Positions 1 to 64,000 of a DNA stretch of 64,000 nt are shown here, piece by piece. This DNA is from Polynucleobacter necessarius (GTDB taxonomy: Bacteria; Pseudomonadota; Gammaproteobacteria; Burkholderiales; Burkholderiaceae). The stretch spans positions 434,001 to 498,000 of the forward strand of contig LT606947.1 in the NCBI GenBank assembly GCA_900095165.1, in the 5' to 3' direction. Every line of letters starts with the position of its first letter. Position 1 is the first letter of the stretch. The translations under genes and the position numbers were made by a program. The notes under the pieces were generated by a model. That model ran no database searches. It saw only the letters and a list, made by a program, of their open reading frames with translations, and was not told the DNA's origin.

Positions 1-327
1 AGTATTTTTAAGCTAGAGGCTTACCTCAGCTTAGTTGCGTGTATCGGTCTAATGGTCTTAGCTAACCTCTTGGTTAATCGTGGTCTTAATCTATTCAGAC
101 TTATTCGCTGGCTCTTATTAGCAATGCTACTTTGCTCGATTTCTGCTGCCTTTATCTTCATCCCTTTGATGAACGCTCTTAGAGATAAGGTCTTAGCCCA
201 AGGTATGTCAGTAATGCTATCTCCCTCAGCCACTTTGTTCGGTCGTTTACACGGCGCCTCCAGCATTCTCTTTATCTTGCAAAGTCTCTTGGGAATCACT
301 TTGGTCTGGCGGCTTACTAAGAGATAA
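1..327 (+). CDS. DUF4149-type membrane protein, C-terminal part (starts before the window)
   Basis: The frame is open from base 1 and ends at TAA 325-327, so the 108 visible residues are the C-terminal part of a gene that begins upstream. Three hydrophobic stretches (about residues 7-24, 35-56 and 86-103) indicate an integral membrane protein. The last segment, with FGRLHGASSILFILQ, resembles the C-terminus of DUF4149 proteins, which in betaproteobacteria sit next to yhbY-rlmE-ftsH as here. The function of the family is unknown. An internal ATG at 52 exists, but the conserved sequence upstream of it argues against it being the true start. A bidirectional terminator follows, shared with convergent yhbY. 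Confidence 0.6.
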   Translation, partial: SIFKLEAYLSLVACIGLMVLANLLVNRGLNLFRLIRWLLLAMLLCSISAAFIFIPLMNALRDKVLAQGMSVMLSPSATLFGRLHGASSILFILQSLLGITLVWRLTKR

Positions 328-344
328 GGCGGGCGGTAGACAAC

Positions 345-371
345 AAAAAACGCCGACTAGCGGCGTTTTTT
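345..371. terminator. Bidirectional intrinsic terminator between convergent genes
   Basis: A perfect hairpin, A6-CGCCG (345-355), five-base loop, CGGCG-T6 (361-371), has an A run on one side and a T run on the other. It can terminate both the DUF4149 gene and the minus-strand yhbY gene. Confidence 0.85.
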
Positions 372-395
372 AAAAAATCATTGATGCTCTCTGCA

Positions 396-1022
396 TCAAG
401 AGCCCAATGATTTCTTCTTCGTGCTGCTCATGCGTACCTTGCGTTTTTTAATTGGTGCAGGTGCTGCAATTGCTTTGCGGTAGCCAGGTGATGACCAGCC
501 AATTTTGGATTCAGCAGCATCAGCACGCAGAACACGTTTCTTTGGAGTGGCGCTTTTTGCAGCGGCAGCTCTCTCAAAAGGCGACTTGCTGGCTGCAGAG
601 CGTCGATCCGATCTCTCGGAGGTGCTAGTGCGTACACCAGCTTTTGCAACAACCCGATTTGGCTGACGCTTGGTGCGAGGTGCTTGCAATGATTTCTTGG
701 TTTGCTTGCTTGATCTTCCTAAATTGGAGAGGGCTGCATCAACAATATCAATTGGCTTCCAAAGCACGAGTAATTTTCCGATGTGCTGAACTGGGGCCGC
801 TCCTAATTTGTCGCAAAGCTCCTCATAGATGGCAACGCGTGCATCGCGATCGTCACCAAAGACGCGCACTTTAATTAGGCCGTGATGAGAAATCGCTAAC
901 TTAGCCTCTTTAACGACCGCAGGGGTCAGGCCATCGTCACCAATCATGACGACTGGACTCAGTCCATGGGCGTCAGCTTTAAGGGGTTTACGTTGTGCAG
1001 GGGTAATAGTAAGTGCAGTCAT
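396..1022 (-). CDS. yhbY: YhbY-family RNA-binding protein with long basic tail
   Basis: The start is the ATG at 1022, giving MTALTITPAQRKPLKADAH; a longer in-frame start at 1073 lacks family similarity. The first ~95 residues form a CRS1-YhbY domain, seen in the LKADAHGL, VVMIGDDGLT, HGLIKVRVFGDD and VQHIGKLLVLWK segments. This family binds pre-50S ribosomes and helps large-subunit assembly. The remaining ~110 residues are rich in Lys, Arg, Ala and Ser and are probably disordered. They make the protein about twice the length of E. coli YhbY; such tails occur in other betaproteobacterial homologues. It is divergent from rlmE, which acts on 23S rRNA, so both neighbours serve 50S maturation. Confidence 0.85.
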   Translation of the reverse strand: MTALTITPAQRKPLKADAHGLSPVVMIGDDGLTPAVVKEAKLAISHHGLIKVRVFGDDRDARVAIYEELCDKLGAAPVQHIGKLLVLWKPIDIVDAALSNLGRSSKQTKKSLQAPRTKRQPNRVVAKAGVRTSTSERSDRRSAASKSPFERAAAAKSATPKKRVLRADAAESKIGWSSPGYRKAIAAPAPIKKRKVRMSSTKKKSLGS

Positions 1023-1160
1023 GGGCTCGATGATAGAGCATTGGGGCTTGTAAAACAGGGCTTTTGGCCTCATATAGGCCTATATCAAGATGTTTTACGT
1101 CGATTCCTTTTGCCTTGTAGGACATAAACAAGGAAAATGGACGCCGAAAGTGGGTAAGTT

Positions 1161-1835
1161 GTGGCAAAGAATAAATTTAATAAAAGTTGGTTACAGGATC
1201 ATCTGAATGATCCGTACGTGAAGATGGCTCAAAAAGAGGGTTATCGCGCACGAGCTGTCTATAAGTTAAGTGAAATAGACGAGCAAGACCGACTCATCAA
1301 AGCGGGTATGACTGTTGTGGATCTCGGGAGTGCTCCCGGGAGCTGGTCTCAGTACGCCCGTAATCGCCTGACTGAGCTTGGTAAAAACAACCCCAATATT
1401 GAATCTGGGAAGCCAGATGGAACCATTATTGCGATCGATATTCTGCCGATGGAGGATATTGCAGACGTTTCCTTTATTCAGGGTGACTTTCGTGAGGATG
1501 AGGATTTGAAGGCCTTAGAGGCGCTTTTGCCAGTCAATGCGGATGGAAAAGTCGATATGGTGATGTCGGATATGGCGCCTAATTTATCTGGGGTAGGCGT
1601 TGCTGATGCGGCTCGAATGGCTTTTTTGGCTGAGATTGCTCTGGATTTCTCAGTTCAGCACCTCAAGCCAGAGGGCGCTTTATTGATTAAGTGTTTTAAC
1701 GGTAGCGGCTATAGCCAAATCGTGGAATCCTTTAAGAAAGTCTTTAAAACAGTAGTCTCCAGAAAGCCAAAAGCTTCTAGGGCAAAGTCCTCAGAAATCT
1801 TTTTGCTGGGCCGAGATCTCAAACCACCTAAATAA
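1161..1835 (+). CDS. rlmE: 23S rRNA (uridine-2552 2'-O) methyltransferase RlmE
   Basis: The 224-residue protein is full length for RlmE/FtsJ, which methylates the ribose of U2552 in the 50S A-loop using S-adenosylmethionine. The SAM pocket is [13 protein letters not shown] near residue 53. The K-D-K-E catalytic tetrad is visible as Lys35 in RARAVYKL, Asp in MVMSDMAPN, Lys in ALLIKCFNG and Glu in [10 protein letters not shown]. The start is GTG at 1161; the upstream ATG at 1138 runs into a stop after six codons. It lies directly before ftsH, the classical rrmJ-ftsH heat-shock pair, although a hairpin after the stop separates the two here. Confidence 0.95.
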
Positions 1836-1858
1836 CCCCCTGAGAGTAGGGGTTTATT
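1831..1858 (+). terminator. Probable terminator after rlmE
   Basis: The arms AATAACCCC and GGGGTTTATT can pair around TGAGAGTA. The hairpin overlaps the rlmE stop codon. The arm is imperfect (one bulged A) and the following T run is short. Confidence 0.5.
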
Positions 1859-1962
1859 AAATAAATTGGCTCTCAGCCCTTGAAAAAGGTTGGTAGTAGA
1901 ATCAAATACTTAGGTATAGCAATCCGCTTTAACTCCCGGATTAATCCGGCAAAGGTCTCCTT

Positions 1963-3840
1963 TTGAATAGCAATATGTTGCAAAAAATCGGTGTGTGGCT
2001 CATTGTTGGTCTAGTGCTGTTTACTGTTTTTAAGCAGTTTGACAAGCCAAAAGATCAGAATCAGGTCACGTATTCTCAATTCATGGACGATGCCAAAGCT
2101 GGCAAAGTCAAACGAGTTGATGTGCAAGGTCGCACACTGCAAGTCACTCCAAATGATGGCAACAAATACTCCATCATCTCCCCAGGAGATATTTGGATGG
2201 TTGGCGATTTGATGAAGTACGGCGTTCAAGTTACTGGTAAAGCAGATGACGAACCCAATATGTTGGTTTCTGCTTTGTACTACCTCGGGCCCACCTTATT
2301 GATTATTGGTTTCTGGTTCTTCATGATGCGTCAGATGCAAGGGGGCGGTAAAGGCGGAGCGTTCTCCTTTGGCAAATCTAAAGCGCGTTTGATTGATGAG
2401 AACAGCAACACAGTCACATTTGCAGATGTTGCTGGTTGTGACGAGGCAAAAGAAGAAATCTTTGAGATTGTCGACTTCCTTAAAGATCCGCAAAAGTTTC
2501 AAAAGCTGGGTGGTCGTATTCCGCATGGCGTATTGCTAGTAGGCCCTCCGGGAACTGGTAAGACCTTGCTGGCTCGTGCGATTGCAGGTGAGGCCAAAGT
2601 TCCATTCTTCTCCATCTCTGGTTCAGACTTCGTAGAGATGTTTGTTGGTGTTGGCGCCTCACGTGTGCGTGACATGTTTGAGAACGCAAAGAAAAACTCT
2701 CCTTGCATCATCTTTATTGATGAGATTGATGCAGTTGGCCGCCATCGCGGTGCCAGTATGGGTGGTGGTAATGATGAGCGCGAGCAAACCCTCAACCAAA
2801 TGCTGGTGGAGATGGACGGTTTTGAAAGCAATAGCGGCGTAATTGTGGTTGCTGCAACTAACCGTTCTGATGTATTGGATCGCGCCTTATTGCGTCCTGG
2901 CCGTTTTGACCGTCAGGTGCACGTTGGCTTGCCAGACATTCGTGGTCGCGAGCAAATTCTTCAAGTGCATATGCGCAAAGTTCCGATTGATCCAGATGTG
3001 GACGCAGCAGTATTGGCACGCGGCACCCCTGGTTTCTCAGGTGCGGATTTGGCGAACTTGGTAAATGAGTCAGCATTGTTTGCAGCGCGTCGTAATAAGC
3101 GTGCTGTAGATATGAAAGACTTTGAAGATGCTAAAGATAAGATCTATATGGGTCCTGAGCGCAAGTCTGCAGTGATGCGTGAAGAAGAGCGCCGTAATAC
3201 GGCCTATCACGAGTCAGGCCATGCAGTGGTTGCTAAAGTATTGCCTAAAGCGGATCCAGTTCACAAAGTCACCATCATGCCGCGCGGTATGGCGCTTGGC
3301 GTTACTTGGCAGCTTCCTGAGTTTGATCGTGTGAACTTGTACAAAGATCGCATGATGGAAGAGTTGGCTATTTTGTTTGGTGGCCGTGCCGCCGAGGAAG
3401 TGTTCTTGCATTCCATAAGTACAGGCGCATCCAATGACTTCGAGCGTGCCACCAAAATGGCTCGCGATATGGTGACGCGTTATGGCATGAGTGATAGCTT
3501 GGGTACGATGGTTTATGTCGATACCGAATCTGAAAGCATGTTTGGTCGCACTAGCTCCAAGACGGTTTCTGAGTTGACTCAACAAAAGGTCGATGCAGAG
3601 ATTCGCGCATTGGTCGATAGTCAATATGCCTTGGCAAGATCTATTCTTGAGCAAAACCGTGACAAGGTTGAGGTGATGGTTGCTGCTTTGCTTGAATGGG
3701 AAACCATTGATGCTGAGCAGATTACCGACATCATGGAGGGTCGTCCTCCGCGTGCGCCAAAGCCACCACCAGCAACCCAGTTTGGTAATTCTGCTGGCAC
3801 GCCGGGTCCTGCTGCGGGCACTGCTCCAGCGACTGCTTAA
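1963..3840 (+). CDS. ftsH: ATP-dependent zinc metalloprotease FtsH
   Basis: FtsH is a membrane-anchored AAA+ protease that degrades misassembled membrane proteins and regulators such as LpxC. The 625 residues show the standard order: transmembrane segment 1 (about 9-23), periplasmic domain (~25-100), segment 2 (~104-121), AAA module with Walker A GPPGTGKT (194-201), Walker [13 protein letters not shown], arginine-finger motif [15 protein letters not shown], and zinc-protease site HESGH at 416-420. The annotated start is TTG at 1963; an in-frame ATG at 1975 (fifth codon) is an alternative. The C-terminus is a Pro/Ala-rich tail typical of betaproteobacterial FtsH. No lesions were seen. Confidence 0.97.
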
Positions 3841-3865
3841 TTAGCTTCGAGTTAATCGCTAGGTG

Positions 3866-4735
3866 ATGAAGCAAATTCTGCCCGCAACATGGCGTTGCGG
3901 GCGTTTTCTTTTTGACTTTAGTAAACGTCATCGCCCACTCGTGATGGGTATTCTGAATGCCACGCCAGATTCTTTTTCAGATGGTGGCAAATTCAGAACT
4001 CCTAGCGATGCCATCGCTCAAGCGGAGCGCATGATTGCCAATGGCGCAGATATGATTGATGTCGGCGGTGAATCTACTCGCCCTGGTGCTGAACCAGTCT
4101 CCCTTCAGGAAGAATTAGATCGCGTCTTGCCGGTCATTGAGGCCCTGAAAGATTGTGGCGTAGCCCTGTCAATTGACACCTATAAAGCGGAGACAATGCG
4201 GCAGGCACTCAATGCCGGAGTAGATTGCGTTAATGATATTTGGGCTCTTAGGCAAGAGGGGGCAGTAAAGGCTGTCATAGAAATCGGTAAAAGCAATCCA
4301 GATAAACAGTGCGGCATTGTTTTAATGCACATGCAACGTGATCCGCAAACCATGCAATTTGATCCAGAGTATCAAGATGTCATCAGAGAGGTAAAAGCGT
4401 TTCTTCTGGAGCGCGCTACCTTACTGGAAGAGCAAGACGTTGCTAAAAATAGAATCGCCATTGATCCTGGATTTGGCTTTGGTAAAAGTCTTGAGCACAA
4501 TCTCAAGATGTTGGCCGATTTTGATCAATTCTCGCAATTGGGCTATCCAGTGTTAGCAGGAATTTTTCGTAAATCCATGTTGGGTAAGTTAACGGGTCGT
4601 GATACCAATGATCGTGTAGCGCCTAGTGTCGCCGCTGCCATTTTGGCTACCGATCGGGGCGCTCAAATCATCCGTGTCCATGACGTTCGGGAGACGGTTG
4701 ACCCCTTAAAGCTCTGGGAAGCCATTCAAGGCTAA
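3866..4735 (+). CDS. folP: Dihydropteroate synthase FolP
   Basis: FolP condenses 4-aminobenzoate with dihydropterin pyrophosphate in cytoplasmic folate synthesis. Motifs: [16 protein letters not shown] (pterin loop), GGESTRPGA and DPGFGFGKS. At 289 residues it is a normal length. ATG 3866 follows an AGG; an in-frame GTG lies one codon upstream. The first ~15 codons overlap a perfect terminator-like hairpin (3880-3902). The translated [11 protein letters not shown] segment nevertheless resembles the usual FolP N-terminus, so the hairpin lies inside the gene rather than before it. The ftsH-folP-glmM order is conserved in proteobacteria. Confidence 0.93.
3880..3913 (+). terminator. Terminator-like hairpin overlapping the start of folP
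   Basis: GCCCGCAAC (3880-3888) and GTTGCGGGC (3894-3902) are perfect complements around a 5-base loop. They are followed by GTTTTCTTTTT, the classical layout of an intrinsic terminator. It lies 14 bases into folP, so it may terminate ftsH transcripts or attenuate folP. Confidence 0.6.
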
Positions 4736-4774
4736 TTGCGCAATAAACCGCACAAGACAAAAAGTCACAAGTTT

Positions 4775-4780
4775 TATAAT
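4775..4780 (+). promoter_or_regulatory. Candidate -10 box for glmM
   Basis: A perfect TATAAT ends eight bases before the glmM ATG. There is no Shine-Dalgarno sequence before that ATG, so a transcript from this box would be nearly leaderless. No convincing -35 hexamer is present at 16-18 bp. Confidence 0.35.
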
Positions 4781-4787
4781 TAAACCC

Positions 4788-6131
4788 ATGAAAAAACAAT
4801 ACTTTGGTACTGATGGCATACGCGGTGAAGTGGGGCAATTTCCGATTGTTCTTGAGTTCATCACGCGCCTCGGCTATGCAGCCAGCAAAGTACTTAGTAG
4901 CCAGGCAAAGCCTGGTGAACGTTGCAAGGTTCTGATTGGTAAAGACACCCGCGTTTCGAGTTATTTATTAGAGGCCGCATTAGAGGCTGGTTTTGCTGCT
5001 GCTGGCGTGGACGTCATGCTCTGCGGACCTATGCCGACACCCGGTGTTGCTTATCTTACTAAAGCCTTGCGCTTATCTGCGGGTGTCGTGATCTCTGCAT
5101 CACACAATCCCTATCAAGATAACGGCATTAAATTCTTCTCCGCTGAAGGTGGAAAGTTAAGTGATGAATTTGAACTAGCCATTGAAGCTGAGCTCGCAAA
5201 ACCCATGGGCTGCGTTAGCTCAAAAGAACTGGGTAAGGCTTTTCGTTTAGATGATGCTGCTGGTCGTTATATTGAGTTCTGTAAATCCACTTTCCCTGGC
5301 GAGTTAAACCTCAAGGGCATGAAGTTGGTGGTTGACTGCGCTCACGGTGCTGCGTACCATACTGCTCCTCACGTCTTTCATGAGCTTGGTGCAGAAGTGA
5401 TCTCCATTGGTGTTCAGCCTGATGGCCGCAATATCAATGATGGTTTTGGTGCGACATCTCCTGAAGCATTAATTGCTAAAGTTAAGGAAACCAAAGCGGA
5501 TCTTGGGATTGCTTTGGATGGTGATGCTGATCGCTTGCAAATGGTTGACGCTTCTGGCAGATTATTTAATGGTGATGAACTTCTATACGTACTCGCAAAA
5601 GATCGCATCGAGCGGGGCCAAGCAATGGATGGAGTGGTTGGAACTTTGATGACCAACCTCGCGGTAGAAAATGCTATCAAGGGTTTGGGTATCGGATTTG
5701 AGCGCGCCAATGTAGGTGACCGCTACGTCTTAGAGTTGCTAAAACAAAAAGGCTGGATTATTGGCGGCGAAGGTTCTGGTCATCTCCTGTGCTTAGATCA
5801 ACACTCAACCGGTGATGGCACTATTGCCGCATTACAGGTTTTAGCTGCTATGAGTCAGGCTAAGAAGAGCTTGGTCCAATTGCTAGATTCAGTGAAAATA
5901 TTTCCTCAAGTGCTTCTGAACATCAAGTTTAAGGCGGGGTATGACTGGAAGTCTGATAGCACTCTACAGGCTAAGATAAGTCGTGTAGAGGGTGATCTCA
6001 AGGGAACGGGTAGGGTGCTTATTCGTGCTTCAGGTACAGAGCCCGTCCTGCGCGTCATGGTTGAGGCTCAAGATGGCGATGCAGCCATGAGCTCGGCTAA
6101 GAGCATCGCCGACCTTATTCCTATTGCATAA
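4788..6131 (+). CDS. glmM: Phosphoglucosamine mutase GlmM
   Basis: GlmM converts glucosamine-6-phosphate to glucosamine-1-phosphate for UDP-GlcNAc, feeding peptidoglycan and lipid A synthesis. The 447 residues match the family. The phosphoserine is Ser105 in SASHNP, the metal-binding loop is DGDADR near 244, the sugar-binding GEGSGH lies near 328, and the phosphate-binding [12 protein letters not shown] is at the C-terminus. The N-terminus [11 protein letters not shown] is canonical. It follows folP by about 50 bases and may have its own promoter (TATAAT at 4775). No lesions were seen. Confidence 0.97.
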
Positions 6132-6168
6132 GCCATTGAATTGATTGAATTATTTTGAATTAAGTCAA

Positions 6169-6186
6169 TTGTCACAAAAGAGTCAC
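6169..6186 (+). promoter_or_regulatory. Pho box upstream of pstS
   Basis: TTGTCAC-AAAA-GAGTCAC fits the 7-4-7 PhoB operator (two CTGTCAT-like units 11 bp apart). It lies about 60 bases before the pstS ATG, the expected place in a phosphate-starvation promoter. Confidence 0.8.
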
Positions 6187-6246
6187 ACTCAAATCGTATC
6201 GTTCTGATATCGCAATGTTGCGTTATTAATCTGAGGATCGATCCAC

Positions 6247-7269
6247 ATGAAATCATTCTTGAAAAAGGCGTTAGTAATTAGCGCAATTTCAATTGCACCA
6301 CTTGCTTTTGCGGCTGATATGACAGGCGCTGGCGCAACATTCCCGTACCCAATTTATGCAAAATGGGCCGAAGCTTACAAAGCTAAAACTGGCTCGAATT
6401 TGAATTACCAATCTATTGGTTCTTCAGGAGGCATTAAGCAAATCAAAGCAAAGACGGTTGATTTCGGTGCAACCGATAATCCAGTTAAATTTGAAGATCT
6501 TGAAAAAGACGGCTTAGTGCAGTTCCCCGCAATTATTGGTGGTGTTGTACCCGTAATTAACGTAGAGGGTGTTAAGCCATATGATCTTAAATTATCCCCA
6601 GATACTTTGTCTGATATTTTCCAGGGCGTGATTGTCAATTGGAATGACAAGCGTATTGTGTTGAACAATCCCGGCATGAAGATGCCGGATCTGCCAATTA
6701 CCGTTGTGCATCGTGCAGATGGTTCTGGTGCTACTGCAATTTTTACAAACTACTTAGCCAAGGTCAGTCAGAATTGGAAAGATGCTGTTGGAGAGGGTGC
6801 CGCAGTTAAGTGGCCAGCTGCTTCATCAGTAGGCGGCAAAGGTAACGAGGGTGTTGCAGCAAACGTTTCACGTGTTAAAGGCGCCATTGGCTATGTTGAG
6901 TATGCGTATGCTAAGAAAAATAAAATGACTAGCGTTTCCTTGAAGAATAAAGATGGTCAATTTATTCAGCCTGACGACCTCACTTTTGCAGCCGCAGCCG
7001 CTGGTACTGATTGGTCTAAGATTCCAGGTATGGGTACTTTTATTACCAATGCTTCTGGTGCTAAGTCATGGCCGATCACTGGCGCATCGTTTATCTTGGT
7101 TTACAAAAACCCAGAGAACAAAATTAATGCTGCTGAAGTAATCAAGTTCTTTGATTTTGCTTTCAAGGATGGCAAGAAGATGGCAGAAGAGTTGGATTAC
7201 GTGCCAATGCCTGATGTAACTACAGATTTCATTCGCAAGAATGTATTTTCCAAAGTTGTAACTAAGTAA
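6247..7269 (+). CDS. pstS: Phosphate-binding periplasmic protein PstS
   Basis: PstS is the high-affinity phosphate receptor of the PstSCAB ABC importer. The 340 residues begin with a Sec signal peptide (basic MKSFLKK, hydrophobic core, cleavage after AFA near residue 22). The mature protein starts ADMTGAGATFPYPIYAKW, a hallmark of PstS. Phosphate-binding signatures include SIGSSGGIKQI, DFGATDNP and VHRADGSGATAIFTNYL. It is the first gene of the operon, with a Pho box upstream. A strong hairpin after it probably keeps its expression above that of the membrane components. Confidence 0.97.
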   Translation: MKSFLKKALVISAISIAPLAFAADMTGAGATFPYPIYAKWAEAYKAKTGSNLNYQSIGSSGGIKQIKAKTVDFGATDNPVKFEDLEKDGLVQFPAIIGGVVPVINVEGVKPYDLKLSPDTLSDIFQGVIVNWNDKRIVLNNPGMKMPDLPITVVHRADGSGATAIFTNYLAKVSQNWKDAVGEGAAVKWPAASSVGGKGNEGVAANVSRVKGAIGYVEYAYAKKNKMTSVSLKNKDGQFIQPDDLTFAAAAAGTDWSKIPGMGTFITNASGAKSWPITGASFILVYKNPENKINAAEVIKFFDFAFKDGKKMAEELDYVPMPDVTTDFIRKNVFSKVVTK

Positions 7270-7305
7270 GATTGTGAAGACTGATTAACCCCAGTCATCA
7301 TTTAA

Positions 7306-7334
7306 AAACAGCCCCACTTAAAGTGGGGCTGTTT
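7306..7334 (+). terminator. Strong hairpin between pstS and pstC (attenuator)
   Basis: AAACAGCCCCACTT and AAGTGGGGCTGTTT are perfect 14-base complements around a single base. The hairpin lies 24 bases before pstC. Its position suggests partial termination or mRNA 3'-end protection, favouring pstS over pstCAB. Confidence 0.75.
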
Positions 7335-7357
7335 CAATATTTAACTAAGCGCAATTT

Positions 7358-8347
7358 ATGATTGAATCGACCCAGTCCCACTCAGCTCCGACTCCACAAG
7401 CGCTTCGCATTGCTAAGTTGCAGCATATTCAAGACTTTTTATTTCACGGTATCACTCAATTCTTTGCTCTATCGGTGCTCATTGCACTAGTTGGTATCAT
7501 CATCTCACTCATTATTAATGCTTGGCCTGCTCTTGATAAATTCGGAATCGGATTTTTCTTCACTAAAGAGTGGGATATTGTTAACGGTGAATTTGGTGGC
7601 TTAATTGCCATCTATGGAACACTCGTAACTTCTTTTATTGCGCTGCTCATTGCCGTACCGCTCAGTTTTGGTATTGCAGTATTTTTGACTGAGTTATGCC
7701 CAGGCCCATTGCGCAGACCTCTCGGTACTGCTGTTGAATTGCTTGCGGCTGTCCCATCAATTATTTACGGAATGTTTGGTTTATTTATATTCGCGCCACT
7801 TTTTGGTGAGTATATTCAGCCGGCCTTGGCCGCTACACTAGGTCAAATTCCCGGCTTGGGAATTTTGTTCTCCGGAGCCTTTAACGGCATTGGTATTTTG
7901 TGTGCAGGCCTTATTTTAGCGATGATGATCCTTCCTTTCATCGCTTCTGTCATGCGTGATGTGTTTGAAATTGTTCCGCCGGTTCTAAAGGAGTCAGCAT
8001 ATGGTATCGGCTGCACTACTTGGGAGGTAGTGAAAAATGTTGTTCTTCCCTATACAAAGGCAGGTGTAATTGGTGGCGTCATGCTTGGATTGGGTAGGGC
8101 GCTTGGTGAAACGATGGCCGTTACCTTTGTGATTGGTAATGCCCACCGCCTTTCTGCATCCCTCTTTGCCACAGGCAACTCAATTGCCTCTACATTGGCA
8201 AATGAGTTTGGTGAGGCTGAACTAGGACCACATTACTCTTCTTTATTTGCGCTTGGTCTTGCGCTATTCATAATTACATTCGTTGTTTTGGCGATCGCTA
8301 AGTGGATGTTGATGAATATGGAGAAAAAGCAAGGACTTAAAACATGA
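7358..8347 (+). CDS. pstC: Phosphate ABC transporter permease PstC
   Basis: PstC is one of two inner-membrane subunits forming the phosphate channel. The 329 residues include a hydrophobic N-terminal anchor (about 39-58), an extended periplasmic stretch, and a BPD-transp-1 core with the cytoplasmic EAA-type loop ([20 protein letters not shown]). [17 protein letters not shown] follows, a PstC signature. The stop TGA overlaps the pstA start (ATGA, 8344-8347), indicating translational coupling. This TGA is one of the clear cases where TGA works as a normal stop in this genome. Confidence 0.95.
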
Positions 8348-9210
8348 ACGGTCTATCAAATATCAATCCAGCAATTTTTGCTAAACGAAAGCGCGCCAAT
8401 AAGATTGGCTTAGTTCTCTCTACCGGCGCCATGCTGCTTGGCATGGTTTTCCTGCTTTGGATTTTGAGCATCCTTTTTATCAAAGGATTCTCTTCAATTA
8501 ATTTAGATGTATTCCTGAACAGTACTCCAGCGCCTGGATCTGAGGGTGGCGGTTTGGCTAATGCGATTGTCGGCAGTCTGATGATTGTTGCTAGCTGTAC
8601 TTTAATTAGCACTCCTATTGGTGTTTTGGCGGGCTTATACCTTTCGGAGTATGGCGATAGAAGTAAGGTTGCTTCAGTAACGCGGTTTGTAACGGACATC
8701 ATGCTCTCGGCCCCTTCAATTGTTATTGGTTTGTTTGTGTACGCAATTGTGGTAGCTCAAGTGCGTCACTTCTCTGGCTGGGCGGGAACTATTGCCTTAG
8801 CTTTGATCGCTATTCCAGTGGTGGTTCGCACAACAGAGAATATGTTGCGCCTAGTTCCCGGCAGTTTGCGTGAAGCTGCTTATGCATTAGGTACTCCAAA
8901 ATGGAAGGTAGCATTCATGATTACCTTGAGGGCAGCGCAAAGCGGTGTGATCACAGGTATCTTGTTGGCTTTGGCTCGCGTAAGTGGTGAAACTGCGCCA
9001 TTACTATTTACCGCATTGAATAATCAATTTTTCTCAACCAATATGAATGCGCCAATGGCTAATCTGCCAGTTGTGATCTTCCAGTTTGCGATGAGTCCTT
9101 ACGATAACTGGGTAGATTTAGCTTGGGCTGCTGCATTGCTTATTACATTCACAGTGTTGGTATTAAATATCCTCGCCCGAGTGGTCTTCCGCGAAAAAGT
9201 GCAAAGCTAA
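8344..9210 (+). CDS. pstA: Phosphate ABC transporter permease PstA
   Basis: This is the second channel subunit of the Pst importer. The 288 residues carry about six membrane segments and the permease coupling loop ([20 protein letters not shown]). [16 protein letters not shown], the PstA counterpart of the PstC signature, follows. It starts inside the pstC stop (ATGA) and ends TAATG, with the A shared by a possible pstB start at 9210. No lesions were seen. Confidence 0.95.
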
Positions 9211-9266
9211 TGGCCGATATGAAAACAATGTTTGACTTAAATACAATCGATAGTCAAGGAATCAGA

Positions 9267-10058
9267 ATGAACGACAATACCAATACTCAAACCGCTAAAG
9301 AAGTAAAAAATGCCATTGAGGTGCGCAATCTTAATTTCTTTTACGGAGCCTTTCAGGGTCTGAAGAATATTAATTTAGACATTGAAGAGGGTAAGGTAAC
9401 CGCTTTCATTGGCCCATCCGGATGTGGTAAATCCACTCTTCTGAGGACTTTAAATCGTATGTATGATCTGTACCCCGATCAACGTGCGGAAGGTGAGATC
9501 AATTTCTACGGTCAAAATATTTTAGAGTCTGGTCAAGATTTGAACTTATTGCGCTCAAGAATTGGTATGGTTTTCCAGAAGCCAACCCCATTTCCAATGT
9601 CAATTTACGAGAACATTGCATTTGGCGTGCGTTTATATGAGAGGCTGTCTCGATCTGAGATGGATGAGCGAGTAGAGTGGGCTCTCAAAAAAGCGGCTCT
9701 TTGGAACGAGGCTAAAGACAAGCTCAACCAAAGCGGGCTATCGCTCTCCGGTGGTCAGCAACAGCGTTTATGTATTGCACGCGGTGTAGCTGCAAAGCCT
9801 TCCGTTATTTTGCTGGATGAGCCAACCTCGGCATTGGACCCAATCTCAACGGGCAAGATCGAAGAGTTAATTAACGAATTGAAGTATGAATATACGATTG
9901 CAATCGTTACGCACAACATGCAGCAAGCAGCTCGCGTCTCCGATTACACTGCATACATGTACTTAGGAAGCTTGATTGAGTATGGCAAAACGGACGAGAT
10001 CTTTATTAAGCCTAAGCGTAAAGAAACAGAAGATTACATTACCGGCCGTTTTGGTTAA
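9267..10058 (+). CDS. pstB: Phosphate ABC transporter ATPase PstB
   Basis: PstB is the ATP-hydrolysing subunit of the Pst importer. It has Walker [10 protein letters not shown], signature LSGGQQQR, Walker [13 protein letters not shown] and switch His in [10 protein letters not shown] chose ATG 9267 because AAGGA lies 7-8 bases before it and the resulting 263 residues match usual PstB length. An in-frame ATG at 9210, overlapping the pstA stop, would add 19 residues ([19 protein letters not shown]) and cannot be excluded. phoU follows 12 bases later. Confidence 0.93.
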
Positions 10059-10070
10059 TTGGAGGAATAA

Positions 10071-10778
10071 ATGCCAGATAAACACTTATCATCACAATTT
10101 GATGCAGATTTAAATTCCCTTTCTAGCCGTTTGCTGGAAATGGGCGGCTTAGTTGAGTCGCAGATTTCTACTGCTATGCGTGCCTTCACTCAGATGGATA
10201 TCGATACCTGCAACATTGTTATCGCTAATGAGAAAACGGTAAATGATCTAGAAATTCAGATTGACTTAGCCTGCACTGAGTTAATTGCGCGTCGTCAGCC
10301 AACGGCTCGTGACCTTCGTTTAGTAATGGCCGTATCTAAGGCTATCACCAATTTAGAGCGAGCAGGTGATGAGGCTGAGCGTGTTGCTAAGCGAACCAAG
10401 CATTTAATTGAATCTGGCGCAACGCATAATATCAATGTTGCTGAGATCCGCTTATCCGGTCAGATGGCTATTTCATTGCTACGTCGAAGCTTGGACGCAT
10501 TTGCGCGTTTAGACACTAGTGCTGCTGCTGAAGTTGTTGAAGAAGACCGTCAAATTGATGAGGAGTTCAGAGGTTTTGTGCGTAAGTTGATTTCTTACAT
10601 GATGGAAGATCCGCATACGATTTCAACAGGTCTCGATATGTTAACGATTGCTAAAGCAATTGAGCGTATTGGTGATCACGCAAAAAATATTGCGGAGTTC
10701 GTGATTTACATCGCCAAGGGTTCTGATGTGCGCCATATCCCTCATGAGGATCTGGTTCGCGAGGCAAATAAACCTTAA
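10071..10778 (+). CDS. phoU: Phosphate signalling regulator PhoU
   Basis: PhoU links the Pst transporter to the PhoR kinase and keeps the Pho regulon off when phosphate is plentiful. The 235-residue protein is all-helical, with two PhoU repeats. Each has the metal-binding type motif: ERAGDEAERVAKR in the first and ERIGDHAKNIAEF in the second. GGAGG (10061 region) gives a good ribosome-binding site. It lies between pstB and phoB in one continuous operon. Confidence 0.95.
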   Translation: MPDKHLSSQFDADLNSLSSRLLEMGGLVESQISTAMRAFTQMDIDTCNIVIANEKTVNDLEIQIDLACTELIARRQPTARDLRLVMAVSKAITNLERAGDEAERVAKRTKHLIESGATHNINVAEIRLSGQMAISLLRRSLDAFARLDTSAAAEVVEEDRQIDEEFRGFVRKLISYMMEDPHTISTGLDMLTIAKAIERIGDHAKNIAEFVIYIAKGSDVRHIPHEDLVREANKP

Positions 10779-10799
10779 TAAATCAAGGCGAAATATCTG

Positions 10800-11513
10800 A
10801 TGACTCACCGAATATTGATTGTTGAAGATGAGCCTTCGATTGCTGAGCTAATTGCGATCAACCTAACCCATGCTGGATATGAGGTTGAAAAGGCCTTACA
10901 GACAGATATAGCGCTCAACATGATGCGCGATCAACTGCCTAGCTTGCTAATTTTGGACTGGATGTTGCCAGGTAAATCGGGCGTCCAATTTGCTAAGGAG
11001 TTGAGGGCTAACGAACGCATTCGATCCCTCCCGATTTTGATGTTGACTGCAAAGAGCGAAGAATCGGATAAGGTTTTGGGCTTGGATTCGGGGGCAGATG
11101 ACTATGTGACTAAACCATTCTCCCCTAAAGAATTGGTTGCCAGAGTGAAGGCGCTATTGCGTCGTCAAACCCCAATCGAGGATACGGGGCCACTGTCAGT
11201 TGGACCCTTAAGACTTGACCCAGTCTCACATCGTATTACAGCTGTTTGGCCAAATTTGGACCCTCAGCCTATTTCCCTCGGCCCAACAGAATACAGATTG
11301 CTGCAATTTATGATGGCCAATCCAGAGAGAGTTCATTCAAGGACTAACTTGCTGGATAAAGTTTGGGGCAATGAGGTTTATATAGAGGAGCGCACCGTGG
11401 ATGTTCATATTAAGCGCTTGCGAGCTGCTTTAGCGCCTTCTGACTGCGACCGCTATATTGAGACGGTCCGTGAGAGTGGTTATCGCATTACAAAGATGCC
11501 AACCCAGACCTAA
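10800..11513 (+). CDS. phoB: Phosphate regulon response regulator PhoB
   Basis: PhoB activates Pho-box promoters when phosphorylated by PhoR. The 237 residues hold a receiver domain with acidic pocket VEDEP, phosphoacceptor Asp53 (LLILDWMLPG) and Lys in VTKPFSP. A winged-helix DNA-binding domain follows (LGPTEYRLLQFMM, RTVDVHIKRLRAAL, YIETVRESGYRI). It starts 21 bases after phoU. Candidate targets visible in this window are pstS, ppx, the plcP/acyltransferase divergent region and ppk2. Confidence 0.96.
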   Translation: MTHRILIVEDEPSIAELIAINLTHAGYEVEKALQTDIALNMMRDQLPSLLILDWMLPGKSGVQFAKELRANERIRSLPILMLTAKSEESDKVLGLDSGADDYVTKPFSPKELVARVKALLRRQTPIEDTGPLSVGPLRLDPVSHRITAVWPNLDPQPISLGPTEYRLLQFMMANPERVHSRTNLLDKVWGNEVYIEERTVDVHIKRLRAALAPSDCDRYIETVRESGYRITKMPTQT

Positions 11514-11573
11514 CTCCACCCCATCTGGCTAAGGTTTTTTAGGTTCTTGGCTCAAATGTTCTAAGATTGCCGA

Positions 11574-12890
11574 ATGCTCTCTGTAATTACCCGTTTTGCG
11601 CTGCTCATTATTTTGGCATTTTTTTCTGGATTTATGGCTTTATCGTATTTTGGCCCATTGATTGGCATTGCAGCTGGAATCGCTGTTCTTGCTATCCCGC
11701 TTATATATTCGTATATCAATCTTGCTCGCCTACGTAAACATACATTAAAGAACACTCTGGAAAGCATGTCTTTGCCAAGCGGGTATTGGGAAGAGATTTT
11801 TTTTCGCATTCAAAGGTTGGTAAAAGGTTTAAAACAACAAATTCGATCTATTCAAAAACAGCGCAATCGTTTCATTGAAGCATTTCAGGCCTCGCCTAAC
11901 GGCATTCTGATGTTAGATGATCAAGATCAGATTGAGTGGTGCAATGCTATTGCTGAGCGATTTTTTGGACTTAACTTTAAGCGCGACGTCATGCAAAGGA
12001 TTAACTTCCTAATACGTCGACCTGAATTTATTCAGTACTTATATAAGCGTCAATTTGAAGAACCTCTTCTCATGGAGCGCATGGGTGCAAAGGCGAATTT
12101 GAGTCTAATGCTACAAGCTTTCCCTTTTGGCGACAAGAGACACCTTTTATTGGTGCAAGACATCACGGATTTGCAAAAAGCGGACGCAATGCGTCGCGAC
12201 TTTGTGGCCAATGTCTCTCATGAGATGCGTACGCCAATCACGGTATTAATGGGTTTTTTAGAGACGATGCAGTCATTGGATTTGGATGAGGCTCAGCAGC
12301 ATCAGTATTTTGGGTTGATGATGTCGCAGGCTCAAAGGATGAAAAGTCTAGTAGAGGACTTATTGACCTTGGCGAATCTTGAGGCGAATACTTTACCCGC
12401 CCCGATGCAGCTCATCTCAATCCCAACATTAATGGCATTGCTAAAAAATGATGCAGAGGCTCTATCCCAAGGGCGGCACGCATTTAACTTTGATATCTCA
12501 AGCTCTGACAATCTAATGGGTGAAGAGCGGGAAATTCTTTCTGCATTCAGTAACCTGGTTTCAAATGCGATTCGTTATACGTCTGATATTGGCTCGATAA
12601 GTGCTGACTGGCGAATCAATGCACAGGGTGAGGGGGAGTTCTCTGTAACTGATACAGGCCCAGGCATCGCTTCCGAGCATTTGTCACGTTTAACAGAGCG
12701 CTTTTATCGTGTGGATAGAAGTCGCTCTCGTGACACGGGTGGAACCGGCTTAGGGTTGGCGATTGTTAAGCACATTGCCAATCGACATCAAGCTCAACTG
12801 ATTATTGAAAGTACTCCTGGCATAGGAAGTACTTTTACACTACGCTTTCCTAAAGTAAGAATTGCGCATTTAGATAGCAAAGTGCATTAA
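11574..12890 (+). CDS. phoR: Phosphate regulon sensor kinase PhoR
   Basis: PhoR is the membrane histidine kinase that phosphorylates PhoB. The 438 residues comprise two N-terminal membrane segments (about 5-48), a linker, a PAS domain (FIEAFQASPNGILML onward, ~100-190) and the H-box FVANVSHEMRTPIT. The ATPase N, G1 and G2 boxes are SNLVSNAIRYT, VTDTGPGI and GGTGLGLAIVKH. All catalytic boxes are intact. It is separated from phoB by 60 bases. Its stop overlaps the end of a convergent pseudogene by three bases. Confidence 0.96.
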   Translation: MLSVITRFALLIILAFFSGFMALSYFGPLIGIAAGIAVLAIPLIYSYINLARLRKHTLKNTLESMSLPSGYWEEIFFRIQRLVKGLKQQIRSIQKQRNRFIEAFQASPNGILMLDDQDQIEWCNAIAERFFGLNFKRDVMQRINFLIRRPEFIQYLYKRQFEEPLLMERMGAKANLSLMLQAFPFGDKRHLLLVQDITDLQKADAMRRDFVANVSHEMRTPITVLMGFLETMQSLDLDEAQQHQYFGLMMSQAQRMKSLVEDLLTLANLEANTLPAPMQLISIPTLMALLKNDAEALSQGRHAFNFDISSSDNLMGEEREILSAFSNLVSNAIRYTSDIGSISADWRINAQGEGEFSVTDTGPGIASEHLSRLTERFYRVDRSRSRDTGGTGLGLAIVKHIANRHQAQLIIESTPGIGSTFTLRFPKVRIAHLDSKVH

Positions 12891-13092
12891 TCCTTCTTAT
12901 CTTTTTTCTTGTCTTTACCTTTTTTCTTTTTGGATTCCTTGGGAAGCTTGCCGTTTGCATACAGGCACCATACTTTAATCTCTTCGAGTAGCTCATGCAG
13001 ATCTTCATAGGATAAATTTTAAAGTCTTGCAAGCCAATTACACCTGACTCCTGAAGCTGTTTAACAGCATCTTCATATTTATACGCGCTCAT
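12887..13092 (-). pseudogene. Small Lys-rich conserved-type gene, frameshifted
   Basis: Read from ATG 13092 the frame gives MSAYKYEDAVKQLQESGVIG and continues to FKIYP near 13013. It then loses sense, while the next frame gives YEDLHELLEEIKVWCLYANG followed by a KKKKGKDKKKDKKD tail ending at TAA 12887. The two pieces join into a plausible ~69-residue protein if one base is missing near 13010-13016. I do not recognise the family. The basic tail resembles those of small nucleic-acid-binding or ribosome-associated proteins, but that is only a composition argument. It is the first of four broken minus-strand genes in a row. Confidence 0.5.
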
Positions 13093-13174
13093 GGATTTCC
13101 GAGTAAGTTGATAAGAACGGACCAATCCTAGCAAAGTAATATGACAAAAATGTCTTTTTAGGCCGAATTTGGCT

Positions 13175-13651
13175 TTAGTCTGGATCACCCGAAATCTCTG
13201 AACTTCGTTTGAATCCAGTAAGCTTGCCAAGGAGTCGTTCCAAAGGGCCTTCAATAATGAGGGTAATGAGTATGGCGCACAGTGCCATAATGCCGAGCAT
13301 CAGCTCACCCGCACCAAATGCTGCTGCAATCAGCGCATAGGATCAAATGCTGGCGGAGGTGGTAAGCCCATGAACCTTTTGGGTGCTACTTTCCCGAATA
13401 ATGACGCCAGTCCCAAGAAACCCAAGACCCGTAATTAGACCTTGCAGAACATGACTCAGTGCCTGGATATCGGTTTTTCCCATATATCCAATTGACATTA
13501 CTGCAGTAGCTGAGCCGATAGCTACAAGGGAGTGGGTTCTAATGCCGGCAGATTTATGATGGATCCAGCGATTTAAGCCTAGGACAATTCCGGCAAATAA
13601 AGCTAAGAAGAGGCGAAGGGCCATTTCTCCATAAAGATTTAGAAATTCCAT
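13175..13651 (-). pseudogene. MgtC/SapB-family membrane protein with in-frame TGA
   Basis: The N-terminal part shows the MgtC pattern: ALFAGIVLGLNRW, KSAGIRTHSLVAIGSA, GLGFLGTGVIIRES and HGLTTSASI. The frame then meets TGA (13343-13345) and continues as SYALIAAAFGAGELMLGI, ending at TAA 13175. MgtC proteins have Trp right after the TT(A/S)A-x-(L/I) motif, so this is a TGG to TGA change with no frameshift. The gene would encode ~158 residues, an inner-membrane protein of the kind linked to magnesium stress or pH homeostasis. An intact MgtC-family gene lies at 18422. Confidence 0.8.
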
Positions 13652-13686
13652 ATATTTTTCTGTTTGAACACTTATGTAATAAAAAA

Positions 13687-14697
13687 TTATATTATTTTTC
13701 TCATTTTCAGAGAGAGGTAAACGGCTGCGCCAGCCATAGCTATCAGCACCATCACAATATAGAACGATTCTTTAATGCCGGGCAAGTCTTCCATATTCAT
13801 GCCCATAATTCCAGTAATGAGAGTCATTTGGAGAAAGATTACAGTCATTACAGAGAGAACCTGCAGGTTTCTGGCATTAAATTCAGCAACATGAACAGCC
13901 TGTTCATCTTGTAGTACTTTGGCGCGATCGTATAGGTTGGATGCTTCCTGAACAAGGTAAGACAGTAAATCAAGATCATCGTTAAGTCGATATTTGTCTT
14001 CATCGGAGAGCCAATAGGGCAAGCGTTTTTGTAGGCGATTCAATGCGATTAGCTCGGGCGAGAACTGTCGACGTAAGCGACTACATTGAATGCGAACTCT
14101 GCCGAGATATTCGTGCTCTGGCAATTCCTTTCCTTTGAGCAGTATTTCCTCTAGGTCATCCATTGTTTCAGATAGGCGCATTAATAATATTCTCAGATAT
14201 TCCGCTCGTAAATCAATCAACTCATGAAAGAGTTCAATCGCAGAGCAGGGGTTTAGCAGTCCATCCCTTAGGTCGGAGCGCAATTGATTTGTTGTTCTCA
14301 AGGGATTGTTCCTGAGGGAGATCATTAAACGTGGAGTGAGGATAGCCCATAGCGTACCAAGATTTGAATCACCTTCTTTATCCCCGAATTCTTGATGAAA
14401 GTCATTCATGACCATCAATAGGCAGTCATCCAATTTTTCAATGCGCTCCAATCGACTGCGAGTAACACCTTCATCAATCATTTCCACCACGCGATCGGGT
14501 ATAAAGGGTGTATTTTTCAGCCATCGCTGTACCTGAGAGTTCGCTAAGTTGAGATGTAGTCAAACGGATAATTCTGGATCATTCAGGGCATCAGCGATAT
14601 CGAATAAGGGGATCTCATGATTTTTGCCAGAGGATGTCATGGCCCAGGCAAATACAACGCCATTAATAGGAAAGGGATGGGCTGGGGTTTGAGTCAT
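13687..14697 (-). pseudogene. zntB: ZntB/CorA-type divalent cation transporter with in-frame TGA
   Basis: Starting at ATG 14697 (MTQTPAHPFPINGVVFAW), the frame reaches TGA at 14560-14562 in DPELSV-stop-LHLNLANSQV. It then stays open to TAA 13687. CorA/ZntB proteins have a conserved Trp exactly here (the W-x-HL motif), so TGG has become TGA. Downstream is a long helical cytoplasmic domain and two C-terminal membrane segments with the GMN-type pore motif (GIMGMNMEDLPG). Apart from the single stop the gene looks complete (about 336 residues). Whether Mg, Zn or another ion is carried cannot be read from the sequence. Confidence 0.8.
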
Positions 14698-14938
14698 CAA
14701 TTTAAGATTTTTATGTGAATTACCTATTGTAGGGGCGATATTTTTTTATTGAGCATTAATGCTGACATGATGCTGATTTAATACCTCCTTAGAATTTCTC
14801 TAATCGCTAATTTGGCGATAAAAATATGAGGCTTAACTACTATGAAAAAACCTTGATTAAATTTTTCATTATTTAGCATGATATTAGAGTGTCATATAGA
14901 AATCGTTATGTGGGTCACTGCTTAGGTAGTTAATATCT

Positions 14939-15765
14939 TCAGGTAAATCCGATTTCAGAGCGTGAGGTGCTAGCTCCTATGTTAGCAATGACTATTCCCA
15001 TATTGGCAGCACTGCGCATATATGACAAGCCGACATCTACTTCATCAGACACGGACATAATTGCGACAAGTAAAGCATAGCTTGTAAGGTATTGCTCTGA
15101 GCTTGGTGGGTTTGTGGTGACGCCTGTATCCAGTGCGAGTCGGATATTCTGCGATGCACGCCAGACTGGCGCTACAGAAAAGAAGAGAATATTGGTTCTA
15201 TTGGGAGGCGGACTTACACCAACTGCGTAATTAGTGTTGTAGGGAGACTTCATGTATGAGGCATTCACATGCACTTCGAGCGCACCCCAGTAGTGGGAGC
15301 TAATCAGGTTAAGGCCATAGCTTGGCAAGGCTAGATCTAAGCCATGAATCTGCTGTTGATTTGATCCGGGTAAGGTAAAGCTTGGTTTAATTGCAAGCGC
15401 CCATAATCCATCCTCAGACTCGAAAAAGCGCCATTTCACAGCCAAGACCTTATTTGAGATCGGCGAGTAATTGCCTCGAGGAATTGAGAAATAGATTACC
15501 CCGATAGAGGCCTCTAAGTTTTGATCTAAACCCCTTGTATATGTAAATGGAAAAGCCTTTGCCTCTCCTCCGCCAAAGTATTCCTCTCCCGGGGTGATGA
15601 TGTCGACTGTTGAGGCCGTGCCTCCGCCATGCGTTGCAGTTTTAAAAAATATTGTTCTATTTGATTGGATCCATTGGCAACAGTCCCCGCATCATCTGTA
15701 TTGAGCGGCTCAAAGGCATTTCCAGAGAGGGAAATAAAAATCAACAAGAGGGCGGCGAATCGCAT
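14939..15765 (-). pseudogene. Outer-membrane beta-barrel (phenol-degradation MetA-type/transporter-like), frameshifted
   Basis: ATG 15765 begins a signal peptide (MRFAALLLIFISLSGNAFE) followed by PLNTDDAGTVANGSNQIEQYF, typical of the putative MetA-pathway outer-membrane family. At a T run near 15647-15651 the frame is lost. The next frame gives KTATHGGGTASTVDIITPG, then a long alternating beta-strand sequence through KVLAVKWRFFESEDG to TGA at 14939. One missing T would restore QYFFKTATHGGG. The family is a predicted outer-membrane porin or sensor of unknown substrate. Confidence 0.65.
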
Positions 15766-15909
15766 TAATTAACTGGAGAATTTCCAAAGCCCTCAGAGTA
15801 ATCATTCTTTATTACATCTTGAAGAAATAATTTCTCTTATTAATCAAATTGAAATATTCAGATTCTATGATGAATCATGATCTTTTTTCTATGCAAAAGG
15901 ATGGTAACA

Positions 15910-16092
15910 ATGGACTATGGGACAAATATGAATTTGGCGGCGATATTCCGTTCTCATGAGGCGAAATTGGGTCTAGAAGATGCCAATCCTAAAGAGGGCC
16001 TCCTGGAGCAAAAGACTATTAGAGTGGAATCTCGTGTGAATGTATTTTTGGTGGATAAAAAATACACATTGCAGTTAGATGAGTTGATTTAA
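15910..16092 (+). CDS. Small hypothetical protein upstream of arsC
   Basis: A 60-residue frame (MDYGTNMNLAAIFRSHEAKL onward) ends at TAA just 12 bases before the arsenate reductase start. AAGG lies about 8 bases before ATG 15910; in-frame ATGs at 15901 and 15877 are alternatives. The sequence has no membrane segment or motif I recognise. Its spacing suggests cotranscription with the next gene. It may be a genuine small gene or a remnant. Confidence 0.35.
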   Translation: MDYGTNMNLAAIFRSHEAKLGLEDANPKEGLLEQKTIRVESRVNVFLVDKKYTLQLDELI

Positions 16093-16104
16093 TTCTTGCT
16101 TGAT

Positions 16105-16611
16105 ATGAAAAACTCTAAAAATATTCTATTTCTTTGTTCTGGCAATTCTGCAAGATCGATTATGGCTGAGGCATTAGCAACAACACTCAGTCATGGCCAC
16201 TTTATTGGTTATTCTGCCGGGGCAAAGCCAGTCGGCGTCGTTCATCCAATGGCAATTGAGTTAATTAAAGTGATGGGCTACCCGCTAGAGATTTTGAGAA
16301 GCAAAAGTTGGGACGAATTTGGGCGAGAAGGTGCGCCCAAGATGGATTTTATTATTACCCTTTGTGACTCTGCGCTAGGGGAAGATTGCCCATATTGGCC
16401 GGGACACCCATCTACTACTCATTGGGGCTTTCCAGATCCTGCTGCAGTTAAAACCGGTGAAAAAGCAATGCTTAATGCTTTTAAGCAGATAGAAATGGGT
16501 TTGCGCAATCGAATTGAATTGCTGATGGACTTACCTATAGATAAGCTTGATCGACTCGAGATCAAGGACCGACTCCAAAGTATTCATCACCGCTTAAAGT
16601 TTGCAAAATAG
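16105..16611 (+). CDS. arsC: Arsenate reductase / low-molecular-weight phosphatase family
   Basis: The protein has the C-X5-R-S active-site loop CSGNSARS with Cys11, Asn14 and Arg17. The Asp general-acid region is in the GFPDPAAV segment. This is the arrangement of thioredoxin-type ArsC, related to low-molecular-weight tyrosine phosphatases. It reduces arsenate to arsenite in the cytoplasm. Length is 168 residues. ATG 16105 is preferred over the in-frame TTG at 16096. Location between phoBR and phoA makes sense, since arsenate enters through phosphate transporters. Substrate is inferred, and a phosphatase role is possible. Confidence 0.8.
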   Translation: MKNSKNILFLCSGNSARSIMAEALATTLSHGHFIGYSAGAKPVGVVHPMAIELIKVMGYPLEILRSKSWDEFGREGAPKMDFIITLCDSALGEDCPYWPGHPSTTHWGFPDPAAVKTGEKAMLNAFKQIEMGLRNRIELLMDLPIDKLDRLEIKDRLQSIHHRLKFAK

Positions 16612-16651
16612 AAAAATCCAATCAAAGCATTTCATATAATTCTTGCCCCTT

Positions 16652-18408
16652 ATGAACATTTTGAATTTATTTCGCTTAATTACCGTGTTAGCGCTGTCAC
16701 TACAGTTCAGTATGGCGAGTGCAGCCGCCTTATATCCTATTGATAAGGCGGCAATTTTGTTGGGCTCGCAATTTGATATCAAAATTGAGTTCGATGGCAC
16801 ATATCTTCCCGAAGAATTTGTAGTTCAGTTGAGTGGGGCTCTAATTTCTAAACTTGTTAGGCAGCAGCCCACTTTCATTCTCAATGAATCAGGTAAGGGA
16901 AGCTCCCTAATTTATCGAGACGTTCAATTAAATCAGACTGGAAAATACGTCCTAATGGCAAAATCTGCCCAACAAACCTTGCAGGTTTCCTGGGATGTGT
17001 ATGCTAGCGGACCGAGGAAGGTCAAGAATGTCATTCTCTTTATTGGCGATGGCATGACTATTGCAAACCGAACTTCAGCGCGTGTATTTTCAAAAGGAAT
17101 TTCTGAGAGGAGGTATCGGGGTAAGCTGTCATTTGATGATATGCCCAACACTGCATTGATTGGTACATCCGGATTTGATTCTCTGATTACAGATTCAGCA
17201 AACTCCATGAGTGCTTATACAACTGGTCATAAAACGGCTGTAAATGCAATTGGCGTTTATGTTTCAAGGGCTTCAGATAATTTATCGCATCCTAAGGTGG
17301 AGACTATCGCGGAGTTAATTAAGCGCAAAACGAAGATGTCGGTTAGCATAGTCTCGGATGCTGAACTTCAAGATGCTACCCCTGGTGCGATGGTAGCTCA
17401 TACCCGAAGACGTGCCGATAAAGCCTATATTGCTGATCAACTTCTTGTGCAAGTGGAGCGGAGGTAATTCTCGGTGGTGGTTCAGCTTATTTTTACCCTC
17501 AGTCAAGCAAGGGCTCAAAACGCAAGGATGAGAAAAATCTTGTTGAACAATTTAAAGCTAATGGTTATGAGATTAGCTTTGATAAAGATGAATTAATGAG
17601 GGTTGGAAATTCTGCAAATACTAAAAAGCTCTTTGGTGTTTTTCATCCTGACAATATGGATGGATCGCTTGATCGATTTTTTCTTAAGAAAAATACTGTT
17701 GAACAATACCCAAATCAGCCTGACTTAACGGATATGACGAGATCCGAAATTAATGTGTTATCAAAAAATCCAAATGGCTTTTTCTTGATGGTTGAGGCTG
17801 CGTTGATCGATAAGTTTAACCACCCTTTGGACTGGGAGCGCGCTGCTTTTGACGTCATCATGTTAAGTAAAGCGGTGCAAATTGCTAAAGATTTTGCAAG
17901 GACTCATCCCGATACATTAATTATTGTGACCCCAGATCACACGCATAGTGGATCTATTAGCGGAGTTGTTCATGATGCTAAGCCCGGACATTTTCGGGAA
18001 AAGGTTGGCGTGTATGCCGAGGCGGGTTATCCAAACTACCCTAAGGCTAATGTGGAAGGTTATCCAAGCCAGATTGATGTATCAAAGCGTTTGGCATTCT
18101 TTTACGGAAATTATCATGACCACTATGAGACTCTGCACCCTAAGCTTGATAGTACGTTTAAGCCTGCAGTTAAAGATGAGACGGGTAAGTATGTCGCTAA
18201 TCCTGGGTACATTCAGATGCAAGAGGATGCAATTCATATGCCGGGGAATTTACCTTCAAATCAGGCGCAAGGTGTGCATACTGCAGATGATGCTGTGTTA
18301 AATGCCATGGGCCCTGGCTCAGAAAAATTTCGTGGCTTTATGGATAACACCGAAGTGTTTATGGTTATGGTTGAAGCTCTAGGGCTCGGTCGAAATAAGT
18401 CGAAATGA
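16652..18408 (+). pseudogene. phoA: Alkaline phosphatase, frameshifted near the middle
   Basis: ATG 16652 starts a signal peptide ending around MASAA. The first frame contains VKNVILFIGDGM (metal-binding Asp) and ITDSANSMSAYTTGHKT (phosphorylated Ser after Asp). It breaks near 17453, where QLLVQ is followed by nonsense and TAA 17465. The next frame resumes GAEVILGGGSAYFYPQSS and runs to TGA 18408 with FFLMVEAALIDKFNHPLD and IIVTPDHTHSGS. One missing base (for example restoring Gln-Ser-Gly-Ala) rejoins a ~585-residue periplasmic phosphomonoesterase. No other break was seen, so the loss looks recent. It lies beside phoBR. Confidence 0.9.
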
Positions 18409-18421
18409 GCGTCTTAGTTTG

Positions 18422-19138
18422 ATGGAGTCTTTAAATAATATTAACTTTGTCTCGTTGGCTGATACGGCCATCAGTCTTTCGACTGCTTTTATTTTTGGCG
18501 GACTCATTGGACTTGAGCGCCAATTTCGTCAACGTACCGCAGGGTTAAGAACCAATATCTTGGTTGCCTTAGGGGCTGCAATATTTGTGGATGCTGCAAA
18601 CAGGTTGGTAGGGCATGAGAGAGTCGTGCACGTTATGGCCTATGTTGTTTCGGGTATTGGTTTTTTAGGTGCTGGCGTCATCATGCGCGAAGAGGGTAAT
18701 GTCCGTGGAATCAATACTGCAGTAACACTCTGGGGTTCTGGGGCAGTGGGTGCACTGGCTGGCGCTGACTTGATTTTGGAGGCGGCTTTAGCCACATCAT
18801 TTGTTTTGGCAGCCAATACATTGCTTCGCCCCGTAGTGAGTCTAATCAATAGGCAGCCTTTAGATACAGAGTCTGTTGAGATTACGAATTCTGTTTATAT
18901 CATCACCCCAAAGCATTCCCAAAAACTAGCCCTCAAGCACTTTATTGAAGCTCTAGAGACGGCCGGATATCAAACTCAGGATATTGAAGTTCATCAGTTT
19001 GGTGATGATGACGTGGAGATACGGGCTGTACTGACGGCTACAGCAGTTGATGGCGATCAAATGGATGGGTTAATTGCTAAATTGGCCGGTCTAGTCTACG
19101 TAAGTCAGGCATTCTGGAGTCCAAGCACAACCGATTAG
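18422..19138 (+). CDS. MgtC/SapB-family inner membrane protein
   Basis: The 238 residues begin MESLNNINFVSLADTAISLS. MgtC hallmarks are GGLIGLERQFRQRTAGLRTN, LVALGAAIF, GIGFLGAGVIMRE and INTAVTLWGSGAVGALAGA. Here the conserved Trp (TLWGSG), lost to TGA in the paralogue at 13175, is TGG. Four or five N-terminal membrane segments are followed by an ACT-like soluble domain (about residues 150-235). The family is linked to Mg limitation, acid survival and ATP-synthase or phosphate balance. The stop of phoA lies 13 bases upstream, so the two were probably cotranscribed. Confidence 0.88.
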   Translation: MESLNNINFVSLADTAISLSTAFIFGGLIGLERQFRQRTAGLRTNILVALGAAIFVDAANRLVGHERVVHVMAYVVSGIGFLGAGVIMREEGNVRGINTAVTLWGSGAVGALAGADLILEAALATSFVLAANTLLRPVVSLINRQPLDTESVEITNSVYIITPKHSQKLALKHFIEALETAGYQTQDIEVHQFGDDDVEIRAVLTATAVDGDQMDGLIAKLAGLVYVSQAFWSPSTTD

Positions 19139-19202
19139 CGTTGCCTCGTCTTAAAATTTGATTGTCTTTTTTCTGAAATATTAAGAGTTTAGTATTCAAA
19201 AG

Positions 19203-19415
19203 GTGAATACTTTGTCAAAAAACCGGCACTCTATCATTACGCGCCCAAATTGCCGGGGCCATGAAATTCTTGAAATCCCTAGTGGATATTCTCAGCATCT
19301 TTATCGCTGCCCGTCCTGCAGTGTCATCCTGAAGCCAAAGTCTGGTGATTGCTGCATTTTCTGTAGTTTTGGCAATCTTGATTGCTCAAGCTCGGAACAA
19401 AACTTAGCGGCTTAG
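19203..19415 (+). CDS. GDCCVxC-type small cysteine protein (variant)
   Basis: A 70-residue frame starting GTG 19203 ends with LKPKSGDCCIFCSFGNLDC, the signature of the GDCCVxC (seleno)protein family. Members usually carry two pairs of cysteines (CPxC near the N-terminus, then CxxC, then GDCCVxC). The CxxC (RCPSCSV) and GDCC parts are present. The N-terminal pair reads RPNCRGH instead of CPxCGH, so the first Cys appears substituted by Arg. The usual Met-Pro step reads Ile-Pro. Function is unknown; a metal or redox role is the usual guess. Weak start and substitutions suggest it may be decaying. Confidence 0.6.
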   Translation: MNTLSKNRHSIITRPNCRGHEILEIPSGYSQHLYRCPSCSVILKPKSGDCCIFCSFGNLDCSSSEQNLAA

Positions 19416-19440
19416 ATATTTACCAGTAGACTACGGCTTG

Positions 19441-19469
19441 GTTTCATGAATGTGTCACGTTATTTTCAT
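19441..19469 (+). promoter_or_regulatory. Tandem Pho box (three units) upstream of ppx
   Basis: GTTTCAT (19441), GTGTCAC (19452) and TTTTCAT (19463) start exactly 11 bp apart, separated by 4-base spacers. This is the PhoB-box repeat pattern. It ends about 45 bases before the ppx start. Confidence 0.7.
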
Positions 19470-19514
19470 AAAATAGACATATTCAAATAAATTTGCTTAG
19501 TTATTGGGAATATT

Positions 19515-21080
19515 TTGACCCTTATTAAAGACTTCTCTGGAATGCAGCCCTCTGACTTGATTGCGGCAGTTGATTTAGGTTCCAATAGCTTTCGCATGTT
19601 GGTGGCCCAAGTTGTTAAGACGCCATCTGGTACTCAGCTTCGCCCAATTGACACTCTCCGTGAATCCGTCCGCCTTGCGGCTGGATTGACCGATAATAAG
19701 CTGTTGGGCAATGATGCTTATCAGCGAGGGATCTCGGCTATTCATCGCTTTGGGGAGCGCATCAGAGGGTTTGATCCGTCTAAGGTGCGCGCAGTTACCA
19801 CCAATACTTTGCGAGTAGCTAAAAATGCTCCTCATTTTGTTCGGGATGCGGAGGAGGCCCTTGGTTTTCCTATCGAGGTTATTGCCGGGGTGGAGGAGGC
19901 TCGTCTAATTTATATTGGAGCTGCCCATGAGGTTTCAGCAGTCCAAGGAAATCGCTTGGTGGTTGATATTGGCGGTGGTTCAACTGAGTTGATCATTGGC
20001 AAGGGCTATGAACCAAGGTTGATGGAGAGTCTTTACATTGGCTGCGTTTCCCACAGCTTGCGATTTTTCCCCAAGGGTACTATTGATGCCCACGCTTTTA
20101 AGGAGGCGGAGTTAGCAGCGCGCCGTGAGATTCAGGTAATTTCAGGTGCTTATTTAAAAAGCGGCTGGAAGCAGGTCATTGGCTCATCTGGTACAGCACG
20201 CGCCTTAGCCGATTTAATTGCTGAAAATAATTTTAATGGCCACGTAGACGAAGGTCTAACTATGGGGCGGGTTAATGGCGCAAGTGGATTGATTACGCGT
20301 GATGGCCTCAGGGCCATGAAAAAACACCTACTTAAATATGAGCATATCAGCCAAGTTGAGTTACTTGGTCTTAAGAATGATCGCCGTGCCGTTTGGCCTG
20401 GTGGTTTGGCGATTATGATTGCCGTCTTTGATGAGTTTGGTATTGAAAGCATGGAGGTGACTGATGCCGCTTTGCGCGTAGGCGTCCTGTACGACTTATT
20501 GGGGCGCTCACAACATGACGATATGCGCTTTGTGACGGTAGAGCAATTTATGCAACGCTATGCTGTAGATCGGGATCAGGCAAAGCGGGTAGGGCACCAT
20601 GCTGCAGAATTTTTAGCGCAACTACCTAAACCTGATTATGAAAGTAGATCCGATAACATTGCCCTACTTCAATGGGCTGCCAACCTACATGAAATTGGCT
20701 TATCGATTTCTCATAATGGTTATCACAAGCATTCTGCTTACATTGCTGGAAATGCTGATATGCCAGGGTTTTCAAAGAATGATCAAGCTAGGCTGGCTGC
20801 GCTATTGATAGGGCACACTGGTAAATTAAGCAAGTTAGCCAATAACCCTAGTTTTAAAGATTGGCGCATGCTTTTTTGCTTGCGTCTGGCTCAAGCCCTG
20901 TGCCGAGGCAGAAGTGATGCCGATTTGCCTAGGGTGAAGGTATCCGAGCATGATGGATCCTACCTAGTCAGTCTCTCGAAAGACTGGGCAAGGGGGCATC
21001 CATTAACTGAATTTAGTTTGCTAAAGGAAGCGGCCGAATGGGATCGTATCGGCCGGCCTTACAAGGTAAGCTTGAAGTAA
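19515..21080 (+). CDS. ppx: Exopolyphosphatase Ppx/GppA family
   Basis: Ppx removes terminal phosphates from polyphosphate; some relatives act on pppGpp. The 521 residues carry the ASKHA fold: phosphate-1 motif AAVDLGSNSFRMLVA, catalytic-region EEARLIYIGA, phosphate-2 motif VVDIGGGSTELIIG, and a C-terminal helical HD-like region (NLHEIGLSISHNGYHKHSAY). The start is TTG 19515; ATG 19542 (MQPSDLIAAVDLG) is also possible and closer to family starts. A three-unit Pho box upstream suggests PhoB control. It is convergent with the olsB pseudogene. Confidence 0.93.
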   Translation: MTLIKDFSGMQPSDLIAAVDLGSNSFRMLVAQVVKTPSGTQLRPIDTLRESVRLAAGLTDNKLLGNDAYQRGISAIHRFGERIRGFDPSKVRAVTTNTLRVAKNAPHFVRDAEEALGFPIEVIAGVEEARLIYIGAAHEVSAVQGNRLVVDIGGGSTELIIGKGYEPRLMESLYIGCVSHSLRFFPKGTIDAHAFKEAELAARREIQVISGAYLKSGWKQVIGSSGTARALADLIAENNFNGHVDEGLTMGRVNGASGLITRDGLRAMKKHLLKYEHISQVELLGLKNDRRAVWPGGLAIMIAVFDEFGIESMEVTDAALRVGVLYDLLGRSQHDDMRFVTVEQFMQRYAVDRDQAKRVGHHAAEFLAQLPKPDYESRSDNIALLQWAANLHEIGLSISHNGYHKHSAYIAGNADMPGFSKNDQARLAALLIGHTGKLSKLANNPSFKDWRMLFCLRLAQALCRGRSDADLPRVKVSEHDGSYLVSLSKDWARGHPLTEFSLLKEAAEWDRIGRPYKVSLK

Positions 21081-21116
21081 TTCATCAGGGGTCTCCACCG
21101 AACCCCCCTTGACTGT

Positions 21117-22056
21117 TTACAAACCTAAGAAATGTTTTGCGTAACGTGGATTAATTTCTGAAAGACGCAGCATTGTTAAAACATCTGCCGTATTGAAATC
21201 TGGATCCCAAGCGGGAGCGCTGCAAATCTTGGCGCCCAATTTGAGGTAGCCATTAATCAAAGGTGGTGATTCAACATCTAAGCCACCGTTGAGGCTTTCG
21301 AGTGGCCAGGGGTAGACGAGGGAATGCGTGATTCTCTACCGGCGCCATTTGTTCGTTGCTGAGGGAGTTATAGAGACTTGCTGCAAAGTGACCACCGTCA
21401 GCCATTGGAATGCTTGCGCAACCCAACATGATTTCATAATCATGCTTTTGCATATATTGAGCTAAACCACTCCACAGAGCCATAATGACAGCTCCAGAGC
21501 GGTAATCAGCATGAACGCAAGATCTGCCCAATTCAACCATCTTGGGTCGTAAGTGGTTTAGGCGCGATAAGTCAAATTCCGAATCTGAATACAGGCGACC
21601 AATCTCTAGAGCTTTATGTGGCGGAAGAACTCGATAGGTTCCTACCACCTTAAGCGTCTCTTGATCGCGAATCAAAAGATGGTCACAGTAGGCATCAAAT
21701 TCATCAACATCAAGACCTTCAGCATTTGCAGGTAGGTTTGCACCAATTTCATCTGCAAACACCTTAAAGCGCAAGCGCTGCGCTTCCTTAATTTCATTTG
21801 GATTGCTTGCCCAGGTGATCTGAAAAGCAGGGCGCTTTGGTTTGGTAAGTGCCTTATCAGTTTGTATTGGCTCAATCGCCGTAAATTCAGCACGTGCACG
21901 CAACGCAAATTTTTTCCAGAAGAGTTTTTTGGCAATTTTCTTGGAGAATAACTTCTTGATTGCTTCAGTCTTATGTTTTTTTGATTTTCTTGGCTTACCT
22001 TCAAAGCGTGAGTTGAAGATATCAAATGCAGCTAATGGGTTTGGAATGTCAGACAT
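21117..22056 (-). pseudogene. olsB: OlsB-like N-acyltransferase (ornithine-lipid type), frameshifted C-terminus
   Basis: The GNAT-type domain spans QITWASNPNEIKEAQRLRFK through LEIGRLYSDSEFDLS to GAVIMALWSGLAQYM, as in OlsB, which N-acylates ornithine in phosphorus-free ornithine-lipid synthesis. From ATG 22056 the frame fails near 21305 (ends RKPQRWLRC). The adjacent frame gives PWPLESLNGGLDVESPPLI, then GYLKLGAKICSAPAWDPDFN and RYAKHFLGL to TAA 21117, the canonical OlsB/hemolysin-like end. A basic N-terminal extension of ~80 residues precedes the domain. It is the last gene of the minus-strand plcP-agt-dgkA-olsB set. Substrate assignment is by family resemblance. Confidence 0.75.
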
Positions 22057-22101
22057 AATTTTCCTTAATCTATTTCTTTAAATCGTAAGTGCTCGGCATG
22101 A

Positions 22102-22503
22102 CTAATTGATGACAAGTGGCAGGCAAATCGTTGCCCAGAAAGCAGTTGCAATGAGAAGGGCAAGCATTACCGGCAGCTGACCCAAAATCTTTAGCTCTTT
22201 TGGAGAGATCGTGATGATCAAATGAGATTCGATCAATTGCCGCTTCTACGCTCGAATTTAGGAGTTCAACTACTAAAACCATAATCAATGAAGCAATCAG
22301 AACGCATTTTTCAAGAGGGCTAATTGGCAAAAAAATGCAATAAGAGAGAGTAGCGAGAGTAAAGTGAGCTCTTGTCTAAATGCGCTCTCTTCATTGAACG
22401 CGTACACAAATCCACACCAAGAATTTTTTGCTGCATACCAGGCTCTAGCGAACCCCTTATTTCCTTTGTGCGGATTTTGATTAATGTTGTAAGGTGTAGT
22501 CAA
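22102..22503 (-). pseudogene. dgkA: Diacylglycerol kinase DgkA, two frameshifts
   Basis: DgkA phosphorylates diacylglycerol in the inner membrane. Segment one (TTG 22503) gives GFARAWYAAKNSWCGFVYAF and NEESAFRQEL, a DgkA hallmark. A T7 run (plus-strand A run near 22330) breaks the frame. Segment two gives PISPLEKCVLIASLIMVLVV, then ELLNSSVEAAIDR and LSKRAKDFGSAA, the catalytic motif. A second break near 22175 (an extra base in GCTGCCGG) is followed by VMLALLIATAFWATICLPL and TAG 22102. Joined, this is a normal ~132-residue DgkA with three membrane helices. It starts 9 bases after the agt stop. Confidence 0.85.
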
Positions 22504-22511
22504 AATAAACC

Positions 22512-23540
22512 CTAAGCCAAGGCTGTAATGTGAACTTCTGTTGACGGTACAGGTTTGAGGTGATTTGCAAATTGCTCGGATGCCGCGCGCCAGGAGAACT
22601 TCTCGGCATGCGCTCTAGCTACCTCACGAGAGATTTTTAGGGCCTGTAGGCAAGCCTCCCGAAGATCTTCATGCATTGCGCCAGCAGGTGAATTTCCCAG
22701 AACATCAATTGGTCCGGTTACTGGGTACGCGGCTACTGGCGTTCCGCAGGCCATGGCTTCGAGTAAAACTAAGCCAAAGATATCAGTCTTGCTTGGAAAT
22801 ACAAATACATCGGCTGCCGCATAAACCTTAGCCAATTCATGTTGTTGCAAGACGCCAAGATAATTGATGTCAGGATACTTTTCCTTAATGCTAGCCATAG
22901 CTGGACCATCATCAACAACCCACTTCGAGCCTGGTAGGTCTATCTCTAGAAAAGCGTTGGTATTCTTTTCAACTGCAACTCGACCAACGTAGAGAAAAAT
23001 TGGGTGAGCAGTATTAAGCGCTTTAGAGTCTTGCATTTTGAAGATATCCAAATCTACGCCACGCGACCACAACACAACATTTGATAGACCATATTTTTCT
23101 AGGTCATCTTTCACCACAATCGTTGGTGCCATTACTGCCATGGATGGACCGTGGAACCAGCGAATAAATGCATACGTAATGCCAAGCGGAATGCCTGTTC
23201 GGGCTTTAACGTATTCTGGAAAGCGGGTGTGATATGCGGTTGAGAATGGAAGCTTATTCTTGACTGCATAAGCGCGTGCCGATAAACCTAAAGGCCCCTC
23301 GGTTGCAATATGCATTGCATCTGGAGCAAATTCTTTAATTCGGCGTGCCACTTCTTTGCCGGGAAATAGGGATAGCGCAATATCAGGATAGGTAGGGCAA
23401 TGAATTGATTTAAATCCATTGGGAGTGATCATTTCAACTTCGTGACCTATTGCAATTAATTCTGCACGAGTTTGTTTTAGGGTTCGCACTACTCCATTGA
23501 CTTGTGGATCACATGCGTCAGTGATGATCATAATTTTCAT
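22512..23540 (-). CDS. agt: GT4 glycosyltransferase, Agt-like (diacylglycerol glycosylation)
   Basis: This 342-residue GT-B enzyme opens MKIMIITDACDPQVNGVVRT and has LYVGRVAVEKN and the nucleotide-sugar E-x7-E region DIFGLVLLEAMACGTPVAAYP. Homologues next to plcP (called Agt) move a sugar onto diacylglycerol to make glycolipids under phosphate starvation. The ATG overlaps the plcP stop (ATGA), implying coupling. The frame is intact. However, the usual V-GDGP turn reads VVDDGP (Gly to Asp), and TDIFG and EKNTN differ from the common TDTFG and EKNIG/E, so activity is uncertain. Lipid substrate is inferred from context. Confidence 0.75.
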   Translation of the reverse strand: MKIMIITDACDPQVNGVVRTLKQTRAELIAIGHEVEMITPNGFKSIHCPTYPDIALSLFPGKEVARRIKEFAPDAMHIATEGPLGLSARAYAVKNKLPFSTAYHTRFPEYVKARTGIPLGITYAFIRWFHGPSMAVMAPTIVVKDDLEKYGLSNVVLWSRGVDLDIFKMQDSKALNTAHPIFLYVGRVAVEKNTNAFLEIDLPGSKWVVDDGPAMASIKEKYPDINYLGVLQQHELAKVYAAADVFVFPSKTDIFGLVLLEAMACGTPVAAYPVTGPIDVLGNSPAGAMHEDLREACLQALKISREVARAHAEKFSWRAASEQFANHLKPVPSTEVHITALA

Positions 23541-24346
23541 AATGCGGCCTCTTTAATGAGAGAATCAACAACGGGTTGAAGGTTAATTTCAGGAGTTACG
23601 ACTGGGTCACCTTTGATATGGGTCCAGTAAATAATTTTGAGTTCGCCGGTTGTGGTTTCAACAAGGGCAGAAAGGCTCTCAACCCAATCTCCATCATTGC
23701 AGTAGAGAAGCCAGTCGATCTCACGAATTTCAGCTTTATGGATATGGCCACATACAACGCCATCGCAATCCCTTAAGCGTGCTTCTCTGGCCATGATGTG
23801 CTCAAAGTCGGCTATGTAACTTACTGCATTTTTAACTTGATGTTTCAGATATTGGGAGAGGGACCAATATTGAAGACCCATCTTGACTCGCAACATGTTG
23901 AAATAACGGTTGATATATAAAATGAAGGAATAAAGAGAGTCGCCCACATAAGCTAGCCACTTTGCGTACTGCATGACACCATCAAATAGGTCGCCATGAG
24001 TAACCCAGAGTTTTCGACAATCTAATGTTGTGTGAATGACCTCTTCTTGAGCTTTAATATCGCCAAAAGACATTCCGAAGTATTGGCGTGCGGCCTCGTC
24101 ATGATTTCCGGGTATGTAAATGACCTCGGCACCTTTTCCGGCTTTGCGTAATAGCTTTTGCACTACGTCATTGTGAGCTTGAGGTCAGTAAAATGACTGT
24201 TTAAGGCGCCAGCCGTCGATGATATCGCTAACGAGATAAAATTTATCTGCCTCATTGTGCTTTAGAAAATCGAGGAGGTAGTTTGCCTGACACCCTGATG
24301 TTCCTAGGTGTACATCTGAAATCCAAATAGCTCTGTAATGCATCAT
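23537..24346 (-). pseudogene. plcP: PlcP-like metallophosphoesterase/phospholipase C with in-frame TGA
   Basis: From ATG 24346 (a second ATG follows) the frame reads HYRAIWISDVHLGTSGCQAN to DGWRLKQSFY, meets TGA at 24185-24187, and continues PQAHNDVVQKLLRKAGKG to TGA 23537. Homologues have FYWPQ-HNDVVQKLL, so a conserved Trp codon became TGA. Calcineurin-type metal motifs are SDVHLG, GNHDE, THGDLFD and CGHIHKAE. The GD motif reads LVSDIIDGW, a Gly to Ser change. PlcP hydrolyses phospholipids to diacylglycerol for glycolipid synthesis under phosphate limitation. Databases often label this family UDP-2,3-diacylglucosamine hydrolase. It lies directly downstream of a Pho-box array. Confidence 0.8.
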
Positions 24347-24370
24347 GAGTAAACATTAAGCCTACTCATT

Positions 24371-24410
24371 ATGTATACCTCATGACACTTTTAAGTCAGT
24401 TTGATGACTT
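24371..24410 (-). promoter_or_regulatory. Four-unit Pho-box array in divergent promoter region
   Basis: Read on the minus strand, AAGTCAT (24410-24404), CTGACTT (24399-24393), GTGTCAT (24388-24382) and TATACAT (24377-24371) start every 11 bp with 4-base spacers. The best pair is CTGACTT-AAAA-GTGTCAT. The array ends 24 bases before plcP and lies 21 bases before the divergent acyltransferase gene. Confidence 0.65.
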
Positions 24411-24431
24411 GATTTATATTGTTGTTTCTAT

Positions 24432-25172
24432 ATGAATAAATTTACGAAACTTTGGTATTGGTTCCAAATAGGAGCGCACGTTATTGGTGGGGCTTGCATA
24501 CTTTCTTTTATTTTTCCATTTCTAACGAGGCCCCGTAAGGATCAAAAGATTCAGACATGGTCAAAGCGCTTATTAAAAATATTTAATATTCACTTGGCCG
24601 TCCAAGACGCCCACTTTTTAATCGACTCCTCCTATTTAATGACATCAAACCATATTTCATGGATAGATATTTATGTCATTAATGCCTTTAATCCCATTAG
24701 GTTTGTGGCTAAGTCAGAAGTGGAGGGGTGGCCAGTATTTGGCTGGATGGCTAAACAGCTGGGTACTGTATTTATTCGTCGAGACAGCTCACGTCATGCA
24801 AGGCAAGTGGTTGGTCAAATGGCGCAGGTTCTAAAAACCGAATCCATTTGTATTTTTCCTGAAGGCACCTCTACTACTGGGGAGTGTGTTTTGCCATTTA
24901 GGCCTAATTTATTTGAGGCGGCAATTGCTTCTGGGGGCCCAGTTTTTCCACTGGCTATCCAATACATCTCTAGGTCAACTGGAGATAGAAGTGAAGCCCA
25001 AGCCTTTGTTGGCGATATGGGTTTGTTGGAGTCCATGGCCAATATCCTAAGTACACGTGATTTGCAGGTTAATTTGACAGTTTTGTCACCCTACCGACAT
25101 GGAATAGAACCATCTTTGGATAGGAAGCAATTAGCAGCACATGCCCAGGAGCTCATTGCAAGGGCCATTTAA
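24432..25172 (+). CDS. 1-acyl-glycerol/lyso-lipid acyltransferase (PlsC/OlsA-type)
   Basis: The 246-residue protein has an N-terminal membrane anchor (about 14-32) and the acyltransferase motifs NHISWIDIYVIN (H-x4-D), GTVFIRRD, FPEGTSTTGE and FPLAIQY. The family moves acyl chains onto lysophosphatidate (PlsC) or lyso-ornithine lipid (OlsA). Its position opposite the plcP-agt-dgkA-olsB set, sharing a Pho-box region, favours OlsA-type O-acylation paired with the OlsB homologue. Sequence alone cannot decide. The frame is intact. Confidence 0.8.
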   Translation: MNKFTKLWYWFQIGAHVIGGACILSFIFPFLTRPRKDQKIQTWSKRLLKIFNIHLAVQDAHFLIDSSYLMTSNHISWIDIYVINAFNPIRFVAKSEVEGWPVFGWMAKQLGTVFIRRDSSRHARQVVGQMAQVLKTESICIFPEGTSTTGECVLPFRPNLFEAAIASGGPVFPLAIQYISRSTGDRSEAQAFVGDMGLLESMANILSTRDLQVNLTVLSPYRHGIEPSLDRKQLAAHAQELIARAI

Positions 25173-25178
25173 CTGCAT

Positions 25179-25207
25179 TTGTAATAAAAGTGTCATATCC
25201 TTGAGAT
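25179..25207 (+). promoter_or_regulatory. Candidate Pho box upstream of ppk2
   Basis: TTGTAAT (25179), GTGTCAT (25190) and TTGAGAT (25201) are spaced 11 bp apart with 4-base spacers (first spacer AAAA). The first two match the PhoB consensus well and the third is weak. The site ends 28 bases before the ppk2 ATG. Confidence 0.55.
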
Positions 25208-25235
25208 ACAAAGCTAGTAACGGTTTGAGGAAAAA

Positions 25236-26141
25236 ATGACATCAAAACACAAAGAAATGGCTGAATGGTATCAGCGTGCACAAGAGGAAATCTTGGATAG
25301 CATGGACGAAGAGCTTGAAATGGAGCTCGATGATGACCGCCTTTCTCAGGATGGTGGCAGTGGCTCCATCATTCCCCGAAACGTTTACTTTAAGGAATTA
25401 TTTCATCTTCAGGGTGAATTAGTAAAGCTCCAGGATTGGGTCGTTGAAAACAAACTCAAGGTGGCCGTTCTATTTGAAGGTCGTGATTCTGCGGTTAAAT
25501 GTGGGGCGATCAAACGAATTACTCAACGACTGAATCCCCGCGTTTGTAAAGTAGTCGCACTGACCGCACCTAGCGAACGTGAAAAGATCCAGTGGTATTT
25601 TCAGCGCTATGCATCAAACTTGCCTGCAGGTGGCGAAATCGTTTTATTTGACCGTAGCTGGTACAACCGAGCGGGTGTTGAGAAAGTCATGGGATTTTGT
25701 ACTGATGAAGAGTGCGAGGAATTTTTACGCACCGTTCCCGAGTTTGAGCGCATGATTATTCGCTCTGGAATCATATTAATTAAGTACTGGTTCTCAATTT
25801 CAGATGATGAGCAGTACAACCGTTTTATGATGCGCATCCATGACCAGTTGAAGCAGTGGAAGTTAAGCCCCATGGATCTTGATGCACGTCGTCACTGGGA
25901 AGCCTATACGAAGGCAAAAGAGACTATGTTGGAGCGGACCAATATCCCGGAAGCACCATGGTGGGTTGTTGCTGCAAACGATAAAAAGAAAGCTCGCTTG
26001 AATTGCATCTCTCATTTGTTGGATCAGATCCCCTATAAAGAGATCGATCATCCAGAGATTACTCTGCCTGCGCGCGTCCATAATCCAGATTACCTTAGGG
26101 GTCTAGTTCCCAAGGAAATGTACGTCCCAGAGATTTACTGA
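25236..26141 (+). CDS. ppk2: Polyphosphate kinase 2 with altered Walker A loop
   Basis: PPK2 transfers phosphate between polyphosphate and nucleotides. The 301 residues show the family core: VLFEGRDSAVKCGAIKRITQ, QWYFQRYASNLPAGGE, LFDRSWYNRAGVEKVMGFC (Walker B) and QWKLSPMDLDAR. An acidic N-terminal extension (~60 residues) is also present. The P-loop should read GRDAAGKGGAIK. Here the two glycines flanking Lys are Val and Cys (GCG GTT AAA TGT). Both changes fit G to T substitutions and should cripple nucleotide binding. The frame is open, so an automatic annotation would miss this. A candidate Pho box precedes it; stop is TGA. Confidence 0.85.
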   Translation: MTSKHKEMAEWYQRAQEEILDSMDEELEMELDDDRLSQDGGSGSIIPRNVYFKELFHLQGELVKLQDWVVENKLKVAVLFEGRDSAVKCGAIKRITQRLNPRVCKVVALTAPSEREKIQWYFQRYASNLPAGGEIVLFDRSWYNRAGVEKVMGFCTDEECEEFLRTVPEFERMIIRSGIILIKYWFSISDDEQYNRFMMRIHDQLKQWKLSPMDLDARRHWEAYTKAKETMLERTNIPEAPWWVVAANDKKKARLNCISHLLDQIPYKEIDHPEITLPARVHNPDYLRGLVPKEMYVPEIY

Positions 26142-26156
26142 TCTCAGTTGGATGGT

Positions 26157-26186
26157 GTTAACCTTTCATGAATATGAAGGGTTAAC
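26157..26186 (+). promoter_or_regulatory. Inverted repeat masking the ribosome-binding site of the CYTH gene
   Basis: GTTAACCTTTCAT (26157-26169) pairs with ATGAAGGGTTAAC (26174-26186) around a 4-base loop, 13 pairs with one G-U. The only Shine-Dalgarno-like AAGGG lies inside the right arm, and the ATG follows at 26190. No T run follows. Confidence 0.5.
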
Positions 26187-26189
26187 CAA

Positions 26190-27017
26190 ATGAAATCTAA
26201 ACCAGCCATCACCAATAGAGAATTCAAGCTTCTGATTAAGCCGCAGGGACTTGATCGAAGAAGCAAGATTACTGCTTTAAGTGATCAGATCCTTCAGTTT
26301 TGCAAGAAAAGTAAAGTAGAGTTTTTCCATCTCGATAACGCCACCACGGGGCTTCGTAACATCTATTTTTATGACACCCCTGGTGAAGATTTTCGACGCA
26401 ACAATATCATTTTGCGCATCCGTGAATCTCGACAAAATATATGGGTCGATGATTGGTGCGAAGTGACCCTCAAGTGCCGCACTCAAGATCTTGCACAATC
26501 TCACCGATTTGATCCATCCCCGAAAAAAAGCATTAAATCTAGACTGCGTCTAAAGGAAGAGATTCTGAGGGGTGATGCCGTGGGCTCAACTAGATCGATT
26601 TATTCGAATAATGCAATTCTTGATGCGGTGCCTATTGATAGTTTATTTGATAGGTCTCTTGCTAGTGCCATTAAATTCTTCCCCGGCTTAAATGCGTTGC
26701 CCATCAATAAGAAAGAGCCTCTTCGAATTGTAGGTGGGCGCACGAATAAAATTTTAGAAGCCTGTTTACCAATTGGAAATTTAGTTTTTGGTGATGGTGT
26801 TCAGACTCACTGCGAGATAGCAATTTGGATGAAAAGCGTGGGTGATTCGATTGTTGGAGAGCTTGCTTTTTCATATCGCGTCAATGATGCCAATAGAGGT
26901 CAGGCAAAGACTCACAAGCGAGCAGATAAGTTTTTTAAAAAACTTCAGATGGAGTTATCAAGTTGGCTTGAGATTGGAAGCACTAAAACGGCTTTGGTCT
27001 ATGGAAAGCCAGAATAA
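26190..27017 (+). CDS. CYTH-like domain protein
   Basis: The 275-residue protein has features of the CYTH/triphosphate tunnel fold: an N-terminal strand NREFKLLIKP, NIYFYDTPGEDF (the YFDT motif), ILRIRESRQ (LR-R) and DDWCEVTLKCR (TLK). CYTH enzymes bind triphosphates or polyphosphate in a basic tunnel. Together with the neighbouring ppk2 a polyphosphate role is plausible, but no specific substrate can be read. The canonical ExExK N-terminal motif is not obvious, so it is a divergent member. It follows ppk2 by 48 bases, filled by an RBS-masking inverted repeat. The frame is intact. Confidence 0.55.
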   Translation: MKSKPAITNREFKLLIKPQGLDRRSKITALSDQILQFCKKSKVEFFHLDNATTGLRNIYFYDTPGEDFRRNNIILRIRESRQNIWVDDWCEVTLKCRTQDLAQSHRFDPSPKKSIKSRLRLKEEILRGDAVGSTRSIYSNNAILDAVPIDSLFDRSLASAIKFFPGLNALPINKKEPLRIVGGRTNKILEACLPIGNLVFGDGVQTHCEIAIWMKSVGDSIVGELAFSYRVNDANRGQAKTHKRADKFFKKLQMELSSWLEIGSTKTALVYGKPE

Positions 27018-27029
27018 ACATGAGTTCTG

Positions 27030-27571
27030 ATGTTGGGTTGGGCATTAAAAACGCCACAATTATTGGATCTCTTTGTTCAATTTCTTATCGTTGGCGCTGT
27101 TAGTTTTGGCGGTGGAATTATTGCCTATGAGCGTATCTTATTGGTTGAGAAGCGTAAGTGGCTTTCTGCCGATGAATTCATGGCTTATCTTGCAATAAGT
27201 CAAACCATGCCAGGACTCAACTCCGTCAATTTGGCAGTGCTTGCGGGTGATCACTTTCGAGGTTCTTTGGGTGCGCTGATTGCAACCTTGGGATTGATTC
27301 TGCCTGGCTCTATCTTTGTTTTGGCAATAGGAATCATGTATGTGAGCGCCGCCGATCATCCTTGGATGAATTTTGTCTTGGTTGGAATTGCGGCAGTTGC
27401 AACGGGTCTTTTGGCAGCCATTACCTACAAAATTGGCGACATCCACAGTCTTTGCTCATCATTATTTCTACTTTTTTATTGATGAGTGTGATTAAGTTAT
27501 CTTTACCTTATGTGATTCTGATTATGGCACCGATCTCTCTCTATCTGTATCGGCCGAGTAAGAACAAATGA
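27030..27571 (+). pseudogene. chrA: Chromate transporter (ChrA N-terminal half), frameshifted
   Basis: The frame shows the CHR-domain pattern FLIVGAVSFGGGIIAYERIL, LAISQTMPGLNSVNLAVLAG and LPGSIFVLAIG. It breaks near 27440 (ends GDIHSLCSSLFLLFY). The next frame continues QSLLIIISTFLLMSVIKLSL to PSKNK and TGA 27571, giving about 180 residues. A second possible start at 27020 (MSSDVG) is out of frame with the rest, hinting at another small indel. Bacteria often encode ChrA as two short paired proteins; this is the first, and its stop overlaps the second (ATGA). Confidence 0.75.
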
Positions 27572-28095
27572 GTGTATTAATTCAGTTGGCACTCAGCTTT
27601 TCTTTGTTATCCATTTTGGCGGTAGGGGGTGGTATTGCGGTATTGCCGGAGATGCAAACATTACTGGCGCACCAGTTTGGTATTGACCATACTCAATTCG
27701 TTCACATCTATAGCATTGGTCAGCTAGCCCCTGGACCCAATATGCTGATGGTTCTGGTGATTGGCTATCAAGTTGCTGGTCTCATTGGGGTTGGAGTAGT
27801 GCTCCTTTCTTTTTTCTTGCCATCCAGTTTTTTATGTTTTTATGTGGGTCGGCTTTGGAATCATTTTGGTGAAAATCCTTGGAGACGATCAGTGCAAAAT
27901 GCTTTAGAGTCGATTTCAATTGGTCTAATGGGTTCTGGTGTCTATGCTGTTGGCAAGGCATCTCTGGTAGGTGGCATTACTGCAGCACTTGCTTTAATGG
28001 GTTTTTACCTAATCCTCAGAACAAAAATAAATCCAGCATTAGTTATCTTGGGTTCTGGAGGATTTGGTGCGGCACTAATGGCTTATCTGAAATAG
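27568..28095 (+). CDS. chrA: Chromate transporter, second half (short-chain ChrA)
   Basis: The 175-residue membrane protein contains the CHR repeat hallmarks LAVGGGIAVLPEMQTLL and IGQLAPGPNMLMVLVIGYQV, with four to six hydrophobic segments. It is intact and overlaps the stop of the first half by four bases. Because the partner is frameshifted, the pair is probably non-functional in chromate efflux unless this half works alone. It is convergent with the TonB receptor gene. Confidence 0.85.
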   Translation: MSVLIQLALSFSLLSILAVGGGIAVLPEMQTLLAHQFGIDHTQFVHIYSIGQLAPGPNMLMVLVIGYQVAGLIGVGVVLLSFFLPSSFLCFYVGRLWNHFGENPWRRSVQNALESISIGLMGSGVYAVGKASLVGGITAALALMGFYLILRTKINPALVILGSGGFGAALMAYLK

Positions 28096-28106
28096 CCTGT
28101 GATTTA

Positions 28107-30212
28107 TTAGAACGTTCCCCGCAGTCCAACCATGAGGCTTCTTCCAGGCTGAGGTGCATACAATCTCACTGTCATTGGCGTCGTGGCATATCGAATTTGC
28201 TCATTTAGCAAATTCTTGAGATTCATATACACGGTCCAATTTACATCCTTGACTCTCTCTGTATATGAGATCCCAGCATTTAAGAGGTTATAGCTTGGGG
28301 CTGGTCCAATTTCCCAGTTTGCCAAGCGGTTTTGCTGATAGCTATAGATATAGGTAGCATTAGTCAGCCAACCATTATTTTGATGCGCGATCTCAGCGCC
28401 TAAGCGTGGGGCAGGTTGAAGTGGCAAATTGCCACCCGCATCAAAAGTTCCTTGTGATGCATCGCCAAATACACGCCCACCGACGCCATGTTGTTGCCAG
28501 TTATAAGTAAGCTCACCCTCGATGCCTTTGGTGGTGGCGGCAGCTTGCTGTGCGGTGACCACATTAAATCCATTACCTTCTTGCCCAGGGTTGTTAATCG
28601 CGCTGCCAGTGTAGTAACCGTAAATATAATTATTAAATCGGTTGGCGTAGACACTGGCTTTGCTCCTGAGTAACCCGCTGGTTTTCTGAATATTGAATTC
28701 CAGGTTGTGTGAAGTCTCTTTAATCAGGTTTGGATTGCCAATATCAAAAGTTGCAGTAGATTCATGTGCGCCATAAGAATACAGCTCTTGAGAGCTTGGT
28801 GCTCGTTGCGAAACTGTATAGGCTATGCCAGTCCTATATCCCTGTATAAAGCTCCATAGGCCACCCGCAGAGTAGGACATGAGATTGAATTTACGATTCT
28901 GCAGGGTAATGCTCGGTGTTGTTCCGGATGGGTTAACCGTGGGCTGAGGCTCTAAGGTCGTTCCTAGATTGGGATTCTGAGCAACGTTGTTATACCGCAG
29001 TCCTAAGCTCCCTTGCAGAGAATTCCACTTGCCTTCTTCAATCCAAAATAAGGCGTTGGAGTTAGTCTTGGTTGGCGGGACGATTGCATAACTTCCAGTA
29101 CCCACTTCAGTCGCATTCAGAGAGGCGGCAGAGAATTGTGCTCCAAAGGTGCCTTTCCATTCAGCAAGCGGATTGTGAGCCAATTCAAGACGAGCCTCAT
29201 TGGCGATATTTTTCCATTGCGATGCTGCTGCACCTGCATTATTAAATTCTGTATGATTGTAATTAGAGTTGGCCGCACTAAATTTAAAAGATGAAAATCC
29301 TGTAAAAGGATCTCGAGTTTGATGTTGGAGGTCATATCGATTTTGTGACTGGTTGATCGATCCACCTTCGAGTGTTGGAATGCCGTAATTGTTATTGAGT
29401 CGTTCAACAGAAACGCCGGTATATCCATTCTGTCCGATATAAGAAACGCCAAGGCCAAAATTATTCTGATTGCTAAAAGAGTTGGGTAGCTTACCGTTGT
29501 AATTGTTTCCGCCGTCTCCGCCTGGAGGGATGCTCAATCCACTAGCAGGCTCGCCTTGTGATTGAGTTGAGTTGCCTGGTATGCGGTAATTATTGGCATT
29601 ATTAATTGCGGTATCTACGTGGACTGCAACTGAGCCGAAGGCACCATCCACTTCAACCGAACCAGCTCTGCCATTGTTTATCGTTTCATAGCTGGTATTG
29701 ACTGCACCCGTAGGTCTATCCGGTAGGTTAGTGAGGATACGGTCATTCACCACGTTAACGAGCCCACCACTGGAGCCAGAGCCATAAAGTAGGGCGGCCG
29801 CACCACGCAAAATCTCCACTTGATGTGCATTTTGCATATTGTTTCCAACGGCATGATCTTGAGAGATATTGGAGGCATCGCCAACTGATAGACCATTTTG
29901 CAAAATTTGAACGCGAGACCCTTCGAGACCGCGAATAACTGGCCGAGATGAGCCAGCGCCATATCCAGTGGCCGATACACCTAATTCATTAGCTAGTGTG
30001 GCGCCTAAAGTTGTGCCTAATTTATTGAGTAGTTCATCACCTTGCAAAATCTTAGTGGGCGTCAAAATACTCTGGGTTGCTTCTTTAGAGCCTGTTGCGG
30101 TAATTTCTAAATTTGGCGTAGTTGATTGAGCGCTAGCGACTGAACTCAACAATCCCGAAACAAGGATAGCAATGAGTTTTTGCTTGCTTAAACAATCATG
30201 GGGGTGCTGCAT
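28107..30212 (-). CDS. TonB-dependent receptor, ZnuD-like
   Basis: The true start is ATG 30212 (MQHPHDCLSKQKLIAILVSG), followed by a signal peptide ending near SVASAQ. A plug domain follows: SVSATGYGAGSSRPVIRG-type sequence, SQDHAVGNN, VEILRGAAALLYGSGSSGGLV. Then comes a 22-strand-type barrel with SQRAPSSQELYSYGAHEST and a C-terminal Phe (GLRGTF). The plug and barrel motifs resemble ZnuD, the zinc receptor of Neisseria, but the His-rich loop of ZnuD is absent, so the ligand is uncertain. At 701 residues it is intact, which is notable beside so many broken genes. A small Cys/His protein gene precedes it on the same strand. Confidence 0.8.
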   Translation of the reverse strand: MQHPHDCLSKQKLIAILVSGLLSSVASAQSTTPNLEITATGSKEATQSILTPTKILQGDELLNKLGTTLGATLANELGVSATGYGAGSSRPVIRGLEGSRVQILQNGLSVGDASNISQDHAVGNNMQNAHQVEILRGAAALLYGSGSSGGLVNVVNDRILTNLPDRPTGAVNTSYETINNGRAGSVEVDGAFGSVAVHVDTAINNANNYRIPGNSTQSQGEPASGLSIPPGGDGGNNYNGKLPNSFSNQNNFGLGVSYIGQNGYTGVSVERLNNNYGIPTLEGGSINQSQNRYDLQHQTRDPFTGFSSFKFSAANSNYNHTEFNNAGAAASQWKNIANEARLELAHNPLAEWKGTFGAQFSAASLNATEVGTGSYAIVPPTKTNSNALFWIEEGKWNSLQGSLGLRYNNVAQNPNLGTTLEPQPTVNPSGTTPSITLQNRKFNLMSYSAGGLWSFIQGYRTGIAYTVSQRAPSSQELYSYGAHESTATFDIGNPNLIKETSHNLEFNIQKTSGLLRSKASVYANRFNNYIYGYYTGSAINNPGQEGNGFNVVTAQQAAATTKGIEGELTYNWQQHGVGGRVFGDASQGTFDAGGNLPLQPAPRLGAEIAHQNNGWLTNATYIYSYQQNRLANWEIGPAPSYNLLNAGISYTERVKDVNWTVYMNLKNLLNEQIRYATTPMTVRLYAPQPGRSLMVGLRGTF

Positions 30213-30298
30213 AGTGAAACTTTCATTCTGAAAGGTGCTCTCTAATTGAAGCACCCATTAAATCGGTAGACCAAGCATTCGCTTGGCATGATTAAAAA

Positions 30299-30664
30299 TT
30301 ACAGAATGAAACTGGGTGGAGCTCTAGATCGGTATAACCCAATAGGAGCTCGGGCTGGTGAGGGATCATTGGGTGCCGACAGAGCCCCATGGGAGAGGTT
30401 AGTGCCATGAAAAGCATTCGGCGGTAAAGAAACAAAGCCGGCCAGCGTGAGGGCATCGAAGAGATGGCAGCTAGCAGAGCTATGGCCAAGGGTAGGAGTC
30501 TGATCTACACAACTTAACTCTATGTTTTGATGGTGAATTCCAGGGTGAGCAATACCATGAGTAAACCCAATCCAGTGAGTGCCCAATAGGCTAGTAAGCA
30601 AAAAGCTCAGGACAATCCATCCCCGAAACTGCTTGTTCAATCTGCTTAAAAATAAGGCTCTCAT
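30299..30664 (-). CDS. Small secreted/membrane protein upstream of the TonB receptor
   Basis: The frame extends into a tRNA if read from its longest start, so I place the start at ATG 30664 (MRALFLSRLNKQFRGWIVLS). This gives 121 residues with one N-terminal hydrophobic segment (signal or anchor, about 14-32). HGIAHPGIHHQN and a Cys (ELSCVDQ) follow. Small His/Cys proteins often precede metal-related TonB receptors, so it may handle the same ligand. I do not recognise a named family. The gap to the receptor is 86 bases. Confidence 0.5.
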   Translation of the reverse strand: MRALFLSRLNKQFRGWIVLSFLLTSLLGTHWIGFTHGIAHPGIHHQNIELSCVDQTPTLGHSSASCHLFDALTLAGFVSLPPNAFHGTNLSHGALSAPNDPSPARAPIGLYRSRAPPSFIL

Positions 30665-30724
30665 GCCCCGAATCTTACAGTATTTGCCCTCCTGGGCCAT
30701 CTCGGTGTAGAATATCGGTTCCGT

Positions 30725-30801
30725 CGGAGTGTAGCGCAGCCTGGTAGCGCACCTGCTTTGGGAGCAGGGGGTCCAAGGTTCGAATCCTTGTACTCCGACC
30801 A
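30725..30801 (+). tRNA. tRNA-Pro (TGG)
   Basis: A full cloverleaf can be drawn: acceptor CGGAGTG with TACTCCG, anticodon stem CCTGC/GCAGG with loop TTTGGGA (anticodon TGG), T-arm GGTTCGAATCC and encoded CCA. Confidence 0.95.
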
Positions 30802-30838
30802 CTTTCTCTTTGTATTACGTTTTCAGTCCCAGTACACA

Positions 30839-30915
<77 letters not shown>

Positions 30916-30948
30916 AATTTTCCTGTTCCGCCCAGCCATTTTTCCGCT

Positions 30949-31326
30949 TTAAATCCCCATCTCAGCAAAAACTTCTTTTGCGCATCTAAAGCTATCAATA
31001 GCGGCAGACACTCCACAGTAAATCGCCGCCTGCAAAAATACTTCCTGAATATCTTCTTTACTCAGGCCGTTATTAATCGCACCTCTTACATGAAGCTTGA
31101 GCTCATGAGAGCGATTTAAGGCGGTGATCATAGATAGATTGATGATGCTTCTTGTTCTGCGATCCAGGCCAGGGCGGTTCCAGATTTCATTCCAGCAATA
31201 CTCAGTCACCAATTCCTGCATCGGCATATTGAATGCATCAGCATTCTTAATGGAGTTATCCACATACTCCGCTCCCAGCACTTCGCGGCGAGTCTTAAGT
31301 CCTTTTTCAAATGCATCTTTATTCAC
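30949..31326 (-). CDS. Carboxymuconolactone decarboxylase family (PcaC-like)
   Basis: The 125-residue protein starts MNKDAFEKGLKTRREVLGAE and contains EYCWNEIWNRPGLDRRTRSI, INLSMITALNRSHELKLHVR and IYCGVSAAIDSF, the PcaC/CMD pattern. PcaC decarboxylates 4-carboxymuconolactone in protocatechuate breakdown. No other protocatechuate genes are nearby, so a generic CMD-family role is equally possible. The frame is intact and of typical length. The C-terminus lies 33 bases from the tRNA-Arg 3' end. Confidence 0.8.
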   Translation of the reverse strand: MNKDAFEKGLKTRREVLGAEYVDNSIKNADAFNMPMQELVTEYCWNEIWNRPGLDRRTRSIINLSMITALNRSHELKLHVRGAINNGLSKEDIQEVFLQAAIYCGVSAAIDSFRCAKEVFAEMGI

Positions 31327-31413
31327 TATCGGTCTCCTATGATGGTGTCGCGTCTAATAGATGCCCTATATTGCCACTATTCAGATCTCCCTGTTAAGTC
31401 TAGAATGATTTTT

Positions 31414-31778
31414 ATGAACATTCATCACTCTTTGCGTCTTGCCACCTTATCTGCTACCCTAATTCTATTAAGCTCCTGCATCGTTGATAAGTTTGAGGCA
31501 AGATTGCAGACTGACCTTCAATGTAAGTCGGTCATGAATGCCAAAACAGGGGCATTAATGCCGTGCCCCGGAACCGATAAAGAGTTTTATAAATCTATGC
31601 CCACCTTGAGCGTCGCTTCACCCAAGGCAACTCAGATTACAGAAGCGGGGGCGCCTTCCATGGCTGCAATATCAACCCCAAAACCTATATTGCCACACCA
31701 GTTGAGTGCAAGCCACAGTTGCATCAAAAGTCGGGCAGTCTGATGCCTTGTCCCGCACCTAGATCTGGAATCAATTGA
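31414..31778 (+). pseudogene. Small lipoprotein, frameshifted C-terminal half
   Basis: ATG 31414 starts MNIHHSLRLATLSATLILLS, with a lipobox LLSSC. The frame gives VMNAKTGALMPCPGTDKEFY and then fails between about 31640 and 31665. The adjacent frame continues CNINPKTYIATPVECKPQL, then HQKSGSLMPCPAPRSGIN and TGA 31778. The recurrence of (A/S)LMPCP in both pieces supports one duplicated-motif protein. The family is not recognised. It opens a run of three secreted-protein genes. Confidence 0.55.
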
Positions 31779-31855
31779 AGGCTGCAATGAAGCGTATGAT
31801 CATACAAAACCAGCTCAAGGGCTAATATCAATAAAACTGCCCACTGGATATATAA

Positions 31856-32543
31856 ATGAATAAATTAGGCGCTTTAGTTGCAGCAATCTCTGTAGCCACT
31901 GTATTGGCTGCTTGTAAGTAATACCCCGAAGTTGGCAGGCCAATCAATGCCTAAGTCTGGATTCTTGCCAAATTATTCGGTGCCGGTTCCAATGGCTACT
32001 TCTGAAGCTGATACGCGTATTTGGAGATATTGTAAAGCGGGTGTAAATCCCGGCTCATACACTGCAGTAATCTTAGATCCGATTTATTTGAATCAGAATG
32101 CTACTAAGGATATTTCTCCGGAGGCGATTAGTCGGGCGCAGATCGCGCTACAGGATTCAATGGTGAGCGCGGTGAATAGTCGTGGAAATATTAAAATCGT
32201 AAATCAACCTGGCCCTGGCGTGGCTCGCATTTCTGTTGGCATTACTGGTGCTGAGAGTTCGGCTGACAGCCTACAACCATGGAGCTTCACGCCAATCGGT
32301 TTGGCAATGAATGCGGCAGCTTATGCAGGTGGCGTGAACTCTAAAACTCCGGCGATGTTGGTTGAGAGCAAGATCACTGACAGCCAAACCAAAGAGGTGA
32401 TTGGTGAAGGTTTGGTAACCATTCAAGGTGAATCTTTCCGTACTGGTGGCGGTTCAGTTGAGTCCTTTGTTGCTATGGCCAAGAAGGTGGTTAAGGTTGC
32501 TATGGAAACTTCTGCTGATCCAAGACCAACTTCCGCTAAATAA
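31856..32543 (+). pseudogene. DUF3313-like lipoprotein, frameshift at the lipobox
   Basis: ATG 31856 gives the signal sequence MNKLGALVAAISVATVLAAC, then AAG TAA. If one A of TGTAAGTAA is removed, the frame reads Cys-SNTPKLAGQSMPKSGFLPN and continues to TAA 32543. The 203-residue downstream frame contains YLNQNATKDISPEAISRAQ, GVARISVGITGAESSADSLQ and SKITDSQTKEVIGEG, as in DUF3313 outer-membrane lipoproteins of unknown function. One inserted base right after the lipidated Cys separates export signal from body. Confidence 0.7.
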
Positions 32544-32545
32544 CA

Positions 32546-32815
32546 ATGCGTATGCGAACCCCCCTTAATTACTTAAGACTTATTGGTGCGATAGTATTTG
32601 TATTTGCAGCAGCTCCTGCATTCGCTGATGACGCCTCACGTAATAAAGAAATTCAAGAACGTTTTGCAAAATGTGATGTTAATCGGGATGGCAAGCTGAT
32701 CCTTGATGAGGCAAAAGCTTGCATGCCTCGCATTTACGACCATTTTAGCAGGATTGACGAACAGAACAAGAGCTATGTCACTATTGATCAGATTGAGGTA
32801 ATGGCAGCTCGATAA
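32546..32815 (+). CDS. Small periplasmic EF-hand protein
   Basis: The 89-residue protein has a signal peptide (to about AFADD, residue 29) and one clear EF-hand calcium loop, DVNRDGKLILDE. A second loop-like stretch RIDEQNKSYVTIDQIE lacks some calcium ligands. It starts two bases after the DUF3313 stop, so the genes are probably cotranscribed. The role is unknown; calcium binding is predicted for the first loop only. Confidence 0.7.
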   Translation: MRMRTPLNYLRLIGAIVFVFAAAPAFADDASRNKEIQERFAKCDVNRDGKLILDEAKACMPRIYDHFSRIDEQNKSYVTIDQIEVMAAR

Positions 32816-32874
32816 TTGTAAATAGATTCATAGAATGAAAGAGTCTCAGATGAGGTTCTTTTTTATTGGAGTAG

Positions 32875-33771
32875 ATGATGACGTACCTAATTGAAGGTTT
32901 TAAAAATTCCATCATTACCGTTTCATCGCCAGATGGTCCTATTGACATTGCCTGCCAGACGGCGGGCTCTGGACCTGCATTGCTATTGCTTCATGGTTTC
33001 TCACAAACAAAGGCAATATGACGACATATCGCGCCTGAATTAGCAAAGCGATTTTCAGTGGTTGTGAGTGATCTTCGAGGTTATGGCGCCTCATCAAAGC
33101 CAGCGGGCGTAGCCGATCATTCGACTTATTCAAAGCGATCTATGGCCGCAGATCAGCATGCTGTGATGCAAGCGCTTGGGTATAAGAAGTTTTCTGTACT
33201 AAGTCATGACCGTGGTGGTCGGGTATCGCATCGTTTGGCGATGGATTTTCCTGACAGCGTAGAGTGTTTGATGGTGCTCGATATTTCTCCGACACTGACG
33301 ATGTATGAAAACACGACCATGGAATTTGCCAAAGGTTATTGGCATTGGTTTTTCTTAATCCAGCCCCGTCCCATTCCAGAAACTCTCATTGGTGCCAACC
33401 CCGAGTTCTGGCTCAGAAATCATATGGGCAGACATGCTGGCACTGAAATTTTTGATGCGCAATCTTGGGATGAGTATCTAGTGGGTGCAAGCAATCCAGA
33501 ATCTATGCACTCCATGTGTGAAGACTATCGTGCTGCAGCCACAATTGATTTAATTCATGATCGGGCTGATAGAGAGCTTGGCAAAAAGCTCGAAATGCCA
33601 TTGAAGGTTCTCTGGGGTGAGCATGGCCTCGTTGTTAAATGTTTCTCGCCTGTCGAGGATTGGAGGAAGGTGACTCAGAATGTTTCTGGGAAGGCCTTGC
33701 CTTGTGGTCACTACATTCCTGAGGAGTTACCACAGGAGTTACTTGCGCAAGCGGAGTTATTTTTCGTTTGA
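32875..33771 (+). pseudogene. Haloacetate dehalogenase-like alpha/beta hydrolase with in-frame TGA
   Basis: The frame from ATG 32875 reads ACQTAGSGPALLLLHGFSQT, KAI, then TGA (33019-33021), then RHIAPELAKRFSVVVSDLRG and onward without interruption to TGA 33771. Relatives have a conserved Trp at the stop (QTxxxW-x-xIAP), so this is TGG to TGA. The nucleophile is Asp in SHDRGGRVSH, the mark of fluoro/haloacetate dehalogenases, and the catalytic His is in CGHYIPEE. At ~298 residues it is complete apart from the stop. Confidence 0.85.
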
Positions 33772-33814
33772 GTAATCTACTTGCAGAGTTTCGGTAGTTT
33801 TTGGAGTTCGCTGG

Positions 33815-34550
33815 TCAGCTTAAAACAATCTTAGGGTCAATTTTTAAAATTTTCCGATCTTTATCCGGATAATTGACTCGAGATAATAAATCAGCAATGA
33901 GATTGAGGTGTGCGAGTTTTTTATCATTGGCGTTAACGACAGTCCATGGCGCAGCTTCTGAACTAGTCTTTTTGAGCATGTCGTTTCTAGCCTCAGAGTA
34001 AGCATTCCACATCTTCTGCGCCTTCTGATCAATCGGGCTGATCTTCCACTGTTTCAGGGGATCTTTTTCTCGATCTTTAAGTCGTTTTGCCTGCTCTTCC
34101 TTGGAGATATCTAGATAGTACTTGATTATTTGAATGTTGGATTTTATGAGCAGGGATTCAAAATCATTTACTGTTGCCATAAATAATTTGTATTGCTCAT
34201 CAGTGCAAAATCCCATTACTCTTTTTGCGCCAGCGCGGTTGTACCAACTTCGATTAAAGAGGACGGTTTCACCGGCTGATGGGAGCTTGCGCAACATACC
34301 TCTGAAAGTACCACTCATGCTCTTCGAGAGAGGAGGGGGCGGCCATGGCAACTACTTTCGTATCTCTGGGGCTTAAATTTTCAGCAACACTTTTAATGCT
34401 GCCATCTTTGCCTGCAGCATCACGCCCTTCAAAAATCACTAAGAGACGTTTGCCTTTTTGAATATTGTGACGCTGTAGTTTGACTAATTCAGTTTGAAGA
34501 AGTCGTAAGTCTGCCTCGTAAATATCTTCAGAAATCAACGATTTACTCAC
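33815..34550 (-). pseudogene. ppk2: Second polyphosphate kinase 2, frameshifted
   Basis: From ATG 34550 (MSKSLISEDIYEADLRLLQT) the frame contains an intact P-loop FEGRDAAGKDGSIK and EWYFQRYVAQ. It is then lost near 34295-34300 (ends APISR). The adjacent frame gives LPSAGETVLFNRSWYNRAG and QWKISPIDQKAQ to TAA 33815. Removing one base in GCGCAAGCTCCC restores YVA-x-LPSAGE. The ~245-residue protein would be a second PPK2 class from the one at 25236. Here the frame is broken but the P-loop is good, the reverse of the first copy. Confidence 0.85.
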
Positions 34551-34577
34551 GGGCAGCCCTCAGTAGTTGCTCAATGA

Positions 34578-34850
34578 TTACTGAGCATTGGTTGTTGGAG
34601 CGGCTTTTTTTGCTGGAGCTCTTTTTGCAACTACCTTTTTTGCCGGAGCCTTCTTAACTACAACTTTTTTTGCCGGCGCCTTCTTGGCTGCAACCTTTTT
34701 AGCTGGAGTCTTTTTTGCAGCTACTTTCTTTACGGGCACTTTTTTAGCTGGAGTCTTCTTCTCAAGTTTATCCAATGCCTTTGCCAGCTTGTCGATTAAT
34801 TTTTCTCTTTCGGCTTCGAGCTTGTCTAGTTTTTTTAATAACTGCTTCAC
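34578..34850 (-). CDS. Histone H1-like Lys/Ala/Pro-rich protein
   Basis: The 90 residues comprise a coiled-coil-like start (KQLLKKLDKLEAEREKLID) and about nine tandem PAKKV/AAKK units, like bacterial histone H1-type nucleoid proteins. As an open frame it must start at GTG 34850. A better start exists: ATG 34867 with AAGGA 7 bases upstream. An A7 run (34854-34860) puts it out of frame; eight A would give MSQKKLVKQLLKKL. It may therefore be a recent frameshift, or be rescued by slippage. The repetitive body is low complexity. Confidence 0.6.
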   Translation of the reverse strand: MKQLLKKLDKLEAEREKLIDKLAKALDKLEKKTPAKKVPVKKVAAKKTPAKKVAAKKAPAKKVVVKKAPAKKVVAKRAPAKKAAPTTNAQ

Positions 34851-35011
34851 TAATTTTTTTGACTCATGATCTATTCCTTAAGGAGAGTGGTGATTGTTCA
34901 GTCTATATATCAGACCGATACCCAGCTATCGATCCTACGTTTTATTGAGTGGAGTTTCAAGCGATTGTGACAGTCGGAGCCATATTTAATTTAGTGCTAC
35001 ATTGAGTCAGT

Positions 35012-36180
35012 ATGTTCAAAACTTTATTTTCCCTTCCGCAAGCTGTATGGCTAATTGGCCTTATTAGTTTTGTAAATGATGCGGCAAGCGAGATGCTTTA
35101 CCCCTCAATGCCTCTAATCTTGCTACTGTACTCATGGCTGGACCAAAGGCGCTGGGCCTGATATAGGGGATTGTTGAGGCTACCTCCAGCATCTTTAAGT
35201 TGGTTTCTGGAGTCATTGTTGACCGTACCAAAAAGACAAAGCCTTGGATTGTGATCGGCTATTTCTTGGCTGGGGTTGGTAGACCCTTGGTTGCAATTGC
35301 AAATTCTTGGACATGGGTTTTATGTATACGGTTTACGGATCGTCTTGGTAAGGGATTAAGAAGCTCGCCCCGGGATGCATTGTTAGCGGAGAGTGTTTCC
35401 CCCAATCAACGCGGCATTACATTTGGCTTGCATCGTTCAATGGATAACGCAGGCGCTGTCTTAGGACCCTTAATGGCAGCATTTTTGCTATCGATGCATA
35501 TCCCTTTGAGGGAGATTTTTTGTGGGCTTATTGCGGTAGGTTTAGCGCTTTGCCTTAATGAGTCAAGACGGGAGCAGGTTGTAGTGCGGCCATTCTCCTG
35601 GTCTCTACAAGGATTGTCCCCGCAATTTAAGCGTTATATTTTGGTTGCCGGTATTTTTGCTCTGGCAAACTCATCTGACATGTTTCTCTTATTGCGAGCA
35701 AGAGAGCTTGGCGTTCCGCAAGAGCAAATTCCACTATTGTGGGCTGCGGTCTCCTTAATCACGACTATTTTTGGAACGCCGCTATCAGCGCTCTCGGATC
35801 GATTTAATCGTAAGAACTTTATTTTGATTGCTTGGTGTGCTTTTGCCTTCTTCTATATCGCAATGAGTTTTTCTGATATTTCTTTGTGGATGCTCTGCGG
35901 ACTATTTGCAATTTATGGATTATTTAAGGCTGCAACTGAAGGAGTTGAAAAGGCGTTAGTGGCAAGCTTGGCCCCGAAGGGAATGGCTGGCACTGCCTTT
36001 GGATGGTTTAACCTGGTTTCTGGTTTGATGTTGTTGCCAGCTTCATTGATATTTGGCTGGCTTTATGAATCCTTTAATCCCAGTTATGCATTTTTGTTCT
36101 CAGGCTCATGCGCTGGCTTAGCTTTTCTATTGCTAGGCTTTTGGGTTTTCAGTGCCCCGGAAACACAAAATCCCAGATAG
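35012..36180 (+). pseudogene. MFS transporter, frameshift plus nonsense
   Basis: ATG 35012 starts MFKTLFSLPQAVWLIGLISF and reaches MPLIL near 35120, where a base is missing. The next frame reads VLMAGPKALGLI, then TAG (35164-35166), then GIVEATSSIFKLVSGVIVDR. It then stays open to TAG 36180 with about ten more membrane segments. Relatives have Glu at the TAG (GAG to TAG). The RFTDRLGKGLRSSPRDALLA loop is typical of a subgroup of MFS permeases. The substrate is unknown. Two independent lesions make it a firm pseudogene. Confidence 0.85.
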
Positions 36181-36223
36181 AAACCTCATCTGGGGCAATT
36201 GGAAGAGCTGGGGCTATGCAGGT

Positions 36224-36409
36224 TTATTCCGAGTGGAAGTTATTGCTAGCCATAAAGCTGATAGTGCGCTCAAAGTCTAAGATGCGGATATAGCGCGAAG
36301 CGATATCGCGGTATTTGCTATCCAAATAGTCAATTGCAACTTCAGGCGTCCTTTTGGACAAGTCGATCTGTTGAATTGCGCGGGCCCAACGTTTGAGTCT
36401 TGTTGACAT
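36224..36409 (-). CDS. Small hypothetical protein
   Basis: GGAGGT lies about 8 bases before ATG 36409, an unusually strong ribosome-binding site for this window, giving a 61-residue protein (MSTRLKRWARAIQQIDLSKR onward). It is charged with no membrane segment. I do not recognise a family. The strong Shine-Dalgarno sequence is the main evidence that it is real. Confidence 0.5.
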   Translation of the reverse strand: MSTRLKRWARAIQQIDLSKRTPEVAIDYLDSKYRDIASRYIRILDFERTISFMASNNFHSE

Positions 36410-36522
36410 ATTTGCCACCTCCATGACCATACAACGCATGGAAAAGTGGCTTAGATAACATGAATAAGTAATATTTTTGAAGAAGTTAACAAAAACCAGT
36501 TAAATCGACCATTTTTTGCCTT

Positions 36523-36921
36523 CTAAGCCTGTTTTTCAGCCTCAGCTAGCTCCTGCTTTGCCGCTTTAGCGCGTGCTTTGATGGGTTTGAGGTAGATCAG
36601 TAGGCAAATAAAGGCAAGCGTTCCTAGCGTGGTTTCTAAGGTAGCCATCCAGAAATTGGCCCCAGTTTCCAGAATTCGTACCAATCCCTCCGTGATGTAG
36701 AGCAAGATCAGCATGGAGGCCCATTGCATAGTGTAGACATTGCCCTTCCAAAGGCCTGGAATGGCGAATAAGAAGGGGATGGCCTTCAGAATGAGCCAAG
36801 AGCCACCAGGTCTGAGGGGGGAAATAAACCACTCCCAAGTAATGCACAGAATGAACAGATCCACAAAAGCCGCAGTAGCAATGACTTGATATGGATTTTT
36901 GGAGAGCCAGCTTTTGAGCAT
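36523..36921 (-). CDS. DUF2069 membrane protein
   Basis: The 132-residue protein has four hydrophobic segments and the family-typical stretch RILETGANFWMATLETTLGT, with charged C-terminal KARAKAAKQELAEAEKQA. DUF2069 proteins are small inner-membrane proteins of unknown function, often next to wrbA in betaproteobacteria as here. It lies 9 bases after the wrbA stop on the same strand. Confidence 0.8.
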   Translation of the reverse strand: MLKSWLSKNPYQVIATAAFVDLFILCITWEWFISPLRPGGSWLILKAIPFLFAIPGLWKGNVYTMQWASMLILLYITEGLVRILETGANFWMATLETTLGTLAFICLLIYLKPIKARAKAAKQELAEAEKQA

Positions 36922-36930
36922 GAATTACCT

Positions 36931-38406
<1,476 letters not shown>

Positions 38407-38483
38407 AATCCCTCGCTAGACCCTTGATTCCTTGAGGGCTTAAGAATATATTGTCTAAATAAGAACCCATTGCTGGAGACCAC

Positions 38484-38939
38484 ATGAAAGTTTGTGACAT
38501 ATTGCGCGTAAAAGGCAGCACACTATTTACGGTGGCGCCTGACACTGCTTTGCAAACCGCCGTCTTGGTGATGAGTGAGCACGATATCGGCTCTTTGGTA
38601 GTGATGGAATACGACAAGCCTGTGGGTATTCTGACATTCCGTGAAGTGATTGCAGCGCTAGCTAAACACCACGGTAAATTGAATGACCTCAAGGTGAAGA
38701 GTGTGATGAATGCTAAGCCGCTCACCTGTAATATGGGTACAGAGATTGATGAGGTGCGTCGCATGATGTTAGTTGACCATGCCCGCTATCTGCCAGTCAT
38801 CGATCAAAAGATGCTGATGGGCGTGATTTCTTTCTATGACGTGGCTAAATCCGTAGTTGAGGCGCAAGACTTTGAGAACACCATGCTCAAGGCATATATC
38901 CGCGACTGGCCAGAAGAGGCCGAAAAGGCATCCCCGTAA
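38484..38939 (+). CDS. Tandem CBS-domain protein
   Basis: The 151 residues contain two CBS motifs: VAPDTALQTAVLVMSEHDIG with GSLVVMEYDKPVGILTFREV, and MGTEIDEVRRMMLVDHARYL with VIDQKMLMGVISFYDV. Stand-alone CBS pairs bind adenosine nucleotides and act as energy sensors for partner proteins. No partner is evident, though aroC follows 42 bases downstream. The frame is intact. Confidence 0.88.
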   Translation: MKVCDILRVKGSTLFTVAPDTALQTAVLVMSEHDIGSLVVMEYDKPVGILTFREVIAALAKHHGKLNDLKVKSVMNAKPLTCNMGTEIDEVRRMMLVDHARYLPVIDQKMLMGVISFYDVAKSVVEAQDFENTMLKAYIRDWPEEAEKASP

Positions 38940-38981
38940 GCAGCCTAGCCTGATAGCTCTGACAAATGACATAATGTCGAT

Positions 38982-40097
38982 ATGTCAGGAAATACTTTAG
39001 GCCTTCTCTTTACTGTCACCACTTTTGGTGAATCCCACGGTCCCGCGATCGGCGCTGTTGTTGATGGTTGCCCTCCAGGAATGCCTTTATCTGAAGCAGA
39101 TTTGCAGATTGACTTGGATCGTCGCAAGCCAGGAACTTCGCGTCATGTGACTCAGCGTCAAGAGGCGGATAGAGTTGAAATTCTGTCTGGCGTTTACGAA
39201 GGTAAAACTACCGGCGCGCCAATTGGATTGTTGATTCGCAATACTGATCAACGCAGCCAAGATTACGGCAACATCCTGCAAACATTTAGACCTGGTCATG
39301 CGGACTACGCTTATCACTACAAATATGGCTTACGTGATCCTCGTGGTGGCGGTCGCTCTTCAGCAAGATTGACTGCGCCCGTTGTGGCTGCAGCAGCAAT
39401 TGCTAAGAAGTGGTTGAAAGAACAATATGGCACTGAGTTTTATGGTTATATGAGCCAGCTTGGTGAGATTGAAATCCCATTTAAAGATGCGGCACTCATT
39501 GAGAGCAATCCCTTCTTTGCCGCGAATGCCGACATCATTCCTGAATTAGAGGCTTATATGGATTCACTGCGTAAAGCAGGGGATTCTTGTGGCGCGAAGA
39601 TCGAGGTGCGGGCGCGTAATGTGCCTATTGGATTGGGTGAGCCCTTATTTGATAAGTTGGATGCTGATATTGCGCATGCCATGATGGGTATCAATGCTGT
39701 TAAGGGCGTAGAGATTGGTGCCGGCTTTAAGTCTGTGGCACAGCGCGATAGCGAACATGGCGATGAGCTTCATCCCGATGGTTTTGCCAGTAATAATGCT
39801 GGTGGCACTTTGGGCGGCATCAGTAGCGGCCAAGATTTGCGTGTATCGATTGCAATCAAGCCAACCTCTAGCATTCTGAGTCCAAAGCAATCAATCGATT
39901 TGGATGGCAACCCTATTACTGTACAAACCAAAGGTCGTCATGATCCTTGTGTCGGTATTCGGGCAACGCCGATTGCTGAAGCGATGTTAGCTTTGGTGTT
40001 GATCGATCATGCTTTGCGGCATCGCGCTCAATGTGGTGATGTGAAACATACCGTTCCACCAATACCAGCCGCACGTCCCGGCTCAACAACTGATTAA
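38982..40097 (+). CDS. aroC: Chorismate synthase AroC
   Basis: AroC makes chorismate from 5-enolpyruvylshikimate-3-phosphate using reduced FMN, the last common step to aromatic amino acids and folate. The 371 residues have all three signatures: [27 protein letters not shown] with [20 protein letters not shown] before it, and [17 protein letters not shown]. The frame is intact. A decayed MFS gene follows immediately. Confidence 0.96.
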
Positions 40098-40124
40098 TAA
40101 CAACATTCAGCCAAGAAAAAGAAA

Positions 40125-41232
40125 ATGACACCTTCAGTGCGTTGAGCCTTCGGGTCCTTTTTCTTTTTATATTTCGCTTACGTTGGCTTAGTTTCACCCT
40201 ACGCCAGCCTCTTTTTTCTCGATCGAGGTTTTAGTGTTATTGAGATCGCAGTCTTAATGTCCATGTTGCAAATTACACGAATAGTCGGCCCATTCTCCTG
40301 GGGGTGCTTATCTGACTATCTATCCGATCGCATCAGAATCATTCGCTTTTGCGCCTGCTTTGCGGCGGTCACTTTTTTATGCATCTTTTTTCTGCAAAGC
40401 TACATTGCCTTCTTCATTTGAATGTTTGTACTGCACACCATTCTCAGCAGCTTGATGCCTTTGGGTGAGTCAGCTACGGTACATGCTTTATTTAAAGATA
40501 ATTCATTCGATAAGCGTTATGGTCGTTTGCGTTTATGGGGCTCCATTGGTTTTATTTGCTGGAGAATTATTTCAGCGCAAAGGTATTGAGCTGTATCCCA
40601 TAGTGGGTGCGGTGATTCCGATCTTCTTGGCATTGATTACTTTTCGCTTGCATGAGCCCAAGATGGAGCGTCGCAAGATGGTCAAGGGCGAACTTCTGAT
40701 TGTCTTGTTTAATCCTGACGTGCGTTGGTTTTTGCTCTCTGGATTTTTTATGATCTTTGCGCACGCTGCTTTGTATGTGTTCTATTCACTTTATTTAGCA
40801 GATCTAGGCTACGATAAATTCCAGATTGGTCTGTTCTGGGCTTTAGGTGTTGGGGCGGAGGTGGTTTTCTTTTACTTCCAAAGCAAGGTGTTAAGTCGCC
40901 TAGATGCGGAGGTGGTTTTGCAAATCGCCTTCTTCCCAGTAACCTGGGTATTAATTCTGGCCCAGCTGATGCATGCAGGTACTTTTGGCGCTCACCATAG
41001 TGCAGCCACCAAGTTGCTACAGCGATGGTTTACTGGTCCGCTGCAGGCGATAGGTCAAGCATTGATGGCAACAGTATCTTATGGTCTGGGTGGAACGCTG
41101 GGCGGTTTAGTTGCCGGCTGGTTATGGGATACGACTCAACCACGCAATGTGTTTGTGATGTCAGCTCTAGCCTGTGGTCTAGCGGGTATGGCGATTGGGA
41201 AATTGCGTCCTCGCCGCTACCTGGCTAGATAA
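40125..41232 (+). pseudogene. MFS transporter with two TGA stops, frameshift and deletion
   Basis: From ATG 40125: TGA at 40143-40145 (after MTPSVR), then AFGSFFFLYFAYVGLVSPYA onward. A second TGA at 40419-40421 (FFI-stop-MFVLHTILSS) follows, then a frame change near 40550 (GSIGFI to LFAGELFQRKGIELY), and open to TAA 41232. The segment LQIAFFPVTWVLILAQL seems to lack about 15 residues compared with relatives. FGAHHSAATKLLQRWF and GLGGTLGGLVAGWLW identify the LacY/nucleoside-like MFS subgroup. The substrate is unknown. This is the most damaged gene in the window. Confidence 0.85.
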
Positions 41233-41251
41233 AAACTGAAAATAACTCTTC

Positions 41252-42922
41252 TTACATTGACCCATAATTAGGGCCGCCACCACCTTCTGGGGTGATCCAA
41301 ATAATGTTTTGACTTGGGTCCTTGATATCGCAAGTTTTGCAATGCACGCAGTTCTGTGAATTAATTTGCAGCTGGTCTTGACCGTCTTTTTCTACGTACT
41401 CATACACGCCAGCAGGGCAGTAACGTTGTTCTGGTCCTGCGTAGGTTTTGAGATTCAGGCTTACCGGCACCGATGCATCTTTTAAGGTGAGATGGATGGG
41501 TTGATTCTCAGCATGATTTGTATTGGAGATAAATACGGATGAAAGGCGATCAAACGTAATCTTGCCATCCGGCTTTGGATAGTCGATGGGTTGATGTTGC
41601 GCTGCTGGCTCAAGGCACTCATGATCTGCATGCTTTAAATGAACTGTCCAGGGCATATTGCCACCCAAAAGCTTTTGCTCTAGACCAACCATTAGGGTTC
41701 CGAGATAAAGTCCTTTGGACATCCATGGCTTGAAGTTACGTGCTTGACTTAGCTCTGTATGGAGCCAGCTTTTTTTAAATGCACTTGGATAAGCGGCTAA
41801 CACATCAGCAGAACGATTTTCAGCAAGCGCGGCAACAGCAGCTTCAGCAGCCAGCATCCCGGTCTTAATGGCCGCATGACTTCCTTTGATGCGTGATGCA
41901 TTTAAGAAACCAGCATCACAACCAATCAATGCGCCGCCAGGAAAAACAGTTTTGGGTAGGCTATTTAAACCGCCAGCTGTCAGTGCGCGTGCGCCATAAA
42001 CAAGACGTTTACCACCCTCAAAAGTCTCACGAATCTTTGGATGTAATTTATAGCGCTGGAACTCTTCAAACGGCGAGAGGTAAGGGTTTTTATAGGATAG
42101 GCCCACCACTAAGCCAGCGGCAACCTTGTTATCACCCAAGTGATACAAGAATGAGCCACCATAGGTATCACTCTCTAACGGCCAGCCAGCGGTATGAACC
42201 ACTAGGCCAGGTTTACTCTTAGAGAGTTCAACCTCCCACAACTCTTTAATACCGATGCCGTAGCTTTGTGGGTCAGCATCATTATCTAATGCAAAATTGC
42301 TAATGAGTTGTTTGTTTAAATGGCCACGTGAACCTTCGGCGAACAGGGTGTACTTGGCACGCAGTTCCATGCCGAGTTGAAATTGATCGGTAGGTTGACC
42401 TTCTTTGTCCAAACCCATTACACCTGTAATGACGCCACAAACTGCATCTTGTTCGTTGTACAGAATTTCTGCAGCTGGAAAGCCTGGGAATATTTCTACG
42501 CCAAGATTCTCTGCCTGCTGACCAAGCCAGCGAGTGACATTGGCTAAGCTAACAATGTAGCTACCTTCATTCTTAAAGCAGTGGGGCAGCATCCAATTCG
42601 GAACTTGGAATGAGCTGTCTTTTGTCAGAAACAAAAACTGATCTTGACTGACTTCAGTATCGAGCGGTGCACCGAGTTCTTTCCAGTTAGGGAAGAGTTC
42701 AGTGAGCGCCTTGGGATCCATCACTGCGCCAGAGAGAATATGGGCGCCTATTTCAGATCCCTTTTCGAGCACGCAGACACTAATTTCTTTGTCAGATTCA
42801 TTGGCTAACTGTTTTGCTTTAATGGCTGCAGATAGGCCTGCTGGGCCACCACCTACGATAACTAGATCGTAGTCCATCGATTCTCTAGGGCCAAACTGTT
42901 CGAGTAATTCCTGGGCAGTCAT
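41252..42922 (-). CDS. Electron transfer flavoprotein-ubiquinone oxidoreductase
   Basis: ETF-QO passes electrons from acyl-CoA and amino-acid dehydrogenases, via ETF, to ubiquinone in the membrane. The 556 residues begin with an FAD site DLVIVGGGPAGLSAAIKA, contain GAHILSGAVMDPKAL, and end with the 4Fe-4S domain YCPAGVYEY, NCVHCKTCDIKDPSQNI and PEGGGGPNY. The frame is intact. It is transcribed away from the CoA-transferase genes, both fitting fatty-acid or ketoacid oxidation. Confidence 0.95.
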   Translation of the reverse strand: MTAQELLEQFGPRESMDYDLVIVGGGPAGLSAAIKAKQLANESDKEISVCVLEKGSEIGAHILSGAVMDPKALTELFPNWKELGAPLDTEVSQDQFLFLTKDSSFQVPNWMLPHCFKNEGSYIVSLANVTRWLGQQAENLGVEIFPGFPAAEILYNEQDAVCGVITGVMGLDKEGQPTDQFQLGMELRAKYTLFAEGSRGHLNKQLISNFALDNDADPQSYGIGIKELWEVELSKSKPGLVVHTAGWPLESDTYGGSFLYHLGDNKVAAGLVVGLSYKNPYLSPFEEFQRYKLHPKIRETFEGGKRLVYGARALTAGGLNSLPKTVFPGGALIGCDAGFLNASRIKGSHAAIKTGMLAAEAAVAALAENRSADVLAAYPSAFKKSWLHTELSQARNFKPWMSKGLYLGTLMVGLEQKLLGGNMPWTVHLKHADHECLEPAAQHQPIDYPKPDGKITFDRLSSVFISNTNHAENQPIHLTLKDASVPVSLNLKTYAGPEQRYCPAGVYEYVEKDGQDQLQINSQNCVHCKTCDIKDPSQNIIWITPEGGGGPNYGSM

Positions 42923-43129
42923 TTGATCTCTCCGGCATTGCTTAAAAAATAGGGTGCTTAGGGTATTTGGGGTGTTTTTAGCATTTCTGCCATTTCTATA
43001 GCCTCAAATCACACCTATAGTTTAGTTCTAAGCTGGAAAAACCAGGTTGGCGCCCAATGCTAATAGGCTTGTGGGGCTAAAGCGTTATGATTACTTTTCT
43101 ACCTTTTTTGGCAATATTAGGACGAATTT

Positions 43130-43828
43130 ATGAATAAGACTTACCCATCAGCCGTAGATGCCCTGCGGGATATCTTGAAGGATGGCCAGAAGCTTGCTGT
43201 TGGCGGTTTTGGTCTGTGCGGCATTCCTGAGGCATTGATTCAAGCCGTTAAAGATCTTGGCGCGCAAAATCTGACAGCGATTGCTAATAACGCCGGGGTA
43301 GATGGCTTTGGTTTAGGTTTGCTTTTGAACTCAAGACAAGTAAAAAAAATGGTCGCATCCTATGTCGGTGAGAACAAAGAGTTTGAACGCCAGTTTTTGG
43401 CTGGCGAGCTTGAGTTGGAATTTACTCCACAGGGAACTTTGGCAGAAAAGCTGCGTGCAGGCGGTTGCGGTATCCCTGCTTTCTATACCAAAACTGGTGT
43501 GGGCACTTTAGTTGCTGAAGGTAAAGAGGAAAAAGAATTCGATGGCGAGCGCTACATCATGGAACGTTCGATTGTTTCTGATATTTCTCTAGTGAAAGCG
43601 TGGAAGGCTGATAAATCTGGCAATTTGGTTTATCGCTATACCGCTCGTAATTTCAATCCAGTTGTCGCAATGGCTGGCAAGATCACCGTTGCTGAGGTGG
43701 AAGAGATTGTGGAGAACGGCGAATTAGATCCTGATCAAATCCATACGCCAGGCATCTACGTACATCGCTTGGTGCTCAACACCACGCCCGAGAAACGTAT
43801 TGAGCAACGCACAATGTCTGCGGCTTAA
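43130..43828 (+). CDS. scoA: 3-oxoacid CoA-transferase subunit A
   Basis: ScoA is the alpha subunit of succinyl-CoA:3-ketoacid CoA transferase, which activates acetoacetate. The 232 residues include [15 protein letters not shown] (the GGFG-CG-P signature), [15 protein letters not shown] and [23 protein letters not shown] lies about 9 bases before the ATG. scoB follows 50 bases downstream. The frame is intact. Confidence 0.95.
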
Positions 43829-43878
43829 TACCCATAGACACTATATAAATACAGAACAGAATACTTAGGAAGATCGAT

Positions 43879-44529
43879 ATGCCTTGGAATAGAGATGAAA
43901 TGGCAGCACGTGCTGCTAAAGAGTTAAAGGATGGCTACTACGTTAATTTAGGTATTGGTATGCCAACTCTGGTGGCGAACCATGTTCCTAAAGGAATGGA
44001 AGTGTGGCTCCAATCTGAGAATGGTCTATTAGGCATTGGTCCATTTCCGACTGAAACAACAATTGATGCTGATTTAATTAATGCGGGCAAGCAAACGATT
44101 ACTACTTTGCCAGGCTCTTCAATCTTTTCTTCAGCAGACTCATTTGGAATGATTCGTGGTGGAAAAATTAACATCGCCATTTTGGGTGCGATGCAGGTGA
44201 GCGAACATGGTGACCTAGCCAACTGGATGATTCCAGGCAAGATGGTTAAAGGTATGGGCGGTGCCATGGACTTGGTTGCTGGTGTAAAGCATGTAGTTGT
44301 CTTGATGGAGCACGTTGCCAAGAAGAAAGACGGCACAGAAGAAATCAAGATCTTGCCTAAGTGCACCTTGCCATTGACTGGCGTAGGCGTGATTAGTCGC
44401 ATCATTACCGACCTTTGCGTCCTCGATATCACGCCTAAGGGCTTGAAGTTGGTAGAGTTGGCTCCAGGCGTTACCAAGGACGAGGTTGTGTCTAAAACAG
44501 GTGCCCCTATAGATACATCGGGTTTCTAA
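43879..44529 (+). CDS. scoB: 3-oxoacid CoA-transferase subunit B
   Basis: ScoB is the beta subunit and carries the catalytic glutamate, seen in [15 protein letters not shown]. Other family sequence: [14 protein letters not shown] and [20 protein letters not shown]. The 216 residues are full length. It pairs with scoA in one operon. Confidence 0.95.
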
Positions 44530-44595
44530 CCTTTTTCATCGGATAGTGAAATAATGTGGTCAATTGACCCCACTTCTATTTCTAAAGAGTCTTTT

Positions 44596-45500
44596 ATGAG
44601 TGCAGTAGATCATTCGCTTCACGCACACAAGCTGGGTGATGCTAAGCATTCCCATGCTAAGGAAATCTCCAATCAGAATCTATTGCAGATTGCCTTAGTT
44701 CTTACTTTAGGTTTTTCTGGAGTAGAGGCAGCTGCGGCTTACTTTGCTGGGTCGCTGGCTTTAATCTCGGATGGCGGGGCACATGGTGACCGATGCAGCG
44801 GCATTGGGCCTGGCGCTTTTAGCGCAAATCATTGCTAGAAGGCCGCCATCCCCAAAGCACTCCTTTGGCTTTGGTCGAGCAGAGGCGCTTGCCGCATTTG
44901 TGAATGGTATTGCCATGTTGGCCTTGGTAGCATGGATTGTTGGCGAAGCGTTAACGCGTTTCTTTACGCCGCACCAAGTGGATGGCTTGACTGTAATTGT
45001 AGTTGCAGCAGTTGGCCTGCTAATGAATATTTTGGTTGCCTGGGTTCTCTCACACGATAAAAAGAGCGTCAATACCCGCGCTGCTTTAGTACATGTGATG
45101 GGCGATCTCTTAGGGTCGGTTGGTGCATTAATTGCAGGTTTAGTGATTCAATTTACAAGGTTGGATGCCGGCCGATGCCTTGCTCTCTATTTTTGTTTCT
45201 TTATTAATTCTGAAATCCACCTTCTCAATCTTGCGTGAGTCTTATCACTTTCTAATGGAGGGTGTGCCATTGCATATCGATTGCTTAGAAGTTGGTAGTG
45301 ATTTAAAAAAGGTGCCTGGTGTATTGGCTGTTCATGATTTACATGTATGGGAAATGACGCCTAGCTTCCCAGCCCTGATTGGCCATATTGAAATTGAGCG
45401 CATGGGTGAGTGGCCAGATATCATGTCTCGCATCAATGAGATGCTATTAAAAAAACATGGTATTGATCATGTTACCCTGCAGCCTGAAGTTGCCGGTACA
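44596..45500 (+). pseudogene. Cation diffusion facilitator transporter, two single-base insertions
   Basis: ATG 44596 (MSAVDHSLHAHKLGDAKHSH, a His-rich start) runs to GSLALISDG near 44772. The extra G in GATGGCGGGG breaks the frame, and the next frame resumes AGHMVTDAAALGLALLAQII. A second inserted A near 45155 (TTTACAAGG) breaks it again after IAGLVIQFT. The third frame gives GWMPADALLSIFVSLLIL to HVTLQPEVAG. Removing both bases restores a normal CDF Zn/Co exporter with HMVTD and VMGD metal sites. No stop separates its end from the next hydrolase. Confidence 0.85.
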
Positions 45501-46418
45501 GTGAATGAGCATACTCACGACAAGCGCCTGAATGAAGAGATTAAAAAGCCGAATGTGACTCATCATGGCGATACCTTCTACGTTACTTGCACCAGTCCTG
45601 ATGGCCCACATCGTATGGTTTATCACGCCTGGGGCAACCCGAATAATCCTAGGGTATTGGCTTGTGTTCATGGCTTGACTCGTAGTGGGAGTGATTTCAA
45701 AACTCTTGCGCAGGCGATGAGTAATGATTACTACGTTGTCTGTCCTGATGTGGTCGGTCGAGGCGACTCTGATCGTCTCAAGAACCCTATGTTGTATGCC
45801 GTGTCGCAATACGTGGCAGACATGGCAAGCTTGATTAAACAACTTGGCGTTGCGCAAGTAGATTGGTTTGGAACCTCGATGGGAGGTCTAATTGACATGG
45901 TCTATGCCTCTATGCCAAACAATCCGATTCGTCGTATGTTGATTAATGATGTCGGTCCACGAATCGAGCCTGAAGCAATTAAGCGCTTAGGTTCTTATGT
46001 TGGTCAACCATTCACCTTTACGAATCGTGCAGATGCCTTGCAACGTCTAAATGAGATCTGCGCATCGTTTGGAAGTCATGCGCCAGAAGAGTGGGAAATT
46101 TATAACGGGCCGATGCTGGTGCAAAAGGATGGTCTTTGGGTGATGCACTATGACCCAGATATTTCTGTGCCGTTTGCTTCGGTAAATCCGATCATGGCAA
46201 AGGCAAGGGAGATGGCGATGTGGCACGCCTTCAAGCAAATCCACATTCCGATGCTGATCGTTCGTGGCGGTGAATCTGATTTGCTATCAGCTAAAACTGT
46301 GGCGGAGATGTGCAAGGTCAATCCATACATTCGGAGTATTGAAATTCCGGGAGTAGGTCATGCGCCTGCTTTCGTGAAGCCAGAACAAGTGGCTCTTGCA
46401 AAAGAATTCTTTAGTTAA
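45501..46418 (+). CDS. Alpha/beta hydrolase, in frame with the preceding CDF remnant
   Basis: The hydrolase has RVLACVHGLTRSGSDFKTL (oxyanion His-Gly), the nucleophile elbow DWFGTSMGGLIDM, and a C-terminal GVGHAPAF His. The substrate is unknown; the fold resembles C-C bond hydrolases and esterases. The open frame extends upstream without a stop through the CDF C-terminus to 45165. The true start is ambiguous: GTG 45501 (NEHTHDK) or GTG 45555 (THHGDTFYVTC). Either a stop between the two genes was lost or they are naturally fused. Confidence 0.75.
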   Translation: MNEHTHDKRLNEEIKKPNVTHHGDTFYVTCTSPDGPHRMVYHAWGNPNNPRVLACVHGLTRSGSDFKTLAQAMSNDYYVVCPDVVGRGDSDRLKNPMLYAVSQYVADMASLIKQLGVAQVDWFGTSMGGLIDMVYASMPNNPIRRMLINDVGPRIEPEAIKRLGSYVGQPFTFTNRADALQRLNEICASFGSHAPEEWEIYNGPMLVQKDGLWVMHYDPDISVPFASVNPIMAKAREMAMWHAFKQIHIPMLIVRGGESDLLSAKTVAEMCKVNPYIRSIEIPGVGHAPAFVKPEQVALAKEFFS

Positions 46419-46433
46419 GGGCTCCGGTCTTTC

Positions 46434-48469
46434 ATGTCAAATGCTGGTAACGCATCTGAGAGCATCAAAATTGTTGATGGCTGGTATGGTGAGCCTTCTG
46501 AAAATCATGCCGCTGGTGTTCTCAGCATTCTCAAGCAGCTGCATCTTGATGGGGCTACCCTAACCGCCGCAGCTAACATTGCGCACACCCATGGCAAAGA
46601 AGCGCTGACTAAGTTGATAGGTGATGAGTCAGCAAAACTCCTGATTGGATATCGTGGTCTCAGGCACGCTCAAGCTAAGTTAGTTCGTAATGATGGTGGC
46701 CTGAGTATTTCTGGGCAAGAAGAAATGCTCAGAAAGATGTTGCTCGCATTTGGTGATGACTTGCGCGTCGTTCTCATCTATCTTGCCTCTCGCTTGCAAA
46801 CACTGCGTTGGATTACCAAAGAAAAGTTGGAGATGCCAAAAGCTTGGGCGCAAGAGATTCTGAATATTGACGCATCGCTCGCGAATCGTCTTGGTATTTG
46901 GCAGATGAAATGGGAGATGAAGGACTTGGCGTTTCGGGTTCAATCTCCAGAGATCTACCGCGATATCGCTAAGATGTTGGATGGCAAGCGCATTGAGCGC
47001 GAAGCTTTTATTGAGCAGATTGTCAGAAAGCTCAAAGAAGAATTAAATTCCGCGCATATTCAAGGTGAAGTGCAGGGTCGCCCAAAACATATCTACAGTA
47101 TTTGGAAAAAGATGCAAGGTAAGTCACTTGACTTTGCCAATCTCTATGATGTCAGGGCATTTAGAGTTCTAGTTGAGGATGTTAAATCTTGCTACGCCAT
47201 TTTAGGGATAGTGCATAACGTTTGGCAGCCAGTCCCACGCGAGTTCGATGACTATATTGCTAGGTCAAAACCCAACGGTTATCAATCCTTACATACCGTA
47301 GTGATGGACGAGCATGGCACCGCATTTGAAATTCAGGTGCGTACCTATGAAATGCATCAACAAGCTGAGTATGGTTTGGCTGCACACTGGCGTTATAAAG
47401 AGGGTGCTTATGTTGGAGCTGCTACACCGCCAAAAAATAAGCCCACATCTAACAGCACAAGCACGCCAAACTCAAGTCATCAAACTGGCACACATAGTGC
47501 AGCAGTGGCCTATGAGCGTCAGATTGCTTTGGCAAGACAGCTCATCTCCTGGAAGGAAGATGCCTGGGAGCAATTGAAGCACCATGATGATGACCACATT
47601 TATGTTCTAACCCCCCCCTGGGTAAAGTAATTTCCCTGGAAAAGGGCTCATCACCAATCGACTTTGTGTATGCAGTGCATACGGACCTGGGTCATCGCTG
47701 TCGTGGAGCTCGAGTAGATGGTGCGATGGTACCTCTGGATACGCCATTGCAAAATGGCCAGACAATTGAAATCATTGCCGTCAAGCATGGCGGTCCCTCC
47801 CGCGATTGGATAAGTCCTAACCGCAACTACTTGCGCTCGCAGCGTGCTCGTACTCGTGTGCGTACCTGGTTTAATGCTTTAGATGATGAAAAAGCAGGCG
47901 CTAAGTCTGCTGACGTCAAAACTGAGCAAAAGCCAGAGGCTAAAGTGATTGTGCTGGCCCCGGAAATTGTTCTCAAGCAAAGCACTCGCAAGCCGGGTCA
48001 AGCGGGCGATGTTCTGGTGGTTGGAGTGGATTCACTGCTGACACAGTTGGCATGGTGTTGCAGGCCGGTACCGCCCGATGCGATTGCGGGTTTTATGACC
48101 CAGGGTCGCGGTGTGTCGATTCATCGGCGATCTTACAAAACTTTTAGAGGCCTTTTGGAGCGAGCTCCAGAGCGCGTTATTCAGACTGCTTGGAATGCAG
48201 CTTCTACAGAGGCTTTGCCTGTAGGTGATGCAAAACGGGTATTTCCGGCTGATCTAGCAGTAACTGGTTTGGATCGCCCTGAGCTCATGCGCGAACTATT
48301 TGAGATCCTGACAAGGCAGGGCGTTCACGTTATTGATTTGCGTAAATCTGCCAAGCGTGGCCTTGCTCAAATCCTATTAACTGTGGAAATTAAAGATTCA
48401 GAAGCCTTACGTTTGATTCAAAACAGTCTCGAAGAGGTCAAAGGGGTGGCCCAAGTGCGCCGCCGGTGA
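46434..48469 (+). pseudogene. relA: RelA-type (p)ppGpp synthetase interrupted at a C8 run
   Basis: RelA makes the stringent-response alarmone. ATG 46434 to about 47610 encodes a degenerate HD region (RVVLIYLASRLQTLRW, no HD pair) and the synthetase domain (GRPKHIYSIWKKMQGK, LYDVRAFRVLVEDV, SKPNGYQSLHTVVM). At CTAA-C8-TGGG (47611-47618) the frame ends WVK-stop. One more C, or two fewer, restores LTP-LGKVISLEKGSSPIDF, the TGS domain, and on to the C-terminal ACT domain (TGLDRPELMRELFEILTRQG) and TGA 48469. The N-terminal piece retains synthetase but loses the ribosome-sensing half. Confidence 0.85.
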
Positions 48470-48487
48470 TAAACTCTATGGCTATAT

Positions 48488-48564
48488 AGGCTCGTAGCTC
48501 AGCTGGTTAGAGCACCACCTTGACATGGTGGGGGTCGTTGGTTCGAGTCCAATCGAGCCTACCA
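48488..48564 (+). tRNA. tRNA-Val (GAC)
   Basis: Acceptor AGGCTCG pairs with CGAGCCT; anticodon stem CCACC/GGTGG encloses TTGACAT (anticodon GAC); T-arm with GTTCGAGTCC; encoded CCA. Confidence 0.95.
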
Positions 48565-48584
48565 ACGAATAAAGACCCAAAAGT

Positions 48585-48619
48585 GCGCGGTTGCCGAAAA
48601 GCTACCGCGCTTTCTTTTT
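48585..48619 (+). terminator. Terminator after tRNA-Val
   Basis: GCGCGGT (48585-48591) and ACCGCGC (48604-48610) pair around a 12-base loop and are followed by TTTCTTTTT. It separates the tRNA from thrS. Confidence 0.75.
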
Positions 48620-48677
48620 GGTAGATGTTATGCAGTACATCAGTCAATTGGCTGAATATTATTAAGATGGGGTGGTC

Positions 48678-50600
48678 ATGCTTGTAGTTACTCTGCCAGA
48701 TGGATCTAAACGTGAGTTTGATGCTCCCGTCCGTGTTCTTGATGTTGCCCAAAGCATTGGTAGTGGTCTTGCCAAAGCGGCCCTTGGTGGCATTGTTGAC
48801 GGCAAGATGGTTGATGCTAGTTTTGTTATCGACAAAGATAGTCAGCTGGCGATCATTACTGATAAAAGTCCAGAGGCTCTCGAGATTGTTCGTCACTCTA
48901 CAGCGCACTTACTTGCTTATGCTGTTAAAGAACTCTTTCCAGAAGCGCAAGTCACTATCGGCCCTGTAATTGAAAACGGTTTCTACTACGATTTCTCATT
49001 TCATCGCGCATTCACACCAGAAGATCTGGTTGCGATTGAAAAGAAAATGGCTGAGCTGGCTAAAAAAGATGAGCCAGTCATTCGCACGATGATGCCCCGT
49101 GATGAGGCTGTGAAATTCTTCAAAGATCAAGGCGAAAATTACAAAGCAGAAATTATTTCTAGCATCCCACAAGGCGAAGATGTGTCTTTGTACGCTGAAG
49201 GGAGGTTCACTGACTTATGTCGTGGGCCGCACGTACCATCTACTGGAAAGCTCAAGGTATTTAAGCTTCTAAGCGTTGCTGGCGCTTACTGGCGTGGCGA
49301 TAGCAAGAATGAGATGTTGCAACGGATCTACGGCACAGCTTGGCTGAAAAAAGAAGATCAAGATGCGCATTTGCATATGCTCCAAGAGGCTGAGAAGCGC
49401 GACCACCGTCGCCTTGGAAAGTTCTTGGACTTATTCCACTTTCAACCTGAAGCACCTGGTTTAATTTTCTGGCATCCAAAAGGCTGGTCAATTTGGCAAG
49501 AAGTTGAGCAGTACATGCGTCGCGTTTATCAGCGCGAAGGTTATCAAGAGGTCAAGGCTCCGCAAATTCTCGATCGTGGTCTGTGGGAAAAGTCTGGTCA
49601 CTGGGATAACTACAAAGAAAACATGTTTACGACGGAGTCAGAAAATCGCGCTTATGCACTAAAGCCGATGAACTGCCCGGGACACGTTCAGATCTTTAAT
49701 TCAGGCCTGCATAGCTATCGTGAGTTGCCATTACGTTACGGCGAGTTTGGCCAGTGTCACCGCAATGAACCATCAGGCGCATTGCACGGTCTGATGCGTG
49801 TACGTGGTTTCACGCAGGATGATGGCCACATTTTCTGTACTGAAGATCAGATTCAGTCAGAAGTAGCTGCATTTGATAAAGCGGTTCGTGACGTCTATAA
49901 GGATTTTGGATTTACTGAAGTAGCCGTTAAACTGGCGCTGCGCCCAGCAAAACGCGTTGGCGACGATGCGATTTGGGATAAAGCTGAGGCTGCCTTACGT
50001 GGCGCTTTAACTGTTTCTGGCCAGGAATGGGAAGAATTGCCAGGCGAGGGTGCTTTTTACGGTCCAAAGATCGAGTATCACCTCAAGGACTCCATTGGAC
50101 GTATTTGGCAGTGTGGCACGATTCAGGTCGATTTCTCGATGCCAGCCCGTTTAGGTGCGGAATATGTCACAGAAGAAAATACCCGCAAGGCTTCAGTGAT
50201 GCTCCATAGAGCAATTGTGGGCTCTTTAGAGCGTTTTATCGGCATTTTGATCGAAAACCACGCCGGAAACATGCCGGTTTGGCTTGCTCCGACGCAGGCT
50301 GTAGTCCTCAATATCTCAGACAATTCCGCTGCATACGCACAAAAAGTCCAGCAATCTCTGAAAAAACAAGAGTTTAGAGTTGAATCGGATTTGCGGAATG
50401 AGAAAATTACGTATAAAATACGCGAGCACGCATTACAGAAGCCCCCATTTTTGTTAGTTGTAGGAGATAAAGAAGCAGAAAGTAATTCGGTGGCCGTTCG
50501 TGCCCGTGGCGGAGTGGATTTAGGCGTAATGCCTCTTGATGCCTTCGTTGCCCGACTCCAGCAGGATATTTCTCAGAAAGTCGGACCCGAGCCTAGCTAG
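48678..50600 (+). CDS. thrS: Threonyl-tRNA synthetase ThrS
   Basis: ThrS charges tRNA-Thr. The 640 residues show a TGS domain ([17 protein letters not shown]), an editing domain with [11 protein letters not shown] and the [10 protein letters not shown] zinc-type site, the catalytic core (motif 2 [20 protein letters not shown], Cys in MNCPGH), and an anticodon domain ([15 protein letters not shown]). ATG 48678 is preferred over GTG 48672. It heads the conserved thrS-infC-rpmI-rplT-pheST-ihfA cluster. Many Trp codons are present and all are TGG. Confidence 0.96.
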
Positions 50601-50642
50601 GGGTGGAATGGTTTTTATTGTTTTTTTAAAGGAATTAAGAAG

Positions 50643-51167
50643 ATCGCTACTGATAAATCGCAGCGCATAAACCGGGAGATTACCGCTCCTGAAGTGCGTC
50701 TGATTGGACTAGATGGAGAGCTCATCGGTGTAGTTAAGTTGAGTGAAGCCTTGGCTTTGGCAGAAGAGAAAGAGACCGATTTGGTTGAAATTGCTCCGAC
50801 AGCTGTGCCACCTGTAGTCCGTATCATGGACTCCGGCAAATTCAAGTACCAAGAAGCCAAACGTTTGCATGAAGCTAAGCTTAAGCAAAAAGTGATTCAG
50901 GTGAAGGAAGTGAAATTCCGTCCCGGCACAGATGATGGTGACTACGGTGTGAAGCTACGCAATCTAATTCGCTTTTTAGAAGATGGCGATAAGACAAAGA
51001 TTACGCTGCGGTTTCGAGGTCGTGAAATGGCCCACCAAGAAATCGGAGTCAGAATGTTGGAGCGTTTGAAGTCAGACCTAATTGAGTATGGTCAAGTAGA
51101 ACAGTTTCCGAAGATGGAAGGTCGCCAGATGGTGATGGTATTGGCCCCCATTCGTAAGGCTAAGTAA
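50643..51167 (+). CDS. infC: Translation initiation factor IF-3, non-AUG start
   Basis: IF-3 proofreads start codons on the 30S subunit. Conserved sequence continues upstream of the first GTG (50694): [20 protein letters not shown]. That requires a rare start, ATC at 50643 (AAAGGA ends 9 bases before it) or ATT at 50634. Non-AUG starts in infC are the classical autoregulation signal, because IF-3 rejects them. The 174 residues match family length, with [32 protein letters not shown]-type linker sequence and [13 protein letters not shown]. Confidence 0.93.
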
Positions 51168-51306
51168 CAAACCAAATCGCAAGATGAGGTTTGTTGTTTA
51201 AGTAAGGATGAGTTGCAAGGCTCTGGTAGTTAGAAGTGCTTCTAGGTACAGGAAGCGTAACCTTCGGTTACCACCTAAGTTGCACATGCAGAAGAAGGGG
51301 TGTTTT
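51166..51306 (+). promoter_or_regulatory. Structured leader before rpmI (possible L20 control region)
   Basis: The 139 bases between infC and rpmI hold two inverted repeats: AACAAACC/GGTTTGTT (51166-51173, 51188-51195) and GTAACC-TTC-GGTTAC near 51258-51272. In proteobacteria, L20 represses rpmI-rplT through a structured leader, so this is a candidate. No specific L20 site can be assigned by eye. Confidence 0.35.
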
Positions 51307-51504
51307 ATGCCCAAAATGAAGAGCAAGAGTAGCGCTAAAAAGCGCTTCACGGTTCGCGCAGGCGGAACGATCAAACGAGGTCAGGCTTTCAAACGCCACA
51401 TCCTCACCAAGAAGACCACAAAGAACAAGCGTCATTTGCGTGGTTCCACAGAAGTTGCGAAGTCAGACGTTAAGTCAATTCGCTCTATGCTTCCATACGC
51501 TTAA
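51307..51504 (+). CDS. rpmI: 50S ribosomal protein L35
   Basis: ATG 51307 gives [20 protein letters not shown], the invariant start of L35, with [16 protein letters not shown] and the C-terminal RSMLPYA. It has 65 residues and is strongly basic. The longer frame starting at 51208 is not L35 sequence. rplT follows 25 bases later with a GGAGAAATAAATG ribosome-binding site. Confidence 0.97.
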
Positions 51505-51529
51505 CCTCAGACTAGATTAGGAGAAATAA

Positions 51530-51895
51530 ATGCCAAGAGTCAAACGTGGGGTTACAGCAAGAGCCCGTCATAAGAAAATCACCGATGCCGCAACAGGCTA
51601 TCGTGGACGTCGTAAAAATGTATTCCGTATTGCTAAGCAAGCAGTTATGCGTGCTGGTCAATACGCATACCGCGACCGTCGCAACAAGAAACGTGTATTC
51701 CGTGCATTGTGGATTGCTCGTATCAACGCGGCAGTTCGTCAGCATGACATGACCTATAGCGTATTCATGAATGGTATGAAGAAAGCTGCGATCGAACTCG
51801 ACCGTAAAGTACTTTCTGATATGGCCATTGCTGACAAAGCAGCTTTTGCCGCTTTGGTTGCTCGGATCAAATCCGTAGTAAGCGCTGCAGCTTAA
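51530..51895 (+). CDS. rplT: 50S ribosomal protein L20
   Basis: The 121 residues start [20 protein letters not shown] and contain [40 protein letters not shown] and NRKVLSDMA-type sequence, as in L20. L20 is an early 50S assembly protein and usual repressor of its own operon. GGAG lies 8-9 bases before the ATG. Confidence 0.97.
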
Positions 51896-51924
51896 TTCTT
51901 AGTTTATTTAATAACTAAGCTGCA

Positions 51925-52971
51925 ATGGTTTCTCTCGACCACATTGTCGAGGATGCTAAACGTGATTTCCTCGGAGCTGCCGATGCGGCAGCTTTAGAGG
52001 ACGCGAAAGCCAAGTATCTCGGTAAGTCAGGTGTTCTCACTGAGCGTTTAAAAGCGCTTGGTGGAATGTCGCCTGATGAGCGTAAGAGTGCTGGCGCTCA
52101 AATTAATCAAATCAAAACCCAAGTAGAAGGTGCATTGCAAGAGCGTCGCCAAGCATTGGCTGATGCCGTATTGTTGCAACGTCTTGCTGCAGAATCCATT
52201 GACGTTTCTCTGCCTGGCCGTGGCCAAGCTGTAGGTAGCCTGCATCCTGTGATGCGCACTTGGGAGCGCGTTGAAGAGATCTTCCGTTCCATTGGTTTTG
52301 ATGTAGCAGATGGCCCTGAAATTGAAACCGATTGGTTTAATTTCACTGCCTTAAATAGTCCCGAGAATCATCCTGCGCGTTCAATGCAAGATACCTTCTA
52401 TATTGATGGCAAAGATTCCAATGGGAAGCCTTTGCTGTTGCGTACTCATACCAGCCCGATTCAGGTTCGTTATGCGAGTGAGCATGTAAAGAAATATGCC
52501 AACGCTGATGCAATGCCACCAATCAAAGCGATTGCACCAGGCAGAACCTATCGTGTTGATAGTGATGCAACCCATTCACCGATGTTTCATCAGGTTGAAG
52601 GTTTGTGGATTGCCGAGAGCGTTTCTTTTGCTGATCTAAAAGGTGTTTACACCAATTTCCTCAGAACCTTTTTTGAAACGAATGAATTACAAGTTCGTTT
52701 CCGTCCCTCGTATTTCCCATTCACCGAGCCTTCAGCTGAAATTGATATGACCTTTGGTAGCGGCAAGTTAGCCGGCCGCTGGTTGGAGATTTCAGGAGCG
52801 GGGCAGGTCCACCCCAATGTATTGCGTAATATGAGTATTGATCCAGAACTCTATACCGGTTTTGCTTTTGGCTCTGGCTTAGAGCGCTTGACGATGTTGC
52901 GTTATGGCGTCGATGATTTACGCCTTTTCTTTGAGAACGATCTCCGTTTCTTAGCGCAATTTCCGGCTTAA
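51925..52971 (+). CDS. pheS: Phenylalanyl-tRNA synthetase alpha subunit
   Basis: PheS is the catalytic subunit of the heterotetrameric enzyme. The 348 residues comprise an N-terminal coiled-coil arm (about 1-85), then [47 protein letters not shown] (motif 2) and [20 protein letters not shown] (motif 3). The start is ATG 51925. The frame is intact. pheT follows 31 bases downstream. Confidence 0.96.
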
Positions 52972-53002
52972 TCCGCCAACCCTCTTATAGTAGATAGCGC
53001 AC

Positions 53003-55459
53003 ATGCAATTTTCTGAATCTTGGTTACGCCAATATGTAAATCCTTCGCTGGATAGCAATGCTTTAGGTCATGCAATGACTATGGCTGGCCTAGAGGTCGA
53101 AGAGCAACATTCAGTAGCGCCTGCATTTACAAAGATTGTTGTTGCGCAAATCCTCTCGACTGAGCAGCATCCTGATGCAGACCGCTTGCGTGTTTGTAAA
53201 GTCGATGCTGGCACCGCCCAAGAATTGCAAATTGTTTGCGGAGCACCGAACACGCGCGCCAGGATCAAAATCCCTTGCGCTATGGTTGGTGCAGAATTGC
53301 CACCAGCTGAAGCAGGTGGCAAGCCATTCATGATCAAAGTAGGCAAGTTGCGTGGTGTCGAAAGCCAGGGCATGTTGTGCTCTGGACGTGAGCTGGGTCT
53401 TGGCGATGATCACGAAGGCATCCTGGAATTGCCTGAAGATGCGCTAGTTGGTGAGGATATTCGTAAGTACCTAAATCTAAATGACCAGATCTTTGTTATT
53501 AAGTTAACGCCTAATAAAGCAGATTGTTTATCGCTGATGGGTATGGCTCGTGAAGTATCCGCAATTACTGGTGCTGCATTGTGTGCGCCCAAGTGGACCC
53601 CTGTAGATGTTTCCATACAGGACAAGCTAAAAGTTAGCATTGAAAACTCTGATCTTTGCGGTCGTTTTGCTGGTCGCGTGATTCGTGGTGTTGATCCAAA
53701 AGCTAAAACACCAGATTGGATCGTTCAGCGACTTTGCAATGCTGGTCAAAGAAGCATTTCCCCTTTAGTGGATTTATCTAACTATGTGATGTTGGAAATG
53801 GGTCAGCCAACCCATGTATTTGATATTGATAAATTACAGGGTGATATCACTGTTCGTTGGGCGAAGCCTGGCGAAACTCTTGAATTATTAAATGGTCAGA
53901 TAGTTACTTTGCAGGGCCCTGATTCAGCTGGCAAGATCCAGGATGTTGGTGTAGTTACTGATCAAAGTGGTCCTGTAGCATTGGCTGGCATCATGGGCGG
54001 CAATCATTGCGCCGTGACTGACGGCACCAAAAATATTTATGTTGAAGCAGCTTACTGGCAACCCTCAGCAATTCAGGGCCGTGCTCGCCGTTTTAATTTC
54101 AGCACAGATGCAGCGCATCGCTTTGAGCGCGGCGTTGATCCACAAAGTACTGCTAATTGCTTGGAGTATTTAACTACTTTGATCATTGGGGTATGTGGCG
54201 GTCAAGTTGGTCCTGTTGATGATCAAGTGTTGGCCATTCCAGAGCGTAAGCCAGTGAGCATGCGCCTGGCTCGTGCCATGAAAGTCATTGGCATTCCACT
54301 GACTACTGAAATCGTTGCTGATGTATTTAAGTGTCTGGGTTTTGAATTCAAACAAGAGGGTGGTGTATTTGTCGTTACACCCCCAAGCTATCGATTTGAT
54401 ATCGAAATTGAAGAAGATTTAATTGAAGAAGTCGCGCGTATGTACGGCTTCGAAAATATTCCCGATGTACCGCCTGTCTCGTCTTTGAAGATGAGCGCCA
54501 AAGCTGAAGCAAAGCGCGAAGTGCATTTATTGCGTCAACGTTTGGCTCTACAAGGGTATCAAGAGGCCGTTAACTTTGGCTTTACTGATTTAGAGAGCGA
54601 GCAACGCTTAGCTGCCGCCACTGAAAAAGATTTAATTGCTGTACTCAATCCTATTGCTAGCCAGTATGGCGTGATGCGTAGCAATCTTTGGGGTGGTCTA
54701 TTGGGTAATCTCAAGTCAAATCTGAACCGTGGTGCTGGTCGCGTACGTTTATTTGAAACGGGTCGCGTATTCAAGCGTGATGTGAGCGTTCAAGAAGAGG
54801 CTGGCAAAGTAGTTGGTTTTCATCAGCCGCAACATGTAGGCGGCTTGGCTTATGGCTCATTCGTCCCCGAGCAGTGGGCAAGTGCAGATCGTGCAGTTGA
54901 TTTCTTCGATGTGAAGGGTGACCTGGAACGCGTGCTCGATCCTTTACATTTCACAACTGAGGCAGCAGTTCATCCTGCATTGCACCCTGGCCGTAGTGCG
55001 CAAATTCAACTTGTGACTGCAGCTGGCAAACATAATATCGGCTGGATTGGTGAATTACATCCTGGATTGCAGCAGGCATATGAATTATCTCAGGCTCCAG
55101 CGTTGTTTGAAATCGACTTAGAAGCCATTCGTAACCTTGGTATTCCACAGTCGGAAGAGTTAAGTAAATTCCCTGCCGTACAACGAGATTTGGCGGTAGT
55201 AGTGAAGCAGGCTGTTTCTGCGCAGACTTTGCTTGATGCAATGAACGCTAAAAAGCAGAGTTTTGTAAAAACGATTGAGCTCTTTGATGAGTTCAAGCCA
55301 AAAGCCGGCTCTAGCAGCATGGCCGATGATGAGAAGAGTTTGGCTTTCCGCGTGACCTTGTTAAATCCACAAGAAACCCTGCAGGACGCACAAATTGAAG
55401 CGGTTATGACGGCTTTATTGTCATCGCTTGAGAAGAATTGCGCAGCTCGTCTGCGCTAG
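53003..55459 (+). CDS. pheT: Phenylalanyl-tRNA synthetase beta subunit
   Basis: The 818 residues are full length. They comprise an N-terminal tRNA-binding (OB) domain with [13 protein letters not shown], then B3/B4 editing domains ([20 protein letters not shown]), B5, the catalytic-like core ([15 protein letters not shown]), and the C-terminal anticodon-binding domain ([22 protein letters not shown]). No lesion was found over 2.4 kb, in contrast to accessory genes. Stop TAG. Confidence 0.96.
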
Positions 55460-55499
55460 GTTTAATATTAGTAAAAGATATTACAAAGAGACTTCCGCC

Positions 55500-55823
55500 A
55501 TGAATGATTTAGTTAGCAACGATACCGTTACAAAGAATGAGCTCTCGGAAGCCCTCTTTGATCAAGTTGGCCTGAATAAGCGTGAAGCCAAAGACATGAT
55601 TGATGCCTTCTTTGATCGCATTGGACAGTCTTTAGAAACGGGCGTAGAAGTGAAGATTTCTGGATTCGGTAATTTCCAGTTGCGCAATAAGTCTGCGCGT
55701 CCAGGTCGCAACCCGAAGACTGGTCAGATGATCCCTATTGCAGCTCGTCGCGTTGTTACATTTCACGCAAGTCAAAAGTTCAAGGATGTAGTTGAGTCTC
55801 ATGCTCGAGAAAACAGTATTTGA
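55500..55823 (+). CDS. ihfA: Integration host factor alpha subunit
   Basis: IHF bends DNA in transcription and replication. ATG 55500 gives a 107-residue protein, with [40 protein letters not shown] and [18 protein letters not shown], the diagnostic DNA-binding arms. The longer frame from 55428 overlaps the pheT end and lacks homology. It overlaps the next gene by 23 bases. Stop TGA. Confidence 0.95.
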
Positions 55824-56151
55824 TACTGGGTCGGCGCTGCTCAGTTCGCAGCTCCCCCCAATTCCCGCTAAGCGTTATTTCACCATTGGTGAGGTATCGG
55901 ACTTGTGCGGTGTCCGCTCCCACGTACTGCGTTACTGGGAACAAGAATTTTCACAGCTAAGTCCACAAAAGCGTCGAGGCAATCGTCGCTACTATCAGCA
56001 TCATGAAGTTGTTTTAATCCGCAAGATTCGAGCGCTTTTGTATGAAGAGGGCTTCACAATCAGCGGTGCCAGAAATCGCCTAGATGAGGCTCGTGGTGAG
56101 CTTCGCTTGCGTGATGAGCTGCAAGCTGTTCTGCAAATTCTCTCTAAATAG
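55801..56151 (+). CDS. MerR-family transcriptional regulator
   Basis: The 116 residues have a MerR-type winged helix: [40 protein letters not shown] and [20 protein letters not shown], then a short coiled-coil. No effector domain follows. This small MerR gene is regularly found after ihfA in betaproteobacteria. Its targets are unknown. ATG 55801 overlaps the ihfA end. tRNA-Pro lies 25 bases downstream. Confidence 0.9.
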
Positions 56152-56176
56152 TTACTGCTACAATTTCTTTTCTCGT

Positions 56177-56253
<77 letters not shown>

Positions 56254-56275
56254 TTCACTTAATTTCAAACTTCCT

Positions 56276-56677
56276 ATGACATCTAGTTCAAATGACATCA
56301 CTTACTTTGGCTTAACCATTCCTTTCTTGGCTCACTTAGGAGTTGTGCCTGAGTATGCCGAAGGTGGAAAATCGCGTATTAGCTTGGTTATTAAGCCGGA
56401 GTTTGAGAACAGCTTTCATATTGTTCATGGCGGAGTGGTGATGACCTTGCTGGATTTCGCGATGGGGGCAGCAGCTCGCAGCACGATTGACCAGCGACTT
56501 GGTGCCATGACAATTGATATGAGTGTGAGTTTCTTGCGTCCTAGCGTCGGCAAAATCGTAGTTGAGGGAAGCGTTCTAAAGTCCGGTAAAACCATTAATT
56601 ACTGCGAAGCAGTAGTTTTGAATGAGGTTGGTGAGGTTACTGCTAAATCCAGCGGTACATTTATGCTTCGGAGATAA
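56276..56677 (+). CDS. PaaI-type hotdog thioesterase
   Basis: ATG 56276, 23 bases after the tRNA, gives 133 residues ([20 protein letters not shown] onward). Hotdog thioesterase sequence: [20 protein letters not shown] (the HGG active-site turn) and [11 protein letters not shown]. The family hydrolyses acyl-CoA, with PaaI acting on phenylacetyl-CoA derivatives. The substrate here is unknown. The open frame runs upstream through the tRNA and must not be used as the start. Confidence 0.85.
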
Positions 56678-56713
56678 GGTTTATATACATATACTAAATA
56701 TAGTATTTATAAT

Positions 56714-56742
56714 GATTATGTTAGTTAATTAACAACATAATC
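56714..56742. repeat. 29-bp AT-rich palindrome upstream of the H-NS-like gene
   Basis: GATTATGTT and AACATAATC are perfect 9-base arms. They enclose A-GTTAATTAAC, itself a palindrome, so nearly all 29 bases can pair with one bulged base. No T run follows, which argues for a protein-binding site over a terminator. Confidence 0.6.
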
Positions 56743-56874
56743 TAATACGCTTATTTTTAAAGGGTTATTAGGCCTATTGAATATATATTCCGTTTTAATG
56801 TGTATATAATAGTCATCAATGAGTAGCAAATCCTTAGCTATTCCATAATAATTAATATTCGGAGAAATTAATAC

Positions 56875-57159
56875 ATGTTTTCTTATAAAGAACTTTTAGC
56901 CCAACGTGAACAGTTGGATAAACAGATTAAAGAGGTGGTTTTGCGTGAAAAGGCTGATGGTATTGCCAAGGCCAAACTCATCATCGAACAATACGATTTA
57001 ACGGCCTCTGACTTATTTAGTCGCAAGGCTGGAGTTCGCAGCTCTAGTGGCAAGATTGCTCCTAAATACCGCAATCCATCCACAGGTGATACTTGGACTG
57101 GTCGCGGCAAGACGCCAAAATGGATTGAAGGTAGAGATCGTAGTAATTTATTGATCTAA
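56875..57159 (+). CDS. H-NS family nucleoid protein
   Basis: The 94 residues have an N-terminal coiled-coil oligomerisation helix (SYKELLAQREQLDKQIKEVV) and the C-terminal DNA-binding motif KYRNPSTGDTWTGRGKTPKW, the betaproteobacterial H-NS (BpH3/HvrA-like) signature with the TGRG hook. Such proteins silence AT-rich DNA. GGAG lies about 11 bases upstream. A 200-base AT-rich region with a palindrome precedes it, the usual setting for autoregulation. A strong terminator follows. Confidence 0.9.
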   Translation: MFSYKELLAQREQLDKQIKEVVLREKADGIAKAKLIIEQYDLTASDLFSRKAGVRSSSGKIAPKYRNPSTGDTWTGRGKTPKWIEGRDRSNLLI

Positions 57160-57187
57160 AGTATTGATTTAAATAGAGTTATTTATA

Positions 57188-57226
57188 AAAAAGGACCGTT
57201 CAATATCAAATTGAGCGGTCCTTTTT
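57188..57226. terminator. Bidirectional terminator after the H-NS-like gene
   Basis: AAAAAGGACCGTTCAA (57188-57203) and TTGAGCGGTCCTTTTT (57211-57226) pair over 16 bases with one G-U, loop of seven, with A and T runs on the outside. It serves the H-NS-like gene and the convergent regulator. Confidence 0.9.
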
Positions 57227-57249
57227 ATCTGGTGAAGTGCGTTAAGGCT

Positions 57250-57951
57250 TTAATTGCATTTTCGATTGAGCGCCTGAATAAAGATGGGTTCTAGCAGTTC
57301 ATGGCGGTTTTTATCTTCCATCACATTTTCAAGCTCTGGATTGGTTGCTGGATAGCCAATAATGAGTGTGTTTTGATCAATTAACCCATTCTCAAGTTGC
57401 TCTTTGAGAACCTCTGGGTATTGCGACCTTACTCCAACTGTATTTTCATCTGCAAGACCCATTACCCCAGGATGAAGGCGAATAAATTCCTCATCAATCA
57501 AAATAGGAATACGCTGGGTGTCCTTGTTTTTACTAAAGTAATGAATTAAATGTACCTGCTCCACTGGTGGAATTAGGGCATCGAGAAATATTAAGTCCGG
57601 GGCAATTGAAACGGCCTTCATAAGACCTTCCAGGCTGTCTACCGATACCTCCATATCCACCTTTAACTGCCAGCATTGAATGAATTCAATGAGTTCATGG
57701 CTATTTTCAATTCTCCTGAATATCCTCATGGCAATACAGTTTTGAGTCGTTTTTTGCCTCATAGCTCTTTTACGACGGACAAGCTGTTGATCTAAGGAGC
57801 TTGCCAGGATTCGGCGGTGACCTCCACGAGTTTTCCAGACGATTAATTCACCTAATTCAACCATTTTTTGGACTGTGCCAAGAGATACTTGTAATACTTT
57901 TGCGCTTTGGCGAGTGCTGAGGTATTCCAAATCAGGGGTAATTGCTTTCAT
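57250..57951 (-). CDS. HTH (excisionase/MerR-like) plus receiver-like regulator
   Basis: The 233 residues open with a MerR/excisionase helix-turn-helix: EYLSTRQSAKVLQVSLGTVQ then KTRGGHRRI. A receiver-like domain follows (about 70-190) with APDLIFLDALIPP, where Asp occupies the phosphoacceptor place. Proteins of this build occur in betaproteobacteria next to the 2-oxoglutarate dehydrogenase operon. No sensor kinase is adjacent. It is divergent from odhA across ~297 bases containing repeated AWTCNGGG elements. The frame is intact. Confidence 0.75.
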   Translation of the reverse strand: MKAITPDLEYLSTRQSAKVLQVSLGTVQKMVELGELIVWKTRGGHRRILASSLDQQLVRRKRAMRQKTTQNCIAMRIFRRIENSHELIEFIQCWQLKVDMEVSVDSLEGLMKAVSIAPDLIFLDALIPPVEQVHLIHYFSKNKDTQRIPILIDEEFIRLHPGVMGLADENTVGVRSQYPEVLKEQLENGLIDQNTLIIGYPATNPELENVMEDKNRHELLEPIFIQALNRKCN

Positions 57952-58000
57952 ATATCCTTAATCTCATTAATTCATTCGAAGATTTAGAGAATACGAATCA

Positions 58001-58099
58001 AATCTGGGGGAATTTGTCAGAAGCGGTTTAAATCGGGGTAGGAAAATTCTTATTCGGGGTAAAAATAGGGAAATACCCCTGAAAGCCCCCAAATCAGGG
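58001..58099. promoter_or_regulatory. Repeated AWTCNGGG elements in the regulator/odhA divergent region
   Basis: AATCTGGGGG (58001), AAATCGGGGTA (58029), ATTCGGGGTA (58051) and AAATCAGGG (58091) recur in the 297-base gap between the divergent regulator and odhA. The exact TCGGGGTA pair (58032, 58053) is 21 bp apart, two helical turns. This could be the regulator's binding region. No strong promoter could be assigned. Confidence 0.4.
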
Positions 58100-58248
58100 A
58101 AAGCCCTTTATGAATCAATGAGTAATCGTGTTAAATTAGCATCGTTGTAAGAGTATTCGCACAGATCAATTTGTAAAGCGGTTTAGCCGTGGAGCGAATG
58201 GTTTTAACCACAGTTTTTATTCGGGAAACCCGATGAAAGGTGAGCATC

Positions 58249-61104
58249 ATGATGCAGGATCAAAGAGATAATTCCTATCTCTTCGGTGGAAACGCCCCCT
58301 ACGTAGAGGAACTCTACGAATCCTACTTGCACGATCCGGCTTCAGTGGCGGATCATTGGCGAGACTATTTTGATAATGTGAAGCAGATTCCAGCGGTTGA
58401 CGGTTCATCTAGAACTGACGTTGCCCATGGGCCTATTGTTGCTTCATTTGTTGAGCGCGCTAAGCAGGGCCCAATCAGAACGATTTCTGATTCCGCTGAT
58501 TCGGAGTTGGGTCGTAAACGCGTTGCTGTTCAACAGCTTATTGCTACGTATCGTAACGTCGGCAATCGCTGGGCTAACTTGGATCCATTAAAGCGGACAG
58601 AGCGCCAGGATATTCCTGAGCTAGATCCAGCTTTCTATGGCTTTACTGACGGCGATATGGATATCGTCTTCAATACAAGCAATACATTCTTCGGTAAGAA
58701 TGAAATGTCCTTGCGCGACTTGCTGCAGGCATTGCGTGAAACTTATTGCGGCACGATTGGTGTCGAGTTTATGTTCATCGCCGACCAGAAGATTAAGAAG
58801 TGGTGGCAAGAAAAATTAGAGTCAATTCGCTCAACTCCGCAATTTAATGTGGACGAAAAGCGTCAAATCTTGGATCGCGTGACTGCGGCTGAAGGTTTAG
58901 AGCGTTACCTTCAGGCTAAGTATGTTGGTCAAAAGCGATTCTCGCTTGAGGGTGGTGAAAGCTTTATTGCTTGTATGGACGGGTTGATTCGTGATGCGGG
59001 CAATAATGGTGTTCAAGAGATCGTCATTGGTATGGCACACCGTGGTCGTCTAAATGTCCTGGTAAATATTTTGGGCAAAATGCCTAAAGACTTGTTTGCT
59101 GAGTTTGAACACAAAAGCCCAGAAACATTGCCTGCAGGAGATGTGAAATATCACCAGGGTTTCTCAAGCGATATTTCCACGTCTGGTGGTCCAGTACATT
59201 TGTCCTTGGCATTTAACCCATCCCATTTAGAAATTGTTAACCCAGTGGTAGAGGGTTCTGCTCGTGCTCGTATGGAGCGTCGTGGCGATATGCTCGGCCT
59301 TCAAGTGATGCCGGTGTTGGTTCATGGTGATGCGGCGATTGCTGGGCAGGGCGTAATGCAAGAAACATTGGCGATGTCTGAGGTTCGTGGTTACTCCACG
59401 GGCGGCACAATGCACATCGTTATTAACAACCAAATTGGTTTCACAACTTCTGATCCACGCGACTTGCGTTCCAGCTTGTATTGCACGGACATTATGAAGA
59501 TTGTTGATGCTCCTATATTGCACGTGAATGGCGATGATCCTGAAGCGGTAGTCTTAGCAACCAAGTTGGCCGTTGAGTTCCGCATGAAATTTCACAAAGA
59601 TGTTGCGATTGACATCATCTGCTTCCGTAAACTTGGCCACAATGAGCAAGATACGCCTGCAATGACTCAGCCTTTAATGTACAAAATCATTGCTGCACAC
59701 CCAGGCACACGTAAGTTGTATGCCGATAAATTAGAAACTCAGGGTGTATTGCCTGCCGGTACTGGTGACCTCATGGTTAAAGAGTACCGCGCTGCAATGG
59801 ATGAGGGTAAGCAGACTTCTGATCCAGTATTAAGCAACTTCAAAGGTAAGTTCGCTGTTGATTGGTCACCATTCTTAAATAAGAAGTGGACCGACGAAGC
59901 TGATACAGCGATTCCGCTTACTGAGTGGAAGCGTTTAGCTGAAAAGATTTCTACCGTTCCCGAAGGTTTTAAAGCGCACCCTTTGGTTGCTAAGGTCTAT
60001 AACGATCGCGCAGCAATGGGACGCGGTGAGGTCAATATCGACTGGAGTATGGGTGAGCATATGGCTTTCGCATCCTTGGTTGCTAGTGGCTATCCGGTGC
60101 GTTTATCTGGTGAAGATAGCGGACGCGGTACTTTTACTCACCGTCATGCAGTGCTGCATGAACAAAATCGTGAGAAGTGGGATACCGGTACTTATATCGC
60201 GCTTCAGCATGTCACCAAAGATCAAGCTCCATTTGTAGTGATTGACTCGATTCTCTCTGAGGAGGCTGTGCTTGGTTTCGAATACGGCTATGCCGCTGCT
60301 GAGCCAAATACCTTAACTATCTGGGAGGCGCAGTTCGGAGATTTCGCGAACGGTGCTCAAGTGGTAATTGATCAATTTATCGCCTCAGGAGAGGTGAAGT
60401 GGGGCCGTGCAAATGGCTTGGTCATGATGTTGCCGCACGGTTATGAAGGTCAAGGCCCCGAGCATTCATCTGCACGTTTAGAGCGCTTTATGCAGTTATG
60501 CGCTGATACCAATATGCAAGTGATTCAACCAACGACTGCTTCGCAAATATTCCACGTATTGCGCCGTCAAATGATTCGTCAGTTCCGCAAACCGCTGATC
60601 TTGATGACACCAAAATCATTGCTGCGTAATAAAGAAGCTGCCTCACCATTAACTGAATTCACAAAAGGCGGTTTCCAAACCATCCTGCCTGAGCGCGATG
60701 ACTCCATTGATGGCAAGAAGGTAACGCGCTTGGTGATGTGTTCCGGTAAGGTCTATTACGACTTAGCTAAAACACGCACCGAGAAGAAGATCGATGATGT
60801 TGCCATCATTCGCTTGGAACAGCTATATCCGTTCCCGCATAAAGCATTGACTGCTGAGTTGAAGAAGTATCCAAATCTGCAAGAGGTAGTGTGGTGTCAA
60901 GATGAGCCACAAAACCAAGGCGCCTGGTTCTTTGTTCAGCACAATATTTTGGAAAACATGTCTGAAGGTGCGAAGTTGGCATATGCGGGTCGTCCAGCAT
61001 CAGCTTCGCCTGCTTGTGGATATGCCCACCTCCATCAAGAACAACAGAAGTCTCTTCTCACTGCAGCATTTGCAAAACTAAAGGGTTATGTCATTACGAA
61101 GTAA
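58249..61104 (+). CDS. odhA: 2-oxoglutarate dehydrogenase E1
   Basis: E1o decarboxylates 2-oxoglutarate with thiamine diphosphate in the TCA cycle. The 951 residues start at ATG 58249 (AAAGG 8 bases upstream; GTG 58240 is also in frame). Landmarks are the N-terminal E2-binding segment (NAPYVEELYESYLHDPASVA), GMAHRGRLNVLVNI, FNPSHLEIVNPVVEG, HGDAAIAGQGVMQE, IDIICFRKLGHNEQDTPAMT and GEDSGRGTFTHRHAV. The frame is intact. It heads odhA-odhB-lpdA. Confidence 0.97.
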   Translation: MMQDQRDNSYLFGGNAPYVEELYESYLHDPASVADHWRDYFDNVKQIPAVDGSSRTDVAHGPIVASFVERAKQGPIRTISDSADSELGRKRVAVQQLIATYRNVGNRWANLDPLKRTERQDIPELDPAFYGFTDGDMDIVFNTSNTFFGKNEMSLRDLLQALRETYCGTIGVEFMFIADQKIKKWWQEKLESIRSTPQFNVDEKRQILDRVTAAEGLERYLQAKYVGQKRFSLEGGESFIACMDGLIRDAGNNGVQEIVIGMAHRGRLNVLVNILGKMPKDLFAEFEHKSPETLPAGDVKYHQGFSSDISTSGGPVHLSLAFNPSHLEIVNPVVEGSARARMERRGDMLGLQVMPVLVHGDAAIAGQGVMQETLAMSEVRGYSTGGTMHIVINNQIGFTTSDPRDLRSSLYCTDIMKIVDAPILHVNGDDPEAVVLATKLAVEFRMKFHKDVAIDIICFRKLGHNEQDTPAMTQPLMYKIIAAHPGTRKLYADKLETQGVLPAGTGDLMVKEYRAAMDEGKQTSDPVLSNFKGKFAVDWSPFLNKKWTDEADTAIPLTEWKRLAEKISTVPEGFKAHPLVAKVYNDRAAMGRGEVNIDWSMGEHMAFASLVASGYPVRLSGEDSGRGTFTHRHAVLHEQNREKWDTGTYIALQHVTKDQAPFVVIDSILSEEAVLGFEYGYAAAEPNTLTIWEAQFGDFANGAQVVIDQFIASGEVKWGRANGLVMMLPHGYEGQGPEHSSARLERFMQLCADTNMQVIQPTTASQIFHVLRRQMIRQFRKPLILMTPKSLLRNKEAASPLTEFTKGGFQTILPERDDSIDGKKVTRLVMCSGKVYYDLAKTRTEKKIDDVAIIRLEQLYPFPHKALTAELKKYPNLQEVVWCQDEPQNQGAWFFVQHNILENMSEGAKLAYAGRPASASPACGYAHLHQEQQKSLLTAAFAKLKGYVITK

Positions 61105-61147
61105 TCGTAGACGTCACTCAATATACAAACACTAAATAGGATTAATC

Positions 61148-62329
61148 ATGGCTATTTTTGAAGTTAAAGTTCCCCAACTCTCCGAGTCAGTAGCAGAAGC
61201 TACTTTGTTGCAATGGAAAAAGAAAGTCGGCGATGCCGTCGGTCAAGATGAAATCTTGATTGAAATTGAAACTGACAAAGTGGTGCTAGAAGTTCCAGCG
61301 CCATCTGCTGGTGTGATTACAGAGATCGTCGTCGCTGATGGTGGCACTGTAGTTGCTGAACAATTGATTGCGAAGATTGATAGCACAGCCGTTGCTTCAG
61401 CAGCTCCCGCTGCTGCCGCCCCAGCTCCAGCTAAAGCCGCTCCTGCGGCGAAGTCATCCGGCGCAGCTGCCGCACCTTCAGCAGCAAAAATCCTCGCAGA
61501 GAAAAATATCGATGCTGGTCAAGTTGCTGGCTCTGGACGTGATGGTCGCATTACTAAGGGCGATGCATTAAACGCTTCTGCTGTCGGTTCAACTGCTGCT
61601 TTGCTAAGCGCACCAGTTCCAACTGGCGATCGCCCAGAAGAGCGCGTACCAATGAGCCGCTTGTGTGCTCGTATTGCTGAGCGTTTGCTTGAGTCGCAAG
61701 CAAACAATGCCATATTGACTACTTTCAATGAAGTCAATATGGCTCCAGTAATCGCTATGCGTAATAAGCACAAAGATCAGTTTGAAAAAGTCCATGGCGT
61801 GAAATTAGGCTTCATGTCTTTCTTTGTAAAAGCGGCTACTCATGCGCTGAAGAAATTCCCATTGTTGAACGCCTCTGTTGATGGCAATGACATCGTCTAC
61901 CACGGTTACTTTGACATTGGTATTGCCGTAAGTTCACCACGCGGCTTGGTTGTTCCTATCTTGCGCGACGTTGACCAAATGAATTTGGCTGATATCGAGA
62001 AGAAGATTGCTGAGTTTGGTGTTAAAGCCCGCGAAGGTAAGTTGTCATTAGAAGACCTAACTGGCGGTACATTCTCCATCTCTAATGGCGGCGTATTCGG
62101 CTCCATGCTTTCCACCCCAATTATTAACCCTCCACAGTCAGCGATCTTAGGTATTCATGCGACTAAAGAGCGTGCAGTGGTTGAAAATGGCCAAATCGTG
62201 ATTCGTCCGATTAACTACTTTGCTTTGTCTTATGACCATCGCATCATTGACGGTCGTGAAGCGGTGCTTGGCTTGGTAGCAATGAAGGATGCATTGGAAG
62301 ATCCTTCACGTCTTCTCCTTGATTTGTAA
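61148..62329 (+). CDS. odhB: Dihydrolipoyllysine succinyltransferase E2
   Basis: E2o moves the succinyl group to CoA and forms the complex core. The 393 residues comprise a lipoyl domain with the modified Lys in [15 protein letters not shown], an Ala/Pro linker (about 85-115), a peripheral subunit-binding domain ([20 protein letters not shown]), and a catalytic domain ending with the DHRIIDG active site. The frame is intact, 43 bases after odhA. Confidence 0.97.
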
Positions 62330-62340
62330 GAGGGAAGAAC

Positions 62341-63777
62341 ATGAGCCAATCATTTGATGTATTAGTTATCGGCGGTGGCCCTGGTGGCTATATCGCCGCA
62401 ATCCGTGCAGCTCAGTTGGGTTTCAAAGTTGCTTGTGCGGAATCTAACGCCTACGACGATCCAAAGGGTGAGCCACGCTTAGGCGGCACTTGCTTGAACG
62501 TTGGCTGCATTCCTTCGAAAGCGTTGCTTGCCTCTTCCGAAGAGTTCGAGAAGATTAGTCATCACGTTGCTGACCACGGTATCACCGTGGGATCGGTGAA
62601 GTTAGACTCCGGCAAGATGATCGCTCGTAAGGATGCGATTGTAACAAAGATGACTGCTGGTATTCAGTTCTTGTTCCGTAAAAACAAAATTACCTTGTTA
62701 AAAGGCCATGCTTCTTTTGAAGGTAAGGGCGCTGACGGCTATCAAGTCAAGATCGACGGCAAAGACAAAGAAGTAGTAACTGCTAAAAACGTGATCATTG
62801 CCACTGGATCTAAAGCGCGTCATTTGCCAGGCATTCCTGTCGATAACGTTTTAATTAGTGATAACGAAGGTGGCCTGAAGTTTGATTCCATTCCGAAGAA
62901 GCTTGGCGTAATCGGCGCAGGTGTAATCGGTCTGGAGTTGGGTTCAGTTTGGCGCCGTGTTGGTTCTGATGTGACTATTCTCGAGGCACTCCCATCTTTC
63001 TTGGGTGCTTGCGATCAGGGTATTGCAAAAGAAGCGCAAAAGATCTTCACTAAGCAAGGCCTCAAAATCAATATGGGTGTCAAGATTGGCGAAGTAAAGG
63101 CAGACAAGAAGGGTGTTGTTGTTAACTACACCGATAGCGAAGGCAAGGCTCAGAAATTAGAGTGCGATCGTTTAATTGTTTCTGTTGGTCGTGTTCCTAA
63201 TACTGAAAAATTGGGTCTTGATAAGATCGGACTCAAAGTGGATGAGCGCGCTTTCATTCCTATTGATGATCACACTTGTGCAACAGTGGCCCCAGGCGTA
63301 TACGCTGTAGGTGATGTTGTTCGTGGTCCGATGTTGGCTCATAAAGCGGAAGATGAAGGCGTGCTCGTTGCTGAAACTATCGCCGGTCAAAAGCCACACA
63401 TTGATTACAACTGCATTCCTTGGGTTATCTACACCGATCCAGAGATTGCGTGGGTTGGTAAAACTGAAGAGCAGCTCAAGCAGGCTGGCATTGCTTACAA
63501 AGCAGGTCAGTTCCCATTTGCTGCTAATGGTCGTGCATTAGGCATGGACCGTGCTGATGGCTTCGTAAAAGTATTGGCTGATGAAAAAACAGATGAAATC
63601 TTAGGTGTTCATATCATCGGACCTAATGCTTCCGACTTAATTGCTGAAGCAGCCGTAGCAATGGAATTTAAAGCGGCAGCTGAAGATATTGCCCGTATCT
63701 GCCGCCCGCATCCAAGCTTGTCGGAAGTGGTTCGCGAGGCAGCATTAGCGACGGATAAACGTGCATTAAACATGTAA
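62341..63777 (+). CDS. lpdA: Dihydrolipoamide dehydrogenase E3
   Basis: E3 reoxidises the lipoyl group using FAD and NAD. The 478 residues have an FAD site DVLVIGGGPGGYIAAIRAAQ, the redox disulfide GGTCLNVGCIPSKALL, the NAD site GVIGAGVIGLELGSVW, and the interface His-Glu CRPHPSLSEVVREA. The frame is intact, 11 bases after odhB. A TTG start for the next gene follows its stop directly. Confidence 0.97.
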   Translation: MSQSFDVLVIGGGPGGYIAAIRAAQLGFKVACAESNAYDDPKGEPRLGGTCLNVGCIPSKALLASSEEFEKISHHVADHGITVGSVKLDSGKMIARKDAIVTKMTAGIQFLFRKNKITLLKGHASFEGKGADGYQVKIDGKDKEVVTAKNVIIATGSKARHLPGIPVDNVLISDNEGGLKFDSIPKKLGVIGAGVIGLELGSVWRRVGSDVTILEALPSFLGACDQGIAKEAQKIFTKQGLKINMGVKIGEVKADKKGVVVNYTDSEGKAQKLECDRLIVSVGRVPNTEKLGLDKIGLKVDERAFIPIDDHTCATVAPGVYAVGDVVRGPMLAHKAEDEGVLVAETIAGQKPHIDYNCIPWVIYTDPEIAWVGKTEEQLKQAGIAYKAGQFPFAANGRALGMDRADGFVKVLADEKTDEILGVHIIGPNASDLIAEAAVAMEFKAAAEDIARICRPHPSLSEVVREAALATDKRALNM

Positions 63778-64000
63778 TTGAAAGCATTAAAGCATTACCA
63801 TCAAGAGTTAAAGGCACGCGGGTATCAAAGTGATCCCGCGCAGCTTGCTGCCATTGAGCGCTTGCAGCGCTGTGAAGATGAGTGGATTGCTTATAAAGAA
63901 ATCCGCAGTAGTGGCTTAAAAAAGAAACTGTTTAAACCAAAACTACCCCATGGCGTTTATTTGTGGGGTGGGGTAGGTCGCGGCAAATCCTTTCTCATGG
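63778..64000 (+). CDS. zapE: Cell-division ATPase ZapE/AFG1-like, N-terminal part
   Basis: The frame begins TTG 63778, immediately after the lpdA stop, and stays open to the window end. It gives KALKHYHQELKARGYQSDPA and then PHGVYLWGGVGRGKSFLM, the P-loop (GGVGRGKS) of the ZapE/AFG1 family. These ATPases act at the division site or on membrane proteins. About 74 of an expected ~360 residues are visible. In betaproteobacteria this gene commonly follows lpdA. Confidence 0.85.
   Translation, partial: MKALKHYHQELKARGYQSDPAQLAAIERLQRCEDEWIAYKEIRSSGLKKKLFKPKLPHGVYLWGGVGRGKSFLM

Follow-up and report, generated by a model that had tools for sequence, protein, structure and literature searches.

Four short repeats lie between a plcP-type metallophosphoesterase gene and the divergent gene of an OlsA-like acyltransferase in the 64,000-nucleotide stretch of Polynucleobacter necessarius DNA analyzed here (the window). 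An initial annotation had read them as Pho boxes that could serve both genes. Do these repeats constitute a PhoB operator, towards which of the two genes would it act, and does it still matter in a strain whose plcP copy is interrupted?

Repeat array and gene context

The gap between plcP (start at 24346) and the acyltransferase gene (start at 24432) extends from 24347 to 24431, or 85 bp. It harbors four 7-base units on the minus strand (24371-24410) that run from 24410 down to 24371 in exact 11-base steps. These are unit 1, AAGTCAT (24404-24410), unit 2, CTGACTT (24393-24399), recognized from the array itself, the genus alignment and the array score, unit 3, GTGTCAT (24382-24388), and unit 4, TATACAT (24371-24377), which adjoins plcP. 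The spacers from unit 1 to unit 4 are caaa, aaaa and gagg on the minus strand. The array displays the features of a Pho box, with direct CTGTCAT-like units of 7 bp, 4-bp A/T-rich spacers and an 11-bp period, the exception being the last spacer, gagg. The units and coordinates given by the initial annotation are confirmed by the sequence. Its statement that the array covers most of the gap is overstated, because the array occupies 40 of the 85 bp, which is half.

The array is followed, on the minus strand, by the plcP-type gene (23537-24346), an agt-type GT4 glycosyltransferase gene (22512-23540) and a dgkA-like gene (22070-22503). A metallophosphoesterase gene followed by an agt-type glycosyltransferase gene is the arrangement of a lipid-remodeling operon. 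The name plcP rests on this context because no NCBIfam PlcP model matched the product; the nearest model was LpxH-like, at 45 bits for a cut-off of 134. The plcP copy of the window is not intact, as one in-frame stop after 53 codons divides it into 53 + 208 codons, and two intact relatives encode proteins of 268 and 269 residues (L094 is open, with 269 residues). The agt gene is open, of full length, and aligns end to end with its relatives. Two frameshifts, identified by eye in the three frames, interrupt the dgkA-like gene, which encodes 133-134 residues and is open in all five relatives examined.

Comparison with a PhoB matrix

A scan with the plain E. coli-type consensus CTGTCATNNNNCTGTCAY, with at most three mismatches, gave 9 matches in the window against 8.6 expected. 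This count is at chance level and does not single out the array. The consensus scan was thus dropped as a detector and a matrix trained on pstS promoters, of the kind suggested in the initial annotation, was used instead. The PhoB matrix has 18 columns and was built from the pstS promoters of 29 relatives. The pstS loci were the best 30 (the window's own and those of the 29 relatives) among 51 genomes with a pstS match. The window's own pstS was excluded from the matrix, and the array was never part of the training set. Because the pstS sites were picked with a CTGTCAT consensus, the matrix retains some dependence on that consensus. One training site, from locus L056, was found to be out of register; it was among the 29 sites used first, and later scoring of arrays and regions used 28 sites. 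Its removal changed the scores of the three array dyads from 9.2, 13.5 and 5.0 bits to 9.4, 13.4 and 5.4 bits.

With the 29-site matrix, the dyad ranking of the window is headed by the site before its own pstS (6169-6186, plus strand, 24.3 bits, outside the training set), followed by dyads at 25179 (21.2 bits), 22098 (20.7 bits), 19212 (15.9 bits), 19463 (14.5 bits, before ppx) and 24382 (13.5 bits). The last of these, formed by units 2 and 3 (24382-24399), is the best dyad of the array and the sixth of the window. The dyad at 24393 scores 9.2 bits and the one at 24371, which includes unit 4, is the weakest with 5.0 bits. Six dyads of at least 13 bits are found in the window, compared with a mean of 0.5 and a maximum of 3 in shuffled windows. 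No single array dyad is exceptional, since shuffled windows gave a top dyad of 12.4 bits on average and of up to 20.9 bits.

The four-unit array as a whole scores well above background. Its summed three-dyad score of 28.2 ranks second among phased arrays on both strands of the 64 kb, after an array at 19441-19480 (31.9), and the third scores only 1.4. A score of 28.2 was reached by none of 200 dinucleotide shuffles of the window (maximum 15.1) and by none of 5,000 shuffles of the gap (maximum 7.7).

Conservation of the array

A plcP match was found in 35 of the 37 genomes of the same genus. One locus (L027) was left out of the alignment as its contig ends at plcP, and another (L031) was missed by the alignment motif and entered as L131 among four additional genus loci. 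The region from -90 to the ATG of plcP aligns without gaps in 28 loci, including the window. The GTCA of unit 1, invariant in all 28, several bases of units 2 to 4, and the block GGCTTAAT before the ATG stand out in this alignment, and the strongest period of its information content is 11-11.5 bp. By eye, the four additional loci carry four units at an equal distance from the ATG, in a more degenerate form. Genome G023 has kept all four units, yet its plcP and acyltransferase genes are split into pieces. Genome G017 has kept units 1 to 3 and lost unit 4. Four units at a fixed distance from plcP are thus present in 33 of 34 genus loci (28 aligned, four by eye and G023, with G017 the exception), so that the array is conserved among relatives, as the initial annotation had proposed to check. 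Neither of the two refuting outcomes named there, a score equal to that of shuffled DNA or a lack of conservation, was observed. In a second collection, four units were seen by eye at that distance in all seven nearest loci (L142-L148), of which L148 is poor.

The array of the window is about average for the genus. Of its 28 unit positions, 5 differ from the genus consensus, where the 28 loci range from 1 to 9, and its matrix score is the tenth lowest of the 28.

Among named loci, those closest to the plcP product mostly carry the label Polynucleobacter, the best at 87%, in a set from which the window genome's own records were possibly omitted. Outside the genus, the 230 bp upstream of the plcP homologue were searched for a GTCAY-N6-GTCAY pair, allowing one mismatch at most, with single-base shuffles as background. 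Of 80 named loci, 79 were scored, L193 being too short. Of the 73 loci that lie outside the genus, 37 have the pair before the plcP homologue; over all 79 loci, its frequency is 1.6% in the shuffles and 1.3% in the coding controls. No such pair was found upstream of the plcP homologue in 29 of the 32 loci L149-L180, which belong to Cupriavidus, Burkholderia, Paraburkholderia, Ralstonia, Trinickia and Caballeronia. This one-pair test misses degenerate arrays, since L143 failed it and yet carries four units by eye. That the repeats arose by chance in A+T-rich spacer DNA, a reading with which the chance-level consensus scan would agree, is vanishingly improbable given the window and gap shuffles, and is ruled out by the conservation in the genus.

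PhoB and PhoR

The genome of the window encodes an intact PhoB and an intact PhoR. The phoB product (10800-11513, plus strand) matches TIGR02154 with 315.8 bits, above the cut-off of 296.2, and the phoR product (11574-12890, plus strand) matches TIGR02966 with 408 bits, above the cut-off of 334.2. Both remain below the cut-offs of the PRK10161 (PhoB) and PRK11006 (PhoR) models. Direct repeats with a period near 10-11 bp are bound by many members of the OmpR family, and the array could in principle belong to another regulator of this type. Such an assignment is highly improbable, as PhoB is the only Trans_reg_C match in the genome (E 0.001) and the matrix that detects the array derives from pstS promoters.

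Promoter geometry and proposed activation of plcP

A -10-like CTTAAT is localized at 24355-24360 on the minus strand, in the conserved GGCTTAAT block, where no indel occurs in 28 loci. A stretch of 10 bp separates it from unit 4, and one of 8 nt from the ATG of plcP. These 8 nt are found in all 28 aligned loci; the letters of the -10 vary in a few. The pstS promoters analyzed here have the same spacing, with a dyad followed by 10 bp and TATCGT. By eye, no -35 is visible before plcP, so PhoB would occupy this position, and unit 4 is placed by sequence where a -35-replacing unit would be, about 10 bp before the -10. In E. coli pstS, PhoB takes the place of the -35, and the double Pho box likewise comprises four 7-mer units at 11 bp, the last about 10 bp before the -10. 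The E. coli pstS transcript has a leader, whereas the plcP start leaves room for almost none.

A Shine-Dalgarno core precedes only one of the 28 plcP starts and one of the 28 acyltransferase starts, compared with 29 of the 30 pstS starts. Because this core is nearly absent, both divergent genes look leaderless, and plcP and the acyltransferase gene are likely to form a leaderless pair.

The matrix score, the conservation, the geometry and the lone PhoB all argue for the PhoB operator named in the initial annotation. From these sequence data, we estimate at about 90% the probability that the array is a two-box (four-unit) operator through which PhoB would activate plcP-agt-dgkA. When phosphate runs short, dimers of phosphorylated PhoB would line up in head-to-tail order along the 11-bp units. 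Unit 4, 10 bp before CTTAAT, would replace the -35, where sigma-70 would be held by PhoB. The transcript would begin at the plcP ATG or next to it and would be leaderless. PlcP would then strip the head groups from phospholipids, and Agt would add sugars to the freed diacylglycerol.

The divergent acyltransferase arm

The OlsA-like acyltransferase gene (24432-25172, plus strand) is open; its product matches Pfam Acyltransferase, and the NCBIfam OlsA model with 127 bits, below the cut-off of 300. A -10-like TATATT lies at 24415-24420 on the plus strand, 11 nt before its ATG, and is found 8-11 nt before the start in 21 of the 28 loci. The initial annotation had suggested that the array could switch both arms, which would mean that it induces or represses the acyltransferase gene together with plcP. 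This gene is the divergent neighbor of plcP in all 28 loci, and a role in ornithine lipid synthesis, for which its best NCBIfam match is the below-cut-off OlsA model, would suit phosphate starvation. In 9 of the 28 loci, including the window, TATATT is 4 bp from the array, so that bound PhoB would touch RNA polymerase. The distance is however 13-25 bp in 12 other loci (4, 13, 18, 20 and 23-25 bp were seen among the 21), whereas there is no indel towards plcP. In the matrix scan, no dyad of the window is oriented towards the acyltransferase gene, the best scoring -7.2 bits, and ppk2, downstream of this gene, has its own dyad. Neither a fixed geometry nor an oriented site towards both promoters was thus observed. 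Given the variable spacing and the low score of the facing dyad, we consider control of both arms by the one array doubtful; the array is fixed towards plcP, and its distance from the acyltransferase promoter differs from one species to another.

Decay of the operon

As plcP and dgkA are both broken in the window, the operator could be a relic that no longer matters in this strain. Genome G017 would offer a parallel, having kept units 1 to 3 with unit 4 lost, plcP truncated and no phoB match (best hit 2.7e-8, 27% over the receiver part). The genes phoB, phoR, pstS, agt and the acyltransferase gene are all open in the window, as are the olsB-like gene, ppk2 and ppx, and the 5 mismatches of the array lie within the range of the genus. 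These observations make the relic unlikely, and the PhoB operator probably still works in the window strain, though its first gene is interrupted. The initial annotation had also judged the operator to be in a better state of preservation than its genes. This applies to plcP, with its stop, and to dgkA, with its frameshifts, but not to the open agt and acyltransferase genes, the array itself being average.

In G017, pstS and the acyltransferase gene are broken as well. Three PhoB units persist around positions 2000-2030 of its locus (L092) in this genome without a phoB match, and an operator outliving its regulator is most simply explained by a lag in decay. The unit pattern that matched exactly in the window, G023 and G017 was written after these sequences had been viewed, and these exact matches are therefore a description, not a test.

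When L098 served as the third sequence of a relative-rate check, the window evolved faster in ppx, the olsB-like gene, plcP, the acyltransferase gene and ppk2, and equally in agt. With L101 as third sequence, the differences shrink and are reversed for the acyltransferase gene. These mixed results suggest relaxed selection in the window genome. The decaying Polynucleobacter genomes are perhaps those of ciliate symbionts.

A wider picture combines these elements, and we regard it as rather improbable. One array would serve two leaderless divergent promoters and both halves of a phosphorus-free membrane (PlcP-Agt glycolipids and an OlsA-type ornithine lipid), with the -10, start and ATG of plcP fused at a fixed length, and in decaying genomes the operator would outlive PhoB and the genes.

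Other putative Pho sites in the window

The top-ranking array, at 19441-19480 on the plus strand, also comprises four units at 11 bp. It precedes ppx/gppA (19515-21080, plus strand, Pfam Ppx-GppA) and, by eye, is kept in 17 of 20 relatives. The dyad TTGTAATAAAAGTGTCAT at 25179-25196 (plus strand) precedes ppk2 (25236-26141, plus strand), whose product matches TIGR03707 with 357 bits, above the cut-off of 301.8; 11 of 20 relative regions likewise have a dyad at a distance of 35-42 nt from ppk2, on its upstream side. The third dyad of the window, TTGTCATCAATTAGTCAT (22098-22115, minus strand), is an exact match to the dyad pattern and precedes an open gene for an OlsB-like N-acyltransferase (21271-22056, minus strand; Pfam Acetyltransf_5; best NCBIfam match OlsB, 150 bits, below the cut-off of 350). 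The fourth dyad (19212-19229, plus strand) lies inside a small cysteine-rich ORF (19203-19415). A short ORF at 33815-34351 on the minus strand appears PPK2-like by eye and looks truncated.

Among the 20 relative regions, dyads of at least 13 bits were found before plcP in 15, ppx in 13, ppk2 in 11 and the olsB-like gene in only 3, as well as before a gene like that at 16643-17467 in 6 and one like that at 16096-16611 in 1. A further 17 dyads of at least 13 bits, in these regions and in L092 and L093, have no gene assignment. Allowing one mismatch at most, the dyad pattern matches 10 sites in the whole genome of the window, the array at 24371-24410 not being among them. The reversed-pattern control also has 10, so that single dyads show no enrichment over the genome as a whole and the enrichment is local only. 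Four of the 10 matches (pstS, olsB-like, ppx and ppk2), including both exact matches of the genome, fall in the window, which represents 3.4% of the genome.

Relation to known systems and significance

Putative Pho boxes on plcP clusters have been reported in marine bacteria (Sebastian et al., PMC4796936), and in Pseudomonas, at PA3219-PA3218 of P. aeruginosa (PMC8528852). The names Burkholderia, Betaproteobacteria and Polynucleobacter do not occur in the main text of PMC4796936. As far as the relevant parts of these two papers describe them, the plcP-agt operons share with the present locus a Pho box before plcP/agt and a PhoB in the genome. Compared with the same descriptions, the Polynucleobacter locus is distinguished by four phased units, an invariant distance to the ATG, a divergent OlsA-like neighbor, an apparently leaderless start and an interrupted plcP. 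According to the part of PMC3972451 that concerns it, olsB of Agrobacterium tumefaciens also carries a Pho box, so that the two systems share such a box ahead of a gene for an ornithine-lipid N-acyltransferase; in the window, the OlsB-like gene lies downstream of the plcP operon and is preceded by a separate dyad. Our literature search returned no title on this Polynucleobacter operator among the matches listed. The array is very probably a new example of a well-known type of switch, in a strain where the operon is partly broken.

The finding would join, in a genus of freshwater bacteria, the genes for membrane lipid remodeling and those for polyphosphate into one phosphate regulon, in which dyads or arrays precede pstS, ppx, the olsB-like gene, plcP-agt and ppk2 over a span of about 19 kb. 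The decaying copies in the window, G023 and G017 would provide a series in which the breakdown of this regulon can be followed.
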